Part shown: positions 1 to 64,000 of the stretch, one piece after another | How the letters are laid out: every line of letters begins with the position of its first letter | Numbering within the stretch: the stretch's first letter is position 1 | Source of the DNA: Bacteroidota bacterium | GTDB taxonomy: Bacteria > Bacteroidota > JABWAT01 | Assembly (NCBI GenBank): GCA_013360915.1 | Contig: JABWAT010000001.1 | Location: 131,259-195,258, forward strand | Direction of reading: 5' to 3' | DNA length: 64,000 nucleotides | Made by a program: the position numbers and the translations under genes | The notes under the pieces: generated by a model | Told to the model about the DNA's origin: nothing | The model's input: the letters and a program-made list of their open reading frames with translations, nothing else | The model's database searches: none

Positions 1-348
1 CCGGTCACCCATGGGTTTACCCAGTACCACATAGCCGGTTAACTGTCCATCAGACCGGAGGTCATACCCCTTCAATCCTTCACGGTCCACCCATTCACAG
101 AGATCATGAAAGGTTATTGCAGAAGGCAGGTCGCTTCGGAAGTTTCCCTTCCGTGCCTGAAGAGTCATCAACTGGTCGGGAGTATCTGCATGGCTGGTAA
201 AGACAGCTCCGCGGGTGACGAGCAGTTTACCCATGAGCGTTCTGAGTAAATGCTCACAGATGAAGGAAGGATCGGTGGTTGAATTAAACAGCCGCGAGGT
301 TTCAAACAGCGACTTCAGGTCAATGGTTGAAACGGCTTCGGGCGTCAT
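1..348 (-). CDS. GAF-type sensor protein, N-terminal part (runs off the window)
   Basis: An open frame reads without a stop from an ATG at 346-348 to the window edge, giving 116 residues beginning MTPEAVSTIDLKSLFETSRL. The ATG overlaps the stop of the upstream kinase gene as ATGA, a normal translational-coupling junction, so the start is well placed. The pattern, an amphipathic 'LFETSRLFNSTTDP' helix followed by 'LLRTLMGKLLVTRGAVF', is the usual beginning of GAF domains in sensor kinases and SpoIIE phosphatases. Its place as last visible gene of the STAS/HATPase/SpoIIE operon suggests another signalling protein of the same switch. The output domain lies outside the window, so it may be a histidine kinase, a phosphatase or a stand-alone GAF protein. 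Confidence 0.7.
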   Translation of the reverse strand, partial: MTPEAVSTIDLKSLFETSRLFNSTTDPSFICEHLLRTLMGKLLVTRGAVFTSHADTPDQLMTLQARKGNFRSDLPSAITFHDLCEWVDREGLKGYDLRSDGQLTGYVVLGKPMGDR

Positions 349-761
349 GACCGGATGGTTTTAACCAGTGTTACCCGATTCTGGTTGTTCTGTCGCTCAT
401 ACCTCACCTCGTCCATCAGCGATCGGATCAGCTGAATTCCGAGTCCACCCCTTTTACGTTGTTTGATAAAATTGGCAAGATCCGGAGTGTGGTAATGGCT
501 TGCATCAAATGGAACCCCCTGATCCGATATGCAGATTTCAAGGGTATTTCCTTCGAAATCCAGTCGGATGGTAATCGGGTGATTCGGGTCGTTTTTATAG
601 GCGTGTTTGATCACATTGGTACATGCTTCATCCACGGCCAGCTGGATTTTGTAGATCTCGGGTTCCGGGCAACCAACAGCTCCGCATTCCGATTGAATAA
701 AATCCCGGATCTGCTGAAGATTGGTGGTGGAACTGGTGATCCGAAGCTCTTTATCAGTCAT
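345..761 (-). CDS. Anti-sigma-factor-type serine kinase (RsbW-like HATPase)
   Basis: This 138-residue protein is a stand-alone GHKL ATPase of the RsbW/SpoIIAB type. Visible motifs are the N box 'DEACTNVIKHAY' (D44, E45, N49), the G1 box 'SDQGVPF' (D80, G82) and the G2 box 'RGGLGIQLI' (104-112). There is no phospho-acceptor His domain, so it should phosphorylate a protein serine rather than act as a classical histidine kinase. Known members bind either a sigma factor or a STAS antagonist. The adjacent STAS gene (14 nt upstream) and the SpoIIE phosphatase upstream of that make a partner switch the natural reading. No sigma factor is encoded next to it, so the final target is unknown. Confidence 0.85.
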   Translation of the reverse strand: MTDKELRITSSTTNLQQIRDFIQSECGAVGCPEPEIYKIQLAVDEACTNVIKHAYKNDPNHPITIRLDFEGNTLEICISDQGVPFDASHYHTPDLANFIKQRKRGGLGIQLIRSLMDEVRYERQNNQNRVTLVKTIRS

Positions 762-775
762 TGGAAAAGAGATCC

Positions 776-1123
776 TTATCCTTTGAATTTTACGATCGCC
801 TCGGATTCAGTCCGGGTGATATCGTATAAAACCGGAAAACCCAATAAATCGAATACATTGTAGACTTTATCACTCATCTCACAGAGTTTGATATCTCCGT
901 GCTGATCACGCACATCCTCGATATAGGCCATGAATACGCCCAATCCGGCCGAAGCGATGTACTGCAGATCTTTAAAATTGACGACAATCCGGTTACTTCC
1001 CCCCTCAATCAGCGTCTTCAGGTGGTTTTCCAGATCGGCTGCCGTATGGGCATCCAGTACCCCATTGAGGGAAATCACTTTGATTTCCTCATGATCTTTA
1101 ATATTTACACTGAACATGCTCAT
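776..1123 (-). CDS. STAS-domain anti-sigma factor antagonist
   Basis: This 115-residue protein is a single STAS domain of the SpoIIAA/RsbV type. The diagnostic segment 'LQYIASAGLGVFMAYI' holds the phosphorylatable serine, S58 by position, just before the conserved AGLG turn. In the family this serine is phosphorylated by the RsbW-like kinase and dephosphorylated by a SpoIIE/RsbU PP2C phosphatase; both partners are encoded on either side. It lies 10 nt downstream of the phosphatase gene and 14 nt upstream of the kinase gene, so the three are almost certainly co-transcribed. No membrane or export signal is seen; the protein should be cytosolic. Confidence 0.9.
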   Translation of the reverse strand: MSMFSVNIKDHEEIKVISLNGVLDAHTAADLENHLKTLIEGGSNRIVVNFKDLQYIASAGLGVFMAYIEDVRDQHGDIKLCEMSDKVYNVFDLLGFPVLYDITRTESEAIVKFKG

Positions 1124-1133
1124 GTCTTACCTT

Positions 1134-3341
1134 TTACTCCGTACCTTTCCATTTAGTTACAACCAGCGTCAGGTCATCGTTTGCACGGCCGTTCCAGATG
1201 AAGGCATTTACCCCACTGATTATCTGGTCAAGAATTTCTCTGGCACTCCGCTCACGGTTGTCACGGCAAATCTGCTCAAGTCGTTCATACCCGAATTCTT
1301 CCTGCTTCTCATTCATGGCTTCCACCACGCCATCCGAGTACATCACCAGGACATCACCCTGAATCAAAGGTACCCTGATCTCCTCGGTGGTTTCTGTAAA
1401 AACGGCAGAGGGACCCATTCCCAATCCGATTCCCTTTGACCTGATAAATTCGGTGGTCCCATCCGCGCGGATCCTTAACAGCGGACAGTGACCGGCCCTC
1501 GAGGTCACCACTTCGGATCGGACCGGATCATAAACTGCATATAAAACACTGACAAAGGATTTCCGTTCCAGACTGTTGTACAGAACATGATTGGCTTCGG
1601 CCAGCAATGCCTTCGGCTCGGGGAAATTCCTGGCCAGAGACTGAAAAATACCTTTAACCTCAGCCATGTAAAAGGCAGCACTGGTTCCCTTGCCCGAAAC
1701 GTCAGCAACCACAATCCCTGTTTTTCCATCGGGAAGTGTCAGAAAATCATAGTAATCACCCCCAACCTCATAGGCCGGGTAGCTGACACTTTCAACCTCG
1801 GCATAAGGCAGATCCGGATTGGATTGCGGGAGAAGTTTCATCTGAATGTTCTGGGCAATGAACAATTCCTGCTGAAGGCGTTCTTTCTCCAGTGACATTT
1901 CAAACAGCCGGGTATTGTCAATGGCTATGGCCGCCTGTTCGGCAAAGGTGAGCACCGTATCGATGTCTTCCCTGTCAAACCCGAACTCAATGCCTTTCGC
2001 AACAAAAAGCCCCCCCACCAGGTTGTCTCTTGCAATCAGTGGAACAGCTATCAGACTTCCGATTTTCTTCTTTTTAACCAGGACCTGATCCATGAGCGGA
2101 TGTGTATTGGCCTTTTGAATATTTAACAGGGTCCGGGTATTTACCAACGCTTCGCGGATGCTGTTACCACTCATGCCTGTCAGAATCTGAATATCGGTCG
2201 ATGTAATGTTCTTGGGTGACAGCAATTTCACATCGCGCTGCCCGCCGGATTGGATGGTGTAGGTTTCGAGCCAGGCTGAATCTGCATTCGTGGTCTGAGC
2301 CGAAAAATTCACAACCGCTTCACTGAGTTCTCTGATATCGAACACGCTGCTGATCAGTCTCGACAGACTATGAAGAGAGGTCAGTTCGGTCGATTTCTTT
2401 TCGAATGCTTCCGAAGTTGGTAAATGGAAAAGAATTGAGAAGAAGGCAATGGTGGCATAGCCCAGGATAAAGGTGATGGTAAAACGGACCACTGTCAGAA
2501 TAAACGGAGACAAGTATTCCATGGCAGTCATGGCACCGAGCATATCCGTGGTCAGGAAAATGATGTTCAGGGTGATCACGAGAGAAAGCAGAAAGATGGA
2601 AATGATCTTTTCCCGGCGAGTCACATACAAAACCCATGAAAGGCGGAATCCGTTCAAAAGAGCATACACACCAAAAGACAAAAGGAGCAGTACCTGAAGC
2701 ACTTCACCTGAAAGAAAACTCCCGGAAGGAATCATCGACCGGAGGCCCATCACGCCCAGCAGAACCAGCAGAATGTAGAAATTCGTTTCGAATCGTCTGG
2801 TGCGTTTATGAAAAACATAATGCCGGACGTGAACCCAGGCAAAGGCGGAAAACAGTAAAAAACCGCCAGTCATCAAAAAACTGTAGACAATTGAGAAAAA
2901 AGTGGTGGGGCGCAGATCGACCGACCCGGATGGGACCGGAACCGGGTCGTCCGCCTGAAAGTCGGTATCACTTCCCGTTGTTTCATCCGGAATGACCAGA
3001 TCGGAAGTGGCGGCCATTTCTCCCGTCCGGTGGAAACCAACATCTGCAAACTGGTAATTGAACAGAAACGCCAGCAGCAGCAGCACTCCCATACCCAGCA
3101 GACATTTCCAGAGGGATTGGATGAGTTCAGGTTTTCTGACCGGACTGTTTTGCAGAATGAAAAACATAAACCCGGCAGCCGTAACCACCACCAGTGTATC
3201 ACGGAGTCCACCTATCCAGCCTGTGTAAAGTTGAATGTGACTGTAATTCCCGATCAGGAAATTAAACGAGTCACCAACCATCAGAAGGCTGATGGCTGTC
3301 CAGAGAAAAGATTTCCAGTAGATGGGTTTTCCGATGTTCAT
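1134..3341 (-). CDS. Membrane-bound SpoIIE-family PP2C phosphatase with GAF domain
   Basis: A 735-residue protein with three parts. The first ~300 residues hold several hydrophobic helices, with a Pro/Thr/Asp-rich extracytoplasmic stretch near 90-145. A GAF-like sensor follows at about 320-480. The C-terminal SpoIIE/RsbU PP2C domain starts near 500. Metal-binding acidic residues are visible in 'GGDYYDF' (527-533), 'VVADVSGKG' (D547), 'MYSDGVVEA' (D670) and 'ANDDLTLVV' (D722/D723). The family dephosphorylates STAS antagonists in response to signals; the STAS gene follows after 10 nt. The ATG comes directly after the T-tract of an upstream hairpin and has no visible Shine-Dalgarno sequence. The input signal cannot be predicted. 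Confidence 0.88.
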   Translation of the reverse strand: MNIGKPIYWKSFLWTAISLLMVGDSFNFLIGNYSHIQLYTGWIGGLRDTLVVVTAAGFMFFILQNSPVRKPELIQSLWKCLLGMGVLLLLAFLFNYQFADVGFHRTGEMAATSDLVIPDETTGSDTDFQADDPVPVPSGSVDLRPTTFFSIVYSFLMTGGFLLFSAFAWVHVRHYVFHKRTRRFETNFYILLVLLGVMGLRSMIPSGSFLSGEVLQVLLLLSFGVYALLNGFRLSWVLYVTRREKIISIFLLSLVITLNIIFLTTDMLGAMTAMEYLSPFILTVVRFTITFILGYATIAFFSILFHLPTSEAFEKKSTELTSLHSLSRLISSVFDIRELSEAVVNFSAQTTNADSAWLETYTIQSGGQRDVKLLSPKNITSTDIQILTGMSGNSIREALVNTRTLLNIQKANTHPLMDQVLVKKKKIGSLIAVPLIARDNLVGGLFVAKGIEFGFDREDIDTVLTFAEQAAIAIDNTRLFEMSLEKERLQQELFIAQNIQMKLLPQSNPDLPYAEVESVSYPAYEVGGDYYDFLTLPDGKTGIVVADVSGKGTSAAFYMAEVKGIFQSLARNFPEPKALLAEANHVLYNSLERKSFVSVLYAVYDPVRSEVVTSRAGHCPLLRIRADGTTEFIRSKGIGLGMGPSAVFTETTEEIRVPLIQGDVLVMYSDGVVEAMNEKQEEFGYERLEQICRDNRERSAREILDQIISGVNAFIWNGRANDDLTLVVTKWKGTE

Positions 3342-3348
3342 AAAACAG

Positions 3349-3374
3349 AAAAAGCACAGAGTGGTCTGTGCTTT
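3349..3374 (-). terminator. Rho-independent terminator after tonB
   Basis: On the minus strand, AAAGCACAG, a 6-nt loop and CTGTGCTTT form a 9-bp stem (3351-3374), followed by a run of T interrupted by one CTG. It lies 31 nt beyond the stop of the TonB gene and ends right at the start codon of the SpoIIE phosphatase gene. It probably separates the two transcription units but could also act as an attenuator. Confidence 0.65.
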
Positions 3375-3404
3375 CGCCTGGCTTTCAGTTTCTGATCTGG
3401 TAAC

Positions 3405-4055
3405 TTATGATTTCAGTTTGAACCGGACCGGGATGGTCAGCCATACTTTTACAGGCTTACCGCGTTGACTTCCCGGCTTGAATTTGGCCTTCATCACCGC
3501 CTCGGTGGCTGCTTCATCGCAACCAGCACCAATTCCTTTGGCAACGACCGCTTTGATCACATCGCCCTTTTCATTGATGGCCGCACGGATCACCACCGTA
3601 CCTTCAATTCCGGCACGTTTGGCAATTTCAGGATATACAATGGCCTTCTGAATAGCAGCAAGTCCACCCACGATTTCCGGTAATTCCTCAACCACTTCAA
3701 AAATGGCTGCTTCTTCTTCTTCAGCCACAGTTGGAGGAGGAGGAGGGGGCGGTGGCGCACTGACATCCAGTTCTGATTCAAATACAATTTCATCATCAAT
3801 CACGGCATCATTGGGAACGAGAACCGGAACCTGAGGACGGGGAGGAGGAGGCGGCTTTACTTCCTGTTTGGTGATGGCGATTTCTTCAATTTTAATGGCT
3901 TCCTGTTCCTTAACCGTAATCACTGTTTGGTTTTTCAGATCAGGAAAGAAATAGAAGCCCAATACAAGCAGACCAAGTACAATGGAAACCGATGTCTCCA
4001 TGTACAATTTCCAGTGCCGCCTGATATCAGCTTCGGGGGTTTTGATAATTGGCAT
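3405..4055 (-). CDS. TonB family protein
   Basis: A 216-residue energy-transducing TonB protein. It has a short cytoplasmic N-terminus, one hydrophobic helix (about 22-38), a periplasmic spacer with proline runs (68-75 and 101-108) and a C-terminal TonB domain. The domain carries the family signature 'YPEIAKRAGIEGTVVI' (141-156) and the ending 'KVWLTIPVRF'. TonB proteins couple the proton gradient, through ExbB/ExbD, to outer-membrane receptors. ExbBD genes are not in the window. The start has a GAGGA ribosome site, and a consensus-like promoter lies just upstream, so this gene may be expressed apart from its paralogue upstream. Confidence 0.92.
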   Translation of the reverse strand: MPIIKTPEADIRRHWKLYMETSVSIVLGLLVLGFYFFPDLKNQTVITVKEQEAIKIEEIAITKQEVKPPPPPRPQVPVLVPNDAVIDDEIVFESELDVSAPPPPPPPPTVAEEEEAAIFEVVEELPEIVGGLAAIQKAIVYPEIAKRAGIEGTVVIRAAINEKGDVIKAVVAKGIGAGCDEAATEAVMKAKFKPGSQRGKPVKVWLTIPVRFKLKS

Positions 4056-4083
4056 TGCTTCCTCGCAGATATGCTGTCAAACG

Positions 4084-4112
4084 AATATAACCGCTGATTA
4101 TTTTATTGTCAA
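4084..4112 (-). promoter_or_regulatory. Sigma-70-type promoter for the 3405-4055 tonB gene
   Basis: On the minus strand the 64-nt gap between the two tonB genes holds TTGACA (4107-4112), a 17-nt spacer and TATATT (4084-4089). This is nearly the full housekeeping consensus. Transcription would start near 4077, about 22 nt before the ATG at 4055. Confidence 0.65.
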
Positions 4113-4118
4113 ACCACT

Positions 4119-4772
4119 CTAGAAACCGCTTTTTACCGAAAATCGGACAGGAATCGCCATCCTGACTTTTACAGGTTTCCCTTGCTGCAAGGCTGGCTGA
4201 AATTTCATAAGCTTCAACGCCCTGATTACCTCTTCATCCAGACCATACCCTAATGATTTTATAATCTCAACAGATTCCACTCCACCCGACTTGTTTACCA
4301 CAATTCTGGCCAGAACTGTTCCGCCGATTCCCAGTTGCCGTGCCTGGTCGGGATACCTGATTTCCTTCATCAGAGCTGAAGTGCCACCAATCAGAACCGG
4401 CGCTTCCTCCCAGAAATCGATGGGACCAGGTTCTGTCTCTTCGGGTTTCCAAAGGGAAGGCGGCGTAATGGGAACTTCGCTTACTTCGCTTGAATGGTAA
4501 ATCATTTCATTTGGAATCATGGTTTCATTGGGAACTGCCACCGGAACTGCAGGCCGGATGGGCTCGGGCGGATGAACCGCCTGAACAGTCAAGGGTATCA
4601 TCTCTATGCGGTCGGGTTCTGAAACCGGTACTTTAAACGTCACCACGGGCCTGATATCGGGAAAGTACAGGAATAAAAGGATCAATCCACCAAGAATTCC
4701 TGCCATCGATACCTGGGTACTTCGTTTCCAGGTCAGTTCAAGGTTTGCTGCTTCAGTCTTATACAGTCCCAT
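4119..4772 (-). CDS. TonB family protein, coupled to the thiamine-type receptor
   Basis: A second TonB, 217 residues. The open frame extends to 4871, but I place the start at the ATG at 4770-4772: it has a GGAGG ribosome site 5 nt upstream, gives MGLYKTEAANLELTWKRSTQ directly before the membrane helix, and avoids overlap with the receptor gene. It has one N-terminal transmembrane segment, a shorter and less proline-dense spacer than its neighbour, and a C-terminal TonB domain with 'YPDQARQLGIGGTVLARI' and the ending 'KVRMAIPVRF'. It begins 68 nt after the receptor stop on the same strand, so it is probably co-transcribed with it and may energise it specifically. Confidence 0.88.
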   Translation of the reverse strand: MGLYKTEAANLELTWKRSTQVSMAGILGGLILLFLYFPDIRPVVTFKVPVSEPDRIEMIPLTVQAVHPPEPIRPAVPVAVPNETMIPNEMIYHSSEVSEVPITPPSLWKPEETEPGPIDFWEEAPVLIGGTSALMKEIRYPDQARQLGIGGTVLARIVVNKSGGVESVEIIKSLGYGLDEEVIRALKLMKFQPALQQGKPVKVRMAIPVRFSVKSGF

Positions 4773-4840
4773 CTCATCCTCCGGTTGGTTTCCCTTCTGG
4801 AGAATGATACCTGCCACCATTTCGAAAGTTCCCGCATGCC

Positions 4841-7300
4841 TCACCAACGCCACGAAAACCGGGTCATCCAATGCCGGCCGGCCTGTGGGTAGTAAAAATT
4901 CTCGGTTACCCGCTCCCCTCCTGAGATATATCCCCAGGTATATCCATTTGATTCGTAAAGTTGATTGAACAGATTGTATACTCCTGCTTCGATCAGCCAG
5001 GTCTCCCCGGATTCGCTTAACCGGACCATCCAGTTGATGGTTGTATACGCGTCAAGCATCCGATCGGAACTGCCAGTATTATCGAGATATTGCCCACCAA
5101 CATATTTTACCTGTATTTCCGATTGCAGATCGGTTTTTTCCCTGAACGGATTCAGGAGAAACAGGTCCGTATTCAGACCAAAAGAGCCGGTTACGGTTGG
5201 GGTGAAAGCAATCGGTTTATTGTGATACTTTTTTCTGTCCTCGGTATTGGTATCATAGTTAAAGAGATACTCATTATACGTCTCAATCCCCGATTTCATC
5301 AGGGTCAGATTGGCATGAATCTGATTACTGGTGGTTAACTGTCCACCAAATTCAAGTTCCACTCCCGAACGGTAACTGGCCGGCACATTGGTCCGGGTGT
5401 AGTTTCCCACATCGTTGACTGCCCCGGTCAGAACCAACTGGTCTTTGTAATTCATATAAAACAGGTTAACTGTTGAGTACCAGTTTTCATTCATCGTCCA
5501 GGTAAAACCGGATTCCAGGTTTCTGAGATATTCGGCTTTGGGACGTGATTGCGGCGAGGAATTCACATATTCTTCACGGGTTGGCTCCTTGGCTGACTGG
5601 CCAACAAACAGCCATCCGCTCAATGAAGCGGATTGTCTCCAGAAGATCCCAGCCTTTGGATTGAAGAATGTTAACTCATCGCTCACATAACCCCGACTCA
5701 GGTCAGTCTGATAGCCCAAAAACCGGTATCGGATCTGACGAACCTGTCCGTCCAGGAAAAATTCGAAGTGATCGGTGGTGTACTTCCACTTTCCAAACAC
5801 ATTCCAGTCGGTTTTTCTGGCTTCATTTTCGTAGTACCGATCCCCTGTCTCGCTGGCCGATGCATACCGGGCCCAGGTCACCTCACCAAAATGGTCCCCA
5901 TCATATTGTGATAATCCGCCACCTGCCACAAAGGACTGGTCATTGTCCGGATCGTACCGGAAAGATCCGAGTAAACCACCGAAGGTGTTATCCAGCCACC
6001 GGCGACGGATCAGGTCGGTGGTCCGGATCGTATCGGCACTCAGGATGATATCGGGAATGCCGTACTCTGACAGAGATTGGCTGTTTTTATACTCCTCATA
6101 AAATCCACTGCCCAGAACCACGAACCCAGCCAGATCCACAGTGAGCTCATTTGTCAGTTGCCTTGAATACAACACTTGATAGTGATCCTGGCCGTACCGG
6201 TCATCCTGTCCATCATAAGTGTAATAATTATACGTTCTGCCGGATCGGAGAAGGTTATCGGTTTCGGCTGGAGACAGTCCATTGCGGGATGCGTAATCCA
6301 GCATTTTTTGTTTATCATTTCTTATTCTGGACTCGGGAACGCCATACCACGCCTGACCGGTGACTTCCCTCCCGTAAATCACATTGGCTGAGAAAACGGA
6401 CACTTCATCCCGGTGACTCAGGGTCAGGTAGGCTGATTTCAGATCAGATTCAGACCGATCTACATACCCATCGGATTGAATGGCCGATGCACTGACCGAA
6501 AAACTCCATCCATCTCCCAGATCACCGGTTCCGCTTTTCAGATTGATCCGACGGGTGTTGAAAGATCCGTAACCAGTTGTGATTTCTGTGAAAGGCTGAT
6601 GTGAAAACCGTGTGGTGGCCAGGTCGAGTGTGGCTCCAAAATTGGCTGGTCCGGCCGTGCTGGTACCGACACCGCGTTGAAGTTGAATCGATTCGGTGGA
6701 AGATAGAAGATCAGGCAGATTCACCCAGTACACCTGATGCGATTCAGGATCGTTCCAGGGAATACCGTTCAGTGTCACATTAATCCGTGCCTGATCGATA
6801 CCTCGAAACCGAAGACCGGTATAACCAATTCCCGCCCCCGCATCAGAGGTCGAAACCACCGACGGAAGACTCTGAAGCACCTGAGGTACATCTTTTCCCG
6901 AATTGAGGGTTGAAATAGATTCTGCCCCCAGTTCATCCACCACCTGTGACCGGGACTGGGATCGGTGACTCTCGACCTGAATCAGTCCTTTCAGATTCAG
7001 ATCAATGGACTGCATTTCAATTCTGACCGATGAAAGATTGTCCTGCATTGTCAGATCAACTTGCACCTGATTATAGCCCAGATAGTTGATCTGAAGAGTG
7101 ATGGGAAGACTGCCGGTCGTGGTCAGCGTAAAACGGCCATCCCGATCCGTGGTAGTTCCTGCTTTAAACTCAGGAATGGAAACGGATGCGCTGAACAAAG
7201 GTTCTCCGGTTTTGGCATCCACCACCTTCCCGGAAATAGTAAGTTGTGCAAATCCTGTTGTATACAGAATGAGAGAAAAGAAAAGAAGAGCAGTTTTCAT
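4841..7300 (-). CDS. TonB-dependent outer-membrane receptor, predicted thiamine uptake
   Basis: An 819-residue receptor. It has a signal peptide (about 1-18), a CarboxypepD_reg-like beta domain (about 20-100, beginning 'LTISGKVVDAKTGEPLF'), a plug domain (about 120-230, with 'LRFRGIDQARINVTLNGIP') and a large beta-barrel ending in an aromatic-rich strand 'HWMTRFSWRW'. The ribosome site GGTGGA precedes the ATG. The 5' leader contains a TPP riboswitch, a feature known to mark thiamine-pathway and thiamine-transport genes, including predicted Bacteroidetes outer-membrane thiamine receptors. The receptor fold is certain; the substrate is an inference from the riboswitch. A TonB gene follows directly. 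Confidence 0.9.
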   Translation of the reverse strand: MKTALLFFSLILYTTGFAQLTISGKVVDAKTGEPLFSASVSIPEFKAGTTTDRDGRFTLTTTGSLPITLQINYLGYNQVQVDLTMQDNLSSVRIEMQSIDLNLKGLIQVESHRSQSRSQVVDELGAESISTLNSGKDVPQVLQSLPSVVSTSDAGAGIGYTGLRFRGIDQARINVTLNGIPWNDPESHQVYWVNLPDLLSSTESIQLQRGVGTSTAGPANFGATLDLATTRFSHQPFTEITTGYGSFNTRRINLKSGTGDLGDGWSFSVSASAIQSDGYVDRSESDLKSAYLTLSHRDEVSVFSANVIYGREVTGQAWYGVPESRIRNDKQKMLDYASRNGLSPAETDNLLRSGRTYNYYTYDGQDDRYGQDHYQVLYSRQLTNELTVDLAGFVVLGSGFYEEYKNSQSLSEYGIPDIILSADTIRTTDLIRRRWLDNTFGGLLGSFRYDPDNDQSFVAGGGLSQYDGDHFGEVTWARYASASETGDRYYENEARKTDWNVFGKWKYTTDHFEFFLDGQVRQIRYRFLGYQTDLSRGYVSDELTFFNPKAGIFWRQSASLSGWLFVGQSAKEPTREEYVNSSPQSRPKAEYLRNLESGFTWTMNENWYSTVNLFYMNYKDQLVLTGAVNDVGNYTRTNVPASYRSGVELEFGGQLTTSNQIHANLTLMKSGIETYNEYLFNYDTNTEDRKKYHNKPIAFTPTVTGSFGLNTDLFLLNPFREKTDLQSEIQVKYVGGQYLDNTGSSDRMLDAYTTINWMVRLSESGETWLIEAGVYNLFNQLYESNGYTWGYISGGERVTENFYYPQAGRHWMTRFSWRW

Positions 7301-7371
7301 GAATCCACCATTTTATTAGGGTTAATAAAACAGTTGGAGAGTAATGAGAAGTGTGAAGTCGATGTGCCCAT

Positions 7372-7453
7372 CGGTTTCCCTACGCCGGTACAAACCGGAT
7401 CAGGTTCACAGGGTATGATCTCAGTCCCGAGGCAAACGGGACACCCCCAACCA
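7372..7453 (-). promoter_or_regulatory. TPP (thiamine pyrophosphate) riboswitch
   Basis: The minus strand reads GGGGGTGTCCC, then the invariant CUGAGA (7419-7424), ACCCTGTGA, ACCUGAUC (7398-7405) and GCGUAGGGAA, in the order and spacing of the THI element. The closing helix P1 forms between GGTT (7449-7452) and AACC (7373-7376). A 5-bp hairpin (7360-7364 with 7369-7373) shares bases with the 3' side of P1 and may be part of the switch. The element lies 72 nt before the receptor start at 7300. No T-tract follows, so control may act on translation. Confidence 0.95.
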
Positions 7454-7490
7454 GTAACAGACAAACAGCAATAAAACGCGGTGTGTTCCG

Positions 7491-7712
7491 CTATCCTTCC
7501 AACCAGGCCAGCGAGTCGTTTTCGGGCTCGTCCTTTTTGGCGTAGGCCTGTTCCTTCGGAATATCCTTTTTTACCGTGTCACTGTTGCAATCGGGACAAC
7601 GATACCCTTTGATCAGAAATCCGGGGCGTTTTCCACAGGTATTGCACCAGAGAACGGTGATCAGGCCAGTGTTTTTTGCTTTTTGTTCTGCCACGGTGCG
7701 AAAATACAACAT
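7491..7712 (-). CDS. Small zinc-ribbon protein
   Basis: A 73-residue ORF with two CxxC knuckles, 'CNTCGKRPG' and 'CPDCNSDT', spaced like a rubredoxin-type zinc ribbon, followed by a charged tail. I do not recognise a named family. An exact TATAAT box at 7736-7741 would start transcription about 17 nt before the ATG, which supports a real gene, but no Shine-Dalgarno sequence is visible. A GTG at 7694 is an alternative start. It lies upstream of the riboswitch on the same strand, so it could be the first gene of the receptor transcript. A nucleic-acid- or metal-binding role is only a guess. Confidence 0.55.
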   Translation of the reverse strand: MLYFRTVAEQKAKNTGLITVLWCNTCGKRPGFLIKGYRCPDCNSDTVKKDIPKEQAYAKKDEPENDSLAWLEG

Positions 7713-7735
7713 GAAGGGGAAAGAATACAGGAGAC

Positions 7736-7741
7736 ATTATA
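7736..7741 (-). promoter_or_regulatory. Putative -10 box before the zinc-ribbon gene
   Basis: A perfect TATAAT reads on the minus strand, 24 nt upstream of the ATG at 7712. No good -35 hexamer stands at the right distance, so the call rests on the -10 alone. Confidence 0.4.
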
Positions 7742-7869
7742 CAACAACAGGTAAAGGTTTAACCATTAAACGTCCATTAAATTGGGAAAAATGGCGTTTA
7801 AACATCAACGTTTTCTGAAAAAATAAGAAAGGCGGTGCCGACATTTGAAAAAACGGAAAGGAACCGGTT

Positions 7870-8298
7870 ATGAAACCATTCATCTACGCAATTATTACTG
7901 CCATGGCCTGGGGAATCGGCGGGTACTTCGAGAAAAAAGGACTTCATATGGGCAATCTGTCACCGCAGATGGGAATCACTATCCGGACGGCCATTGCCCT
8001 GCTGATTCTGGGTGCAGTGAGCTTTCCTGAGTGGAAAGGTATTATGAACGCCGGCCCCAAAGCCCTGATGTACATGATCATTGGAGGAGGAATAGTGGCC
8101 GGCAGCATCGGAATGCTCTGTTTTTACATGGCCATCAAGGGAGCACCTCTCAGTCAGGTCATGCCGATTGCCTTCACTTCTCCCTTGTTTGGTGCGCTGA
8201 TGGGAATCATTTACGGCGGAGAACCCATTGAGGTGAAAACCATCGTAGGGATGGTTCTTACCATCAGCGGAATTGTGGTATTGACCGTAAAATGGTAA
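7870..8298 (+). CDS. Small EamA/DMT-type membrane protein
   Basis: A 142-residue, very hydrophobic protein that corresponds to one EamA repeat. It opens 'MKPFIYAIITAMAWGIGGYF' and has about four to five membrane helices, with 'APLSQVMPIAFTSPLFGALMG' shortened here to its recognisable core 'SQVMPIAFTSPLF'. Full drug/metabolite transporters carry two such repeats, so this half-size form would have to dimerise, as small DMT proteins do. AAAGGA precedes the ATG at 8 nt. It is the only plus-strand gene in this part and converges with lon, with a 13-nt gap between the stops. The substrate cannot be predicted. Confidence 0.85.
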   Translation: MKPFIYAIITAMAWGIGGYFEKKGLHMGNLSPQMGITIRTAIALLILGAVSFPEWKGIMNAGPKALMYMIIGGGIVAGSIGMLCFYMAIKGAPLSQVMPIAFTSPLFGALMGIIYGGEPIEVKTIVGMVLTISGIVVLTVKW

Positions 8299-8311
8299 AG
8301 GTAAAAAGCTG

Positions 8312-10690
8312 TCAGAAACCGCAGGCGGCCAGCACATCCTCGAAATAATCAGCAAATACCGGCTGAATGCCCTGCCGGATGGCCTCTGGCAACGATTCAA
8401 AGTCTTTTCTGTTATCAACCGGAAAGATCAGCCGAAAAACACCGACCCGACGGGCTGCAATGGTTTTCTCTTTCAGACCACCAATGGGGAGAACTTTCCC
8501 AGTCAGTGTAATCTCTCCCGTCATGGCCACGGACCGGGTGACGGGTTTTCCTTTCACCAGACTGACCATGGCAAGGGTCATGGTAATTCCGGCTGAGGGT
8601 CCATCCTTGGGAGTGGCCCCGGCCGGGACGTGCAGGTGAATCATGTTTTTCTCAAAAAAGGACGGATCTAAACCCCACTGCTCTGCCTTGGACCGCACCA
8701 GTGAATAGGCAATAGAGGCCGATTCCTGCATCACCTCACCCAGATGGCCGGTCAGTTTCAGTCCTGATGAACCAGGGACACCGGTTGCTTCAATGTAAAG
8801 CGTCGATCCTCCCATCGAGGTCCATGCCAGCCCCAGAACCACACCGGCAATATCACGCTGGTAAAGTTCTTCGGTCATAAAGACCGGTTTACCCAGGTAT
8901 TTTTCAAGGTTGGCTGGTGAAATTCGTTTACTTTTCCGATTTCCCTCCACCTGCTCCATGGTCACTTTACGCATGATTTTCCTGAGTTGTGCTTCGAGAC
9001 TTCGAACGCCTGCCTCGCGGGCATAACGGTCAATCACCAATTTCAGCACTTCATCGGAAAGATGCAGATCCGATTTTTTAAGTCCGTGTTCCCTGAGTTG
9101 TTTCGGAATGAGATGCCTGCGGGCAATTTCCAGTTTTTCTTCGAGTATATAGCCGGACAGGTGGATGATTTCCATCCGGTCCAGCAAGGGCGCTGGAATG
9201 GTATCGAGCGTGTTGGCCGTCGTTACAAACAAAACATTCGAAAGGTCGAAACGAACATCCAGATAATGGTCCAGAAAATCTCGGTTCTGTTCCGGGTCGA
9301 GCACTTCGAGCAAGGCGCTGGCCGGATCGCCCTGGTAACTGGCACCGATTTTATCGATTTCATCCAGCATGATTACCGGATTGGCTGTGCCGGCCCGTTT
9401 CAGACTTTGGATCAGTTTTCCTGGCAGAGCACCGATGTATGTACGCCTGTGCCCTTTTATTTCAGCCTCGTCACGCATTCCGCCAATGGAGAAACGGTAG
9501 AATTGCCTGTTCAGCGCATCGGCAATGGACCGACCAATCGAGGTTTTGCCCACTCCCGGAGGTCCGACCAGACAAATAATTGATCCGGAGATTTTCCCTT
9601 TCCTGATAATGGTGGAAATGAATTCCAGAATCCGTTCCTTCACATCCTGAAGTCCGTAATGCTGTACATCCAGGATTGCTCTTGCCCGTTTGATATTCAG
9701 CCGGTCCTTCGAAAATTTACCCCAGGGCAGATCGGTCAGCCAATCCAGATAATTCCGTACCACGTGGTACTCGGCCGAGGCCGGTTCGAGCAGCCGCAGC
9801 TTTTCGAGTTCCTCAGAAACCACCCGGGCCGCTTCTTCAGTGAGCTTCAGTCGGGCAATCTTGGCCTGAATACGGTCGGTTTCAGCCGATTTTTCATCTT
9901 TTTCCAACCCCAGTTCCTGTTTGATGGCCTTTAATTGCTCGTAAAGAAAATATTCCCGCTGCTGCCGTGTGATTTTCTCTTCGATCTGCTGTTTGATTTT
10001 TTCCTGAAGACGGGCCACTTCAATTTCTTCTTTCAGAACAAGCAACAGTTTCTGAGCACGTTCAAGAAGATCGAGGGTTTCGAGAATGTCCTGAAGTTTA
10101 TACGCTTCCACCGTGGTCATCGAAGCAATCAGGTCCATGACAAGGCCTGGTTTTTCGAGCGAGAACTGACTGACAAGCAGTTTGAGCTGCTCCTGAAACA
10201 TGGGGTTCAGCTTCAGAAGGTCTTTCACACTGGAAATGATCGCCAGTGTAAAAGCCTTGATCTCACTGTCATGATCCGAATCTGGCGTGATCAGATAATC
10301 CACCGACCAGCGGATGACCGGTTCCTTCGACTGTTCCTTAGCCTTTCTGAAACGCTGAACACCGTGGACCAGCACCTGAAAACTATCTGCGGAGACCTGA
10401 TTGATTTTCAGGATTTTAACCGCCGTGCCCACTTCATACAATTCCACCCGGTCTTCACCGATTTCCCGGGCCATGACCACACCAGCCACCGGCTGGTCAC
10501 TTTCTGCAAGGATGCTGATGGCTTTTATAATTCTTTCGCCTGAAAGGAGCAACGGAATGGTCATTCCGGGAAAAAGCGGGCGTTGAAACAAAGGAATGAT
10601 GACCAGCTGGACGGGCAGCAATTCGGAAACCAGTACAAGCTTGTTTCCGTCATTTCCGGTTTGAGAAGAGGATTGTTCGTTTTCTGACAT
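8312..10690 (-). CDS. lon: ATP-dependent protease Lon
   Basis: The 792-residue protein has the complete LonA layout: N-terminal LAN domain (about 25-220), coiled coil (about 220-280), AAA+ module with Walker A 'GPPGVGKT' (376-383) and Walker B 'PVIMLDEIDK', and a C-terminal protease domain. The catalytic dyad is visible as S699 in 'KDGPSAGI' and K742 in 'GGLKEKT'. Lon degrades misfolded and short-lived regulatory proteins in the cytosol. The length and start (MSENEQSSS) are normal. A sigma-70-like promoter lies just upstream. No CIRCE or heat-shock element is visible. Confidence 0.98.
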   Translation of the reverse strand: MSENEQSSSQTGNDGNKLVLVSELLPVQLVIIPLFQRPLFPGMTIPLLLSGERIIKAISILAESDQPVAGVVMAREIGEDRVELYEVGTAVKILKINQVSADSFQVLVHGVQRFRKAKEQSKEPVIRWSVDYLITPDSDHDSEIKAFTLAIISSVKDLLKLNPMFQEQLKLLVSQFSLEKPGLVMDLIASMTTVEAYKLQDILETLDLLERAQKLLLVLKEEIEVARLQEKIKQQIEEKITRQQREYFLYEQLKAIKQELGLEKDEKSAETDRIQAKIARLKLTEEAARVVSEELEKLRLLEPASAEYHVVRNYLDWLTDLPWGKFSKDRLNIKRARAILDVQHYGLQDVKERILEFISTIIRKGKISGSIICLVGPPGVGKTSIGRSIADALNRQFYRFSIGGMRDEAEIKGHRRTYIGALPGKLIQSLKRAGTANPVIMLDEIDKIGASYQGDPASALLEVLDPEQNRDFLDHYLDVRFDLSNVLFVTTANTLDTIPAPLLDRMEIIHLSGYILEEKLEIARRHLIPKQLREHGLKKSDLHLSDEVLKLVIDRYAREAGVRSLEAQLRKIMRKVTMEQVEGNRKSKRISPANLEKYLGKPVFMTEELYQRDIAGVVLGLAWTSMGGSTLYIEATGVPGSSGLKLTGHLGEVMQESASIAYSLVRSKAEQWGLDPSFFEKNMIHLHVPAGATPKDGPSAGITMTLAMVSLVKGKPVTRSVAMTGEITLTGKVLPIGGLKEKTIAARRVGVFRLIFPVDNRKDFESLPEAIRQGIQPVFADYFEDVLAACGF

Positions 10691-10716
10691 GGAAGTACCC
10701 GTTTATTAGGCAGATA

Positions 10717-10745
10717 AATGTATCAGACTTTTTAACAAAGGACAA
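10717..10745 (-). promoter_or_regulatory. Sigma-70-like promoter of lon
   Basis: On the minus strand TTGTCC (10740-10745), a 17-nt spacer and TACATT (10717-10722) stand about 27 nt before the lon ATG, in the 75-nt gap between prfC and lon. Confidence 0.5.
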
Positions 10746-10765
10746 CAGGGTCCCGATTCCACAAA

Positions 10766-12361
10766 CTACGGACGGGAAAGATTCACTCCGGTTTCATTTG
10801 GCGGGGCATCGAGAAGTTCCAGATCGGGATGCCGTTCCCGAACGTAGTTCACTTCCCAGTCACTGTCGAAGAAAATGACCCGTCGCCCGGCCGAATCCCG
10901 GTAAAGGTTAAACGTTCTGCTGTCGGGCAGGGTCTGGTGGTCATGAATCCACTTGACCCTTGTGAAGCTGAGCGTTTCGAAACGGATTTTTTCACGGTAT
11001 TCCTCTTCCATCCGGGTCGCAAAGACTTCCAGTTGAAGCTGACCGACTGCGCCCAGAACAGGGGTGGGGTTGTCATTGATATCGGTGAACAACTGCACCA
11101 CGCCTTCTTCACCCAATTCCTGAACACCTTTTTTAAACCCTTTGGAAAAACTGTAAGTGGCGGGGAATACACGCATGAACAGTTCGGGAGAGAATCGCGG
11201 AAACCTGGCCATGTCTATTCTCGGACCGGAGGAAACCACATCTCCCACACGAAAGACCCCAGGATTGATCAGCCCAATCACATCGCCGGGAAAAGCCGTT
11301 TCCACCATGGACCGGTCCTGACCAAAAATCCGGTAGGAATAAGTCAGTTTGACCTCTCTGTCCATCCGGTAATGCCATGCACCCATGCCCCGCTCAAACG
11401 AACCGCTCATCACACGCATGAAAGCAACTCGGTCGCGGTGTTTCTGGTTCATGTTTGCCTGAACTTTATAAATAAAGCCCGAGAAAAAGTCAGAATCAGG
11501 TTCAACCTCTCCTGAGGAGGTCAGGAAGACACCGGGAGAAGGGGCCAGATCGATGATCATGTTCAGGAAGTGTTCTATACCAAAGTTGTTAATGGCACTT
11601 CCCCAGAAAACCGGGGTGATTTCCTGTTCTAGAAAAAATTCACGGTCAAAAGCAGGCAGCGCTTCCCTGATGAGCGCAACGTCTTCAAGCAACTGCATCT
11701 GGCTTCTGTCACCAATCAGATCGGTCAGCGATTCCGACTCCAGATCCGCTACCCGAACTGGTGCTTTATACTGCCCTTTCACGACTTCCTGGAACAGGTG
11801 AACCTGCTGATCGGAAAGATCAATGATTCCCTGAAAGGTGTCACCAGAACCAATCGGCCAGGTGAGCGGAACGCAGGTAATACCAAGAACGCGCTCGACC
11901 TCAGACATCAGGTCAAAGGGATTCTGACCAGGCCGGTCCAGTTTGTTCATAAAGGTGATGATCGGAATTCCCCGTTCACGGCAGACTTTGAACAGCTTGA
12001 TGGTCTGAGGCTCAACGCCCTTGGCAGAATCAATAAGCATGATGGCTGCATCAACCGCCATCAGGGTACGGTAGGTGTCTTCGCTGAAATCCTGGTGACC
12101 CGGTGTGTCGAGGATGTTCAGCAGAATTCCGTTGTATTCCACCTGCATGGCCGAGGAGGAAATGGAGATTCCACGGTCCTGTTCAATAGACATCCAATCG
12201 GAAGTGGTCGATTTGGTGCCGGCCTTACCGGTCACACTCCCCGCCCGCTGAATGGCCCCTGAGTAAAGCAGGAGTTTTTCGGTCAGGGTGGTTTTTCCGG
12301 CATCCGGATGCGAAATAATAGCCAACGTCCGTCGCCGGGCGATTTCTTCCTGAAGGGTCAT
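10766..12361 (-). CDS. prfC: Peptide chain release factor 3
   Basis: A 531-residue translational GTPase that recycles RF1/RF2 from terminated ribosomes. The G1 loop is 'SHPDAGKTT' (17-25). The segment 'TSDWMSIEQDRGISISSS' is the RF3 switch I signature, which separates it from EF-G and LepA. 'DTPGHQDFSEDTYRTL' and 'NKLDR' complete the G3 and G4 motifs. The length is typical. It stands alone between lon and the DUF3127 gene, all on the minus strand, with gaps of about 70 nt on each side. Confidence 0.97.
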   Translation of the reverse strand: MTLQEEIARRRTLAIISHPDAGKTTLTEKLLLYSGAIQRAGSVTGKAGTKSTTSDWMSIEQDRGISISSSAMQVEYNGILLNILDTPGHQDFSEDTYRTLMAVDAAIMLIDSAKGVEPQTIKLFKVCRERGIPIITFMNKLDRPGQNPFDLMSEVERVLGITCVPLTWPIGSGDTFQGIIDLSDQQVHLFQEVVKGQYKAPVRVADLESESLTDLIGDRSQMQLLEDVALIREALPAFDREFFLEQEITPVFWGSAINNFGIEHFLNMIIDLAPSPGVFLTSSGEVEPDSDFFSGFIYKVQANMNQKHRDRVAFMRVMSGSFERGMGAWHYRMDREVKLTYSYRIFGQDRSMVETAFPGDVIGLINPGVFRVGDVVSSGPRIDMARFPRFSPELFMRVFPATYSFSKGFKKGVQELGEEGVVQLFTDINDNPTPVLGAVGQLQLEVFATRMEEEYREKIRFETLSFTRVKWIHDHQTLPDSRTFNLYRDSAGRRVIFFDSDWEVNYVRERHPDLELLDAPPNETGVNLSRP

Positions 12362-12429
12362 ATGGATTGTTTCCGAAAGTTAACCGGCCGCCCGTTTCAG
12401 GGAAGCCGGTATCATTGTGGTTCTGAAGA

Positions 12430-12828
12430 TCAGGCCTCGTCCTCTTCGTCGAGGGAGTTGGTAATCTGATCCCTTATATCAAAGGAAGACCGGTTTTGCT
12501 TTCCGGGGGTTGCTGCCGTTTGAATGGGCTCATGGGTGGATTCATCGACCCGGAGGATTTTCCAGGCCTGAAGGGTGTTGTAATAAGTCTTGATACCTTG
12601 CTGGTTGGTAACCGCTCTTCCCTTCAGATTGATGTTAACCTCGACGTAGTCTCCTACTTTGTAGTGGTCGAGGATCTGACATTTATCATGGTTAAACTCG
12701 AGTTTCAGATATTCCGGGAACTGAGAATTTTCGATATGTTCGATAACAAATTCGCGTTTTCTGAATTTTTCGTTGACCTGATGTGTGGTATAAATCTCTA
12801 CAATCTTTCCCTGAAGTGTAATTGTCAT
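12430..12828 (-). CDS. DUF3127 family protein
   Basis: A protein of 132 residues if it starts at the ATG at 12826-12828; the frame stays open to 12894, but family members begin with the strand seen here as 'MTITLQGKIVEIYTTHQ'. The core 'KRTFVIE'-like region reads 'KFRKREFVIEHI', followed by 'LKLEFNHDKCQILDHYKVGD' shortened to 'LEFNHDKCQILD', the pattern of an OB-fold-like domain common in Bacteroidota. The C-terminal third is polar and ends in 'DEEDEA', reminiscent of single-strand-binding-protein tails. That resemblance suggests nucleic-acid binding but is not proof. It sits alone, with 77 nt to prfC. Confidence 0.8.
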   Translation of the reverse strand: MTITLQGKIVEIYTTHQVNEKFRKREFVIEHIENSQFPEYLKLEFNHDKCQILDHYKVGDYVEVNINLKGRAVTNQQGIKTYYNTLQAWKILRVDESTHEPIQTAATPGKQNRSSFDIRDQITNSLDEEDEA

Positions 12829-12953
12829 TTTAAAAGTAGTCCGTTTCTGTCTGAATGATAAAGTTTTATGTATGAATGAATGATTGAAAGGCAAAAATTA
12901 AATATTTTTCCCCTAATCACAAAATCAGGTCTGTTTTTATCCAGGTTGGCACC

Positions 12954-13307
12954 ATGATGATTTCCCGTTTAACCCTTCTCTTTTCCTTTCTGATCCTGAC
13001 CGGTTGGTTGTTTGCAGCCTGTTCTCATTCAACCGAAGACCGGTTACCGGTTCAAAGAGAAAAACTGACCGATATTTTGTTTGACCTTCAATTGGCCGAG
13101 GGCCGTTCGCTGGCCAGACTGGAACGGGATACCGTACAAACCGACCTGAAGGCATTGGTTTTAACCCACCACGGGGTCAGCAAGGAGTTGATGGATTCAG
13201 CCCTCTTTCTGCTTTCAACAGACCCGGCACTTTTCAGAGAAATCCAGCAGGAAATACAGGAAAGACTTTCACGGGTGGACCGGTCCCTCAATCAGTCCGC
13301 CAACTGA
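12954..13307 (+). CDS. Small lipoprotein (DUF4296-like)
   Basis: A 117-residue protein with a hydrophobic leader and the lipobox 'WLFAAC' (Cys 23), so it should be lipidated and exported. The remainder is helical: 'LTDILFDLQLAEGRSLARL' and 'QEIQERLSRVDRSL'. It resembles DUF4296 lipoproteins of Bacteroidetes, whose function is unknown. Its last 20 nt overlap the 3' end of the convergent recQ-like gene. No obvious partner gene is next to it. Confidence 0.7.
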   Translation: MMISRLTLLFSFLILTGWLFAACSHSTEDRLPVQREKLTDILFDLQLAEGRSLARLERDTVQTDLKALVLTHHGVSKELMDSALFLLSTDPALFREIQQEIQERLSRVDRSLNQSAN

Positions 13308-15132
13308 TCTCATGATCCATGCCTCGTCTGTCAATACTCAGTAATCCCTGCCGGTAAGACCAGTCAATTATTTTTCTGAGGTGGTATCCTGAAACAGGTT
13401 CTGAAACATCTGAACGGATCCACATGGCACCTACTGTTGCTTCCAGATCTGAAAACAGAATCGACTCTTGTTTTTTCAGGCATTTCGCTACCTGATCAAA
13501 CTCGTTCAGGGTGAAGGATCGTGATGGTCCCGATCTGCAGGCGTCACACAATCCGCAGCGGAAGGCTTTTCCCGTGCCCGTCAGATGGGAGACCAGTGCA
13601 GCCATCCGGCACCCTTTACCGGTCAGATATAGATTCCAGAATAAAAGTCGCTGCAATTCCGCCCGGAAAAAGGCTGTTGCCCATTCACCAAAGTTCTGAC
13701 GTTCACCGGGTCCTTCCGGAATGGTTAACAACGCCTCATGGCTATCATCACACACCATCACACCCATCGGCTTTAGCCTTCCGAGACACTGCAAGGCCTG
13801 CTGAAGAGTCATCTGGCAATCCTTCGACAGACGTTCCAGATCCACGCCGGTGGGTTGCCTGGTCAGCTGCCCTCCCACCATGTGCAACATTCTGTCAATC
13901 AGGAGATTGTCCTTTTCATCCGGAAAAGTCAGGTAAAAAATTTCCTCGGGAATCTGAACCAGCACCCGGTTCTGAATCTTTCCGGCTACCGGTACGGACC
14001 AGGGATTTCTTCTGATCATGTCGGCAACGATGCGCCTGGCGGTTATCGATCGCGGGTGTGGAGGCCAGCGCCCGCCCTCATGAATCATTTTCCTCAGATC
14101 ATGAATTCCAGCCTCTGCGTCTGCCACATCAGCCGGTTCAAGAAACATGGCAGCCCAACAGGTTTTTCCATCCCGGCCGCCCCGACCCGATTCCTGGAGG
14201 TAATCCTCGGTCAGAACCGGCACATCCAGATGAATTATCAACCGGATATCTGGCTTATCCACCCCCATTCCAAAAGCGCTGGTGGCAACCATTACCGGGG
14301 TTTCATTGGATAAAAACCGGTTTCCGGACTGTCTGCGCAGATCTGCGGGCATGCCGGCATGGTAACAGGCCGTGGCCACGCCCGCCTGATTCAGCACTTG
14401 CCCCAATTGTTCAGTCTGACGCCGGCTGCGGGTGTAAATAATGGATGAACCTGGCCTTGCTTGCAGGGTCTGAACAAGAAACTGAACCTTTGATGGGACT
14501 TCCCGCAACTGGTAAGACAGATTCGTCCGGTACAGATCACCGGTCAAAACCTCCAGCTTTTCCAATCCGAACTGAGCAGCAATCAGATCTACCAGATCGG
14601 GGGCCGGTGTTGCAGATAGCGCCAGAAAACGGCTTTCCGGAAACCGTTGGAACGGATACACCAGTTTCAGGTAGGAAGAACGGAATGATTTTCCCCATGT
14701 ACTCATGCAGTGAACTTCGTCCAGAACCAGCAACAAGGAAGGTATCTGGCTGGCAACGGCCTCTCCGACACCCGATATCCACCGTTCAGGGGAAAGAAAC
14801 AGGACTCCCCAGTCAGATGTGAGAAAGCAGTTAAGCGCACTTTTATTTTCGTCCGCAGATTGCAGCCCATGCATGGACCACGAAGGAATATTCAATTCTG
14901 AGCAACGTCGAAGCTGATCAGAGATCAGAGCAATCAGTGGAGAAATAACCACGGTTTTTAATCGGTAAAAGGTGGTTGGGACCTGGTACAGCAGGGTTTT
15001 TCCCATACCAGTCGGCAGAAAGGCCGCCACATAACGGTCCGAATACAAGCGGTCAATCACCTGCCGTTGCAGAGACCGGAAAGAGGGCAAACGGTAAACC
15101 TCACGGAGGTGTTCCGTTAACGGATCATTCAT
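13288..15132 (-). CDS. RecQ-family ATP-dependent DNA helicase
   Basis: A 614-residue SF2 helicase. Motif I is 'TGMGKT' (41-46), motif II 'DEVHCMSTWG' (138-147), and motif VI 'QESGRGGRDG'. A RecQ zinc-binding region follows ('CRMAALVSHL' and 'CGLCDAC'). I see no clear HRDC domain; a winged-helix region may follow the zinc site. The frame is open to 15180, but the ATG at 15130-15132 gives the usual short N-terminus and avoids overlap with the prenyltransferase gene. It lacks a clear ribosome site. RecQ enzymes unwind forks and recombination intermediates. The DEVH variant of the usual DEAH box is mild. Confidence 0.9.
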   Translation of the reverse strand: MNDPLTEHLREVYRLPSFRSLQRQVIDRLYSDRYVAAFLPTGMGKTLLYQVPTTFYRLKTVVISPLIALISDQLRRCSELNIPSWSMHGLQSADENKSALNCFLTSDWGVLFLSPERWISGVGEAVASQIPSLLLVLDEVHCMSTWGKSFRSSYLKLVYPFQRFPESRFLALSATPAPDLVDLIAAQFGLEKLEVLTGDLYRTNLSYQLREVPSKVQFLVQTLQARPGSSIIYTRSRRQTEQLGQVLNQAGVATACYHAGMPADLRRQSGNRFLSNETPVMVATSAFGMGVDKPDIRLIIHLDVPVLTEDYLQESGRGGRDGKTCWAAMFLEPADVADAEAGIHDLRKMIHEGGRWPPHPRSITARRIVADMIRRNPWSVPVAGKIQNRVLVQIPEEIFYLTFPDEKDNLLIDRMLHMVGGQLTRQPTGVDLERLSKDCQMTLQQALQCLGRLKPMGVMVCDDSHEALLTIPEGPGERQNFGEWATAFFRAELQRLLFWNLYLTGKGCRMAALVSHLTGTGKAFRCGLCDACRSGPSRSFTLNEFDQVAKCLKKQESILFSDLEATVGAMWIRSDVSEPVSGYHLRKIIDWSYRQGLLSIDRRGMDHEISWRTD

Positions 15133-15151
15133 AAGGATGTAGGTCAGAAAC

Positions 15152-16024
15152 TCAGGATACGAACCGGTCAACCAGCACAAAAGCCATCAGAACCAGCGCA
15201 ATTGCTGAATTGATCTGAAAAAAGGCCATGTGAATTTTTGAAAAATCACCGGGATTGACCAACCGGTGTTCAATGACTAACAAAAGTCCCACCACTACCA
15301 CTCCAAGGTAATAAATGGGTCCGGCTGGCGATAACAACCCTGCTACAAGAAGCAGCAACACCATGAGAACATGAAGGAATTTTGCCAATATCAGAGCCTG
15401 ATCAGGACCAAACCTGGCCGGAATGCTGAACAATCCAGCCGACCGGTCGAAATGCATATCCTGGCAGGAATAAATGATATCAAATCCGGCAATCCATACC
15501 ATCACAGCCAGACCAAGCACAATCGACACCAGACCGAAAGATCCGGTAATGGCCAGCCAGGCACCCACAGGAGCCAAACCGATTCCCATTCCGAGGATCA
15601 GATGGGCCAACCAGGTGAATCGCTTGGTGAAGGAGTACAGGAAGATGATCAGCAAGGCAACCGGGGACAGGTAAAAACAGAGCGGATTTAATTGCCAGGC
15701 AGAAAAGATAAAAAGGAGAGAACTGATCAGAATCAGTACAGCCACTGCCTGTCGCGAGATCAGACCGGCCGGGATTTCCCTTCCTGCCGTTCGCGGGTTT
15801 TCTTTATCGATCGGAGCATCAACCAGCCGGTTGAACCCCATGGCGGCACTTCTGGCCGACACCATGGCCACCACAATCCAAAGAATACGCGACAGAAGGG
15901 TTTCTGAACCGGTCCATTCCCATGATGCAAAAACCACGCTGATCAGGGCAAATGGGAGTGCAAATACCGAATGGGAAAATTTTATCAGGCTTCCGTAGGT
16001 TTTAACCTGTTGGGCCCACTGCAT
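15152..16024 (-). CDS. mqnP: UbiA-family prenyltransferase, probable MqnP of futalosine menaquinone synthesis
   Basis: A 290-residue membrane protein with eight or nine helices. The first Asp-rich motif is complete: 'NRLVDAPID' (N65, D69, D73), and the second is 'QDMHFDRSAG'. This is the UbiA superfamily. In bacteria using the futalosine route, the close relative MqnP is the proposed enzyme prenylating the naphthoate ring. The presence of mqnC at 21050 on the other strand supports that role over ubiquinone or haem O synthesis. It starts 3 nt after the hybrid kinase gene, an odd but close coupling. The exact substrate is inferred. Confidence 0.82.
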   Translation of the reverse strand: MQWAQQVKTYGSLIKFSHSVFALPFALISVVFASWEWTGSETLLSRILWIVVAMVSARSAAMGFNRLVDAPIDKENPRTAGREIPAGLISRQAVAVLILISSLLFIFSAWQLNPLCFYLSPVALLIIFLYSFTKRFTWLAHLILGMGIGLAPVGAWLAITGSFGLVSIVLGLAVMVWIAGFDIIYSCQDMHFDRSAGLFSIPARFGPDQALILAKFLHVLMVLLLLVAGLLSPAGPIYYLGVVVVGLLLVIEHRLVNPGDFSKIHMAFFQINSAIALVLMAFVLVDRFVS

Positions 16025-16027
16025 CGG

Positions 16028-17485
16028 TCAGCTCAGTACCTGTTCTTTCGGGATGGTAATGGTAACCGTGGTTCCGATCCCCAGCTCAGATTCCATTGCC
16101 AGATTTCCCCCATGCAGATCGGCAATTACTTTTGCAAGTTTAACCCCATAACCCATTGATCCGCGCGAAGCAATCGGTTTACCGGCTTTGCCAAAGTCTG
16201 CGGTAATGATTGGAATGTTTTCTGCAGGGATACCTATACCAGTATCAGAAATCCGGACGATAAAATCTGTATCGGTAATCTGTGAAGTCAGGTTAACGGT
16301 TCCACCCACCTTATTGTACTTTACAGCATTGGAAAACAGATTGAGGAGCAATTGTTTAAACCGGTTCGGATCCACTTTGATCAGATCGATTCTGTTGTCA
16401 AAAGTGGCATTAACCTTCACCTGCCGCTGTTCGATATTGAATTCGAGAATGGCGAGGACGGTTTCGACAAGATCCGAAAAAGAAACCAGTTCCCGGTGCA
16501 AACCACCCTGATCGGATCCCGGACGAGACAATTCAATCATTTCCATCAGCATGGACATGATGTGCCGGGCTGATTTATCAATGATTTCAAGGTATTTCCG
16601 GTTTTTATCCTCATCGGTCCGGTTCTGGTTAATCATATCGGCATAACCGATAATGACCGAAAGCGGTCCTTTGAGTTCATGATTCAGGTTGGTCAGAAAC
16701 CGTACATTTTCCTGCGGAAGTGTTTGGCCCTGAGTGGCGTCCTTGAGCAGTTTTTCATTCAGGCTGACCAGCTGATCGATGATTTCGCGGGTGGTCCTGT
16801 GATCGGTGATGGTTATTTCGTTGCCCGAAATGCTGTTCGTACGGCATTCCTTCAGGATTTTGACGGGATTGTAGCCAGTCAGATTTACCGATAACTCCTG
16901 TGAATCTTCCTGTTTTTCATTCACGCGCATGGGACAATCACGGCCATGGCATTTGAAAATATCAAGACACTTTTTGTCCTGAAGAATCTTGGTGTTGCTG
17001 AACAGAATGGTATGAACCGAGGAATCCCAGGAGATAAGTTTCAGTTCATGATCAGAAAGCAGTTTTGCTTTTTGTGCATACCGGTTTTCATGGGCTTCCT
17101 TGATAGAGGCATACAGCCTTATCTGGGACCGGATACGGGCATTTAACTCCCTGAAATCGAATGGCTTGGTGATATAGTCTTCAATACCGGAATCGAATCC
17201 GGCCAGTTTGTCATCCAGTTCAGACTTGGCAGTCAGCAGAATGACCGGGATCATCCGGGTGGTTTCGTCAGCCTTTAATTCTCTGGCCACTTCAATTCCG
17301 GTTTTTCCGGGCATCATCACATCAAGAACCACGCAATCGGGTTGTTCTGCCTTTACCGTTTCATACGCCTTCAGGCCGTTTTCCAGAGTGATGACATCAT
17401 AATCCTCACAATTGAGCTGTATGTTCAGCGCATCCAGCAAATAAAAATCGTCGTCAACCACAACGACTTTTGGCCGTTTACTCAT
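16028..17485 (-). CDS. Response regulator receiver / histidine kinase hybrid
   Basis: A 485-residue protein with an N-terminal REC domain (1-125; phospho-acceptor D55 in 'VVLDVMMPG', K107), a middle region of about 130 residues, HisKA (H269 in 'NLNHELKGPL') and HATPase (about 370-480; 'DTGIGIP' and 'GYGVKLAK'). The middle part contains a Cys cluster, C173, C179 and C184 ('KKCLDIFKCHGRDCPMR'), of the kind seen in some PAS-like redox or metal sensors. The gene overlaps the upstream GAF kinase as ATGA, so REC probably receives phosphate from that kinase. No DNA-binding output is present. Confidence 0.92.
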   Translation of the reverse strand: MSKRPKVVVVDDDFYLLDALNIQLNCEDYDVITLENGLKAYETVKAEQPDCVVLDVMMPGKTGIEVARELKADETTRMIPVILLTAKSELDDKLAGFDSGIEDYITKPFDFRELNARIRSQIRLYASIKEAHENRYAQKAKLLSDHELKLISWDSSVHTILFSNTKILQDKKCLDIFKCHGRDCPMRVNEKQEDSQELSVNLTGYNPVKILKECRTNSISGNEITITDHRTTREIIDQLVSLNEKLLKDATQGQTLPQENVRFLTNLNHELKGPLSVIIGYADMINQNRTDEDKNRKYLEIIDKSARHIMSMLMEMIELSRPGSDQGGLHRELVSFSDLVETVLAILEFNIEQRQVKVNATFDNRIDLIKVDPNRFKQLLLNLFSNAVKYNKVGGTVNLTSQITDTDFIVRISDTGIGIPAENIPIITADFGKAGKPIASRGSMGYGVKLAKVIADLHGGNLAMESELGIGTTVTITIPKEQVLS

Positions 17486-19863
17486 AAAAATCCTCTTTCA
17501 TACGGTAAGACAAGGGTGAAGGTTGATCCCACTCCGACTTCACTTTCGAGTTCAAGCTTCCCACCCAATAAGGTTGCCAGTTTCTGGCTGATGGACAATC
17601 CCAATCCGGTTCCACCGGCTTTTCGGGATGCAGATCCGTCTACCTGACGGAAACTTTCAAAAATGATGTCTTTGGCTTCTTCCGGGATGCCGGTACCGGT
17701 ATCTTTTACAGAAATATAGATGAAATCTCCACGGCTTTCAAATGAGATAAAGATTCCACCTTCCTCGGTAAACTTAAGGGCATTGGAAATCAGATTAATC
17801 AGAATCTGTTTCACCCTTATTTCATCCGTCATGAGGATGACCCGGTCCTTGGGAGGCAGTACCTGCAGCTGAATTCCCTTCTGCTGGCTCTGAAGCTCAA
17901 AAGTCGAGGAAGCTGCCTGAATGATACTCTGAAGATCCACTTCAGTTTTATGAATGGTCATCATGCCTGCCTCGATCTTGGACAAATCGAGAATGTCATT
18001 GATCAGGTTCAGCAGGTGCTTGCTCGACATTTTAATACGGTCCACCGACTTTTTCTGCCGATCATTGAATGTTTCATAATCACGCAGCAGAATATCTGTA
18101 TAGGCAATAATCGAAGTAAGCGGGGTGCGCAGCTCGTGACTCATGTTGCTGAGGAATTCCGATTTCAGAGCCTGAGCCTGTTGCGCCTTCCGGGTTGTTT
18201 CCTGTTCGAGTGTGTAGAGACGGGCATTTTTCAGAGCAATGGAAATGAATGGGGTCAGCATTTCCAGATAGGCCCGATCCCGTTCATTATACCCTTCCTT
18301 GCTGATTTTGTTAATCAGCTGAACCACCCCGATTCCGGCGGCATCGGGTGAAACCAGAGGGGCACAGAGAATGGATTCGGTCACGTGCTTAAGCATGTCG
18401 TCAACCGACTTGTCGTGCCGTTCATCCTTTTTGGTGTTGTTTACGATCTGGCTTTTCTTGTTTGAAAAAACCCAGCCGGCAATCCCTTTCGTGCTGGGCA
18501 TTCTGAAACCTTCGATCGATTTGTGTTCTTCACTGGCCACCATTTTGATTACCAGTTCATCGGTCTCATCATCGTAGAGAAATAAAGAGGCATCTTCGCA
18601 TTTGGTCGCTTCCACCAGACTGCGAAGGATGGTTTTCAGCAGCGATTCCTGCTCGAGAACCGATGTGATGGCCTGTCCCAGCAGGTTGATGGTCTGCAAT
18701 TCCTGATTGGTGCGTTCCAGATCCTGACTGTGCATGAAAATCTGCTCTTCCATCTGGCGCTTCTCTATCTCAAATGAGATTTTATGCGCCAGGAAGTACA
18801 GCATATCTTCTTCAAAAGTTGAAATGGTCATGACCTGCTTGCTGGCTGCAAATAACACACCGTAAGGTTCATGACGGATAATAATCGGTGTACTGAAAAA
18901 GGTGGAAAAACCCAGATGCTGATAAACCGGGTGATTGACATATTTCCGCATGGTGAAGGGGTTCTTCATATCCATGTTTTGTTTCTGATCGCTACCCTTC
19001 ACCGTCACTTTCAGCTGGTCCAATGAAGGGAACTGATCACCCGGAACCAGAATATTTTCACGGTCATAAATGTATTCCAGGACGAGGAAATCCCCTGAGC
19101 TCCGTCCCATCCCGATGGTTTCGATATTCAGCAGGTCGGAAACCACTTTAAAAATATTGAGCATCATGGTCTGCTGATCGGTGTACCGGCTCAGCATGAC
19201 CTCGACCACACGCCTCAGCTTGGTATCAATGTTTCCAAGCTGTTCACCCTTTTTCTGGATATCGGTCGATTTCTGACTGATGATTTTGCGGTCAACATTG
19301 ACCTGCTTCTCAAGAATATCGACCCGTTCCTTCAGTTGAAGACGACTGATCTGTACACTCAGTTGGGTTTTCAGGTAGTCGGCTGCTGCCGGATTCCTGA
19401 ACATGGCGGGAAGATTGCTGTCATAAAAACACGCCAGAAGAAACTGCGGATCCGTGCCCGATCCCAAAGGGAAAATGATGGCCTGATGCAATTGTTTGGT
19501 GGCAATTTCCTCCATAAACTCAAGACAGATCGGGGCTTCCTCCACATTCTGGGAAACCAGAATATCACGTGAAATCAGACAGGAATTCAGCACACCCCCT
19601 TCATTCCGGTGGGTATAAAACATGGACACCGATTTGAGAAGCCGGGGCGTGAGGTTGAAATGACTGACAAGAGTGAGGTTTTCGGCCGCTTTGTTATACT
19701 CATACAACAAAACGAGTGTGCAACCCAGGTCATTTCCGAAAAACTGACAAATGGCAGACTGACCTTCTGCGAGACTGACCTCTGAGACCAGGAGTTGGTT
19801 GATCCCTCCCAATATCTCCTGAGTCAGTCCGGTCCGGTTGCTTTCCTGTGGTGCTAATGCCAT
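17482..19863 (-). CDS. Multi-GAF sensor histidine kinase
   Basis: A 793-residue soluble kinase. It holds an N-terminal sensor region (about 10-200), a coiled coil near 200-225, one GAF-like domain (about 225-370), a second clear GAF (about 395-545), HisKA (H576 in 'NMSHELRTPL') and HATPase (about 670-790, with 'NALKFT', 'DTGTGIP' and 'GGTGLGLSI'). No transmembrane helix or signal peptide is seen, so it should sense cytosolic cues. It overlaps the REC-kinase gene by 4 nt, suggesting a phosphorelay pair. The divergent neighbour is a diguanylate cyclase, so cyclic-di-GMP output is a possible but unproven link. Confidence 0.93.
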   Translation of the reverse strand: MALAPQESNRTGLTQEILGGINQLLVSEVSLAEGQSAICQFFGNDLGCTLVLLYEYNKAAENLTLVSHFNLTPRLLKSVSMFYTHRNEGGVLNSCLISRDILVSQNVEEAPICLEFMEEIATKQLHQAIIFPLGSGTDPQFLLACFYDSNLPAMFRNPAAADYLKTQLSVQISRLQLKERVDILEKQVNVDRKIISQKSTDIQKKGEQLGNIDTKLRRVVEVMLSRYTDQQTMMLNIFKVVSDLLNIETIGMGRSSGDFLVLEYIYDRENILVPGDQFPSLDQLKVTVKGSDQKQNMDMKNPFTMRKYVNHPVYQHLGFSTFFSTPIIIRHEPYGVLFAASKQVMTISTFEEDMLYFLAHKISFEIEKRQMEEQIFMHSQDLERTNQELQTINLLGQAITSVLEQESLLKTILRSLVEATKCEDASLFLYDDETDELVIKMVASEEHKSIEGFRMPSTKGIAGWVFSNKKSQIVNNTKKDERHDKSVDDMLKHVTESILCAPLVSPDAAGIGVVQLINKISKEGYNERDRAYLEMLTPFISIALKNARLYTLEQETTRKAQQAQALKSEFLSNMSHELRTPLTSIIAYTDILLRDYETFNDRQKKSVDRIKMSSKHLLNLINDILDLSKIEAGMMTIHKTEVDLQSIIQAASSTFELQSQQKGIQLQVLPPKDRVILMTDEIRVKQILINLISNALKFTEEGGIFISFESRGDFIYISVKDTGTGIPEEAKDIIFESFRQVDGSASRKAGGTGLGLSISQKLATLLGGKLELESEVGVGSTFTLVLPYERGFL

Positions 19864-19984
19864 ATCTGCTTAAGGTAACAATGAAAATCCCAATTTTCAA
19901 AGGATTCCTGGAATGGTCCCGACATCGATTTTGAATTTCTTAATGTTTATCTTTCCGTGGAAGCAATAAAAAAAGCAGGTTTAC

Positions 19985-21031
19985 GTGGATGAATTCAAAC
20001 AAGTCCGGTTAAGGAATCAGGTTCCGCCCTTGCTGGGACTGATCGATCTGGCCGTTCGTTTCCAGAGTCTGAACAAGGAAATCACCGGATACGCGCAGGA
20101 TTCCATCTGGTATATTAACAAATACCTGCCTGAGATAACCGATCTGGCAGTCTATTTTCCAGATAGCCGTACCGGACGGCTGGAACTGACCATTGATGCC
20201 ATCAAAAACCGCAGGCTGGCCGGAACCCGGCTGTTCAGGGTTCAGGAAGGAATGCCCTGGGATGTGTATCTGAGCGGATTCAGCCAGATGATTCCCGACC
20301 TGTCTGCTGAACCCGATTTTCAGGCGGGCGACTCACCCGGATCGGCCACCGGCAGCTATTTCTGTATCCCCGTCGAACAAAGTAACCTGAAACGGGTTGG
20401 GGTGATCGCCCTCTACAGCAAGGAAGTCCAGTTTTTTGATGAACATACCTGCATCATTCTTGGAAAACTTTCCACCCTGCTCGGAATCGGTCTCGAAACC
20501 TACTACTCTCTGAAAGAAGCCATTGAAAAATCCTTCCGTGATGAACTGACCGGTGCCTATAACCGCCGGTTTTTCAATGAGCAATATGATCATGAAGTTT
20601 ACCGCCACAAACGGTATAAAAGCCCATTTTCGGTTCTGATGCTCGATATTGATCATTTCAAGAAACTGAATGACACGTATGGACATGCCATCGGAGACGT
20701 GGTGTTAAGGCATGTTTCCCGCACCATTAATGAGAACATCAGGAAAAGTGATCTGATGTCGAGATACGGTGGCGAAGAATTCATTGTATTTTTGCCAGAC
20801 ACCTCACGGTCAAACGCACGGCTGGTAGCCGAAAAAATCAGGGCCGGTATTGAAAAACTGACAGATTCCGGTATACAGGAACTTGTCATCCTTGAAAATA
20901 AAGTGACCGTATCCATCGGAATCGGTTCCTATCCGGAACACGCCGAGGACAAACAGGAGTTAATAGAGGCAGCAGATCGGAACCTGTACCGGGCTAAGCA
21001 CAACGGCCGGAATCAGGTTATTGACCAGTAA
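19985..21031 (+). CDS. Diguanylate cyclase (GGDEF) with GAF-like sensor
   Basis: A 348-residue protein with an N-terminal GAF-like region (about 15-175) and a C-terminal GGDEF domain. The active site is GGEEF (262-266), and 'DIDHFKKLND' carries the metal-binding Asp. An RxxD inhibitory site (R253, D256) lies five residues before it, so product inhibition by cyclic-di-GMP is expected. The start is GTG at 19985, since the nearest ATG is out of frame; AGG stands upstream. The gene is divergent from the GAF kinase gene and is followed after 18 nt by mqnC. Confidence 0.93.
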   Translation: MDEFKQVRLRNQVPPLLGLIDLAVRFQSLNKEITGYAQDSIWYINKYLPEITDLAVYFPDSRTGRLELTIDAIKNRRLAGTRLFRVQEGMPWDVYLSGFSQMIPDLSAEPDFQAGDSPGSATGSYFCIPVEQSNLKRVGVIALYSKEVQFFDEHTCIILGKLSTLLGIGLETYYSLKEAIEKSFRDELTGAYNRRFFNEQYDHEVYRHKRYKSPFSVLMLDIDHFKKLNDTYGHAIGDVVLRHVSRTINENIRKSDLMSRYGGEEFIVFLPDTSRSNARLVAEKIRAGIEKLTDSGIQELVILENKVTVSIGIGSYPEHAEDKQELIEAADRNLYRAKHNGRNQVIDQ

Positions 21032-21049
21032 GATTTAAAAGCGGAACCT

Positions 21050-22150
21050 ATGGACAGAGCATTCGGAACAGAAACAACCATTGACGACTCAATCATTCTC
21101 AGTCATGCCTGGGACAAAATTCAGAAGGGCGAACGGTTTTCCTTTGAAGAAGGACTGGATCTGTTTTCAGTCCGTGACCTGACTCCCCTGGGAATTCTGG
21201 CTGATAAGGTTCGGAGACTGAAGAACCCCACGGGTTCGGTCACTTACATTATCGACCGCAACATCAATTATACCAATGTCTGTACCGCAGACTGTAAATT
21301 CTGTGCCTTCTACCGCCGTCCGGGTGATCAGGAAGGGTATACACTCGACAAGGCCACCATCGGGGCAAAAATTCAGGAAACCATTGATCTTGGCGGAACC
21401 CGGATTCTGTTGCAGGGTGGTCATAACCCCGAATTGAAAATTGAATGGTACGAAGACTTGTTCGCCTGGATAAAACGGGAATACCCGATCATACTCCATG
21501 CCCTCAGCCCCAGTGAAATTATCACCATTTCAAAAGTATCACGGATTACGGTGGCAGAGGTCATCGGCAGACTGAAGGCAGCAGGACTTGATTCAATTCC
21601 GGGCGGGGGAGCAGAAATTCTCAACGATCGTGTCCGTGCCATCATAGCACCCGGAAAAACCGCCACCAAAGAATGGCTGGATGTGATGGAAGAAGCGCAC
21701 CGTCAGGGATTGAAATCAACCGCCACCATGATGTTCGGGCATGTGGAAACCGAAGCCGAGCGGTTAGAACACATGATTCACATCAGGGACCTTCAGGACC
21801 GGACCGGCGGTTTCTATAACTTCATTCCGTGGACGTTTCACCGCGGAAATACCGAGCTTGACTTCGTTCTGCATCCTGAAAAGGAAAAAACATCGGCTTA
21901 CGATTACCTGAAAACACTCGCTATCAGCCGGATCATGGTGGATAACATTCCCATGGTACAATCCTCCTGGGTCACACAGGGAATGAAAATTGCTCAGATT
22001 TCCCTGCGTTTCGGTGCCGATGATTTCGGAAGTCTGATGATTGAAGAAAATGTGGTCAGTGCCACCGGTCTTAAGAATCAGATGACTCTTAAAAAGATGA
22101 CCAAGGCAATCCGGGATGCCGGATTTACCCCTGTCCAACGAAACTGGTAA
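21050..22150 (+). CDS. mqnC: Cyclic dehypoxanthinyl futalosine synthase
   Basis: A 366-residue radical SAM enzyme. The iron-sulphur motif is CxxxCxxC at C78, C82, C85 in 'NVCTADCKFCAFYR', the form typical of MqnC/MqnE/CofH, and 'LDSIPGGGAEIL' is characteristic of this branch. It closes the ring of dehypoxanthine futalosine in the futalosine pathway to menaquinone. The length matches MqnC; MqnE differs in its N-terminus. Other mqn genes are not adjacent, except for the mqnP-like gene about 5 kb away. A terminator follows. Co-orientation with the diguanylate cyclase may just be chance packing. Confidence 0.95.
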   Translation: MDRAFGTETTIDDSIILSHAWDKIQKGERFSFEEGLDLFSVRDLTPLGILADKVRRLKNPTGSVTYIIDRNINYTNVCTADCKFCAFYRRPGDQEGYTLDKATIGAKIQETIDLGGTRILLQGGHNPELKIEWYEDLFAWIKREYPIILHALSPSEIITISKVSRITVAEVIGRLKAAGLDSIPGGGAEILNDRVRAIIAPGKTATKEWLDVMEEAHRQGLKSTATMMFGHVETEAERLEHMIHIRDLQDRTGGFYNFIPWTFHRGNTELDFVLHPEKEKTSAYDYLKTLAISRIMVDNIPMVQSSWVTQGMKIAQISLRFGADDFGSLMIEENVVSATGLKNQMTLKKMTKAIRDAGFTPVQRNW

Positions 22151-22166
22151 CCAAACTGTTTAAATG

Positions 22167-22194
22167 CCGCCCCCTCTGTGGGGCGGTTTCGTTT
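22167..22194 (+). terminator. Rho-independent terminator of mqnC
   Basis: CCGCCCC (22167-22173), a 6-nt loop and GGGGCGG (22180-22186) form a 7-bp GC stem, followed by TTTCGTTT. It stands 16 nt after the mqnC stop. Confidence 0.75.
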
Positions 22195-22219
22195 CTGTGA
22201 AAAACCGGCCTGATTCCCG

Positions 22220-24547
22220 ATGATCCGGATTCTCTCTTCCCGACCGCCTTTCGTCAGATTCTGTCTGATCTGGTTAATTTTTCCCGCAGGGGGACTGTTC
22301 ACGCTTTTTCTGGTATTCAATGCCGTGTTTCCCCTTCCTCCCCTCTCTCCCTACTCTCCGGTCGTTATCGATCGTACAGGGGCGATACAGCATGTCGCCT
22401 TATCGGCAGATGAAAAATGGAGAATCCGCACCGACTGGTCGAAAACCAATCCGGATCTGATCAGAACCATTATTGATAAAGAAGACCGCTGGTTCTGGAT
22501 CCACCCGGGGATCAATCCCTTTTCGATCATTCGGGCCTTGGCTGGCAATCTTCGGGACGGATATGTTTCTTCGGGCGCTTCGACCATCACCATGCAACTG
22601 GCACGGCTGACTGAACCACGCTCACGGACGCTTTCATCAAAGCTGATTGAATGCTTCAGAGCCCTGCAGCTGGAATGGACGTATTCAAAAACCGGAATCC
22701 TTCATGCCTACCTGGATCGGCTGCCATACGGAGGAAACATTGAAGGTGCGGGGACCGCTTCATGGTACTATTTCCAGAAACCGGTCGAAACCCTCAGCCC
22801 GGCCCAATTCATTACCCTGACCATTATTCCAAACCGTCCCCGTTTGTACCGTCCCCACGAATCGAACAAAGTCCTTCTGGCCCGACGGAATGAATGGCTT
22901 CAGAAACTGACCGAAAACGGAAACTGGGGAGAGTTAAGCACGGATGATGCTTCTGCTGAACCTTTGACCTTTACACCAAAATCGTTTCCCCGCGGCATTC
23001 CTCATCTTTCCCGGTTCCTGGTTGCCAAAGCGTCCGGCAATGCCAACATACAATCCACCATTGACCCGTCGGTTCAGCAGAAAACGGAACAGCTGATCTA
23101 TTCACATGCCAGCCGCAACCGATTTACTGGTATTAACAGCATGGCTGCCATTGTCATTGATAATCAACGCTCTGAGGTCCTTGCCTGGGTGGGATCCCCC
23201 GACTTTTCAGAAGAACAATTCAGCGGTCAGGTCGATGGTATTTTAGCCATCCGGTCACCCGGCAGCTCACTGAAACCGTTTGTCTATGCCCGTGCGATCG
23301 ATGCAGGTCTTGTGACGCCTTTGATGATGATTAATGACCTTCCTGCAAACTTTAATGGATATCAGCCTGTGAACTACAGTGGAGAATTCGCCGGAAGGAT
23401 TACCGTGACCGAAGCCCTCACACGTTCACTGAATATTCCGGCGGTTTCTCTGGCCAGTCAACTGACCGTCCGGCAATGTATCGAATGGCTCACTTCCATG
23501 GATATGGGGTCGCTGCAGAATCAACAGGACGGACTGGGGCTCTCCTTTGTGCTCGGTGGATGCGGGGTGACTCTGTTCGAACTGACCCAGGCATACACGG
23601 TTTTCGCGAACCGGGGACTGTTCAGGAAAGTCCGGATGGAGCAGGGCCAGTCGGATACTTCTTCTGTGCGGGTCATGAGTGAATCCGCTGCCTGGATGAT
23701 CAGCAGTATTCTGTCATCACACACGGATGAATCGGTACGTGCAGCCGGTTCAGACCCATCGAAACGACTTACCTTCTCCTGGAAAACCGGGACCTCTTAC
23801 GGCCGGCGCGATGGGTGGGCGATCGGCTACAATGATTCCTACACGATCGGTGTGTGGGCGGGTAACTTTGATGGAACCGGGGTCTATCATCTGTCCGGTA
23901 CCGATATCTGTGTTCCGGTACTGGCAGATCTGATGGCAGCTATTCAACCTGAACCAGGCTTGTGGCCGCCTGCCAGACCCTCCGAAACCGGCATCAGGAT
24001 GGTATGTCAGGTCACTGGAAAACCGGCAGGTCCAGAGTGTAAGGACCAGGTCATGGATGTCTACATTCCTGGTATGACCCTGACCGGACCCTGCGATCAT
24101 CAGAAAAAGGTGATGATCAATCCATCCGGAACCACCAGCTACTGTCCGAATTGCCAGCCAGAGGCAGGTTACCGCATCGACTGGTATGACAATGTCTCTG
24201 CTGATCTGGCTGCATTTTACCGTTCCGTGCACCATCCGTTCAGGGAAAGTCCCCCGCACAATCCTTCATGCACCCGCTGGATCAGCGACGAACCGCTGAC
24301 GATTCTGTCACCGCTTCACCAGTTTACTTACTATGTGGACCGGGACGATCCGATCAGTCTGGAACTGTCTGCCAATGTGCCGGTCGATTCCGATTACCTG
24401 ATCTGGGTGATCAATCAATCCGAGACCATCCGTGTCCGTCGAGGTGAATCCGCCTGGTTTAAACCCACCGACACCTATTATTCAGTCACCGCAACCGATT
24501 CGAAAGGCCGTACAGGATCGGTCCGGTTCGAAGTCAGGTATCCTTAA
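22220..24547 (+). CDS. pbpC: Penicillin-binding protein 1C
   Basis: A 775-residue bifunctional peptidoglycan synthase. An N-terminal membrane anchor (about 15-35) is followed by a glycosyltransferase-51 domain with the catalytic-Glu motif 'KEDRWFWIHPG' and 'GASTITMQLARL', then a transpeptidase domain with S349 in 'GSSLKP' and 'KTGTSYGRRDGW'. The C-terminal ~90 residues form the BiPBP_C domain that marks PBP1C. It polymerises and cross-links cell wall in the periplasm. PBP1C is often found next to an alpha-2-macroglobulin gene, which is absent here. The gene stands alone after the mqnC terminator. Confidence 0.95.
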   Translation: MIRILSSRPPFVRFCLIWLIFPAGGLFTLFLVFNAVFPLPPLSPYSPVVIDRTGAIQHVALSADEKWRIRTDWSKTNPDLIRTIIDKEDRWFWIHPGINPFSIIRALAGNLRDGYVSSGASTITMQLARLTEPRSRTLSSKLIECFRALQLEWTYSKTGILHAYLDRLPYGGNIEGAGTASWYYFQKPVETLSPAQFITLTIIPNRPRLYRPHESNKVLLARRNEWLQKLTENGNWGELSTDDASAEPLTFTPKSFPRGIPHLSRFLVAKASGNANIQSTIDPSVQQKTEQLIYSHASRNRFTGINSMAAIVIDNQRSEVLAWVGSPDFSEEQFSGQVDGILAIRSPGSSLKPFVYARAIDAGLVTPLMMINDLPANFNGYQPVNYSGEFAGRITVTEALTRSLNIPAVSLASQLTVRQCIEWLTSMDMGSLQNQQDGLGLSFVLGGCGVTLFELTQAYTVFANRGLFRKVRMEQGQSDTSSVRVMSESAAWMISSILSSHTDESVRAAGSDPSKRLTFSWKTGTSYGRRDGWAIGYNDSYTIGVWAGNFDGTGVYHLSGTDICVPVLADLMAAIQPEPGLWPPARPSETGIRMVCQVTGKPAGPECKDQVMDVYIPGMTLTGPCDHQKKVMINPSGTTSYCPNCQPEAGYRIDWYDNVSADLAAFYRSVHHPFRESPPHNPSCTRWISDEPLTILSPLHQFTYYVDRDDPISLELSANVPVDSDYLIWVINQSETIRVRRGESAWFKPTDTYYSVTATDSKGRTGSVRFEVRYP

Positions 24548-24653
24548 CCTGTGTTTCAACGCACGTTTTCAGGAATTTCTGATTCCTGCCGGCGTGTTCA
24601 ATCTTCCATACGCCCACTGCCGGCGTATTTTCAAAATCCAGAAAGGAAAACGG

Positions 24654-24995
24654 ATGAAAATTCAAACACTGACCGCCTTGGTTACCTGCCTCTTTTTCTT
24701 TGGATGCACCAGCAATGATTTCGGACCTGACAGCGAACAGGAAGCCAAACCTGATCCGCAACCCGTTCAGGTCACCTATCAATCAACCATAAAGCCCATC
24801 ATCTCGGCAAAATGCCAGTCCTGTCATTTTAACTTCGGAACACTCAATGGTGTGAAATCGGAAATATCCGAAATCCTTCGACGGACTCAGTTATCACCAG
24901 GTGACAGTCAACTCATGCCAAAGGGCGGACCGAAATTGGCAGCAGACCAGATACAAGCCTTTAAAACCTGGCAACAAAACGGATTTCCGGAATAA
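24654..24995 (+). CDS. Cytochrome-c-like lipoprotein
   Basis: A 113-residue exported lipoprotein with the lipobox 'FFFGC' (C18) and one CxxCH haem-binding site (C54, C57, H58 in 'KCQSCHF'). A later Met in 'SQLMPKGGP' may be the sixth haem ligand. The ATG at 24654 has AAAGGA upstream; the longer open frame runs into pbpC and is not used. This form resembles the short planctomycete-type or c-type cytochrome domains found before YceI and DUF5777 genes in Bacteroidota. It starts the three-gene cassette; YceI follows after 5 nt. An electron-carrier role is inferred from the haem motif. Confidence 0.85.
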   Translation: MKIQTLTALVTCLFFFGCTSNDFGPDSEQEAKPDPQPVQVTYQSTIKPIISAKCQSCHFNFGTLNGVKSEISEILRRTQLSPGDSQLMPKGGPKLAADQIQAFKTWQQNGFPE

Positions 24996-25000
24996 CCCTA

Positions 25001-25525
25001 ATGAAAATCACCCTTTTTTCTATCCTGCTATTCAGCAGTCTCTCCTTTCCCGTCCTGGCTCAGGAAGTCACGATAAAGCAAGCCCTGGCCCGGTTTGAAA
25101 CCAATACTGAATCGGTTGGACCCGATCTGAAATTCAGCGGAGAAGGCAATGGCTTGTCGGGAACCATCAGTTTCAGGGACAGCACTTTTTCATTGTCATT
25201 TTCCCTGAATCAGTTAAAAACCGGTATAAAGCTAAGAGATATTCACATGTATGAAGATTATCTTGAAACCGACCGGTACCCCACTGCCACTTTCGTTGGC
25301 ACCTTCCGTGCCGGAAAAAAGCCCGGAGAGATCATTGCCAAAGGTAAATTTACCCTTCATGGTGTAACCCGTGATCAGGTTATTGCAGGAACCATTTCTG
25401 GCGGTGTTCTGACTGCATACTGGGACCTTCGGCTTTCTGATTTCAAAATTGAAACCCCCGAAAAATTTCTGATCGGAAAAGTCAGTGATATTTTAAAAAT
25501 GTCGGCCATTATTAAACTGGATTGA
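25001..25525 (+). CDS. YceI family periplasmic protein
   Basis: A 174-residue protein with a signal peptide (cleavage near 'VLAQE', residue 20). The YceI beta-barrel shows 'LKTGIKLRDIHMYEDYL', 'YPTATFVG' and 'GKFTLHGVT', the standard strand pattern of the lipocalin-like fold that binds polyprenyl chains. Characterised relatives bind isoprenoid quinones or amides. Here it sits between a cytochrome-like lipoprotein and a DUF5777 barrel with almost no spacing, which suggests a shared role at the cell envelope, perhaps with quinone or lipid. The ligand cannot be told from sequence. Confidence 0.93.
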   Translation: MKITLFSILLFSSLSFPVLAQEVTIKQALARFETNTESVGPDLKFSGEGNGLSGTISFRDSTFSLSFSLNQLKTGIKLRDIHMYEDYLETDRYPTATFVGTFRAGKKPGEIIAKGKFTLHGVTRDQVIAGTISGGVLTAYWDLRLSDFKIETPEKFLIGKVSDILKMSAIIKLD

Positions 25526-25527
25526 TT

Positions 25528-26364
25528 ATGATAAACCTCGTGCTCACTGCCCTGTTTCTTTTTCCCGGTGGAGATGGAGAACCGGTAACCGATGAACCGG
25601 TTACCCGTACTTTCAGAAGCACCAACCTGATCAATACCCGGTCCGTTGATCAATTATTTGCCGGGACATGGGAGTTCAGGGTTGGTCACCGGTTTGGTGA
25701 TGCTTACACCGGTCTTTACGACATGTTTGGTCTGGATCTCGGGGCGTCGGTCAGTTTCGGAATTGATGCTGCGCTGAGTGATGATTGGATGGTGGGAGTG
25801 TCACGCTCGAACACGTTAAAAACATGGGATTTTCACACTCAATACCGACTGATGAGCCAGACAACCAGCGGTAGCAAACCGGTTTCCGTTTCGCTCTATG
25901 GCCAATGGGATCAGTCCTTGCTGAAAAGTGCCGAAACCACCCACCTGATGGCTTCCGTGCTGATCGCCCGGAAATGGACCCGTGATTTTTCCACACAGAT
26001 CGCACCGGTGATCATTCAGCGGTTACGGACGGCCAAAAGTGAAACCGACGCACAACCCATGTGGGGAGTCACCGCCACGGCTCATTACCTGCTGACCAAA
26101 ACAGTTGGTGTGATGGTTGAATGGACTCCCATGTTCAACCGTGATGCCTACAACACCAATTCTGCCCAGCGCCTTGCGTGGGATGCGGTTTCAGTCGGAG
26201 TAAACTTTGAGGTCGCAGGTCACTCTTTTCAGATTCTGGCTTCAAACTCCAATCAGATATCCACCATCAGAAGTGTGTTGGGTTCCGATCGGGATTGGAC
26301 CGACAAACACTTCTTTCTCGGATTTAATCTAACCCGGTTATACACCTGGGAGAGTCCGCTATAA
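25528..26364 (+). CDS. DUF5777 family beta-barrel protein
   Basis: A 278-residue protein with a very short hydrophobic leader and the DUF5777 core: 'STNLINTRSVDQLFAGTW', 'FRVGHRFGDAYTG' and 'MFGLDLGASVSFGIDAAL'. Alternating hydrophobic strands point to an outer-membrane barrel. I use the ATG at 25528; the frame could also begin at a TTG at 25522, where it would overlap the YceI stop. The family has no assigned function that I know. It is repeatedly found beside YceI and haem-binding proteins, as here, and this cassette is the best clue to what it does. Confidence 0.85.
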   Translation: MINLVLTALFLFPGGDGEPVTDEPVTRTFRSTNLINTRSVDQLFAGTWEFRVGHRFGDAYTGLYDMFGLDLGASVSFGIDAALSDDWMVGVSRSNTLKTWDFHTQYRLMSQTTSGSKPVSVSLYGQWDQSLLKSAETTHLMASVLIARKWTRDFSTQIAPVIIQRLRTAKSETDAQPMWGVTATAHYLLTKTVGVMVEWTPMFNRDAYNTNSAQRLAWDAVSVGVNFEVAGHSFQILASNSNQISTIRSVLGSDRDWTDKHFFLGFNLTRLYTWESPL

Positions 26365-26371
26365 TGAGATT

Positions 26372-28279
26372 TTATTCTTCCAGCGTAGAGGTATCTCCCA
26401 CTTCCTGACCAAGTGCCCGGGCTTTCAGAACCCGTCGCATGATTTTCCCGCTTCGGGTCTTGGGCAGCACGTCTACAAACTCAATATGCTCTGGTTTGGC
26501 AATGGGTCCCAATTCCTTTCCAACGTGGTCTTTGAGCTCTTCGCTTAACTGTTTAGAACCCATAATTCCGGATCTCAGGATCACATAACAGTAGATGCTG
26601 TTCCCTTTCACCTCGTGCGGAACTCCGATTGCTGCCGATTCTGCAACCGCCGGATGGGTAATCAGTGCACTTTCAATTTCTGCAGTTCCTAAACGGTAAC
26701 CACTGACTTTTATCACATCATCAATGCGGCCGATGATCCAGTAATATCCGTCCTGATCCCGGCGGGCAGCATCGCCGGCTTTGTACCAACCCTGGGCCTC
26801 GAAGTCCTTCCAGTAGGTTTCCCTGAATCGTTCCGGATCTCCCCAGATGGACCTGGCCATGCCTGGCCAGGGAGCCTGCAGGACCAGTTTTCCTTCATCT
26901 CCATCCGGCACCGGATGACCATGATCATCCACAATGGCCACCTCGTGTCCGAAAAACGGACGCGTGGCCGACCCGGGTTTCAGCGGGGTGATGGGCAGGG
27001 GCGTAATGACAAATCCGCCAGTTTCTGTCTGCCACCAGGTATCCATGATGGGACATTCCCCTCGTCCGATCACCCGGTGATACCATTTCCATGCTTCAGG
27101 ATTGATAGGTTCTCCCACCGAACCCAGCAAACGCAATGAAGTGAGATCATGCCGGTTCGGCCAGGATTCTCCATAACGCATCAGTCCACGGATGGCTGTC
27201 GGAGACGTGTATAAAATGGTAATGCCATACTTTTCAATCATGGCCCACCAACGGTTCGGGTAGGGATGATTGGGCGCCCCTTCATACATCATAATCGTTG
27301 CGCCATTGATCAGCGGCGCATAGACCAGATAACTGTGACCGGTTATCCAACCCGGATCGGCCGCACACCACCAGCGATCTTCATCTTTGATATCAAATAC
27401 ATACCGGTGTGTGGTGGAAGTGTAAACAGCATAACCACCATGCGTGTGCAACAATCCCTTGGGTTTACCGGTCGTCCCTGATGTGTATAAGATGAACAGC
27501 GGATCTTCTGCATCAAGTATTTCGGTGGAACATTTCGGATTGGCAATCGGAAGGGCCATCAGATCGTGATACCAGAAATCCCGGTCCGCCTGCATGTGGA
27601 CATCATGTCCGGTACGTTTCACCACAATGCAAACTTCCACCGTCGGTGACCGGCGCATGGCCTCGTTGGCGATTCCTTTCAGATCGGTCACATTCCCTCT
27701 CCGGAAACCACCATCAGCGGTGATAAGTACCCTGCTTTTGGCATCTTCAATTCTGCCTGCCAGGGCTTCTGCACTGAATCCGCCGTAAACAACCGAGTGG
27801 ATGGCGCCGATTTTTGCGCAGGCAAGCATTGCAATAGGCAGTTCAGGGATCTGAGGCATATAAACCGTAACCACCTCTCCCTTTCTGACTCCCATGCTTT
27901 TAAGAACATTGGCAAATCTGGAGACTTCCCTGTTCAGGGCATGATAGGACATCGTCTTAACATCACCAGGTTCTCCTTCCCAGATGATGGCCAGTTTATT
28001 ACGGCGCCAGTTGGACAGGTGCCGGTCAATGGCATTCGAAACAATGTTGAACCGCCCGCCGGTAAACCATTTGAAAAACGGTTTATTTGTGTCATCGAGA
28101 ACCTTATCCCATTTACGGAACCACTGAAGCTTTTTTGCTTCCTCCGCCCAGAATCCCTGCGGATCACGGATGGAACGAGAATAAAGTTCCTCGTAGTTTT
28201 TAATATTCGCCTGCTTAACCACAGCCTTTGATGGGTGAAACAGGTCTGAATTGTAATCGATCGGGTGTTTGTCCTTCAT
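26372..28279 (-). CDS. acs: Acetyl-CoA synthetase
   Basis: A 635-residue AMP-forming acyl-CoA synthetase of the Acs/PrpE group. It shows the P-loop 'YTSGTTGKPKG', 'WWCAADPGWITGHSYLVY' and the C-terminal 'KTRSGKIMRR', whose Lys is the catalytic and acetylation-controlled residue. It activates acetate (possibly propionate) to the CoA thioester. The ATG at 28277-28279 has GAGGGG upstream; the frame is open to 28321 but would overlap the preceding gene. It is the third gene of the run pafA-like, small membrane protein, acs, with a 13-nt gap. Confidence 0.95.
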   Translation of the reverse strand: MKDKHPIDYNSDLFHPSKAVVKQANIKNYEELYSRSIRDPQGFWAEEAKKLQWFRKWDKVLDDTNKPFFKWFTGGRFNIVSNAIDRHLSNWRRNKLAIIWEGEPGDVKTMSYHALNREVSRFANVLKSMGVRKGEVVTVYMPQIPELPIAMLACAKIGAIHSVVYGGFSAEALAGRIEDAKSRVLITADGGFRRGNVTDLKGIANEAMRRSPTVEVCIVVKRTGHDVHMQADRDFWYHDLMALPIANPKCSTEILDAEDPLFILYTSGTTGKPKGLLHTHGGYAVYTSTTHRYVFDIKDEDRWWCAADPGWITGHSYLVYAPLINGATIMMYEGAPNHPYPNRWWAMIEKYGITILYTSPTAIRGLMRYGESWPNRHDLTSLRLLGSVGEPINPEAWKWYHRVIGRGECPIMDTWWQTETGGFVITPLPITPLKPGSATRPFFGHEVAIVDDHGHPVPDGDEGKLVLQAPWPGMARSIWGDPERFRETYWKDFEAQGWYKAGDAARRDQDGYYWIIGRIDDVIKVSGYRLGTAEIESALITHPAVAESAAIGVPHEVKGNSIYCYVILRSGIMGSKQLSEELKDHVGKELGPIAKPEHIEFVDVLPKTRSGKIMRRVLKARALGQEVGDTSTLEE

Positions 28280-28292
28280 GTTCGCTTCCCCT

Positions 28293-28583
28293 CTAATTCG
28301 TAAACAACCAGATAATGGCAATCAGCAAAGCCGTTGCAATCAGTATAATCAGCCATTGAACCAGTTTGATCAGCAACTGAACCTGTTGGTTCAATGTTTT
28401 TACGTCATCTGTCAGCCGTGAAATGGCCTCCTGATGGGTCCGTGTGGTTTTTACCAGATCAACCAGTGCAGGATCGGCACCAGGTCCGGTGGTGGATCCG
28501 TTCCCATTCGAAAAATCGGACCGGATCCATTCCTTTCCAGCCGATTTCAGTAATCGGAAAACCAATGACCATGGAAATCCCAT
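28293..28583 (-). CDS. Small coiled-coil protein with C-terminal membrane anchor
   Basis: A 96-residue protein I do not recognise. Residues about 38-68 form a heptad-like helix ('HQEAISRLTDDVKTLNQQV'), followed by one hydrophobic segment (about 72-94, 'LVQWLIILIATALLIAIIWL'), which would make it tail-anchored. It starts 2 nt after the stop of the PafA-like gene and ends 13 nt before acs, so it is translationally embedded in that unit. No ribosome site is clear. The coupling argues for a real protein, but there is no basis for a function. Confidence 0.6.
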   Translation of the reverse strand: MGFPWSLVFRLLKSAGKEWIRSDFSNGNGSTTGPGADPALVDLVKTTRTHQEAISRLTDDVKTLNQQVQLLIKLVQWLIILIATALLIAIIWLFTN

Positions 28584-28585
28584 AA

Positions 28586-30205
28586 CTATCTCAGCGGCTG
28601 TGCCAGACCTGAGGCGCCCCCGGGACTGGTCATGTTAAGGTGACGGGTAACCGTGGGCGCAATGTCAATGATGTAAACCGGCTGGTCAATGGTCCCTGGA
28701 CTGACTTTCCATCCATAAAAGAGCATTGGAACGTGGGTGTCGTATGAATACCCCGATCCGTGACTGGTTCCCACCGATAAATCGGAATTGTGAAAATAGG
28801 GTTTGGACATGAACGCAATCTCTCCCGATCTGGATGGATTCCAGCCATTTGATATCATCGCTTCCATGGAACGGACCACCGGACGGTTGCGTAAATAATC
28901 CATGTCAAAGACACTGACCAACTGGGGCAGATTCAGCGAAAGATACCGGGCAGCAGCTTCCATCACCGATGACTGATCAATTCCCTCTGATGTTATCAGA
29001 TCTTCATTCAGGTAGACCTGATCATTGCTCACACTAAGAACGAGTGAATCCTTTCCGAAATAGCCGGAAAGAAAGTGATTCAGCGAATCCTTTACAGGAG
29101 ATTCGACATAGTGCCCGCAATCCACACCCACACTCCGCAGATAACCATGCGATTCACTGACACCATGATCAGCGGACAAAAACAGAAGGTAACGGTCTTT
29201 TCCAACCTCAGAATCCAGAGCGGATAACAATCTGGCAATCTGCTCATCCAGCCTTAGGTAACAATCGGCCACTTCGAGCGAGTTGGGTCCGTAAGAATGA
29301 CCAATATAGTCGGGTGAGGAAAAGGAAATGGCCAGCAGATCCGTTCCGGATGATTTGCCGAGGCCTTCCTTTGCAAGAACGGTCAGAGCCAATTCCAGTA
29401 CGATTTCATTACCGCCTGGTGTGAAAGCAAGCAGGTCGGCCCGTTTTTTTTCAGAAAGATGGGAAAATGTGTGCGGGAATGAACGATCCCCCTCTTTAAA
29501 AATATCATGCTCCCATTCCACCTCATCTGCTGTCATTCCCGTGAAAGACATGGCCGGATTTTTAAGAACCCAGTCCTTTGACATCAGCGAAACAGGCAGA
29601 TTCCGGTTGTTGAATTCGGTTAACCAGACAGGTGCTTCTCTATAGTAATAGGAAGAAGTGGTAAACAATCCCGATTTGGAGTCATACCAGAAGGCACCAT
29701 TGGCTGCTTTGCCGCCGGGAAGAATAGCGCCCCGATCCTTAATCGAAACCGAAAAAACCCGGGTACCCTTACCAAGTTGAGCCTTGAGATGGTCTCCGAT
29801 GGTTGGAGCCATCAGATTGACGGGCGAAGCAAGACCGGCCTTTTCATCCGAACCGATTGGCGTGACAGTGGAATCGTACACATTGGAAAAGGCTTTCCCC
29901 GATCTGCGGTCGTACCAGCTGTTACCTACTATTCCGTGAACTCTGGGAGTGGTTCCTGTATAAATACTGGCATGTCCCGGAGCTGTGTAGGTGGGAATGT
30001 AGTTATAATTGCAGGAAGTAAAATTCCGGCCTCCCTCAAGAAGTCTGTTAAATCCGCCTGCTCCGAATCCCGATTTGAATCGGACCAGATAATCATAACG
30101 CATCTGGTCAACGACGATCCCAACAATGAGCTTTGGTTTATCCGATGCCTGTAAGGCAAAACCGGCAAACAGGAGTGACAGGAAAACCAGAAATCTGAAT
30201 CGCAT
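28586..30205 (-). CDS. PafA-like alkaline phosphatase
   Basis: A 539-residue exported phosphatase of the alkaline phosphatase superfamily. The signal peptide ends near 'LQAS' (21). Zn ligands and the nucleophile fit PafA: 'VVDQMRYDY' (D33), T74 in 'YTAPGHAS', and monoesterase-specific N95 ('GNSWYD'), K156 and R158 ('SIKDRG'). The spacing from T to N (21) equals that of PafA as I recall it. 'SADHGVSESHGY' supplies further metal ligands. It would release phosphate from monoesters in the periplasm. It heads the run with the small membrane protein and acs. No PHO-type operator is seen. Confidence 0.9.
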   Translation of the reverse strand: MRFRFLVFLSLLFAGFALQASDKPKLIVGIVVDQMRYDYLVRFKSGFGAGGFNRLLEGGRNFTSCNYNYIPTYTAPGHASIYTGTTPRVHGIVGNSWYDRRSGKAFSNVYDSTVTPIGSDEKAGLASPVNLMAPTIGDHLKAQLGKGTRVFSVSIKDRGAILPGGKAANGAFWYDSKSGLFTTSSYYYREAPVWLTEFNNRNLPVSLMSKDWVLKNPAMSFTGMTADEVEWEHDIFKEGDRSFPHTFSHLSEKKRADLLAFTPGGNEIVLELALTVLAKEGLGKSSGTDLLAISFSSPDYIGHSYGPNSLEVADCYLRLDEQIARLLSALDSEVGKDRYLLFLSADHGVSESHGYLRSVGVDCGHYVESPVKDSLNHFLSGYFGKDSLVLSVSNDQVYLNEDLITSEGIDQSSVMEAAARYLSLNLPQLVSVFDMDYLRNRPVVRSMEAMISNGWNPSRSGEIAFMSKPYFHNSDLSVGTSHGSGYSYDTHVPMLFYGWKVSPGTIDQPVYIIDIAPTVTRHLNMTSPGGASGLAQPLR

Positions 30206-30264
30206 AGGAACTCCAAAGAATGGTGCAAATATAGTGGGTTCCTTTATGCACGGAAACGCAGAAA

Positions 30265-30288
30265 CAAAAAAACCCGGCGAACCGGGTT
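30265..30288 (-). terminator. Rho-independent terminator after the 30309-30764 lipoprotein gene
   Basis: On the minus strand AACCCGG, the loop TTCG and CCGGGTT (30271-30288) form a stable UUCG tetraloop hairpin followed by T-rich sequence. It stands about 20 nt after the lipoprotein stop and upstream of the PafA-like gene. Confidence 0.85.
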
Positions 30289-30308
30289 TTAATTGCGGGA
30301 AGGATGAT

Positions 30309-30764
30309 TCAAAGGGGTTTGATAAAAAACGGCGCGGTGGCTGTTTCCTGTATTCCGGCCTGTCGGCTCAAAGAAGCTTCCAAATAGATTCGGTGATTAA
30401 CTCTGAATACTGTGGTTCCATTTTCAGGAATGGAACTGAACGGAATCCGGAAACGGTAATCAAGTGAGGCATCGGATGGGAGTTCAACGGCTTTCCCCGG
30501 AAGGATGGTGCCGGCAGGAGAAACCGTTTTCCATCCGGTTACCGATTTTTGCTGCAAATCATAGGCAATCAGATTGGTAAGACTGTCAGAAATGGCCAGA
30601 AAAACCGAAGCATCTCCCTTATTGGTGATTCTGACAGTAATGGTGTCTCCGGCAAGGTACTCTGCCGATAAGGCGGTCACTTTGATTTTATAATCGGGGG
30701 TATCGGGTGTATCACATCCGGTAAAGATGAATGCTGTGACCAGCAAAAACAGGGACCATTTCAT
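30309..30764 (-). CDS. Putative lipoprotein with beta-sandwich domain
   Basis: A 151-residue protein with a short signal and the lipobox 'FIFTGC' (C16). The rest alternates short beta strands: 'YLAGDTITVRITNKGDASVF' is the typical beginning of an Ig-like fold of the BsuPI or CARDB sort. I do not recognise a precise family. It is a single-gene unit with its own terminator, and its start lies 78 nt from the divergent AGE-like gene. A surface or periplasmic role is likely, nothing more. Confidence 0.75.
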   Translation of the reverse strand: MKWSLFLLVTAFIFTGCDTPDTPDYKIKVTALSAEYLAGDTITVRITNKGDASVFLAISDSLTNLIAYDLQQKSVTGWKTVSPAGTILPGKAVELPSDASLDYRFRIPFSSIPENGTTVFRVNHRIYLEASLSRQAGIQETATAPFFIKPL

Positions 30765-30842
30765 TGATTAAGTTCCTTATAAGTCCCATCATTGTACGGA
30801 TCAGACCCGATCAGGTTTCACTATTCTTCTGAGGTCCGCCTT

Positions 30843-32639
30843 ATGCGACTGGTATTTCTTCTTTTTTTATTGCCGGTAACCCAGCTTCCATTGGTTCTTC
30901 CTGCTCAGCCTCTCACCTATCAATCCGTACATCTGAAGGAACCAGACAAGCTGATCAGCTATGTGGATAGTTGCATCCGGTTCTGGAAAAAAAGTTTTGA
31001 ACCTGTTTCCGGGGCGTTTTATACAAATGTGGACCGGCAGGGAAAATGGATTTCCTCTCAGGGCGGATATAAACACCTGCTCACTCAATCACGAAATGCC
31101 TATGCGTTTTCCAGACATTTCCAGATGACCGGCGATACCTCCTCTTTGCGTTATGCACGCAGGGCTCTGGCATTTATGACCAAATATGCCTGGGATCCTG
31201 CCTATCATGGCTGGATTCATGAGTTAAAGGAAACCGGCGCGCCCGTCAACCGTTTTTCCGATAAAACCGCCTTTTTCCAGCACTATGCCCTTCTGGGTTT
31301 GATGGCTTTTTATGAAGCAACCGGTGACACCTCGGTGCTTCGGTGGATCCGGACTGGTTTTGCATCCAACGAAACCAATTTCTGGGATAAGACCCCGGGA
31401 CGTGAAGGTTATTACGATGTTGCGAAATACAATCTTACATCACCAGCCAATAAAACATTCAATTCCCATTTGGATGCCATCACCACCCACCTCATTGGTC
31501 TGACCACCCAATTCCCCGATTCCATCATTTATAAGGAACGACTTCATGATATGGCCGATCTGGCCGTAAATCGGTTCATCGCCAGTATGCCCGATCAGGC
31601 AATCGGATTTTGTGAACATTTTACTTCCGATTGGAAACAGAATGCATCCCAAAACCTTTCTATCATGGGTCATGTGCTTAAAACTGCCTGGTGTCTGGCC
31701 AGGGTTGATCAGTTGGACGGAACCAAAAACTATTTATCTCAGGCCAAAATGGTGGCCGATCATGTCCTCGACAACGGATATGACCATCAGTATGGAGGTC
31801 CATATAAGGATTATGACCGGTTTACAGGAACCATGCAAATGTGGGGAAACCCCGATACCGCAAAAGCGTGGTGGCAGATGCAGCAGGCGGTTATGGCCGG
31901 CCTGATTTTATATGATCTGACCGGAGACATGAAGTACTTTGAAATGGCCGACGAATCACTGGCGTTTTTTATGCGGTACTTTGTTGATCATACCTATGGA
32001 GAGGTGTATTCAGACCGGGAACGGTCCGGGAAACCGACCTGGGGTGATCAGAAGGGGAATGGATACAAAGCAGGTTACCATAGCGTTGAATTGGGATATT
32101 ATTCCTGGCTTTATGCCAGCTTTTATGTGCACAAAAGACCCATTCAGATGCATGTCCGGGTTCATTCAATGTTCAATCCGGATGGGATTCGCCTCTACCC
32201 TGCCGAATTACCAGATGATGAACTGGTCATTGATTCAGTCGTTTTTTCGGGAACCGGGTCGGTTACCCTGCTCAGAGAAAGTAAAAAGTTAATCGCTGAA
32301 GCAGGAACCGATGGTGTTGCCAAGGTCTTTTTATCACGGTCAACTGCAGGAACCGGAATTGCGGAAAGAATGAAATCCTTCCGTGTTCATCCCGCCTATC
32401 CAAACCCATTTAACCCGGAAACCACCCTTCCTGTTAATTTGGCTGTACCTGGTATGATATCCATCGACATCTATGATATTCTGGGCAGAAAAATTCAGGA
32501 AATCGGACCGTTTAATGGAAATCAGGGGTTGAACCCCGTCCGAATTCAGGCAGGAAGTCACTGGGCATCCGGACTGTATATAGCCCGGATTACCAGTGGA
32601 AGACAGTCAGAATCTGTCAGGATGATCCTGCAGAGATGA
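30843..32639 (+). CDS. Secreted AGE-family (N-acylglucosamine 2-epimerase-like) protein with T9SS sorting domain
   Basis: A 598-residue protein. The ATG at 30843 has GAGG 8 nt upstream and gives a clear signal peptide ending at 'VLPAQ'; the frame is open further upstream but without support. Residues about 25-430 form an alpha/alpha barrel like the AGE family of sugar 2-epimerases. Conserved His sites are found in 'GHVLK' (H277) and 'GYHSVELGYYS' (H413), but the usual Glu of GHxxE is Lys280. The C-terminal ~90 residues are a T9SS type A sorting domain ('YPNPFNPETT', 'DILGRKIQEI', 'GLYIARI'). It should be surface-bound. A binding or altered catalytic role is possible. Confidence 0.82.
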   Translation: MRLVFLLFLLPVTQLPLVLPAQPLTYQSVHLKEPDKLISYVDSCIRFWKKSFEPVSGAFYTNVDRQGKWISSQGGYKHLLTQSRNAYAFSRHFQMTGDTSSLRYARRALAFMTKYAWDPAYHGWIHELKETGAPVNRFSDKTAFFQHYALLGLMAFYEATGDTSVLRWIRTGFASNETNFWDKTPGREGYYDVAKYNLTSPANKTFNSHLDAITTHLIGLTTQFPDSIIYKERLHDMADLAVNRFIASMPDQAIGFCEHFTSDWKQNASQNLSIMGHVLKTAWCLARVDQLDGTKNYLSQAKMVADHVLDNGYDHQYGGPYKDYDRFTGTMQMWGNPDTAKAWWQMQQAVMAGLILYDLTGDMKYFEMADESLAFFMRYFVDHTYGEVYSDRERSGKPTWGDQKGNGYKAGYHSVELGYYSWLYASFYVHKRPIQMHVRVHSMFNPDGIRLYPAELPDDELVIDSVVFSGTGSVTLLRESKKLIAEAGTDGVAKVFLSRSTAGTGIAERMKSFRVHPAYPNPFNPETTLPVNLAVPGMISIDIYDILGRKIQEIGPFNGNQGLNPVRIQAGSHWASGLYIARITSGRQSESVRMILQR

Positions 32640-34208
32640 TCAGTTAAGGGGTTTACGGGGGAAAAGACCTTCCATCATCGCGGCCTGATACACAAAGACG
32701 GCCATTACCATGGAATTGTGTTTCAGATCGTCCTCGATGAGTTTGTCGTAAACGTCCATGTTGGAATGCCAGGTTTTGGCAAAGTATTCTATAGGATCCT
32801 GAATGAACTGAAAACCGGGCAATCCTATGGCGTTAAAAGCCATGTGATCGGTTCCTCCGGTACTGAGCGGAGACAGAGTGGCTGCTCCTTTGGTCGCGAA
32901 TGGTTTCAGCCAATCCCTGAAAAGCGGTCTGGCTGTCTCATTCCCTTCCATATAGATTCCCCTGAATTTTCCGGTTCCGTTATCCATGTTGAAATAAACT
33001 GAAAACTTCTCTCCTGCCGGCTGGTACCGGATGGAGTCCCACGGAGCGGCCTTGTCCAATCGCTCCCCAAGGTTTTTTTTCACGTAGCCACGGCTTCCGA
33101 GCAAGCCCTGTTCTTCCCCACCCCATAAAGCAATACGGATTGTCCGTTTCGGCCGAACACCCGCTTCCTTCAGCAACCTCATTGCTTCCATGGCCACTGC
33201 AACACCCGATGCGTTATCGGTAGCACCGGTACCGCCATGCCAGGAATCAAAATGTCCGCCCAGCATCACCACTTCCTCCGGATAATCGGTCCCAGGAATC
33301 TCGGCTAAAAGATTGTAGCCATCCTTCTCTTCTGTAAAGGAGACTTCAAGTACCATTTCTGCCCGGATGGTCTGCCCTTTTCCAATCATTCTGACCCAAC
33401 GGTTATAGTTTTCTGCAGCAATCACAACCTGGGGAATAACCGTTTTATTCCCCGGGGAATATGCCTGGATCCGCTGATCCCAACTCACATTTTCAGGCTG
33501 AACCACATAGGCACCCATCGAAAAAACCGTTCCATCATCACCACGGCTGGGTTCAATTGTTGCCAACGCCTTCTCTGCGATTACAAATTCGAATTTGTCT
33601 CTGACCGAAATGGCCGGGTTCACTTGTCCCATGGTTGACCGGTTCCTGGTACCCTTCGGATCGGCATTTGAAAGAACAAGTAAAGTGGAATCACTGTGTC
33701 GGCTGGCATCGGGTTTGAATCCGGGTTTCAGTTCAACCGGATCCGATATCATCACCAGTTTTCCCGCGAGTTTACCCCGGTAAGTTTCCAGTTCTTCCCT
33801 TGATTTCACATTTAGCCAGACCACCTCGGCTTTCTGTACACCTTTGACCGCAGGTGACCATGCCTTCGGAACTCCGATCACCGGGAAAGAAACTGGTTCC
33901 ATGGCATGGAGATAAAACCGTTTCAGACTCCAACCTTTTCCAAATGGTCCAAAGGTTTCCTTTTTTACGTTCTCAAGCCCGTATCGCTTCAATTCATTCA
34001 GAGTCCACTCAGCTGCCCGGTCATAGTCAGGGGATCCGGTCAGACGGGGACCATACACATCGGTCAGATAACTGGCCGTTTGCATCACTCCGGATCGATC
34101 GGTCCCTTCCCGGATAATTCTGGAGATAACGGCTGTATCCGCACCAGTGTTCTGAGCCAGTAATGGAAATGTAAAAAGCAGTACAGGAATAAAAGTCAGT
34201 ATCTTCAT
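32640..34208 (-). CDS. M28 family metallopeptidase
   Basis: A 522-residue exported peptidase. The signal peptide ends near 'LLAQN' (20). A PA-like inserted domain lies at about 120-260. The zinc-binding M28 core shows 'GGHFDSWHGGTGATDNASG', 'WGGEEQGLLGSRG' and 'STGGTDHMAF', which gives all the His/Asp/Glu ligands. It resembles carboxypeptidase-Q-type peptidases. The stop abuts the stop of the AGE-like gene with no gap. AAGGA precedes the ATG. The promoter should lie in the 203-nt divergent region shared with the 85-aa ORF. Confidence 0.93.
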   Translation of the reverse strand: MKILTFIPVLLFTFPLLAQNTGADTAVISRIIREGTDRSGVMQTASYLTDVYGPRLTGSPDYDRAAEWTLNELKRYGLENVKKETFGPFGKGWSLKRFYLHAMEPVSFPVIGVPKAWSPAVKGVQKAEVVWLNVKSREELETYRGKLAGKLVMISDPVELKPGFKPDASRHSDSTLLVLSNADPKGTRNRSTMGQVNPAISVRDKFEFVIAEKALATIEPSRGDDGTVFSMGAYVVQPENVSWDQRIQAYSPGNKTVIPQVVIAAENYNRWVRMIGKGQTIRAEMVLEVSFTEEKDGYNLLAEIPGTDYPEEVVMLGGHFDSWHGGTGATDNASGVAVAMEAMRLLKEAGVRPKRTIRIALWGGEEQGLLGSRGYVKKNLGERLDKAAPWDSIRYQPAGEKFSVYFNMDNGTGKFRGIYMEGNETARPLFRDWLKPFATKGAATLSPLSTGGTDHMAFNAIGLPGFQFIQDPIEYFAKTWHSNMDVYDKLIEDDLKHNSMVMAVFVYQAAMMEGLFPRKPLN

Positions 34209-34338
34209 TGTGTTTCCTTGAAAACGGTAAAAATAGTTAACTGAATAGGCCCTTTAACCTGTTTAAGTAATTATTAATTCCCCACAGGGCGGTGCGCAAG
34301 TTACAATTATGATTAAATCGGGATGATTTTTTACGTCT

Positions 34339-34354
34339 TGTGATTTTTATCACT
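34339..34354 (+). promoter_or_regulatory. CRP/FNR-like palindrome
   Basis: TGTGA, six bases, TCACT: a close match to the half sites of CRP-family regulators. It lies in the 203-nt gap between the M28 gene and the 85-aa ORF, and could control either. Confidence 0.45.
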
Positions 34355-34357
34355 GAA

Positions 34358-34382
34358 AATATGGTGATTTTGATACCATATT
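34358..34382 (+). promoter_or_regulatory. Perfect 8-bp inverted repeat, likely operator
   Basis: AATATGGT, nine bases, ACCATATT. Both arms match exactly. It ends 29 nt before the ATG at 34412 and overlaps the area where a promoter for the small ORF would lie. The next 3-4 bases before it close the CRP-like site. Confidence 0.5.
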
Positions 34383-34411
34383 GCATGTGAAAGTTAGCGG
34401 AAGGGCTTCCA

Positions 34412-34669
34412 ATGTCTGTCGAAGAATCACTTGCTCTGCGAATGGAATCGAGTTTTGGCTTCGTTGCGGTTTATGAATTTTTCTACAGCAACAAATCTGA
34501 ACAGCATTTTTTTGATGACTTTTCGTCTTTCCAGAGTTGGCTCAACGTCAATCCGTTCATCAGGAAGTACAGCATTTTTAAAATCACCAATAACCAACCC
34601 CTTTGGATGGCCTCCGAAGAACGCCCTGCTCCCCAGATTGCACAGGAGAAATCGACCATCCTCAGCTGA
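34412..34669 (+). CDS. Small uncharacterised protein
   Basis: An 85-residue protein I cannot assign to a family. It is acidic and aromatic-rich in the first half ('YEFFYSNKSEQHFFDDF') and has no signal, membrane helix or metal motif. GGAAGGG precedes the ATG at about 8 nt, two palindromes lie just upstream, and a strong terminator follows at 34692. Together these make a complete single-gene unit, which is the main reason to believe it. It looks like a small effector or regulator, but no sequence feature shows a job. Confidence 0.6.
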   Translation: MSVEESLALRMESSFGFVAVYEFFYSNKSEQHFFDDFSSFQSWLNVNPFIRKYSIFKITNNQPLWMASEERPAPQIAQEKSTILS

Positions 34670-34691
34670 ACGGCCCCACTACTTTTTACCG

Positions 34692-34726
34692 AAAAAAAGG
34701 ACTTCAAACCGAAGTCCTTTTTTTTT
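34692..34726 (+). terminator. Strong terminator after the 85-aa ORF
   Basis: AAAGGACTTC, the loop AAACC and GAAGTCCTTT with A/T extensions (34692-34705 with 34711-34724) are followed by more T. It can work on both strands. Confidence 0.85.
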
Positions 34727-34830
34727 AAACGGATGGTCTGTCTGCTGGCTTAGCTCCCCGGCTAAATGAATCGGATAATGGTTAACTGAAAAACCTGGTT
34801 GAACAGCAGGAAAACCTATGGGAAATTGTT

Positions 34831-34880
34831 AAACAAAAAAGCCCACCAATGTGGGCTTTTTCAGCGGTCCGGACGAGGCT
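34831..34880. repeat. 50-bp direct repeat, copy 1 (tRNA-Asp end plus terminator)
   Basis: The 50 bases are identical to 35130-35179, at an offset of exactly 299. They hold, on the minus strand, the last 16 nt of tRNA-Asp, including the discriminator base, and its terminator. Partial similarity to the tRNA continues to about 34910: the 10-mer CGACCTCCTG is shared, with about 9 extra bases in between. This copy is not a functional tRNA. Confidence 0.95.
34835..34861 (-). terminator. Second copy of the tRNA-Asp terminator
   Basis: GCCCAC (34841-34846), CAAT and GTGGGC (34851-34856), extended by A/T pairs. It is identical to the hairpin after tRNA-Asp and now follows the GIY-YIG remnant. Confidence 0.85.
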
Positions 34881-35114
34881 TCCCGATCTCATCGGGACGA
34901 CCTCCTGGGATTAACGTTTCTATAAATCTTCTGCTTTTCATCCGCTTTATCTGCTTTTCACGAAGGATGGCATCCCTTTTTGTTTCAAATGATTCGCTGT
35001 AGAGTAAAATCCACGGACAACCAGATTTTGTTACAGCCTTAACGCCAGATTGGAAGAGAACCCAATGTAATACTTATCAAGTATCTGGGAATATAGGATG
35101 TAGGTATGATACAT
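34861..35114 (-). pseudogene. Decayed GIY-YIG endonuclease ORF fused to a tRNA-Asp end
   Basis: From the ATG at 35114 the minus strand reads MYHTYILYSQILDKYYIGFS, then reaches a TAA at 35031-35033. This is the start of a GIY-YIG domain: 'YILYS' and 'YYIGFS'. Directly after, in another frame, comes 'TKSGCPWILLYSESFETKRD', then 'EKQIKRMKSRRFIETLI', the rest of the same small family (COG2827 type), down to a TGA at 34861-34863. The segment joining both parts (normally about 10-15 residues with HNxG) is missing, so a deletion has broken the gene. The last ~16 codons ('GGRPDEIGKPRPDR') are read from the tRNA-Asp-like copy. Intact relatives are about 80-100 residues. Confidence 0.85.
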
Positions 35115-35129
35115 GATCCCAACTCGAGG

Positions 35130-35179
35130 AAACAAAAAAGCCCACCAATGTGGGCTTTTTCAGCGGTCCGGACGAGGCT
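35130..35179. repeat. 50-bp direct repeat, copy 2 (in the intact tRNA-Asp)
   Basis: Identical to 34831-34880. It spans the native terminator and the last 16 nt of the functional tRNA-Asp. Confidence 0.95.
35134..35160 (-). terminator. Terminator of tRNA-Asp
   Basis: On the minus strand, GCCCAC, ATTG and GTGGGC (35140-35155) are flanked by A and T runs, 8 nt after the tRNA 3' end. Confidence 0.88.
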
Positions 35180-35237
35180 CGAACTCGCGACCTCCTGCGT
35201 GACAGGCAGGCATTCTAACCAACTGAACTACCGGACC
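35164..35237 (-). tRNA. tRNA-Asp (anticodon GTC)
   Basis: The 74-nt minus-strand sequence folds into a full cloverleaf. The acceptor stem is GGTCCGG with CCGGACC, the anticodon stem CCTGC with GCAGG, the loop CTGTCAC has anticodon GTC, and the T arm is GCGAG-TTCGAGC-CTCGT. The discriminator base is G, as expected for Asp. CCA is not encoded. A sigma-70-like promoter lies 63 nt upstream and a terminator 8 nt downstream. Confidence 0.97.
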
Positions 35238-35299
35238 TAAATACTTATTTTTACTTAACTTAGAAGGAATCAGACTTCCTTTTAAAATTAAGTGGGACA

Positions 35300-35328
35300 A
35301 AGTTAGCAGAATAAAACAATAAAAGCAA
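35300..35328 (-). promoter_or_regulatory. Promoter of tRNA-Asp
   Basis: On the minus strand TTGCTT (35323-35328), a 17-nt spacer and TAACTT (35300-35305). The -10 continues as TAACTTTG, which also fits the TAnnTTTG form of Bacteroidota promoters. The predicted start is near 35293, giving a leader of about 56 nt that contains a small hairpin (AAGGAA with TTCCTT). Confidence 0.55.
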
Positions 35329-35332
35329 TAGT

Positions 35333-35590
35333 TTACGTACTTTTCTTCTTGCCGTTTTTGTTATACATGATGGCAAAAACCAATTCGGCATAGCCGAATA
35401 CCAACATATAGGGAGCCAGATACAAACTGATCCAGCCATCCACCTGGTTATCAACAGCCATCAGGATGTAAGCAACCAGAATGATTAATATACCAATGCT
35501 CAGGAGAATGTAATTTTCCTTCGTAAAAGGCATCATCGAGTCATCAGCTCTGGTTGCCTTTGTTTTTAATCTGTTTTCGTTAACGGCCAT
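35333..35590 (-). CDS. DUF3098 family membrane protein
   Basis: An 85-residue protein with two hydrophobic helices (about 27-46 and 55-75) and the DUF3098 pattern 'PFTKENYILLSIGILIILVA' with 'LAPYMLVFGYAELVFAIMY'. This family is found mainly in Bacteroidota; in several genomes it sits beside the cell-division transporter FtsX, which is not the case here. The ATG overlaps the aminotransferase stop by one base (TAATG). It is the last protein gene of the run starting at 45256. Function unknown. Confidence 0.85.
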   Translation of the reverse strand: MAVNENRLKTKATRADDSMMPFTKENYILLSIGILIILVAYILMAVDNQVDGWISLYLAPYMLVFGYAELVFAIMYNKNGKKKST

Positions 35591-36792
35591 TATTTACTGA
35601 ATATCCTTTCAAATTTTCTTACCATTTCCTGTATATGTTCATCCTGAATAATCAGGGGAGGTAATAACCTGATTACGGTGTCATCTGTTGAGTTGATGAT
35701 CAGTCCTTCACCAAGAGCCTTTTGTGGATAATCGGTGGAAGACTGATACAATTCAATTGCAGCCATCAGACCAAAAGCCCTTGTTGACCGGATCACAGCC
35801 GGAAACCGGCCCTGAAGATACCTTAAAGCATCCCCGAATTTTTTTCCTGCCTGCGCCACATGTGCCATTCCGCCATCGGAAAGCCAATCAATCACAGCCA
35901 GTCCAGCCGAACAGGCTACCGGATTTCCCCCAAATGTGGTTCCATGATCTCCGGGGCCCCACAGTCCTTCCACCCGTTGGTTACCCAAAATGAGTCCCAA
36001 TGGCAATCCGCCTCCGATGGGTTTTGCAGTTACCACGATATCCGGCTTGAGTGTGTACCACTGAAAAGCAAAAAACTGACCAGTACGCCCAACTCCGCTC
36101 TGAGTTTCATCGGCAATCAGCAGGAACTGATGAAGGCGGTGCAACCGATCCAGCTCATCGGCAAATTCACACGAAATGGGCCTGATTCCTCCCTCGCCCA
36201 ATACAAATTCGATACAGACGGCTGCGGTTTTTTCATTGATCTTTTCAAGATCTTTCAGCGAATCAAACTGAAGGTGGGCCACTTCTGGCATGAAGGGGCC
36301 GTAACCTTTCCTGTATTTATCCTTATGTGTTAACGACAACGCACCAAGGGACCGGCCATGAAATCCTTTGCTGAAAGCAAAAATGGTATCGCGGTTGTTT
36401 TTGGCAGCCCATCGTCTGACCAGTTTCAGTGCACCTTCGACCGATTCGGTTCCACTGTTGGTAAAAAAAACTTTGCGGTGATCCGGACTCAGCTCCAGTA
36501 CCCGTTCAGCAAGACGAACCTGCGGAATATTAATAAAAGCATTGCTAAGGTGACTGAACCGCTGAATCTGGTCATTCACAGCAGCAACAATGGCCGGGTG
36601 TGCATGTCCCAGCGCGTTAACGCCTAAACCGGTGACCAGATCAAGATATTCCCGTCCATCCTCATCATACAGATACACACCTTCCCCGCGAACCGGGATG
36701 AAGGACTGTCGGGCATACGTATTAAAGAACAACTGACGGCCCCGGTCGGTCCAGTCAATGGTGACTTCTGATTGCTCGGAGTGTGGTTTCAA
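35590..36792 (-). CDS. Class III aminotransferase (acetylornithine / aspartate aminotransferase family)
   Basis: About 400 residues, fold type I PLP enzyme. Visible are 'FTNSGTESVEGALK', 'FHGRSLGALSLT', 'DETQSGVGRTG' (cofactor Asp) and 'TAKPIGGGLPLG' (PLP-binding Lys). It resembles ArgD and related omega-aminotransferases, and the substrate cannot be fixed. The start is a problem: no ATG or GTG stands near the expected place. I prefer TTG at 36790-36792, preceded by GGAAG, which gives MKPHSEQSEVTIDW and a 38-nt overlap with coaE. A TTG at 36855 is the longer option. Confidence 0.85.
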   Translation of the reverse strand: MKPHSEQSEVTIDWTDRGRQLFFNTYARQSFIPVRGEGVYLYDEDGREYLDLVTGLGVNALGHAHPAIVAAVNDQIQRFSHLSNAFINIPQVRLAERVLELSPDHRKVFFTNSGTESVEGALKLVRRWAAKNNRDTIFAFSKGFHGRSLGALSLTHKDKYRKGYGPFMPEVAHLQFDSLKDLEKINEKTAAVCIEFVLGEGGIRPISCEFADELDRLHRLHQFLLIADETQSGVGRTGQFFAFQWYTLKPDIVVTAKPIGGGLPLGLILGNQRVEGLWGPGDHGTTFGGNPVACSAGLAVIDWLSDGGMAHVAQAGKKFGDALRYLQGRFPAVIRSTRAFGLMAAIELYQSSTDYPQKALGEGLIINSTDDTVIRLLPPLIIQDEHIQEMVRKFERIFSK

Positions 36793-37366
36793 GTTTTGCT
36801 TCCAGTTCTTCAGGGGTACCGGTATTGAACAAAAGAAAGTCAGCCTTTTTTTCAAAGACTGTCAGATCCCCTTGTGCCATGATTCTTTGTCTGACTGCTT
36901 CAGGGCTATCCATTCCTCTGCTGAGGGCCCGATTGATTCGAAGTTCCTCTGATGCCGAAATAAAAATAACGAAATCCAGATGCTTATCAAATCCGGACTG
37001 ATAGATCAGGGCCGCCTCATGAATGATCATTTCAGCGGTATCATGCTCATTGCAGAATGTCTTGAATGCCTGCAGAACAAGCGGATGAATCAATTGGTTC
37101 ATCCATAAACGGTTTTCTTCAGACCCGAAAATGGCCGATGCGAGGAAAGGTCTGTTTAACCGGTTATCCGGAAGAAAGGCCTGCTCGCCAAAATATCCGA
37201 TCAGCGCGCTTCGAACCTCTGCATTGGTTTCAGGAATCGATTTGGCAACCAGATCGGCATAAAAAACAGGAAAACCCGATCGTTCAAACCAGGCAGCTGC
37301 CAGTGACTTTCCGGAAGCAATTCCTCCGGTGATCCCGACCCGGACCGGTTCATTGAATGACCGCAA
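36755..37366 (-). CDS. coaE: Dephospho-CoA kinase
   Basis: A 203-residue kinase with the P-loop 'GITGGIASGKS' (11-21), the CoaE signature 'FYADLVAKSIPE' and 'HEAALIYQSGFD'. It makes the last step of coenzyme A synthesis in the cytosol. The length is typical. The first 17 nt overlap the 3' end of the subtilase gene, and its 3' end overlaps the aminotransferase, so it is embedded in the run. Confidence 0.95.
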   Translation of the reverse strand: MRSFNEPVRVGITGGIASGKSLAAAWFERSGFPVFYADLVAKSIPETNAEVRSALIGYFGEQAFLPDNRLNRPFLASAIFGSEENRLWMNQLIHPLVLQAFKTFCNEHDTAEMIIHEAALIYQSGFDKHLDFVIFISASEELRINRALSRGMDSPEAVRQRIMAQGDLTVFEKKADFLLFNTGTPEELEAKLETTLRAIRSHH

Positions 37367-40300
37367 ACTTCCCTTCCTTTACCTGTCCATCCGGACCCGT
37401 GGCCCGGAAAATATAAATCCCCGACCCCACCCTTTTTCCATCGTTTCCTTCCCCGCTCCAGTTCACCGATGCTGCCCCATGTTCAACAGTCAGTTCCTTC
37501 AGAAACCGGAGTGTGATGTCATAAATGGCAATGGTTGTTCCGGATGGCAATCCGGCAAAGGTGAGATCCTGTTGCGTTCCCGGACGCCACGGATTCGGAT
37601 ACACCAGCAACTCCTTCACCGAGCTCCCCATCGTTTCCAGAGAAACATACCGGGTCCGGGCATCCAGCGAATCGCCGTTAACACTCAATAATCCGTCAAA
37701 ATCGACCAGAAGGGGCTTACCGGCATTGCCAATCGGCTGTTTCAGCGATTCAAGTTCAAGCAGGAGTGGATTTATCACCGTCAGCCCGATTCCCGGATTC
37801 TTTAAAAGAACGGAAGAAAGTGAAGCCACCTCTACCGGTGACGAAAAAAAGATCCTTGCCTTCTGACGGCTGAAGACTTCAAACCGGGTGAGATAAAAGG
37901 CTGACCTTTTAACGGGCTCCGGCACAATAAAAAGGGTGTCTGGTACGGGAATCAGAACCCGGTTGTTTTCATCTTTCATCGCCGGAACCGGAAACGGACC
38001 GCCAAGCCCCCCGGGAAACCGAAGCCAAAGGGTTTTTCCACCTTGTTCCTGTATCCACCAATCGGGTGTTTTTCCGTGGAACCGGATGGAATCCGGAATC
38101 GGTCCGGGTGGCAGAATAGGATTGGTGCCATCGAGTCTGATAAAACCCTGACTGAATGAGGCATTCAGATATCCACGTGGATAAAAGGTCAATTGTCGCT
38201 GATTTCGTCCATTTATCAACCGTCGATGATTGCCCGAAGTAACCACCCGCACCGTTCCCGCTCCTGCACCCTTCAGAAGAAAGGAGGAAGACTGGAGTAC
38301 AGAATCGGTTACTTCCAGGCCATTCTGCGACCGGAAAGTGTAAACCAGCTTTTCAAACACACGATCCACTTCGACCCGCATACTGGTATCAGATAGTTGG
38401 GTGATCCAGGTAATACGCGGAATGGACGTAGTATCAGGCATCCACCAGGTGAGATATCCGTTAGAAGTTGTCCACCAGGAGGAACCATCCCAGTTGCCAG
38501 CCGAAGCCGCTGGTTCACCCGATGTCCAGGATCCGGTGGACACATTGACCGGATAACCCGGCGTGATTTTTAGTTGATATAAATGGGGATCCAGACTGAG
38601 GCAAATCACGCGGTCTGCTCCGGAATTCGTGACAAACAGGCCGGTCCGGTCCTTGATTCCAGGAGAGTATCCGGTAAACCAGCGGTCATAGATACGCTCA
38701 CTCTGACCGGAATGAAAGGAAAATATCTGGAGATTCCACCTTCCGGGCCAGGATTCATCATAAACAGGGTCGGTGATTCCAACATCTCTTGACAGTGCAA
38801 TTATTTCATCCAGACCATCACCAGTCAGGTCCGAGGCTTCGATAAAATCACTCGACAGATAAAGAGGGAGCGGCTCGGCCCATATCAATGGAAACACGTT
38901 CTCACCCGTGTCTCTGAAAAGCAGCAGATTTCCGTACTGATCTGCTACCAGATAGTCCGGTTGATCGGAACCCGAAAAACGCACCAATCTGACCTTCGGA
39001 GGACCCGACAGCTGATAATTATCGGGAAAACCATATCGTTTTTCTTCCCCGGCCGATCCATTCCATGCATTAACAACGGTCCGGTGCCAGGTTTCACTGT
39101 TCCGCCAGTGAAGAAGGAGGGATCCATTCCGGACCTCTAGTGCGCCTCCCCACTCTTCTTTACCTTTCTGACTCTGGTAAAACAATTCTACCGGAGGTGT
39201 GGAAGGAGAAGTTGACCGGTAAATAAAGGAACGACCCAACGAAATAAAAAGAGCATACCAGCGGTTATCAAAAAAGACAACATCTTTGGGGACAAGGATA
39301 TTTCCAGTGATAGAATCCATAACCGACAGAGTGGCGCCATCAATATAGGAAATGGAGCCATATCTGGATGTGGCCGATTCCATCGAGTGTATCAGGTCAG
39401 GAAATCCATCCTGATTAAAATCAGCGGTTTCAGGAAGAATGAATCCAGCAGAAAGTGAGGTTTCCCGGATGGGCGAAGGAGTCCATGCATTCCAATCGGT
39501 CATGAGGTATCCCGGAATGCGCCGGGAAAAGGTTTTTTCATCTCCGGCCAGATTCCGAATGGTAAAGACCGGTGTCAGGGGTCCGTTTTCCGAGGTGAGG
39601 ACTTCAGAAACGGTCAGATGCCTCCATGTTTCACCCGGACTGATGACACCAGGAAGTGAAACGTCCACTTTCACTGGCTGACTCGTTCTGATTTCTGCAC
39701 CAATGCCAGCCTGATTTCCACGGTAAGTCCGGTAAAAAAGACTGTCTTCAATTATCAATGGTTTTTGATTCAGAAAAACAAACCGCCGGTCTTCCACTGC
39801 TGAACCGGTATGATTTTCCATGCGGAGTCTGAGACTTAAAACGGTATCTTTTCCGGCCCACTTGTCGGCAGGAATTCTGATGACGACCGAGTCAAGCACC
39901 TGAGTGGTCCCCGAGATCAGAGTGGTCCAGTTTTCCGGATATCCTTTTCCAGGTTGAATGTATAAACTCCACGAACTGAAGTTTGGTCCGGAAACGGATA
40001 TGGAAACGGGTAACTCATTTTCTGCCCACCATCCATCCGACTCTGGTTTATGAATACGGACCATGCCAGAGACACTCCCCTGACTGATTGCCCGGTAAAA
40101 ATTTACAACGCCTGCCCCATCAGGTGCAGAAAAACCTCTCGAATCGGTTTTGATGGAGGTGGTTTGCAGCAAGGAGCGGAATGATTCAACCGACATGCCC
40201 GGATCCATGGCCTTCAACCAGGCAGCCAGTGCAGAGACATGAGGTGCAGAGGCCGATGTGCCCGAAAAATCACCGTATCCGCCGCCAGGCGATGTGGAAG

Positions 40301-41285
40301 GAACAGAGACCCCGGGAGCAAGCACATCGAGCCGGTTTCCGAATTGAGAGAAGATGGCCCTGAAATTATCGATGGTTGAGGCTCCCACACTGATGACCCC
40401 TTCATAGGCGGATGGATAGTGCCGGTCTGTGCCACCCCGGTTTCCTGAACTGGCAACCAGAATAATTCCATCCTGTGCCATGGCCCTTAAAATGCTCTCA
40501 ATCAGAAGGGATTTTTCATTGTTGATACCGAAACTCATGTTCACCACATCTGCTTTGCGGTACCAGGCATACAGCAAGGCACGGGCAATGGTGGTTTCGA
40601 TTCCGTTTCCGGTTTCATCAAAGGCTTTCAGAGATAACAATTCTGCGTGCGGAGCCAGACCTGCAATGCCCCGTCCATTCCCAGCTTCTGCACCAATAAT
40701 TCCGGCGACCGCTGTTCCATGCCCCTGATCATCGTTTGGCTGTCCGTCCGGTTGCTTGCCGGTGAAATCCACCCCTGACCAGTCGTCACGGATTCCATTA
40801 CCATCAGAATCGGTTCCATCGGTTATTGGTGCCTCTCCGGAATTGAACCACAAGCGGCTTTTCAGTTCCGGGTGTTCCCGGTCCAGACCGGTGTCGATGA
40901 TGGCAACGGTAACCGGTTTTACAGGAACATCCGATTCCTTCAGCAAATCAAACCGGACTGCCGGAATGTTCCACTGGGTACGGTATAGCGAATCATTCTG
41001 GCCGATACCATCAATCCGGTAAACGAGTTCCTGGTACATCTGCCCCGCCCTCTGCTCCGGAAGATCCTGGCTGAGCGTTTGGGGAAAAGTGAGAACCTGG
41101 AAGGAATCTGTAACCGTCTGAAACCGCATCCAGGGTTCATCAAACCGGTAGACATCGGAGGCCATTCTGGAAAGGCGGGAGGTTGTCTCTGGTCCGGATT
41201 TTAAAACATATCGGGTTACGGCCGGTTGGGACAAACACCAGACAGGAATCAGGATACCAGCAAGCAGAAGGCCGGTTTTTTTCAA
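37350..41285 (-). CDS. Large secreted S8 (subtilisin) peptidase with FG-GAP-like repeats and T9SS sorting domain
   Basis: A 1311-residue exported protease. The signal peptide ends near 'CLSQP' (20), then a propeptide-like part (about 20-100). The catalytic triad is D131 ('AIIDTGLD'), H189 ('DQGHGTAVAG') and S344 ('FSGTSASAPH'). Further on are Ig-like strands and at least two calcium-type FG-GAP motifs ('DFNQDGFPDL', 'DLTGDGLDEI'). The C-terminal ~85 residues form a T9SS type A sorting domain with a FlgD-like sandwich ('VYPNPWRPGT', 'GSGIYIFRA'). It should be attached to the outer surface by the PorU/PorV system encoded at 56296-62477. It lies 3 nt after the glycosyltransferase. Confidence 0.92.
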   Translation of the reverse strand: MKKTGLLLAGILIPVWCLSQPAVTRYVLKSGPETTSRLSRMASDVYRFDEPWMRFQTVTDSFQVLTFPQTLSQDLPEQRAGQMYQELVYRIDGIGQNDSLYRTQWNIPAVRFDLLKESDVPVKPVTVAIIDTGLDREHPELKSRLWFNSGEAPITDGTDSDGNGIRDDWSGVDFTGKQPDGQPNDDQGHGTAVAGIIGAEAGNGRGIAGLAPHAELLSLKAFDETGNGIETTIARALLYAWYRKADVVNMSFGINNEKSLLIESILRAMAQDGIILVASSGNRGGTDRHYPSAYEGVISVGASTIDNFRAIFSQFGNRLDVLAPGVSVPSTSPGGGYGDFSGTSASAPHVSALAAWLKAMDPGMSVESFRSLLQTTSIKTDSRGFSAPDGAGVVNFYRAISQGSVSGMVRIHKPESDGWWAENELPVSISVSGPNFSSWSLYIQPGKGYPENWTTLISGTTQVLDSVVIRIPADKWAGKDTVLSLRLRMENHTGSAVEDRRFVFLNQKPLIIEDSLFYRTYRGNQAGIGAEIRTSQPVKVDVSLPGVISPGETWRHLTVSEVLTSENGPLTPVFTIRNLAGDEKTFSRRIPGYLMTDWNAWTPSPIRETSLSAGFILPETADFNQDGFPDLIHSMESATSRYGSISYIDGATLSVMDSITGNILVPKDVVFFDNRWYALFISLGRSFIYRSTSPSTPPVELFYQSQKGKEEWGGALEVRNGSLLLHWRNSETWHRTVVNAWNGSAGEEKRYGFPDNYQLSGPPKVRLVRFSGSDQPDYLVADQYGNLLLFRDTGENVFPLIWAEPLPLYLSSDFIEASDLTGDGLDEIIALSRDVGITDPVYDESWPGRWNLQIFSFHSGQSERIYDRWFTGYSPGIKDRTGLFVTNSGADRVICLSLDPHLYQLKITPGYPVNVSTGSWTSGEPAASAGNWDGSSWWTTSNGYLTWWMPDTTSIPRITWITQLSDTSMRVEVDRVFEKLVYTFRSQNGLEVTDSVLQSSSFLLKGAGAGTVRVVTSGNHRRLINGRNQRQLTFYPRGYLNASFSQGFIRLDGTNPILPPGPIPDSIRFHGKTPDWWIQEQGGKTLWLRFPGGLGGPFPVPAMKDENNRVLIPVPDTLFIVPEPVKRSAFYLTRFEVFSRQKARIFFSSPVEVASLSSVLLKNPGIGLTVINPLLLELESLKQPIGNAGKPLLVDFDGLLSVNGDSLDARTRYVSLETMGSSVKELLVYPNPWRPGTQQDLTFAGLPSGTTIAIYDITLRFLKELTVEHGAASVNWSGEGNDGKRVGSGIYIFRATGPDGQVKEGKFAVIQ

Positions 41286-41288
41286 GGA

Positions 41289-42590
41289 TTAATCCAGACG
41301 AAGGAGTTGATTCAATTCACGTGAGAGCTGGAAGGCCAGATTTTTCCGGTCGTAGGGTTTTCGGAATTCCATAGGTAATTGTGGCAGCGAATTGGTTGTC
41401 CACAATTGATGCCAGTTCACAATGGTGTCTCTGATCTGACTGGTCATTCCGGGATCAATGACCGTGGAATTTTTCATTCCCTTTAATAACCGGCTGACCT
41501 CGTTATCCGGTGTCAGTGCCATCACTGGTTTTCCTGAACCGATATATTCATACACTTTACCCGTTGAAATGGATTCATACCCTTTTCCGATACCAAGTGA
41601 TAACCAAAGGGCATCAGCCAGACATAACCATTGAATGGCCATTGGATGTTCCTGATAGTCATGATAGATAAAGGCATCGGTGATATCGAGCGCTTTTGTC
41701 CGGTTGATAAACTCCTTCTGAACATAGCCGATCATGTGAAATTCAATTTGCTGAAACACGGTTGGATGAGTGGTTTTCAGCAATGCAAGAGCTTTGTACA
41801 ACGGTTCCGGAGTGTTTCTTTCGTAAAAAATGCCTGTGTAAATCCAACGCATTTTATCATAATTACCTGGCCGGTAAGGAACGCCATACCGGTCGAAATC
41901 TTCCTGGTCGTAGCCCTGCGAAAGTATTTTCACCTGAGACAGATTCAGAATATCACGGTGCCTGGCCACAATTTTTTCTTTAATCACCCGGTTGATGGTC
42001 AGAATCAGGTTGGCACCTTTCACCACCCCCCTTTCCATGTGATAGTGCAGGGTCTTGTGAAATGGGGTCCAGTAAAAATGGTATGGATTATCCAGCCAGG
42101 AATCTCTGAAATCGACCACCAGCGGCAGCCCGGTTCGCTTTTTCAGCTCAAGTCCGACGAGATGATCGGTATAGGGAGGGGCCGTGGAAAACAAAAGGTC
42201 ATACGGTTTGGAGGATAATTCCTCCATGCCTTTCCGGATGGCTTCCTTGATCCAGTAGCGTTTGTTATCGGGAATGAAAATGAGTTGGGACAGCCGGTTC
42301 AGGAGTTTTCTGATCCATTCACTTTTCAGTTTAATGGTTTTCCGCTTTTTAAATGCCTTGGCCGGATCGATCGGATGAGTCCGGATCACATCAATGTCCC
42401 GACCAGCGATTTCTTTCAGAAGCGAATCATCGAAGGCCATGTAAGTTTTGGCGGTAACGGTCAGCACCGTGGAAGGCCAACCGGAATCATGCAGGTATTT
42501 TACCAGCTTCAGGGTACGCTGAACCCCCGACAGACCCATCGGAGGAAAATAATAGGCGATGACGAACAGTCGTTTGGGTGAGGTATTCAA
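41289..42590 (-). CDS. Glycosyltransferase family 4 protein
   Basis: A 433-residue GT-B enzyme. The N-terminal Rossmann-like half opens 'VIAYYFPPMGLSGVQRTLKL', the form of GT4 enzymes in surface polysaccharide or lipid glycosylation, and the C-terminal half has 'VYEYIGSGKPVMALTP', the nucleotide-sugar site. No signal peptide; it acts on the cytosolic side of the membrane. It lies between guaB (8 nt) and the subtilase gene (3 nt). A link to glycosylation of secreted T9SS cargo is possible but unsupported beyond location. Confidence 0.88.
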   Translation of the reverse strand: MNTSPKRLFVIAYYFPPMGLSGVQRTLKLVKYLHDSGWPSTVLTVTAKTYMAFDDSLLKEIAGRDIDVIRTHPIDPAKAFKKRKTIKLKSEWIRKLLNRLSQLIFIPDNKRYWIKEAIRKGMEELSSKPYDLLFSTAPPYTDHLVGLELKKRTGLPLVVDFRDSWLDNPYHFYWTPFHKTLHYHMERGVVKGANLILTINRVIKEKIVARHRDILNLSQVKILSQGYDQEDFDRYGVPYRPGNYDKMRWIYTGIFYERNTPEPLYKALALLKTTHPTVFQQIEFHMIGYVQKEFINRTKALDITDAFIYHDYQEHPMAIQWLCLADALWLSLGIGKGYESISTGKVYEYIGSGKPVMALTPDNEVSRLLKGMKNSTVIDPGMTSQIRDTIVNWHQLWTTNSLPQLPMEFRKPYDRKNLAFQLSRELNQLLRLD

Positions 42591-42598
42591 ATCGGCTG

Positions 42599-44083
<1,485 letters not shown>

Positions 44084-45256
44084 TTATTCGTAAGCTGGGA
44101 TTCCGGTGATATCATGGCCCAGAATCAGGGTATGAATATCATGGGTTCCTTCGTAGGTTTTTACACTTTCAAGATTGTTCATGTGCCGCATCACCGGGTA
44201 TTCGGCTGTGATTCCATTGGCACCCATCATATCACGTGCCAGCCGTGCACATTCAAGGGCCATGTCAACGTTGTTTCGCTTGGCCATGCTGATGTGCTGC
44301 GGACGAACTTCCCCTTTATCTTTCAACTGGCCCACACGATAGGCGAGCAATTGCGCCTTTGTGATTTCGTTCAGCATATAAACCAGTTTATTCTGCACAA
44401 GCTGAAAGCTTGCAATTGGTTTGTTAAACTGAATACGGGATTTGGTATAATCCAATGCAGACTGATAGCTGGCCATGGCCGATCCGATTGCACCCCAGGC
44501 AATACCGTAACGAGCCTGATTCAGACAACTGAGAGGGGCTTTCAGTCCCTTTGCTTTTGGTAATTCGTTTTCGAGTGGAATACGGCAATCTGCAAAGACC
44601 AGTTCAGAGGTAACTGATGCACGCAGAGAATGCTTTTTCTTAATTTCCGGGGCAGTGTAGCCTGGAGTTCCCTTTTCGACCAGATAACCTTTGATTTCGC
44701 CTGCCTCGTCCTTCGCCCAGACCACTGCAACATCAGCAATGGTCCCATTGGTAATCCACATTTTTGCACCATTAAGCACGATGGAATTTCCATCGCGGCG
44801 GGAACGGGTGATCAATCCACCCGGATTGGATCCGAAATCGGGTTCAGTTAATCCAAAACAGCCGATTTTTTCTCCTCTGGCTAATTTAGGAAGCCAGAAC
44901 CGTTTTTGTTCTTCTGATCCATAGGTAAAAATCGGGTACATGACCAGTGATCCCTGGACCGACACAAAACTTCTCACTCCCGAATCGCCTCTTTCCAGTT
45001 CCTGGCAGATCAGACCATAAGCAATATTTGATAATCCGGCACACTCATAGGTTTCAGGAAGGTTCGCACCAAAAGCGCCGAGACTTCCCAGTTCGCTTAC
45101 CAACTGATGGGGAAATTTTCCTTCCAGGTAGGCATCTTCGATAATAGGAAGCACCGATTGGTCAACAAATTGCCTGATGGTATCCCTGATCAGCTTCTCG
45201 TCTTCAGAAAACCAATCATCCAATTTCAGATAATCCAGGCCGGGGAATGTGCTCAT
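44084..45256 (-). CDS. Glutaryl-CoA dehydrogenase-like acyl-CoA dehydrogenase
   Basis: A 390-residue flavoprotein. Residues resemble the glutaryl-CoA branch: '[17 protein letters not shown]', '[16 protein letters not shown]' and, near the end, '[14 protein letters not shown]', where E369 is the catalytic base. Enzymes of this branch oxidise glutaryl-CoA to crotonyl-CoA in lysine/tryptophan breakdown, but related isobutyryl-type enzymes look similar. GGAG precedes the ATG. It is the first gene of a seven-gene run to 35333. A perfect 16-bp palindrome lies 31 nt upstream. Confidence 0.9.
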
Positions 45257-45286
45257 ACTGTCTCCAGGTTTAAAGGTAAAAAATCA

Positions 45287-45302
45287 GTGGAAGTATTTCC
45301 AC
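45287..45302. promoter_or_regulatory. Palindrome before the acyl-CoA dehydrogenase run
   Basis: GTGGAA, GTAT, TTCCAC: both 6-bp arms are exact. It is 31-46 nt upstream of the ATG at 45256, a usual place for a repressor site. No regulator gene is close. Confidence 0.45.
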
Positions 45303-45370
45303 CATGCAGCGGTCAACCACAGTCCGACAAGATACAAACAGGCTGGTAAAGGCGTAATTAAAGGTCCATT

Positions 45371-45405
45371 AAAAAAAAAGCCCCGGGCTGTAAACCCGGG
45401 GCTTT
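45371..45405 (-). terminator. Terminator of groES-groEL
   Basis: On the minus strand AAAGCCCCGGG, a 7-nt loop and CCCGGGGCTTT (45377-45405) form an 11-bp stem followed by nine T. It stands 24 nt after the groEL stop. Confidence 0.95.
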
Positions 45406-45428
45406 CAGAGGCCGGAGTTATCCGGTTA

Positions 45429-47066
<1,638 letters not shown>

Positions 47067-47081
47067 TCAATCTTTTAAAAA

Positions 47082-47366
47082 TTACAGTACTGCAAATACG
47101 TCCGATTCACGCATGATCAGGTAATCGGTGCCATCAATCTGAATTTCTGTACCGGAGTATTTTCCGTACAGGATACGATCACCGACTTTTACCTGAAGAG
47201 CGAGGGTTTGTCCGCTATCTGCGACTTTTCCCGGTCCGACAGCGACTACTTCACCTTGCTGGGGTTTTTCTTTCGCGGTATCGGGAATAAACAAGCCGCC
47301 CTTGGTTTTTTCTTCAGCAGCAGAGGGTTTTACAACAATCCGGTCTGCCAATGGTTTTATTTTCAT
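47082..47366 (-). CDS. groS: Co-chaperonin GroES
   Basis: A 94-residue lid protein for GroEL, with '[20 protein letters not shown]' and '[14 protein letters not shown]', the standard GroES core including the mobile loop. AGAGG stands 5 nt before the ATG. It is the first gene of the operon. No CIRCE element is found upstream, but a sigma-54-like box and a palindrome are. Confidence 0.98.
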
Positions 47367-47389
47367 AGTTACCTCTATTCGTTTGATGG

Positions 47390-47403
47390 TGACAGTTTTG
47401 TCA
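47390..47403. promoter_or_regulatory. Inverted repeat in the groES leader
   Basis: TGACA, GTTT, TGTCA: exact 5-bp arms 24 nt before the groES ATG. It is not CIRCE. If a sigma-70 promoter TTGCTT-N17-AATAAC (47404-47432) is used, the repeat sits at the start of transcription, the usual place for a repressor. Confidence 0.4.
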
Positions 47404-47427
47404 GTTATTCAGAACGTTCGCCCATTA

Positions 47428-47444
47428 AGCAAAGGCTGTGCCAA
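47428..47444 (-). promoter_or_regulatory. Sigma-54-like promoter box before groES
   Basis: The minus strand reads TTGGCACAGCCTTTGCT. The GG (47442-47441) and GC (47430-47429) doublets have exactly the -24/-12 spacing of RpoN promoters, and TGGCAC and TTGC match the consensus. The start would be near 47417. A weaker sigma-70 alternative overlaps it (TTGCTT, 17 nt, AATAAC). Confidence 0.45.
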
Positions 47445-47527
47445 TCTGGTTCAGAAGGTTTTACCGTTGGATAAGGCAGAAGGGGTTCCGGGATGTAGTC
47501 AAAATGACAGTCCGGAAGGAAGGTGTG

Positions 47528-48379
47528 TCAGGGTAACCGGTGAAGGAAGGAAAGATCGCCTTTTGAATTTTTCTGCAGCGAGAGGTGACTGGAAAACAGG
47601 TAATCGGCGGGGCCTTCCAGTATCGGGCGGTCCTGAAGGTATACCGTCAGCAAAGAACCACTTTTCACCGTAACCTGAACAATGGGTTGAGCAATCCATC
47701 CTTTTCTGAAGGCCGCAAATGCGGCTGCGACGGTGCCGGTTCCGCATGCAAGGGTCTCCCCTTCCACCCCTTTTTCGTAGGTTCTGATTCTGAGGGATCC
47801 CGGTCCCGTGATTTCTATGAAATTTACGTTGCTCCCGCCCTTTGAATGTGCGAACTCAGAATATCTCAGTTTCCTTCCGTCGGTTTCCACCGGAATTTCA
47901 TCCAGTCCGGACACCTTCACAACCAGATGCTGGGTTCCGGTATTCACATAGCAGGTTTCAGAATCCTGACCCGGTACGTCTGCAAAATCAAAAGGTTTTA
48001 TCAGAGAAAGGGCCACTTGTGCCGTTCCCTTGCGTTCTGCGAAGTATTCACCGCTTCTGGTTTCGAAACGTGCCCGATCAGTCCCGGTCAGCAGAAAGAA
48101 AAATTCACTCAGGCATCTGGCGCCATTGCCACACATTCCGGCAAGAGAACCATCCGAATTCAGGTAGTGCATCCTGAAATCAAACCGGTCAGACGACCGC
48201 AAAACCATCAGACCATCCCCGCCGATACCGTGAAACCGGTTGCACAGCAGGGGGGTAATGGTTGCGTACCAGTCATCACTGAACCGGTTCTCCCGGTCGT
48301 CAATCAGGACGAAATCATTGCCAGCACCTGTGAACTTATGTACAGAAAAATTAACAATTTCTTCAGGCATGGCAATCAT
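47528..48379 (-). CDS. dapF: Diaminopimelate epimerase
   Basis: A 283-residue, cofactor-free epimerase converting LL- to meso-diaminopimelate for lysine and peptidoglycan. Both catalytic cysteines are present: C83 in 'MCGNGARC' and C212 in 'ETLACGTGT'. The start may be the second ATG at 48368-48370 (MPEEIVNF), which would shorten it by three residues and reduce the overlap with the CDF gene from 17 to 8 nt. It ends the run lysA ... dapF on the minus strand, so two steps of the same pathway are in one transcript. Confidence 0.96.
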   Translation of the reverse strand: MIAMPEEIVNFSVHKFTGAGNDFVLIDDRENRFSDDWYATITPLLCNRFHGIGGDGLMVLRSSDRFDFRMHYLNSDGSLAGMCGNGARCLSEFFFLLTGTDRARFETRSGEYFAERKGTAQVALSLIKPFDFADVPGQDSETCYVNTGTQHLVVKVSGLDEIPVETDGRKLRYSEFAHSKGGSNVNFIEITGPGSLRIRTYEKGVEGETLACGTGTVAAAFAAFRKGWIAQPIVQVTVKSGSLLTVYLQDRPILEGPADYLFSSHLSLQKNSKGDLSFLHRLP

Positions 48380-49265
48380 CGCAGATGGTGAAAGTATCGG
48401 GTTCTATCTGAAAGGTGGCGTGATGAACGACCTGTAACTGTCTGACAGCCTGGTGTGCTCTTTCAAGAATGACGGCATGGCCGATCGTTCCATCCACCAC
48501 CAGATGACAAGACAGGTTGGTATGGTCTGATCCCAGTGACCAGATGTGAAGATCATGCACCGAGCGCACACCCTCTATCTGCAAAAGTTCCTTTGTAACC
48601 TGCCCCGGCAAGCGTGAATCGGGCACGCCCTCAAGCAAAATGTTGACCGTCTCCCGTAAAAGCCGGTAGGCACTGCTGATAATAATCAATGAAATCAGGA
48701 TTGAAATCACAGGGTCAGCCAACGTCCAGCCGGTAAGCAGGATGATCACCGCAGCCGTGATGGCTCCGACCGATCCCATCGCATCACCCAGGACATGGTA
48801 AAAGGCCGCTTTGGCATTCAGATTGTGATGGGACGATTTAAACAACAGTCCGGCGCTGATCAGATTAATCACCAGGCCGGCAATTGCAATGAAAAGCATT
48901 GGCAAACCGGAAACCGGCTCCGGATTGGTGATGCGCTGAATGGCTTCAACACAAATCAGGCCGGCAAGTCCCCATAAGATGATTCCGTTGGCAAAACCCA
49001 CGACAATTTCAGCCCTGGCATAGCCAAAGGTTCTCTTATTATCCGGTTTTCTTTCTGCCCAGAGGAACCCGATCAGAGACAAAATCAGAGCGGCCAGATC
49101 GGTGGCCATATGACCGGCATCCGCAAGCAAAGCCAGACTGTTGGTGAGCAATCCGCCGGCCAGTTCTGCAATGAACATGATTCCCGTCAGCAGAATGGCC
49201 CACTTTACACGGGTCTTTGCCTCATGATGATGCGAATGCGGGTGATGATGCGAATGTCCGTGCAT
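48363..49265 (-). CDS. CDF family cation efflux protein
   Basis: A 300-residue member of the cation diffusion facilitators (ZitB/CzcD type). The N-terminus is His-rich ('HGHSHHHPHSHHHE', residues 2-15). Six helices follow, with metal sites in 'LLADAGHMATDLAAL' and 'HVLGDAMGSVGA', and the cytosolic C-terminal domain has 'GVRSVHDLHIWSLG'. Zinc (or Co/Cd) export in exchange for protons is the family role. The ATG overlaps the Tex stop by one base. The last residues 'TICDDCHA' add two Cys. Confidence 0.95.
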   Translation of the reverse strand: MHGHSHHHPHSHHHEAKTRVKWAILLTGIMFIAELAGGLLTNSLALLADAGHMATDLAALILSLIGFLWAERKPDNKRTFGYARAEIVVGFANGIILWGLAGLICVEAIQRITNPEPVSGLPMLFIAIAGLVINLISAGLLFKSSHHNLNAKAAFYHVLGDAMGSVGAITAAVIILLTGWTLADPVISILISLIIISSAYRLLRETVNILLEGVPDSRLPGQVTKELLQIEGVRSVHDLHIWSLGSDHTNLSCHLVVDGTIGHAVILERAHQAVRQLQVVHHATFQIEPDTFTICDDCHA

Positions 49266-51532
49266 TAACGGGAGAATTTCTGTTTCAGTAATTCAAGTTT
49301 GTCAGACAAAGCCGGTTCTTTTGAACGCTCCGGAGTGACCTTTCTGCCCTTCTGTTCCGGCTTTGGTGATGGGCCTTCCAGCCGCATGGTCAGTGCGATA
49401 CGTCCTCGGTCATGGTCAACCGATTTTATGGCCACTTCAATCACATCTCCGACCGACATTACGTCATGTGGATTTTTCACAAAAGAAGTGCCCATTTCGG
49501 AAATATGAACCAGTCCATCCTGCTTGACACCAATATCAACAAACGCTCCGAAATCGACGACATTCCGCACAGTTCCCTTTAACCGGAGACCCGGCTTCAG
49601 ATCATTCATACTCAGAACATCTTTTCTGAGGATTGGTGCAGGAAGATCTGCACGGGGATCGCGGCCAGGCTTCAGCAGGTTTTCAATAATCAGATCCAGT
49701 GTGGGTTTTCCAATCCCCAGCTCAGAAGCCAGATGATGGCTGTTTACCTGTTTCAGCTGTTCCTGAAGCCGTTTATTCTCCTTTTGAATGGATTCTGCAG
49801 AAACCCGCAGTTTTTCAAGTAGTTTATAAGTAGCCGGATAGGATTCGGGATGAATGGACGTTCCATCTAATGGATTGTCACCATCGGTGATTCTTAAAAA
49901 TCCGGCAGATTGCTCAAAACTGTGCGCACCCATCCCTTTGACATCCAGAATTGATTCCCTGGATCTGAAAGGTCCCTTTTCATCCCGGTGTCTTACAATG
50001 TTGGTGGCAGTCCGGCTGTTTAATCCGGATACATGAGATAATAAGGCCGGACTGGCCGTGTTTACGTTCACACCAACATGGTTCACACACGATTCAACCA
50101 CTTGGCCGAGCTTATGTTCAAGGTTTTTTTGATTCACATCATGCTGATACAATCCGACACCTATCGATTTCGGATCAATTTTAACCAATTCGGCCAGCGG
50201 ATCCAGCACCCGTCTAGCGATAGAAATATTGCCCCTCTGAGCCGCTTCAAGATCGGGGAACTCCTCAGCAGCCAGTTTTGAGGCTGAGTAAACCGAGGCT
50301 CCTGCCTCGCTGACAATCATGTAGCCGCAGGTCAGATTGTATTTGCTGATGGTTTCCGCTACAAATTGTTCAACCTCGCGTGACGCGGTACCATTTCCGA
50401 TGGCAATCACATCCACATGATGGTTTTTTACCAGGGCGGACAACGTTTTTTCTGAAACATCGATCCACTTTTTCGGTTCCGTCGGATAAATGGTGGTTCC
50501 TTCAAGATATTTACCAGAGGAATCCACAACAGCCAGTTTGCATCCGCTTACGAAACCAGGATCGATACCCAGAATGGTTTTTCCGAATAGCGGTGGCTGA
50601 AGCAACAGATTATATACATTCCTTGCAAAAACGTCGATGGCATGAAGATCCGCATTCTCCGTCAGCTCCGAACGGATTTCCCGTTCGATACTCGGAGCAA
50701 TCAACCTCCCGTAACCATCTTCAACGGCCTTCAGGATTTCTGATTCAAACAAACTTCCGGGAGCCGAAATCACTTTTTTTGCAATCAGATCGACAATGAC
50801 AGATGAACTCACTTCAACGGAAACCTTGAGAACCAGTTCCTTTTCTCCACGATTAATAGCGAGAACCTGGTATGGTTTCAGTTTTGTCAGCGAATCCGAA
50901 AAGTCATAGTAGTTTTCATAGTCCGTTCGTTCTTTGCTCTCTTCGTCTTTTCGCTTCGCCGATAAAAGTCCATTAGAACGGGTGAATTCCCTGACAACTT
51001 TCCTGATGTCTGCCGATTCACTGATACGTTCGGCCATGATATCAATGGCTCCCTGAACGGCCTCTTCCGGGGTAAGAACACCATTTTCAGGGTTCACAAA
51101 CGGTGCTATCAATGACTGTTTATCCCCCGATAGAGGCAGGGTCTGTCCGTACATCAGGTCAGCCAGCGGTTCAAGCCCCTTTTCCTTAGCAACACTCGCC
51201 CGTGTTTTCCGTTTAGGCCGGTATGGCAGGTAGATGTCTTCCAATTCTGCCATGATCATGCAGGTTTCCACCCGTTGACGCAACTCATCAGTCAGCTTGC
51301 CCTGTTCTTCAATGCTGGCCAGAATGGTGACTTTTCTTTCCGTTAAGGCTCTGATGTAGGCCAGTTTATCCTGAATATTCCTGATGTTCTCTTCATCCAT
51401 CCCACCAGTCACTTCACGGCGATACCTCGAAATAAAGGGAACGGTCGCGCCTTCATCGAGTAGTTTTACTGTTGCCTGAACGGATGATACCGGCAGACCA
51501 AGTTCGCCGGCAATATAGGTCAATTCATTCAT
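49265..51532 (-). CDS. Tex-type RNA-binding transcription accessory protein
   Basis: A 755-residue protein. The Tex N-terminal domain opens 'MNELTYIAGELGLPVSSVQA', followed by a YqgF/RNaseH-like domain ('GIDPGFVSGCKLAVVD'), helix-hairpin-helix motifs ('TASPALLSHVSGL', 'VKGMGAHSFEQSAGF') and a C-terminal S1 domain ('LKGTVRNVVDFGAFVDIGVK'). Such proteins bind nucleic acids and affect transcription. The start at 51532 forms an ATGA overlap with the upstream lipoprotein gene. The frame is open to 51601 but that part belongs to the neighbour. Confidence 0.95.
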   Translation of the reverse strand: MNELTYIAGELGLPVSSVQATVKLLDEGATVPFISRYRREVTGGMDEENIRNIQDKLAYIRALTERKVTILASIEEQGKLTDELRQRVETCMIMAELEDIYLPYRPKRKTRASVAKEKGLEPLADLMYGQTLPLSGDKQSLIAPFVNPENGVLTPEEAVQGAIDIMAERISESADIRKVVREFTRSNGLLSAKRKDEESKERTDYENYYDFSDSLTKLKPYQVLAINRGEKELVLKVSVEVSSSVIVDLIAKKVISAPGSLFESEILKAVEDGYGRLIAPSIEREIRSELTENADLHAIDVFARNVYNLLLQPPLFGKTILGIDPGFVSGCKLAVVDSSGKYLEGTTIYPTEPKKWIDVSEKTLSALVKNHHVDVIAIGNGTASREVEQFVAETISKYNLTCGYMIVSEAGASVYSASKLAAEEFPDLEAAQRGNISIARRVLDPLAELVKIDPKSIGVGLYQHDVNQKNLEHKLGQVVESCVNHVGVNVNTASPALLSHVSGLNSRTATNIVRHRDEKGPFRSRESILDVKGMGAHSFEQSAGFLRITDGDNPLDGTSIHPESYPATYKLLEKLRVSAESIQKENKRLQEQLKQVNSHHLASELGIGKPTLDLIIENLLKPGRDPRADLPAPILRKDVLSMNDLKPGLRLKGTVRNVVDFGAFVDIGVKQDGLVHISEMGTSFVKNPHDVMSVGDVIEVAIKSVDHDRGRIALTMRLEGPSPKPEQKGRKVTPERSKEPALSDKLELLKQKFSR

Positions 51533-52092
51533 TTGGAAGTTCCGGTTCCTTTCGATCCGTATCGTGCCAGATATTCCTGTGTCAGCGAAAACGGTGGCCA
51601 TTGTTCATCCGTATACACTGAAACGGCAAATGTGAGCTTTCCCGGACCTTTTTTCCAAAGCACCTGACTTCCGCCGCCATAGGTGTTTATTTCACCATTC
51701 GCATGATTAAGCTGTGAGTCAGGATCCACATCCACATAGATGTATTCTTCGTTTAAATAAATCCCTTCAATATCACTCACCTTTTTAACTGAAAATCCGA
51801 TTTCGGCTGTCAGCAGTCCGTTTTCGACATACAACTTTCGTGAACGGACTTCACGGCCTTCCGATTTGCGGTCGTTGATAAACTCGGTGGATTTCAGACC
51901 ATACTCAACCAGACCTTCCAGATCCAGTTTTCGCTGCTCGGGATCTGCCACATCCGACCCGATCCCCCTGAAGATGACCACTCCGGTCGCTGAAAGATCC
52001 TTATTGACCGTGATGGTATATTCAACGGTCTTAAAAGTCAGACACCCGGGTAATAGAAAAAGCAGTGACAATGCCGGAAGTAGTTTTTTCAT
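51529..52092 (-). CDS. Uncharacterised lipoprotein
   Basis: A 187-residue exported protein with the lipobox 'LLPGC' (C17). The ATG at 52090-52092 has AGGGG upstream and overlaps the lysA stop by one base (TGATG). The rest is beta-rich ('YTITVNKDLSATGVVIFRG'), which resembles the LppM-like lipoproteins that begin with a 'D..G.g.....' strand; the match is weak. It lies between lysA and tex in a run where each gene overlaps the next. No function can be given. Confidence 0.75.
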   Translation of the reverse strand: MKKLLPALSLLFLLPGCLTFKTVEYTITVNKDLSATGVVIFRGIGSDVADPEQRKLDLEGLVEYGLKSTEFINDRKSEGREVRSRKLYVENGLLTAEIGFSVKKVSDIEGIYLNEEYIYVDVDPDSQLNHANGEINTYGGGSQVLWKKGPGKLTFAVSVYTDEQWPPFSLTQEYLARYGSKGTGTSK

Positions 52093-53333
52093 CACAATCC
52101 CCTGTTGATCATTTCCTCTATGGTTTGTCGCTTCCTGATGCAAACCCACTTTCCATCTGACAACAGGTATTCCGCAGCAAGTGGTCTCAGGTTATAATTG
52201 GAAGCCATGCTCATGGTATAGGCGCCTGAATCGAATACACCGATAAAATCGCCCGGCGAAGCAGACCGGATGCTTACCTGTTCACCAAGAAAATCCCCGC
52301 TTTCACAGACAGGCCCCACAATATCGGCAACCAGGGATTCTCCTTCTGCTGATTCTGAAAAAACCATGATGGGGTGTTCTGCCTGATAAAGTGCCGGCCT
52401 GATGTTTTCGGTCATGGACGCATCGGTTACCACAAAGTGCTTGTCCCCATTGCGTTTGGTATACAGGACCGTACCCGTCAGAATACAGGAGTTGGCAACC
52501 AGCATTCTTCCGGGTTCAATACAAAGTTTATACTTCCCCTGGTTGAGTTCTACCAAATCAGCGAAAACCTTGTCCATTTCGTCTGCAACGGTTTCACCAG
52601 ATGCATTATAGCGGATTCCAAACCCACCACCCAGATCCAACTCTGTAATCGGAAAGCCTTCCCGACGAAAATGATCGGCATAATGCGCCAGATTCTTATA
52701 GACATCAATATATAAACCAACATCAAATATCTGGGAACCAATGTGTGCCGACAGGCTGGTCAGTTTTAAACGGGGATGTGCCGATAGTACCTCTGTCACC
52801 GATGGCAGGTCCTGGTGATCGATGCCGAATTTTGATTCGCGGACTCCCGTCGAAATATATGGATGGGTCTTCGGGTCAATTTCCGGATTCAGGCGTAGAC
52901 TCACGTTCACCGATTGTTTCAGCGCGTCCGTTATCTGGCCGATCAAAGCGGCTTCACCCACAGATTCAATCTTGATGGCATGAATTTTTAATTGGATAGC
53001 AGCAGTTATTTCATCCCTGGTCTTTCCAACCCCCGAAAAAAGAATATGATCAGGCTGAACCCCTGCTTTCAAGGCCATTGTTATTTCGCCCAGTGAATTG
53101 GCGTCAATAAAAATTCCAGAACGGTAAAAGAGGTTGATAATGGATGGGTTAGAGTTTGCCTTCATGGCATAATAAGCCTGGATGCCATGCTGGTCTCTGA
53201 ACCGAATAAACGTGCCGGCATTCTGTTTCAACTGTGTTTCTGAATACAGATAGACGGGTGTTGGAAGGGGGTTTTTCAGAAATGAATGAACAAGCTCCTG
53301 ATAGCAGGAGCTAATAGAGGAAAACAGTGTCAT
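52092..53333 (-). CDS. lysA: Diaminopimelate decarboxylase
   Basis: A 413-residue fold type III PLP enzyme that makes lysine from meso-diaminopimelate. The PLP Lys is K58 in 'YYAMKANSNP'; 'ELDLGGGFGIRY' binds phosphate, and 'PVCESGDFLG' brings the partner-subunit Cys. The length and order are normal. It follows glnB by 12 nt, which puts a nitrogen sensor upstream of lysine synthesis, with dapF at the far end of the same run. Confidence 0.96.
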   Translation of the reverse strand: MTLFSSISSCYQELVHSFLKNPLPTPVYLYSETQLKQNAGTFIRFRDQHGIQAYYAMKANSNPSIINLFYRSGIFIDANSLGEITMALKAGVQPDHILFSGVGKTRDEITAAIQLKIHAIKIESVGEAALIGQITDALKQSVNVSLRLNPEIDPKTHPYISTGVRESKFGIDHQDLPSVTEVLSAHPRLKLTSLSAHIGSQIFDVGLYIDVYKNLAHYADHFRREGFPITELDLGGGFGIRYNASGETVADEMDKVFADLVELNQGKYKLCIEPGRMLVANSCILTGTVLYTKRNGDKHFVVTDASMTENIRPALYQAEHPIMVFSESAEGESLVADIVGPVCESGDFLGEQVSIRSASPGDFIGVFDSGAYTMSMASNYNLRPLAAEYLLSDGKWVCIRKRQTIEEMINRGL

Positions 53334-53345
53334 GTGTGGGGGGGA

Positions 53346-54856
<1,511 letters not shown>

Positions 54857-54877
54857 TTGGGGTCTCCAATACTGTTA

Positions 54878-54891
54878 AACTTTGCAAAGTT
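54878..54891. promoter_or_regulatory. 14-bp perfect palindrome in the barrel-gene leader
   Basis: AACTTTGCAAAGTT, exact. It is 22-35 nt before the ATG at 54856 and about 10 nt after the predicted start of transcription. It includes, on the minus strand, a TAACTTTG box that could itself be a Bacteroidota-type -7 element. Confidence 0.45.
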
Positions 54892-54908
54892 AATACAAAT
54901 TAAACATA

Positions 54909-54937
54909 AATATAGGTTTTTTATCCCGATCAACCAA
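54909..54937 (-). promoter_or_regulatory. Sigma-70-like promoter of the barrel / glnB / lysA run
   Basis: On the minus strand TTGGTT (54932-54937), 17 nt and TATATT (54909-54914). The start would be near 54902. The region between the two barrel-side genes is 103 nt long and AT-rich. Confidence 0.55.
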
Positions 54938-54959
54938 AAATCGTTGTTTTTATCACAGA

Positions 54960-55505
54960 TTACTCTTTACTGATACGATCAATAAGGTAGATGGTATTCA
55001 GGATAAGGGCCATATCACGCACAATCCCCAGAAAATCCTTGAAAACCATATAGATGCTTCCTGAGATCACGATAACATCACCGGGCTGAAGAATCGGGAT
55101 GTCTTCGCGTCGACCGGTTTCGATGAAGGTTTCAAGGTCAACGATCAGGATTCTCTGTTCCCCTTCTGCCTCAGGTGTGTTTCTGACCACCCGAAGGATT
55201 CTGATTTCATTCAACCGTGCCGATTCCTGGGGACCGCCGGCAAGAGAGATCAGGGAAACCAGATCGGTTGTATGCGGCACTCTGTACAGGCCGGGTTTTC
55301 CGATGTGTCCCCAAAGTCCAACTTCAATGTTAATGCCCTCTCCGCTCGAGAAAACAAAGGCTGCAGCGTTGGAATAATTGGAATTGTCCGCCTGAGGAGG
55401 TGCTGGAGGATTGAAGGGGTCCGTTTGACCCAAAACAAGAAGTGGAACCGCCAGACTGACGATTGCCGTTATTGCGCGGAGGCGGATGTTCTGAAGGAAG
55501 CCCAT
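54960..55505 (-). CDS. SLBB-domain export-type protein
   Basis: A 181-residue protein with a signal peptide (about 1-26, 'LLVLGQT') and an SLBB (beta-grasp) core, 'VGLWGHIGKPGLYRVPHTTD' to 'LQPGDVIVISGS', as in polysaccharide export lipoproteins. It lacks the Poly_export domain and the lipobox of Wza. The C-terminus ('DMALILNTIYLIDRI') may be a membrane or amphipathic helix. It overlaps the FN3 lipoprotein gene by 37 nt. It may be a periplasmic ligand-binding or structural part of the T9SS neighbourhood. Confidence 0.85.
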   Translation of the reverse strand: MGFLQNIRLRAITAIVSLAVPLLVLGQTDPFNPPAPPQADNSNYSNAAAFVFSSGEGINIEVGLWGHIGKPGLYRVPHTTDLVSLISLAGGPQESARLNEIRILRVVRNTPEAEGEQRILIVDLETFIETGRREDIPILQPGDVIVISGSIYMVFKDFLGIVRDMALILNTIYLIDRISKE

Positions 55506-56299
55506 GGAGTAATTGATCCTTTTGGAATAATCGAAAGGTTATTTGCCAGAGAGTAAAACTGATACTCAGTTCCGCTAAAATACGTTTGAGTAAGCATAAC
55601 ACTCCACTCATAAGCCTCATCTGGCTTAAGTGGTGTCGTTTGCCAGGTATAAATGGTCTTTTCATCCTCACGCCCAAATGGGATACTCTGTGTGGGAACA
55701 CCATATCCGCTCGGAGGGGTGGTCAGCTGAGCCCAAACCAGCTCTTTGTTTGTTTGTCGTCTGACAAAGATCAGAAACTGCCCTTCATTACTATTCCAGG
55801 TCAGAAGAGGATGGAGGGTATCGGTGACAACCCCATTCACCGGAGATGATAAGATCGGTTTGGTAAGTATCTGATAGGCCACGGGTTTTGAAGGTGCCGA
55901 TTCCTTGTCACCATTCAGGGCTGTCATCCGATAGTAATAGGTCACTCCGGTTTCCACATCGATGGTATCACGGTACTCATTTTTTTGGGTAGCCGTCAAA
56001 CGGGGAAACGTAATCAGAGAACGGAAGGAAACGGGATCGCCTTCAAAAACAGTGTTGGTTCTGTAAACCCGTAATTGTGTGATTTCAGCATTATCAATGG
56101 GTTGCCAGCGGATCGTCACACCAATGCCAAACCGGTCCGGGCCAGTTCCTTTTTCGGCTGAAAAACCGGTCTGCGGATGGTAACGGATGAGTGAATCTGG
56201 CTGGATCATCACAGGTGCATCTGGTGGCAGTATTTCTACCGTTTCGGGTTCACAGCCCATCAGGACCAGGAAAGGCAGGAAGTATAATACTGATTTCAT
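55469..56299 (-). CDS. FN3-domain lipoprotein
   Basis: A 276-residue lipoprotein with the lipobox 'LVLMGC' (C16). Two fibronectin type III-like modules follow: 'ITQLRVYRTNTVFEGDPV' with 'VETGVTYYYRMTALNGD', and 'ILSSPVNGVVTDTLHPLLTW' with 'AYEWSVMLT'. The ATG at 56297-56299 forms an ATGA overlap with the porV stop. It should sit at the outer membrane or periplasm. Its coupling with porV/porU suggests an accessory role in T9SS assembly or surface anchoring, unproven. Confidence 0.82.
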   Translation of the reverse strand: MKSVLYFLPFLVLMGCEPETVEILPPDAPVMIQPDSLIRYHPQTGFSAEKGTGPDRFGIGVTIRWQPIDNAEITQLRVYRTNTVFEGDPVSFRSLITFPRLTATQKNEYRDTIDVETGVTYYYRMTALNGDKESAPSKPVAYQILTKPILSSPVNGVVTDTLHPLLTWNSNEGQFLIFVRRQTNKELVWAQLTTPPSGYGVPTQSIPFGREDEKTIYTWQTTPLKPDEAYEWSVMLTQTYFSGTEYQFYSLANNLSIIPKGSITPWASFRTSASAQ

Positions 56300-57363
56300 T
56301 TCAGCCACGGTTCAAGATTGAAGGACAGACCAACCTGGTGAGGATTTCCCAGATCATGTTTCTGAAAGGAGTATTGAACAGAAAGTGACTTAAACAGAAA
56401 AAGCCCAACACCCAAGGTTGGTTCTTCCCTTCTGTAACCTGCTCTCACCTGCAGGAGCTGATCATAGGTATACTCTACCCCAACCGAGGTAAAGGTCTCA
56501 TAATCAGTCTCTTCCTGATAAGCAATCTGAACGGTCGATTTCATCCATTCTAAAGGTTGAAGGTAGGCGACAGACCATGCCCAGGATCTGGGAATCGATG
56601 TTTCTATCTGATCCTCCCAGGAAAGAATGGTGTTCGAAATATCTTTCGAGACTAAACCAAAACTGAAAGTACCGAAATAGTTTCGGGCCACATAGTCATT
56701 CAGGTTGGTAATGACCATGATCCCTGCATCAATTCCGATCCCGCTGGCTGACTGACCTATCTTTTTTTCAACATCCGAATCGGAGGATGAAAATGATTGT
56801 CTGATATATTTCAGGTTGATTCCAATGGGAATGCGGTATGGAACTTTGAAATAATTCCATCCGAAATCAATCACGGTCCCGATCTCTTTCGAAAAATTCA
56901 CAATGAACGCATCCTGAGCATTTCCAAAAACCGGGGCATCCAGTGCATAACGGGCGGCATTCCCCTTCCGTTCACTTTTATTGTAACCCAATTCGGCAAG
57001 GAACTGAATATCATCGACTCCCAACCGGATCCAGTTAAAAGAAAAGGCTCCAAGCGCTCCAAGATGCTGATGGTAACCAAGGAATGTGTACACACTGGCC
57101 GGATCGGTTACGGTTCCAAACTGATTTCCGATCTGACTGGAGATGATATTCCCTGGTACCAGCGAGGAGCCAGCAGGATTATAGAAGAAACCAGAGGCAT
57201 CGTTGGCAATGGCGGTAAATGCCGACCCCATGCCTGCTGCCCGTACACCAGGTGGGATCTTCAGAAAGTCTCCTCCATAACGGGATGCTGTTTTTTGAGC
57301 AAAACCTGTATCGAAGGAACATAAAATACCAAGTATTAGGGCCGGTAAGAGTACTTTTTTCAT
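56296..57363 (-). CDS. porV: PorV-type T9SS outer-membrane protein
   Basis: A 355-residue barrel protein of the PorV/PorQ (UPF0164, FadL-like) group. The signal peptide ends at 'TGFAQ' (22). The family entry 'GVRAAGMGSAFTAIANDASG' with 'FYNPAG' is clear. In T9SS, PorV shuttles cargo from the translocon to the PorU sortase. It overlaps porU by 4 nt (ATGA), as expected for partners. PorQ is the alternative, but the porU neighbour favours PorV. Confidence 0.92.
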   Translation of the reverse strand: MKKVLLPALILGILCSFDTGFAQKTASRYGGDFLKIPPGVRAAGMGSAFTAIANDASGFFYNPAGSSLVPGNIISSQIGNQFGTVTDPASVYTFLGYHQHLGALGAFSFNWIRLGVDDIQFLAELGYNKSERKGNAARYALDAPVFGNAQDAFIVNFSKEIGTVIDFGWNYFKVPYRIPIGINLKYIRQSFSSSDSDVEKKIGQSASGIGIDAGIMVITNLNDYVARNYFGTFSFGLVSKDISNTILSWEDQIETSIPRSWAWSVAYLQPLEWMKSTVQIAYQEETDYETFTSVGVEYTYDQLLQVRAGYRREEPTLGVGLFLFKSLSVQYSFQKHDLGNPHQVGLSFNLEPWLK

Positions 57364-60300
57364 TTCACATTTGCCCTGACCGATTTAAAAATCTTTTCCA
57401 CGGTTTTGTTGTTAAACTTAAAGCTGACTTTAACAAAATAGACTCCGTAGGCCACAGGATATCCATTCCGGTCGGTTCCATCCCAGTAGATTTCACCATA
57501 GTCCGTGTTGATCGATTCTCCTTGTTCCAGGCTGACTCCGAGTCCTTCACCGTCGATGAATGAATTATTTGTCTGATCACGCGAATCATAACTGTTAATC
57601 AGGCGACCGGAAACCGTGTAGACCTTTAACTGAATGTATTTCGCTTCCGCAAAAAGTTTAAAGGCGAAAATCTGGTGTCGTTTAAATGGATTCGGGAAAC
57701 CACCGTAAAATTCCACCTCTTCCCTGGCGGTGACTACAAACTGTGTTTCTGCCGACTCAATGACGTTTCCTGACGCATCTTCAAAGCGATAAGATAAGGA
57801 ATTGGGTCCCAGTGTAAGATTTTTCGACATGGAAATTAAAAACTGGTTTCCATTGGAAAGTGAATCCGGAATTTCAAGCTCAGATTCCGGAATGACCTCG
57901 CCATTCAATTTTACCTGAATACTCTCCTTTTTCCGGTTTACCCCGTTTTCATCCTGTATGACAAACGTAAAGGTGGATTGAGGTTGCACCAGCAGGTTTT
58001 CTTCGAAACCAGTACCATTGGCACTGATCTGTACATTGGGAGGAACCAGGTCCTCTGTCCGGAAAAGTTTATAGAGACCAAATTCCTGAATGGCAGCCGA
58101 CAGCCTTTTGGTCTGAGGCTGGTAAGTTGAAGTAATTTTCAACCAGTTCCCCGATTTCACATCAAAGTGAAACCAGGAAAGTCCGTCCAATGAAATTCCA
58201 TCTGGAAGAGGCAGCGACAATGTACCGGTTCCGGAAAATACGGGTTCATTCAGAGAATAGGGGGTGATCCGCAAGGCTTTTAAACCCCAGGTAACAGACT
58301 CCACCGGCTTTAACAGGGGCTGACTGGTAACCGGTAAGGACGTAACTGTTTCGAGGTAAAGGGACTGGTCCGCCTGAAATACATTGTTCAGATCTGCAGT
58401 CAGATCTTCAAAGGTCACCTGATTGGATTTTCCTGGTCCAAACTGATACAAGGAAAACAGAATCGGCACGGGTCGGGAGAGGTTATTTGTATAGGATTGT
58501 TCCCTTGCCCCATTAGAGGTATCGGCAAAAACCTGTACGGACAACTCATATGGTCTGCCAGGCTCCATCACAGAGTCTGCAGGCAATGGTATAAACACCA
58601 TTTTGGATGAATTCCTTTCTAAAAATTCCCGGGTCTCACCCAGGAAAAGTGGGATTCCTGAAAATTCGGGAGGACGCTTATCAATTACCCCGCCGCCAAA
58701 AAACCGGACTCTTACATTCTGAAGATCCACACCAGAATTATTATATATTTCGGCTCCAAGAACCGGTCCGTTCCGGTAATACAATCCGATGGTGGGGTTC
58801 GTGTAGTTTTCCTCTTCACCACCCGGTGAAACAGGGGCAGCAGAGACATCAGGCAATGCCGAAAGAGACAAGACTCCCGAAAAAGTGTATGTCTGATCAT
58901 TCTGGTCTGTAACCGTTACCGAATACTGGTAGTTGAAATTACTGTTCGAATATTTCCCTGGAATCAGGTCTCGGGTGATCCATTGGTCGTTTCGAACCGA
59001 ATCCAGCATCACAGTGCCATAATAAAGCAACCCGCCTGATTGTCCGGTGGTACGGGACAATCCGCCTATCAAACCATTGTCGGATAGCTGATCATAAATC
59101 TGTAGCAAAACAGATCCGGATTTGATTTTTTCAGAGGCTTCAAAAGTAAACCGTATTTTAAAGGGCTCCCCGTTAACTATCTGTTCAGGATCGGTTTTAG
59201 ATTCCGAAAAAATGACCTTTGTGTAAGAAAAACGAAGTGAACCAACGGCATCTGCGGCTGAACCTGAACCATAAAATTTGAGGAAACCCTGTTTCCCCTT
59301 CAGTCCATCCGGTACCTTCAGTTTGGTTTGGATCGATCCCTGCGGCAATGAAAAACTGGGTATGGATGAATAGGAAAGGTCCTGATTGTTTCCATCAGCA
59401 AATTTATAAAAAACGGTCCCGGTCTGATTTTCAGGAAAGGCAAGGTTTACACGGACCGAATCATTCGAAGAAACGAGCTGATTCTGATTGTCAACGACCA
59501 GTTGGTCATCAGGTCTTTGTAACCGGATGGAGGGATCACCAAAAAAGGAATACTGATAAATCTGTGAAGTTGGAATCCGGCGGGGAAAATTCAGGTAATC
59601 TGAGTAATGAATGCGATAGTAAAACCGGCCTAGATCAACAATTTCGGCAAGTGAAAGGTTTTTATACTGATCATCAAACAGAAACTGATAAATGGAGCGG
59701 CCGAGATACACATTGTTTTTCTTCCAGGCTACCCCGGAGGAAGCAAAAACACCAATGGCGCCTCTGTTCTCGGCAAGTATCAATTTTTCTGAGAGACTGT
59801 AATACTCAATTGGGCCGGCAAATTCACCGGTGTAACAGGTAAAACTCGTCACAAAGGGCAAGCGGGATGTCGGGGTTAATTTGTCAACATCGGGAATTTC
59901 AAACAGACCGGCATCAGCCCAGACACCGCCTCCGCCATGTCCCATAAAGTTCATGGCAACCATTCCGGCATTAAATTGATTAATCAGGTGGCTTTTTCCA
60001 CCAACATAGGGGTCGCCGGGAAAGAAGGATTTGACATGAAAGTTGGTATTAAACCGGTTGTTTTCGGTTACCTTTTTAACCTCAAGATTGTCATCACCAA
60101 ATGAATCCTCAAATCCGGAAATAAACAAAGACTGGTTCTTCCATCCGTTAAAGTCAGCATTGGATTGGTAAGCCTCTATCTTATCCAGATATCGGTTAAT
60201 TTCCTCTGAGGTTCTGGCCGGATACCGGCCGATTGCCATGTCTGGAATGACATCGTTGCCTGAAACCATTGCATACCAGGTATCGGAAGAAGTACCACCA

Positions 60301-62477
60301 AAAACAGTAGTCTGAACCAACATGGATGGGATCTTATCATCCTCAGAATCATAGTACTGTGCGGCATCTCCAATTAGGAGAACATAAAGTGGTTTTCGTT
60401 TCCAGTTATGGTAGGCATAACGCAGAAATTCCCTGATGGCATGCGGGCTCTTATAACCATACCCGAATTCATCATACACATCCTGTACAGTGGTCACCAT
60501 TACCTGTCTGGTTCTGCCTGCCAGTCTCGGATCATTAACCGCCCGTTGACTAAGATCGTTTTCCCTGTTTTTTGCATATCGATTAATCGAAGACAGCTGA
60601 TTTCCTGCGCTGAGCGGTGTCCAGAAATCAGTCGAAGTAATGATTATCATCGACTCGTCCCTGTCAGCATCTTTCAGTGCAGGACGATCAGTATCAGCAA
60701 GGACAGAGGCCTCAACCGCCTGGATGGTTTTAGGGGTTATTTTATATTCTTCGGTCAGTGCTATATAATTCGTTGCATCCGGTGAAATGATAAAGTCCTG
60801 GAAAATGATCCGGTATAACCGGGTTCCGGTTTTATCACCAGGAGGAATGTAGGACTCGGTGACAAAATTCTGTAACTGGCCAACGCCTTTTTTATACAAC
60901 TGAATTTTGGGAGTGGTGAAATTATCAACCATGAATTGAAACAGACCTGGTTGACGGCCAGATGGCAAATGAAAGGGTAAATAGTTCTTTGTGGCAACAT
61001 AATTCCGGTCATATTCTATGCGGATCCAATTCACAGCATAGGTCCGGGCCACATTTCGTGTTGGGTTAAAGGGATCAAAATTCTGAATCTGAACAGAGGC
61101 ACCCTGTCCATTCATGTATGTTGCAAATTCAATGGGAGAAACCTGGTAGGTCGCAATGTTCAGCGTCTGACCACTCCATCGTTCTTTACCTGCAATCCGT
61201 TCGGTCAGGGCCATTCCATCCTGTGAATCACCAATATCCACCTTCACAAAATGCTCCCGGTCCACGGGAAGTTCCTTGGTGAAAGTCAGGCCATGCATTG
61301 CAATGGAGATTTTTACCGGGGTCTGACTTAATCCGTCAATTCCATAAACCGGAGCCCTGAAGGATTTTTTCTGGTTCAGTCCGACCCGCTCCCAGAAAAA
61401 GTGATCTCTGATGAAGGATTCTTCACCAACATCAACTTCACCCAAACCGTGATATTGCTTGTTTTCTTCGAGATGAAGAGTGGTTCTGAAGGATTCCCCG
61501 ATCAGGTTTCTTTCGTCACTCAGGCTCATTGTCTCTCTGATTTCGCCGGAAACGATTCCAAGCCGGTTCCCTGTTGCAGCCGGTTCGGTTGTCAGGAAGT
61601 AAACAGATCCCTGAAAGTAAGGATCGTAATACAGATCCTGATATTTGTTTTTCAGCTTGACAAGATTAGGTTCAATGAAAAATTCAATCCGGTCGCCCGG
61701 TGACCAGATACCATTGCCATCATCCTTCAGAAGAATCGGCACTTCATTGCCTTTTGAATACACACGCAGGGAGCCTACAGGTTTCCCCCTGAATTCAGAT
61801 TGTTCCCCTCTGCTTTCCAGATCCTCATACGTAATCAGTCCGATCCCTTCTCCGTCGAAGGTCAGGCGCAGGGTTGGATTGGCATGTTTATCAAATCCGG
61901 TGGTCCTGTTCAGTCGTGCGGGGTTATTTTTCCTTCCCTTTTCTGATAGCTGACCCAACAGATCAACTGGTTTGGCAGGTGCAAGTGAATTGTCAGAGGT
62001 GGTTGCAGAGATCGATTGAAGGTAAATCCACCCGTCAGGCCCGGCAACCCAGGGAAAAATCCTGATCAGGTAACCGGTTCCCCCCACCAAATCGGTGAAT
62101 GTTTCGGTCCGGATCACCGGTTGACCCGGGGTTTGAGGACGGTCTTCAGTAAACGAAACCGGTTCGGCCCCCATCAGCGCCATATCACCGGTTCCTGTTT
62201 TATAGGGACTGATGGTCAGAGAATCCGTTGTAAACTGATAAGTCCATTGACCCGGATCTGATTGAACCAAAAAGGAAATGGCCGGCAGGCCGGTCACCGC
62301 ATCAATGGTTGTATAAACCGGAAATTCAGAATCGATGGATCCTGATTCAACATCGGCCTTTATAACCTTCCAGATCAGATTGAGCTTACCGGATGAGTAA
62401 TCAAACCGGACTTCGGATCCACCGGAGGCAATGTGGGTCTGAAGTGAGAAAAGGGTCAGAAAAAAGAGAAAATTCAT
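57360..62477 (-). CDS. porU: PorU-type T9SS C25 sortase
   Basis: A 1705-residue protein with a signal peptide and a central gingipain-type C25 peptidase. The catalytic pair is H847 in 'NFMGHGGGG' and C881 in 'SFTCYTGEF'. The C-terminus has a T9SS type A-like domain ('YGGFPNPFKRHQ', 'IYWDGTDRNGYPVAYG'). PorU cleaves sorting domains and links cargo to A-LPS. Classic PorU is about 1150 residues, so this one carries extra Ig-like material after the catalytic domain (about 1000-1600). It precedes porV directly and follows secA by 78 nt. Confidence 0.93.
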   Translation of the reverse strand: MNFLFFLTLFSLQTHIASGGSEVRFDYSSGKLNLIWKVIKADVESGSIDSEFPVYTTIDAVTGLPAISFLVQSDPGQWTYQFTTDSLTISPYKTGTGDMALMGAEPVSFTEDRPQTPGQPVIRTETFTDLVGGTGYLIRIFPWVAGPDGWIYLQSISATTSDNSLAPAKPVDLLGQLSEKGRKNNPARLNRTTGFDKHANPTLRLTFDGEGIGLITYEDLESRGEQSEFRGKPVGSLRVYSKGNEVPILLKDDGNGIWSPGDRIEFFIEPNLVKLKNKYQDLYYDPYFQGSVYFLTTEPAATGNRLGIVSGEIRETMSLSDERNLIGESFRTTLHLEENKQYHGLGEVDVGEESFIRDHFFWERVGLNQKKSFRAPVYGIDGLSQTPVKISIAMHGLTFTKELPVDREHFVKVDIGDSQDGMALTERIAGKERWSGQTLNIATYQVSPIEFATYMNGQGASVQIQNFDPFNPTRNVARTYAVNWIRIEYDRNYVATKNYLPFHLPSGRQPGLFQFMVDNFTTPKIQLYKKGVGQLQNFVTESYIPPGDKTGTRLYRIIFQDFIISPDATNYIALTEEYKITPKTIQAVEASVLADTDRPALKDADRDESMIIITSTDFWTPLSAGNQLSSINRYAKNRENDLSQRAVNDPRLAGRTRQVMVTTVQDVYDEFGYGYKSPHAIREFLRYAYHNWKRKPLYVLLIGDAAQYYDSEDDKIPSMLVQTTVFGGTSSDTWYAMVSGNDVIPDMAIGRYPARTSEEINRYLDKIEAYQSNADFNGWKNQSLFISGFEDSFGDDNLEVKKVTENNRFNTNFHVKSFFPGDPYVGGKSHLINQFNAGMVAMNFMGHGGGGVWADAGLFEIPDVDKLTPTSRLPFVTSFTCYTGEFAGPIEYYSLSEKLILAENRGAIGVFASSGVAWKKNNVYLGRSIYQFLFDDQYKNLSLAEIVDLGRFYYRIHYSDYLNFPRRIPTSQIYQYSFFGDPSIRLQRPDDQLVVDNQNQLVSSNDSVRVNLAFPENQTGTVFYKFADGNNQDLSYSSIPSFSLPQGSIQTKLKVPDGLKGKQGFLKFYGSGSAADAVGSLRFSYTKVIFSESKTDPEQIVNGEPFKIRFTFEASEKIKSGSVLLQIYDQLSDNGLIGGLSRTTGQSGGLLYYGTVMLDSVRNDQWITRDLIPGKYSNSNFNYQYSVTVTDQNDQTYTFSGVLSLSALPDVSAAPVSPGGEEENYTNPTIGLYYRNGPVLGAEIYNNSGVDLQNVRVRFFGGGVIDKRPPEFSGIPLFLGETREFLERNSSKMVFIPLPADSVMEPGRPYELSVQVFADTSNGAREQSYTNNLSRPVPILFSLYQFGPGKSNQVTFEDLTADLNNVFQADQSLYLETVTSLPVTSQPLLKPVESVTWGLKALRITPYSLNEPVFSGTGTLSLPLPDGISLDGLSWFHFDVKSGNWLKITSTYQPQTKRLSAAIQEFGLYKLFRTEDLVPPNVQISANGTGFEENLLVQPQSTFTFVIQDENGVNRKKESIQVKLNGEVIPESELEIPDSLSNGNQFLISMSKNLTLGPNSLSYRFEDASGNVIESAETQFVVTAREEVEFYGGFPNPFKRHQIFAFKLFAEAKYIQLKVYTVSGRLINSYDSRDQTNNSFIDGEGLGVSLEQGESINTDYGEIYWDGTDRNGYPVAYGVYFVKVSFKFNNKTVEKIFKSVRANVK

Positions 62478-62555
62478 TCAGGTAAAACTACGGAAACCGT
62501 CACTAAGATTTTAGGCAAAAATATTGGAACCTGAGACGGTTTTTTGTGCGCGTCA

Positions 62556-64000
62556 TCATCGGCCATGGCATACTTTGTACTTTTTACCGGATCCGCACGG
62601 GCACGGTTCATTTCTTCCCACTTCCCGTTCAACTTTTACAGGTGCCTGAACGGGTCTTGGCGGAGGACCCGAAGGACGCTGACCCATCTGACCGGCAGGA
62701 CCCGGAACATCCTGAGGAACCGGCGCTGATGACCTCTGCGGAGTTATATCCTCATGTTTGGCCACCATCTGACGGCGCAACCGTTGCTGGTTTGCACGTT
62801 CCTGAGACATATCGAGCAATTGCTGAGTCGGGTAGGCCTTGAATATCAGCTGAACAGTCTGTTCAGATATCAGATCCATTAACTGGGTAAACAGGTTATA
62901 TGCTTCTGCTTTGTATTCAACCAGGGGGTCACGCTGGCCATACGCTCTTAAGCCAATCCCTTCTTTCAGATCATCCATTTCGCGTAGGTGTTCTCTCCAG
63001 CGCTCATCAATAACCTGCAGGACCACTGCACGCTCGAGCATTTTCATCACTTCTGTGGTGAGAAGGGTTTCCTTTTCATCATAGAATGTATCGATGGCTT
63101 TCCATACCTTTTCGCGTATGGATTCCTCACCACCTGACACCAGTTCGTCCGGTGAAAACTGAATATTGATCAGCAGATTCCGCATCAGATCAACACTGAG
63201 TTCTTCCAGATCTCCTTCTGCACAATGAACGCTGACCATTTTGGCGGAATAGGTACGCGCCATTTCAAGAATGTCACCCTTTAACCGCTGGCCTTCCAGC
63301 GCTTCACGGCGGCGTGAATAAATAATTTCACGCTGCTGATTCATGACATCATCATATTCCAGCAACCGTTTCCGGATCGAAAAGTTGTTCTCTTCAACCC
63401 TTTTCTGTGCCCTTTCAATGGATTTTGATACCATTGAATGCTGAATGACTTCCCCTTCCTCAATCCCCATTCTGTCCATAATTGCGGCAATCCGGTCAGA
63501 ACCGAATAGGCGCATCAGGTCATCTTCAAGTGAAATGTAGAACTGGGAAGCACCAGGATCTCCCTGACGACCCGAACGTCCCCGGAGCTGGCGGTCAATC
63601 CGCCTGGATTCATGGCGCTCTGTTCCGATGATCATCAGACCACCCAGATCGCGAACCCCGTCACCCAGCTTAATATCAGTACCACGTCCTGCCATGTTGG
63701 TGGCAATGGTGACCGCACCTTTCTGTCCGGCCAGGGATACAATTTCTGCCTCGCGGGCATGTTGTTTGGCGTTCAATACGTTATGGGGAATATTTCCACG
63801 CTTAAGCGCCCGGCTAAGCATTTCGGATGCTTCAACAGATGTGGTTCCCACCAGGACAGGTCTCCCCTGTTCACGACAGGCCTGAATGTCATTGAGAATG
63901 GCATTCAGTTTTTCGCGCCGGGTTTTATAAATCAAATCCTCACGGTCATCCCTGACGATATCACGGTTGGTTGGGATTACCACCACATCCAGTTTATAGA
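62556..64000 (-). CDS. secA: Preprotein translocase subunit SecA, C-terminal part
   Basis: The frame is open to the window edge, so the N-terminal ~half is missing. What is present (about 480 residues) covers the second nucleotide-binding domain ('GTTSVEASEMLSRAL', 'ATNMAGRGTDIKLG', 'RQLRGRSGRQGDPG'), the helical scaffold and wing ('ERWREHLREMDDLKEGI') and the C-terminal zinc SEC-C motif 'CPCGSGKKYKVCHGR'. SecA drives Sec export at the inner membrane, which feeds the T9SS genes downstream. The region before the SEC-C motif is Pro/Gln-rich (about 40 residues). Confidence 0.98.
   Translation of the reverse strand, partial: YKLDVVVIPTNRDIVRDDREDLIYKTRREKLNAILNDIQACREQGRPVLVGTTSVEASEMLSRALKRGNIPHNVLNAKQHAREAEIVSLAGQKGAVTIATNMAGRGTDIKLGDGVRDLGGLMIIGTERHESRRIDRQLRGRSGRQGDPGASQFYISLEDDLMRLFGSDRIAAIMDRMGIEEGEVIQHSMVSKSIERAQKRVEENNFSIRKRLLEYDDVMNQQREIIYSRRREALEGQRLKGDILEMARTYSAKMVSVHCAEGDLEELSVDLMRNLLINIQFSPDELVSGGEESIREKVWKAIDTFYDEKETLLTTEVMKMLERAVVLQVIDERWREHLREMDDLKEGIGLRAYGQRDPLVEYKAEAYNLFTQLMDLISEQTVQLIFKAYPTQQLLDMSQERANQQRLRRQMVAKHEDITPQRSSAPVPQDVPGPAGQMGQRPSGPPPRPVQAPVKVEREVGRNEPCPCGSGKKYKVCHGR

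Follow-up and report, generated by a model that had tools for sequence, protein, structure and literature searches.

A thiamine-type TonB-dependent receptor behind a TPP riboswitch and a plausibly receptor-dedicated TonB in a family of Bacteroidota

Known thiamine receptors and TonB paralogues

TonB-dependent uptake is commonly pictured with a single TonB for which many receptors compete. A described thiamine receptor of this type is OMthi of B. thetaiotaomicron (BT2390): roughly tenfold more thiamine is needed by mutants that lack biosynthesis together with OMthi (or pnuT), and the OMthi messenger, which lies behind a TPP riboswitch, reportedly changed little with thiamine (PMC5613172). A TPP-regulated receptor gene is also named, as omr, in a second report (PMC2211319). 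A TonB paralogue serving one receptor is exemplified by HasB of Serratia marcescens, which acts for the haem receptor HasR, and an abstract describes ExbBD as active with both HasB and the general TonB (PMC9008036).

The window analysed here, a stretch of 64,000 nucleotides from a Bacteroidota genome, resembles the OMthi and omr loci in that a TonB-dependent receptor stands behind a TPP riboswitch, a likeness of arrangement; riboswitch and receptor are an already known pair. Whereas OMthi occurs alone or with pnuT-tnr3, and a tonB is unmentioned in the passages on it, here a tonB gene lies behind the receptor and inner-membrane transport probably falls to a symporter encoded elsewhere. The first of two tonB products (TonB1), putatively specific for the receptor, resembles HasB as far as the abstract describes it, being a TonB paralogue encoded in the receptor's locus with low identity to the general TonB. 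In contrast to the HasB system, which serves haem uptake, the window contains a TPP riboswitch and a vitamin receptor. Several TonB proteins with different roles are likewise found in Helicobacter pylori (TonB1, TonB2 and TonB3), there, as far as the abstract goes, without riboswitch or vitamin receptor. Within the phylum, other families (e.g. loci L036, L037 and L051) possess a TPP operon composed of receptor, thiamine pyrophosphokinase (TPK) and sodium:solute symporter, with the same three functions and a TPP riboswitch before the receptor; the family of the window, in contrast, keeps TPK and symporter apart from the riboswitch and carries a pair of tonB genes behind the receptor (Table 1).

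Table 1. Features of the locus, in window coordinates
Feature	Position	Strand	Basis
Gene for small 73-aa protein, two CXXC pairs	7491..7712	minus	ORF; ends 32 nt before aptamer
TPP riboswitch aptamer (RF00059), P1 included	7360..7458	minus	cmscan
Leader separating aptamer and receptor ATG, presumed expression platform	7301..7359	minus	position
TonB-dependent outer-membrane receptor, thiamine type (OMthi-like)	4841..7300	minus	Plug and CarboxypepD_reg-like domains, barrel model
TonB1, presumed receptor-dedicated TonB	4119..4772	minus	TonB_C 74.1 bits; ATG 4772 with GGAGG
Promoter-like site of tonB2, TTGACA-17-TATATT	4084..4112	minus	11 of 12 consensus matches
TonB2, presumed general TonB	3405..4055	minus	TonB_C 77.5 bits
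Terminator-like hairpin behind tonB2	3350..3375	minus	11-pair stem

Riboswitch, leader and receptor

An earlier note on this DNA had described a complete TPP riboswitch, including P1, 72 nt before the start of a thiamine-type receptor, and had proposed a covariance search with the Rfam TPP model. This search returned a match well above the gathering score (70.7 versus 54.3 bits, E 6.7e-12), which spans positions 1-105 of the RF00059 model and is not cut off. P1 is complete, with UGGUU (7453-7449) pairing to AACCG (7376-7372) through one U-G pair among others, and 72 nt indeed separate its 3' end from position 7300, where the receptor ATG begins. The optional P3a stem is absent. No other RF00059 match is present in the whole genome. 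The switch would be expected to respond to TPP.

Between aptamer and receptor start codon no terminator-like site was found on the minus strand, and folding of the leaders of the four family genomes, with P1 on or off, revealed no switch common to them: with P1 formed, the receptor start codon is predicted to be less open in G000 and G001 and more open in G002 and G003. No expression platform was thus recognised in the leader, and translational control is only a default guess. Compared with shuffles, the leader does not fold exceptionally well (z -1.44, 18 of 200 shuffles as good). Since the OMthi messenger of B. thetaiotaomicron reportedly changed little with thiamine, control in the window may be translational or weak. 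A promoter scan of the 200 nt before the riboswitch found none in any of the four family genomes, the best candidates reaching 7-8 of 12 consensus positions.

Upstream of the aptamer, an ORF matching that of the 73-aa protein ends 22-32 nt before it in all four family genomes and is possibly the first gene of the riboswitch transcript; no Pfam family was found for its product. Further upstream, the EamA-type protein mentioned in the earlier note is encoded at 7870-8298 on the plus strand, as an EamA match corroborates. This protein was rejected as thiamine carrier, given the opposite strand and, in the three related genomes, the lack of an EamA relative in the 1.5 kb that precede the riboswitch.

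The receptor ORF comprises 819 amino acids and matches the domains Plug, at 38.6 bits, and CarbopepD_reg_2, at 64.6 bits. Its AlphaFold2 model (mean pLDDT 78.9) displays a C-terminal β-barrel, and residues 100-121, which are variable among relatives, fall below a pLDDT of 50. The best structural match in the PDB is PqqU, and the others listed, YncD, FhuA and BtuB among them, are also TonB-dependent receptors. Among the nearest relatives (the best 80 of at least 576, collected with two peptide patterns and leaning to close relatives), a TPP element precedes the receptor in 78; in the two exceptions the tblastn match starts 5 and 107 nt from a contig end. Taken from where the tblastn match begins, positions of the TPP element range between 269 nt ahead of this match and 15 nt within it. 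Directly behind the receptor, a PnuT-like protein is encoded in four and a ThiE-like protein in five of these 80. A wider survey recorded 69 TPP places in 60 genomes, including the window's own, of which 40 and the window were opened (L038 and L043 extend just some 4 kb past the aptamer); the model R1 used was built from 21 of the first 30 TPP loci, and its E-values are rough. Across the phylum, 20 further TPP-receptor loci were opened, and in 8 of them TPK and symporter follow the receptor. Because the TPP element recurs before 78 of the best 80 relatives, assignment to the thiamine type under a TPP riboswitch can be regarded as solid; Rfam match, relatives and the thiamine genes behind some of them all bear out what had been proposed from the letters. 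The receptor thus assigned very probably imports vitamin B1, with thiamine as its likely substrate.

Two tonB genes behind the receptor

The mechanical ORF of tonB1 (4119-4871) starts from a TTG and overlaps the receptor by 31 nt. ATG 4772 is the likelier start, since GGAGG lies 5 nt before it and alignment as well as spacer sequence agree with the relatives; the gap to the receptor is then 68 nt, compared with 110-118 nt in the relatives. In the alignment, a hydrophobic segment near residue 20 and prolines can be seen by eye in TonB1 and likewise in TonB2, the linker of TonB1 having fewer prolines. The order of TPP switch, receptor, TonB1 and TonB2 is kept in all four family genomes. Of the dedicated tonB put forward in the earlier note, which did not include the second gene directly behind TonB1, the presence of the gene stands in all four genomes, while its dedication to the receptor is only plausible.

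TonB2 of the window is 70-73% identical to those of the three relatives (70-95% across the family genomes), and its gene is bordered on both sides. The promoter-like site has identical hexamers and spacing in all four genomes, and a hairpin similar to that of the window (AAAAGCACAG/CTGTGCTTTT) was recognised by eye behind tonB2 in the three relatives and hence in 4/4. TonB2 looks like a general TonB forming a separate unit. Behind it, on the same strand and with short gaps, follows a gene for a SpoIIE-type phosphatase. Single strand, short gaps and an order kept in all four genomes would fit one long TPP-controlled operon that begins at the riboswitch, takes in both tonB genes and reaches the phosphatase gene, but the conserved promoter-like site and the hairpin around tonB2 make this very improbable, even if some read-through past these borders may occur. 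A tonB-SpoIIE block as an older unit was rejected, the adjacency being found in the four family genomes and in 0/26 other loci opened.

Before tonB1, the promoter scan found none in the four family genomes, with best scores of 7-8 of 12 as in shuffled spacers (300 shuffles per spacer, preserving base composition only). This silence is weak evidence, because the same scan is silent before the riboswitch too, and the gap could hold a promoter of another type. The same point favours a rival explanation, in which TonB1 merely arose by tandem duplication of the main tonB next to the receptor, acts generally or from its own transcript, and leaves the receptor as the only gene under TPP control. In this direction also point the neighbouring position of both tonB genes in 4/4 genomes (gaps 63-134 nt), the 18 plug-domain matches in the genome that would need a TonB, and the 41% identity of the window's TonB1 to its own TonB2, closer than to TonB1 of the relatives. 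Against it, TonB1 stays between receptor and tonB2 in all four genomes, it is apparently under purifying selection, and it changes at a pace resembling the receptor's and unlike that of TonB2. Between G002 and G003, identity is 74% for the receptor and 69% for TonB1, each with a dN/dS of about 0.11, compared with 95% and 0.04 for TonB2; these ratios are rough as dS is near saturation. Such a duplication is rather unlikely, though it is the strongest of the alternatives, and relaxed constraint is another way to read the fast change of TonB1.

Encoded in the receptor locus of all four genomes, TonB1 has diverged from TonB2. The four TonB1 genes need not share a single origin, since TonB1 of the window is at least as close to TonB2 proteins (39-41% identity) as to TonB1 of the relatives (33-35%), and its branch is very long. 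The tree holds 27 rows; of 33 proteins, five longer than 400 aa and G000 C1:293540 were left out. Second and further matches within an ORF, matches that lack a locus, and L085-L087, three weak matches from G000, are likewise missing from it. With no tonB2-like promoter found before its gene and a divergence about as fast as that of the receptor, TonB1 is best read as a plausible receptor-dedicated TonB within a TPP-controlled unit, similar to HasB and HasR. Its gene would then share the messenger of the receptor, and its product would be specific for the thiamine-type receptor and use the common ExbB/ExbD.

Outside the family, a TonB-type protein was found behind the receptor in 0/20 of the further TPP-receptor loci that were opened across the phylum. 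TonB_C proteins behind the receptor in L141-L143 were rejected as independent dedicated TonBs: they comprise 364-367 aa with a signal peptide recognised by eye and a long extra C-terminal part, and are without a TonB-type N-terminus. Judged from the loci compared, a TonB copy attached to a TPP receptor is an unusual local addition, seen in the window's family only, and among the papers listed, titles and abstract beginnings yielded no case of a TonB under TPP control. We do not claim that TonB1 and TonB2 are the only TonBs, since by eye a TonB-type N-terminus can also be recognised in another TonB/TolA-like protein (G000 C1:377662), the match of which, at 22.8 bits, stays under the Pfam cut-off.

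Thiamine salvage and energy coupling

The earlier note had seen no PnuT-like carrier next to the receptor, and this extends to the whole genome: ThiC, ThiE and PnuC/PnuT families were each found in none of the four family genomes, which are 94-99% complete. PnuT was accordingly rejected as inner-membrane carrier. TPK is encoded in all four, away from the riboswitch and beside a sodium:solute symporter that is 43-46% identical to the symporter of a TPP operon; the ORFs of TPK and symporter share 4 nt in G000. This symporter is probably the inner-membrane carrier, and the gene content reads as thiamine salvage with an unlinked carrier.

Another B1 vitamer (thiamine phosphate, HMP or a degradation product) in place of thiamine is improbable as receptor substrate. 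The symporter ThiV, described as the likely HMP carrier of SAR11, stands there behind a TPP riboswitch (PMC11452348), which would speak for such a vitamer if the symporter here is a relative of ThiV; however, HMP by itself would hardly help cells in which neither ThiE nor ThiC was found, and they do encode TPK, an enzyme acting on thiamine. Thiamine phosphates may be a substrate of the receptor.

With thiamine as substrate, the locus is probably part of a TPP-repressed uptake unit in which receptor and TonB1 are under the switch, symporter and TPK lie together elsewhere in the genome, and TonB2 is separate. At low cellular TPP, the riboswitch would leave the messenger active and receptor and TonB1 would be made together. 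TonB1 would serve mainly or only the thiamine-type receptor, drawing on the ExbB/ExbD complexes of the genome, and thiamine would then cross the inner membrane via the symporter and be converted by TPK to TPP, which would close the loop at the riboswitch. Meanwhile TonB2, under its own promoter, would energise other receptors. More tentatively, and with slightly less than even confidence, the riboswitch may control the receptor together with a private TonB1 that co-evolved with this single thiamine receptor, such that TPP would switch energy coupling itself.

If true, this would extend the HasB-like arrangement beyond iron uptake, with a TonB under the riboswitch of a vitamin, in bacteria without detected ThiC or ThiE. 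The locus would offer a small, testable case of receptor-TonB specificity. Moreover, the family suggests that the TPP operon of receptor, TPK and symporter can be dismantled with the pathway kept.

The TPP riboswitch and its receptor

The order TPP riboswitch, receptor, TonB1 (the first TonB behind the receptor), TonB2 is common to all four genomes examined from the family, comprising that of the window (G000) and three relatives (G001–G003).

Features of the TPP-controlled locus, in window coordinates
Feature	Position	Strand	Remark
Small gene	7491-7712	minus	73-aa protein, two CXXC pairs
TPP riboswitch	7458-7360	minus	
TonB-dependent receptor	7300-4841	minus	
TonB1	4772-4119	minus	
TonB2	4055-3405	minus	
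SpoIIE/GAF phosphatase	3341-1134	minus	behind TonB2

The riboswitch matches the full Rfam TPP covariance model with 70.7 bits, confirming the earlier note's description of a complete element, and the distance given there from the 3' end of P1 to the receptor ATG, 72 nt, is borne out. It is the sole TPP match in the window's genome, which is estimated to be 99.35% complete. Nothing resembling a terminator was detected by scanning the window from the aptamer to the receptor start codon. Comparison of leader folding with shuffled sequences revealed nothing unusual, and folding with P1 on versus off gave opposite effects among the four family genomes. For B. thetaiotaomicron, an excerpt of PMC5613172 describes the messenger of the thiamine receptor OMthi as little altered by thiamine. 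The small upstream gene, whose product yielded no family in a Pfam search, stops 32 nt before the aptamer, and each of the three relatives has a matching ORF that stops 22–28 nt short of the element. Since this ORF ends just before the aptamer, the riboswitch may be internal to an operon rather than situated at its start.

Six loci of other genomes display TPP-model matches in tandem before the receptor. Both matches are strong in L215 (54.4 and 49.2 bits), and the distal one is weak (19.6–25.7 bits) in L176, L177, L202, L210 and L148; tandem TPP riboswitches are possible in these six loci.

The receptor comprises a Plug domain and a CarboxypepD_reg-like N-terminus (Pfam). Its AlphaFold2 model, for which the window, the three family relatives and 22 of the 80 loci described below supplied the 26 input sequences, has a mean pLDDT of 78.9; the structures in the PDB that match it best are TonB-dependent receptors, with PqqU first. 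A search of genome contigs gave at least 576 matches, the best 80 of which are 35–46% identical. Searching with a covariance model derived from 21 TPP elements placed a TPP element just 5' of the receptor in 78 of these best 80; the two exceptions, L143 and L151, have receptor matches that start 5 and 107 nt from a contig end. Directly 3' of the receptor, the same 80 encode a PnuT-like protein in four cases and a ThiE-like protein in five. In the phylum, 41 TPP loci were opened, window included; a receptor comes first in the four that belong to the window's family and in 20 more, eight of which continue with thiamine pyrophosphokinase (TPK) and a sodium:solute symporter. Because TPP elements precede nearly all of its relatives and thiamine genes lie beside some of them, the receptor is assigned to the TPP-controlled thiamine receptors, named OMthi in Bacteroides (excerpt of PMC5613172).

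Two TonB proteins behind the receptor

The tonB gene that the earlier note had placed behind the receptor and called dedicated is present in all four family genomes; a second, adjacent one had been overlooked. Identity between the family genomes is 70–95% for TonB2 and 33–69% for TonB1. Between G002 and G003, dN/dS is 0.11 for the receptor, 0.11 for TonB1, 0.06 for the phosphatase and 0.04 for TonB2, with dS near saturation. In the TonB tree three TonB1 proteins cluster and that of the window sits on a very long branch; by this tree the four genes may have one origin or several.

A site TTGACA-17-TATATT precedes tonB2 identically in all four genomes, its score being matched by 0 to 1.3% of 300 shuffled spacers. 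The best sites before tonB1 reach 7–8 of 12 (equalled by 62–100% of shuffles), as do those in the 200 nt before the riboswitch (86–100%); those before the small upstream ORF reach 7–9, without shuffle control. Since the same scan is silent before the riboswitch, its silence before tonB1 weighs little by itself. A hairpin follows tonB2 in all four genomes (by scan in the window, by eye in the relatives). TonB2 is most likely the general TonB. TonB1 would most likely be encoded on the TPP-controlled messenger and serve the thiamine receptor, a pairing that resembles HasB serving HasR in Serratia (excerpt of PMC9008036).

Within the opened stretches, none of the 20 other TPP-receptor loci contains a TonB_C protein. 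Among the best 80 receptor relatives described above, one lies directly 3' of the receptor in four: L139, which very probably belongs to the window's family, and L141–L143. The latter three were rejected as counterparts of TonB1 owing to their different build. In these Flavobacteriales MAGs, a protein of 364–367 aa, which combines TonB_C with a long C-terminal portion, lies about 21 nt behind the receptor (L141:12427-13524, L142:4748-5851, L143:2365-3459); a TPP match precedes the receptor in L141 and L142, and L143 begins inside it.

Most of the other TonB_C proteins inspected in the family genomes either begin with a CarboxypepD_reg-like domain that by eye has a signal peptide or contain TonB_C in several copies; one weak TonB/TolA-like protein is left over (C1:377662). 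For the window's genome 18 matches to the Plug domain were counted, and its ExbB and ExbD genes lie away from the locus. Proteins at G000 C5:870-1427, G003 C26:33128-34348 and G001 C11:60651-61520 end in two to four consecutive TonB_C domains. Directly 3' of exbB-exbD-exbD, where a tonB could be expected, G000 encodes a protein that combines CarboxypepD_reg and TonB_C and, by eye, has a signal peptide (C1:382690; L104:6682-7674).

Thiamine metabolism and the inner-membrane carrier

ThiC, present in 24 of 60 genomes searched, was found in none of the four family genomes, nor was ThiE; whole thiamine is therefore the likely substrate. TPK is present in all four, each time adjoined by a symporter 43–46% identical to that of a TPP operon in another genome (G054). 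The ORFs for TPK and symporter share 4 nt in the genome of the window (C2:355000-357000; L099:7987-9992), where the genome-wide search gave no TPP match at this locus. Possibly, the pair is a split-off piece of the receptor-TPK-symporter TPP operon of other families. According to excerpts of the respective papers, thiV, which encodes a symporter, is among the known targets of TPP riboswitches (PMC2211319), and HMP is the likely cargo of ThiV in SAR11 (PMC11452348). The earlier note saw no PnuT-like carrier adjacent to the receptor; this holds beyond the locus, as a search for the PnuC/PnuT family found no member in the four family genomes, and the inner-membrane carrier is probably the unlinked sodium:solute symporter beside TPK.

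The riboswitch-receptor pair is of a known kind. Among the literature matches listed, no title or abstract opening mentions a TonB under TPP control. As judged from sequence alone, the novelty of this case would lie in the attached TonB1 and in a TPK-symporter pair positioned away from the switch.

Follow-up and report, generated by a model that had tools for sequence, protein, structure and literature searches.

The stretch of 64,000 nucleotides analysed here (the window) probably carries, behind its tRNA-Asp(gtc) gene, a free-standing homing-endonuclease unit of minimal size, now dead, of a kind that resides in tRNA genes. For such units we show the anatomy, the adjacency to a tRNA gene on the same strand, the existence of empty sites, the position of a hairpin in the displaced tRNA part, the tracking of tRNA isotype by the nuclease, and purifying selection on the protein.

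On the minus strand, the locus consists in order of tRNA-Asp(gtc), a terminator, a broken GIY-YIG gene, an incomplete second tRNA-Asp, and the terminator once more (Table 1). The 3′-end of tRNA-Asp(gtc) and the terminator hairpin make up an exact direct repeat of 50 bp (34831-34880 and 35130-35179, offset 299), and identical 50-bp pairs of this kind have a chance expectation of only ∼1e-19. The 5′ fragment of the gene translates as MYHTYILYSQILDKYYIGFSSNLALRL followed by a stop (35114-35031) and matches the Pfam GIY-YIG family (PF01541) at E=1.6e-4, just under the cut-off. After a deletion and a frameshift, the 3′ fragment reads TKSGCPWILLYSESF...GGRPDEIGKPRPDR and a stop (35031-34861), with its C-terminus GGRPDEIGKPRPDR encoded by tRNA and hairpin letters. 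Since roughly ten codons are lost, those for the conserved HN residues among them, and the frame is shifted, as seen from the translation and the alignment invariants, this copy of the nuclease is dead. The displaced tRNA copy is composed of nt 41-50 (CAGGAGGTCG), a hairpin (TCCCGATgagATCGGGA) and nt 59-75 (AGCCTCGTCCGGACCGC), the hairpin replacing T-loop nt 51-58 (CGAGTTCG); no other palindrome of the hairpin's pattern occurs in the window, with 0.01 expected.

Table 1. Features of the broken unit and its host tRNA gene, in window coordinates
Feature	Position	Strand	Evidence
Intact tRNA-Asp(gtc)	35163..35237	-	ARAGORN; sole tRNA-Asp gene found in the assembly by genome-wide tRNA census
tRNA-Asp terminator hairpin, copy 1	35135..35160	-	Inverted repeat with U-tract, identical to copy 2
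GIY-YIG ORF 5′ fragment, stop after YIG motif	35031..35114	-	Translation; Pfam PF01541; protein search of genomes, 21.9 bits
GIY-YIG ORF 3′ fragment, other frame, C-terminus from hairpin and tRNA sequence	34861..35031	-	Translation, alignment invariants
Displaced tRNA-Asp part, nt 41-50	34898..34907	-	blastn chain to tRNA
Perfect 17-nt hairpin TCCCGATgagATCGGGA in place of tRNA nt 51-58 (T-loop)	34881..34897		Same position in tRNA-Asp units of G001, G006, G018 and G054
Displaced tRNA-Asp part, nt 59-75	34864..34880	-	blastn chain, sequence check
Terminator hairpin copy 2, behind displaced tRNA part	34836..34861	-	Inverted repeat, identical to copy 1

A first-pass annotation, made from the sequence alone, had described the exact repeat around a broken GIY-YIG gene, the breakage by deletion and frameshift with a stop at 35031, and the tRNA-derived last codons of the second reading frame; all three held, the repeat in both its coordinates and its offset and the codons on translation. 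It had taken the extra tRNA copy to be the last 16 nt of the gene, which we correct to nt 41-75, interrupted by the 17-nt hairpin that it had missed.

The nuclease is a single-domain GIY-YIG protein of ∼80-90 aa, similar to UPF0213/COG2827. Intact relatives match PF01541 at E=2.5e-14 to 9e-17, keep the GIY-YIG motif and share the invariant residues Y5, Y16, G18, R26, H30, N31 and E62. The closest solved relatives by sequence are PDB 1ywl (EF2693) and 1zg2 (BH0048), at E=2e-7; these small UPF0213/COG2827 proteins are of equal single-domain size, but embedding in tRNA genes has not been described for UPF0213. The nuclease has no separate DNA-binding domain, and it matched no NCBIfam, PHROG, known defence, phage or NCBI family. 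Searches of phage and plasmid collections gave few matches, all weak, and an annotated homologue, yazA, was seen in the plasmid set.

Further units are present in the same genome. On contig C17, the terminator behind a tRNA-Asn gene precedes an intact GIY-YIG gene; next come copies of tRNA-Asn that are broken and contain hairpins (TCCGGCagagGCCGGA among them), and last a truncated second nuclease. At this largely intact unit (L003/L304, G000:C17:17500-21500), an additional broken tRNA-Asn copy lies upstream of the intact tRNA-Asn. The end of contig C5 (L302) carries a displaced tRNA-Ala part with a hairpin and then a nuclease, and the end of contig C4 (L303) carries tandem 83-bp broken tRNA-Ala copies with hairpins. 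Since both pieces lie at contig ends and the genome-wide tRNA census contains no intact tRNA-Ala, the assembly probably breaks inside a tRNA-Ala array. The census found one copy each of tRNA-Asp(gtc) and tRNA-Asn(gtt). The other GIY-YIG genes of this genome (L001, L004, L005, which is UvrC, and L006) have no tRNA in their loci.

With the C17 protein as query, relatives were found in 29/60 genomes of the phylum, many of them as tandem arrays, the longest of which has eight units of ∼365 bp in a row (G052:C34). Scanning named genomes by protein alone gave 63 loci from Bacteroidota, Ignavibacteria, Marinimicrobia, Patescibacteria and others, and at all 63 a same-strand tRNA gene lies no more than 331 bp away, in most cases no more than 60. 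Because an initial alignment, of 21 nucleases, proved too diverse for scanning contigs, the pattern was taken from a narrower alignment of tRNA-linked members, and the scan therefore measures that subfamily. Among all 157 distinct genes collected, 136 have an adjacent tRNA on the same strand and none has a tRNA neighbour on the opposite strand; of the genes without a tRNA neighbour, several are at the end of a contig or within an array of broken tRNA copies. Decayed copies include the window unit and L114. We additionally observed a pair of tandem nucleases with a complete tRNA-Val(tac) gene on either side, a unit where the duplicate tRNA is whole (L061, G024:C12:55600-60200), and, at a locus without any tRNA, a different GIY-YIG gene present three times in near-identical form in ∼7 kb (L053, G052:C31:265500-276000).

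The units occur in two mirror layouts. In layout A, the intact tRNA is followed by the nuclease and a displaced 3′ part, and in layout B a displaced 5′ part is followed by the nuclease and the intact tRNA. Each unit measures ∼300-370 bp and contains a single GIY-YIG ORF, and the break points vary. More than half of the units lie at the 5′-end of the tRNA, nearly every unit retains one intact tRNA, and many displaced parts are located behind a terminator. The reading frame often enters the tRNA sequence: 33/48 unbroken layout B genes stop inside the intact tRNA (for example ...RPRGATE before the stop, from tRNA-Arg), and 14/37 layout A genes with a recognisable displaced part stop inside that part.

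An ordinary tandem tRNA duplication that captured a gene by chance and later received independent REP-like palindromes, without any mobility, would agree with the finding that palindromes are also dispersed at sites unrelated to tRNAs (50 of the 54 inspected copies lie away from the nuclease). We consider this very unlikely, as it is already hard to reconcile with the 63/63 association, the single strand, the mirror layouts and the fixed hairpin position described below. A remnant or satellite of a tyrosine-integrase genomic island with the tRNA 3′-end as its att site is all but excluded. Such islands likewise regenerate tRNA 3′-ends, but the size of the units, the many units at the 5′-end and the absence of an integrase between the tRNA copies in any inspected unit argue against it, as do ends that do not lie at a fixed att core; an integrase with an att core at both ends, which would identify such an island, was not met in the inspected units.

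The displaced tRNA parts were analyzed for palindromic inserts, which were found in 51 of the 69 units with a recognisable displaced part. This count is strict: of the 18 units failing it, several have nested hairpins by eye and a few have none, and in L061, L094 and L156 the T-loop of the displaced part is intact and the alignment revealed no hairpin. The hairpins are located only in displaced copies and within tRNA loops. For the most part no tRNA bases are lost, with pure additions in 37/58. Inserts in the T-loop fall exactly between GTTC and GA at 17 loci representing six amino-acid isotypes, inserts in the D-loop fall between TA and G at 12 loci of tRNA-Arg and tRNA-Ala, and inserts in the anticodon loop are seen for Ser, Gln, Pro and Cys. 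In tRNA-Asp and tRNA-Gly(gcc), eight nt containing GTTC are replaced rather than interrupted, and the replaced position is common to the tRNA-Asp units of five genomes, in which one stem pair of the hairpin is T-A in one genome and C-G in the others such that the stem is kept. The palindrome CCTGCCTGCCGGCAGGCAGG is found in units of both Bacteroidota and Patescibacteria, and Marinimicrobia have a variant of it that differs by one base.

This pattern could instead reflect a role at the RNA level, in which the hairpins keep the displaced half-tRNA from folding or being processed with the real tRNA in a shared transcript and the nuclease is incidental. The restriction of hairpins to tRNA loops of displaced copies is consistent with such a role, and displaced halves could compete for pairing. 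We nevertheless regard it as unlikely: any disabling change would suffice, yet the insertions hit one exact dinucleotide step, the inserts belong to a palindrome family that is dispersed in genomes and associated with the nuclease, and many displaced parts lie behind a terminator.

Empty and filled sites were compared in the Flavobacteriaceae, where tRNA-Arg(tcg) lies behind a yqeY-like gene in 29/30 inspected genomes and the nuclease is present in 5/30 loci and absent from the others. Since filled and empty loci share this synteny, the unit is best read as an insertion with patchy presence, and occupied and empty alleles at one site, as a homing endonuclease requires, are present here. The first-pass annotation had proposed a minimal mobile unit of nuclease, tRNA tail and terminator, and suggested looking in relatives for intact ORFs of 80-100 aa beside tRNA genes, for empty sites, and for C-termini resembling the adjacent tRNA. 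Intact ORFs were found in many related genomes, syntenic empty sites exist, and many ORF ends are tRNA-encoded in both layouts, so the proposal is supported in the main, with mobility still inferred. Two parts of it needed changing: insertion is not only behind a tRNA, given the mirror form upstream of an intact tRNA, and the displaced tRNA part is an altered copy, given its hairpin at a fixed loop position.

The nuclease tree was compared with tRNA isotype, giving 34 isotype changes versus 79.9 when isotypes were shuffled, with 0/200 shuffles as low, though the alignment is short and many forks are unresolved. The nuclease lineage thus tracks the isotype as an association; vertical descent contributes too, and the causes are not separated. 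Across five Arenibacter genomes, dN/dS of the nuclease at one locus is 0.065, and this strong purifying selection shows that the protein is used, whether for itself or for the host. The Arenibacter unit lies behind the same gene in six genomes and looks vertically inherited.

These last results are also what a domesticated host gene would produce, that is, a nuclease with a host function at tRNA genes (repair, control of tRNA copy number, or defence) which is inherited vertically and has the duplications as by-products. In its favour are the purifying selection and long persistence without obvious decay in Arenibacter, as well as the isotype clustering. Against it are the patchy presence among genera at one syntenic tRNA, the many isotypes, the tandem arrays and the decayed copies, so that we consider domestication improbable.

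We favour the homing-endonuclease reading, which fits because it accommodates the conserved nuclease domain, the flanks of one whole tRNA and one tRNA part, the arrays, the empty sites and the isotype tracking. In this model, the unit combines a single GIY-YIG domain with a duplicate of part of the host tRNA. The nuclease would cut an element-free tRNA gene at a fixed point in a loop, and the nuclease gene would then be pasted in through recombination with an occupied copy, leaving a whole working tRNA on one side and the displaced part on the other. The displaced part, together with either the original promoter or a terminator, would serve as a homology arm, and repeated cutting and recombination between tRNA copies could generate both tandem arrays and array collapse. 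Nuclease cutting, homing and the role of the hairpin are inferred, and we observed neither cleavage nor transfer.

Among tested systems, the closest is SegB of phages T4/T6 (PMC13096335; reviewed in PMC2988022), which acts in tRNA regions as a free-standing GIY-YIG homing endonuclease. It cleaves within tRNA genes, its published motif is RAWTSGAAC, and tandem tRNA-segB amplification depends on its nuclease activity (PMC13096335). The reverse complement of the motif, GTTCSAWTY, corresponds to the T-loop, and our hairpins interrupt it directly after GTTC; from this we infer that the hairpin would destroy the cut site in the displaced copy. The two systems are alike in a GIY-YIG nuclease beside tRNA genes of any isotype, a T-loop motif and tandem tRNA-nuclease arrays. 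They differ in that SegB is phage-borne and we found no description of it embedded in a tRNA duplication, whereas the present units are chromosomal, encode a single small domain on the same strand as a regenerated tRNA, and carry hairpins in the displaced part. That the units work like SegB is inferred by analogy, with only the coincidence of position with the motif known.

Several observations weigh against homing. In an occupied locus, the putative cut site persists in the intact tRNA, and the hairpin would therefore give only partial immunity unless the nuclease also recognises neighbouring DNA. The Arenibacter unit looks vertically inherited, and vertical descent may account for part of the isotype clustering. 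In addition, three units have displaced parts with an intact T-loop, as noted above, and the protein lacks a separate DNA-binding domain.

The palindromes themselves are linked to the nuclease beyond the units. The form CCTGCCTG-N-CAGGCAGG is present in nine of 60 relatives, all nine of which have the nuclease (P=7e-4). In 200 Flavobacteriaceae genomes, nearly all of different genera, a wider palindrome pattern is associated with strong nuclease matches at an odds ratio of 9.8 for at least two copies (P=4e-10) and 17.8 for at least five (P=3e-9); these statistics are correlations without phylogenetic correction. A genome-wide preference of the palindromes for hairpin loops was rejected, as flank complementarity of dispersed copies is no higher than at random sites. 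Two arrangements were seen by inspection: eleven CCTGCCTG palindromes in ∼32 kb, most within a longer repeat (GTCATTCCGAGC...GCGAGG^AATC; L305 and L306, G008:C2:1199500-1234000), and the palindrome at a constant point inside another dispersed repeat, GATTGCTTCGGTCGTTC^CTCCCTCGCAATGAC (L183, L192 and L195, G048).

In the REP/RAYT system (PMC3733652), a nuclease gene is likewise flanked by palindromes that are dispersed in the genome, but the enzyme there is a Y1 HUH transposase rather than a GIY-YIG nuclease, and the palindromes here lack the GTAG/CGTC tag of REP. Palindrome abundance in the Flavobacteriaceae showed no significant association with Y1 transposases (PF01797; P=0.48 and 0.08), and the association with the nuclease persists in genomes without them. 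A Y1 transposase linked to the palindromes, which would define a REP/RAYT system, is therefore not met, and we ruled out the palindromes as a RAYT product. In a bolder reading, which remains no more than possible, the dispersed palindromes and the tRNA-resident nuclease belong to a single system, a GIY-YIG counterpart of REP/RAYT, in which the nuclease might open tRNA loops and other sites for palindrome insertion and the palindromes might mark or protect its own tRNA copies.

Homing-type nucleases among chromosomal tRNA genes are also known from mycobacteria (PMC6582537), but those belong to the HNH family, lie in large tRNA clusters thought to be phage-derived, and come with no described duplication of a tRNA part in the relevant passages of that paper. 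In the open-access literature searched, which did not include subscription papers or preprints, we found no paper in which GIY-YIG genes of bacterial chromosomes are connected with hairpins or with duplicated tRNAs. Within that literature, a widespread family of single-domain GIY-YIG nucleases that are embedded in chromosomal tRNA genes, have a hairpin at a specific position of the displaced part and are statistically linked to dispersed palindromes appears to be undescribed.

Because the hairpin position is exact, it predicts a cut site that can be tested directly. If the homing reading is true, the units would be a chromosomal counterpart to phage SegB and would explain both the short GIY-YIG proteins with odd, tRNA-encoded C-termini and the assembly breaks at tRNA arrays, while offering a candidate partner enzyme for abundant palindromes without a known mobiliser. 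Single-copy, essential tRNA genes of many bacteria would then house one of the smallest autonomous selfish elements, a single protein of 80-90 aa, showing that a parasite can occupy an essential gene by bringing a spare part.
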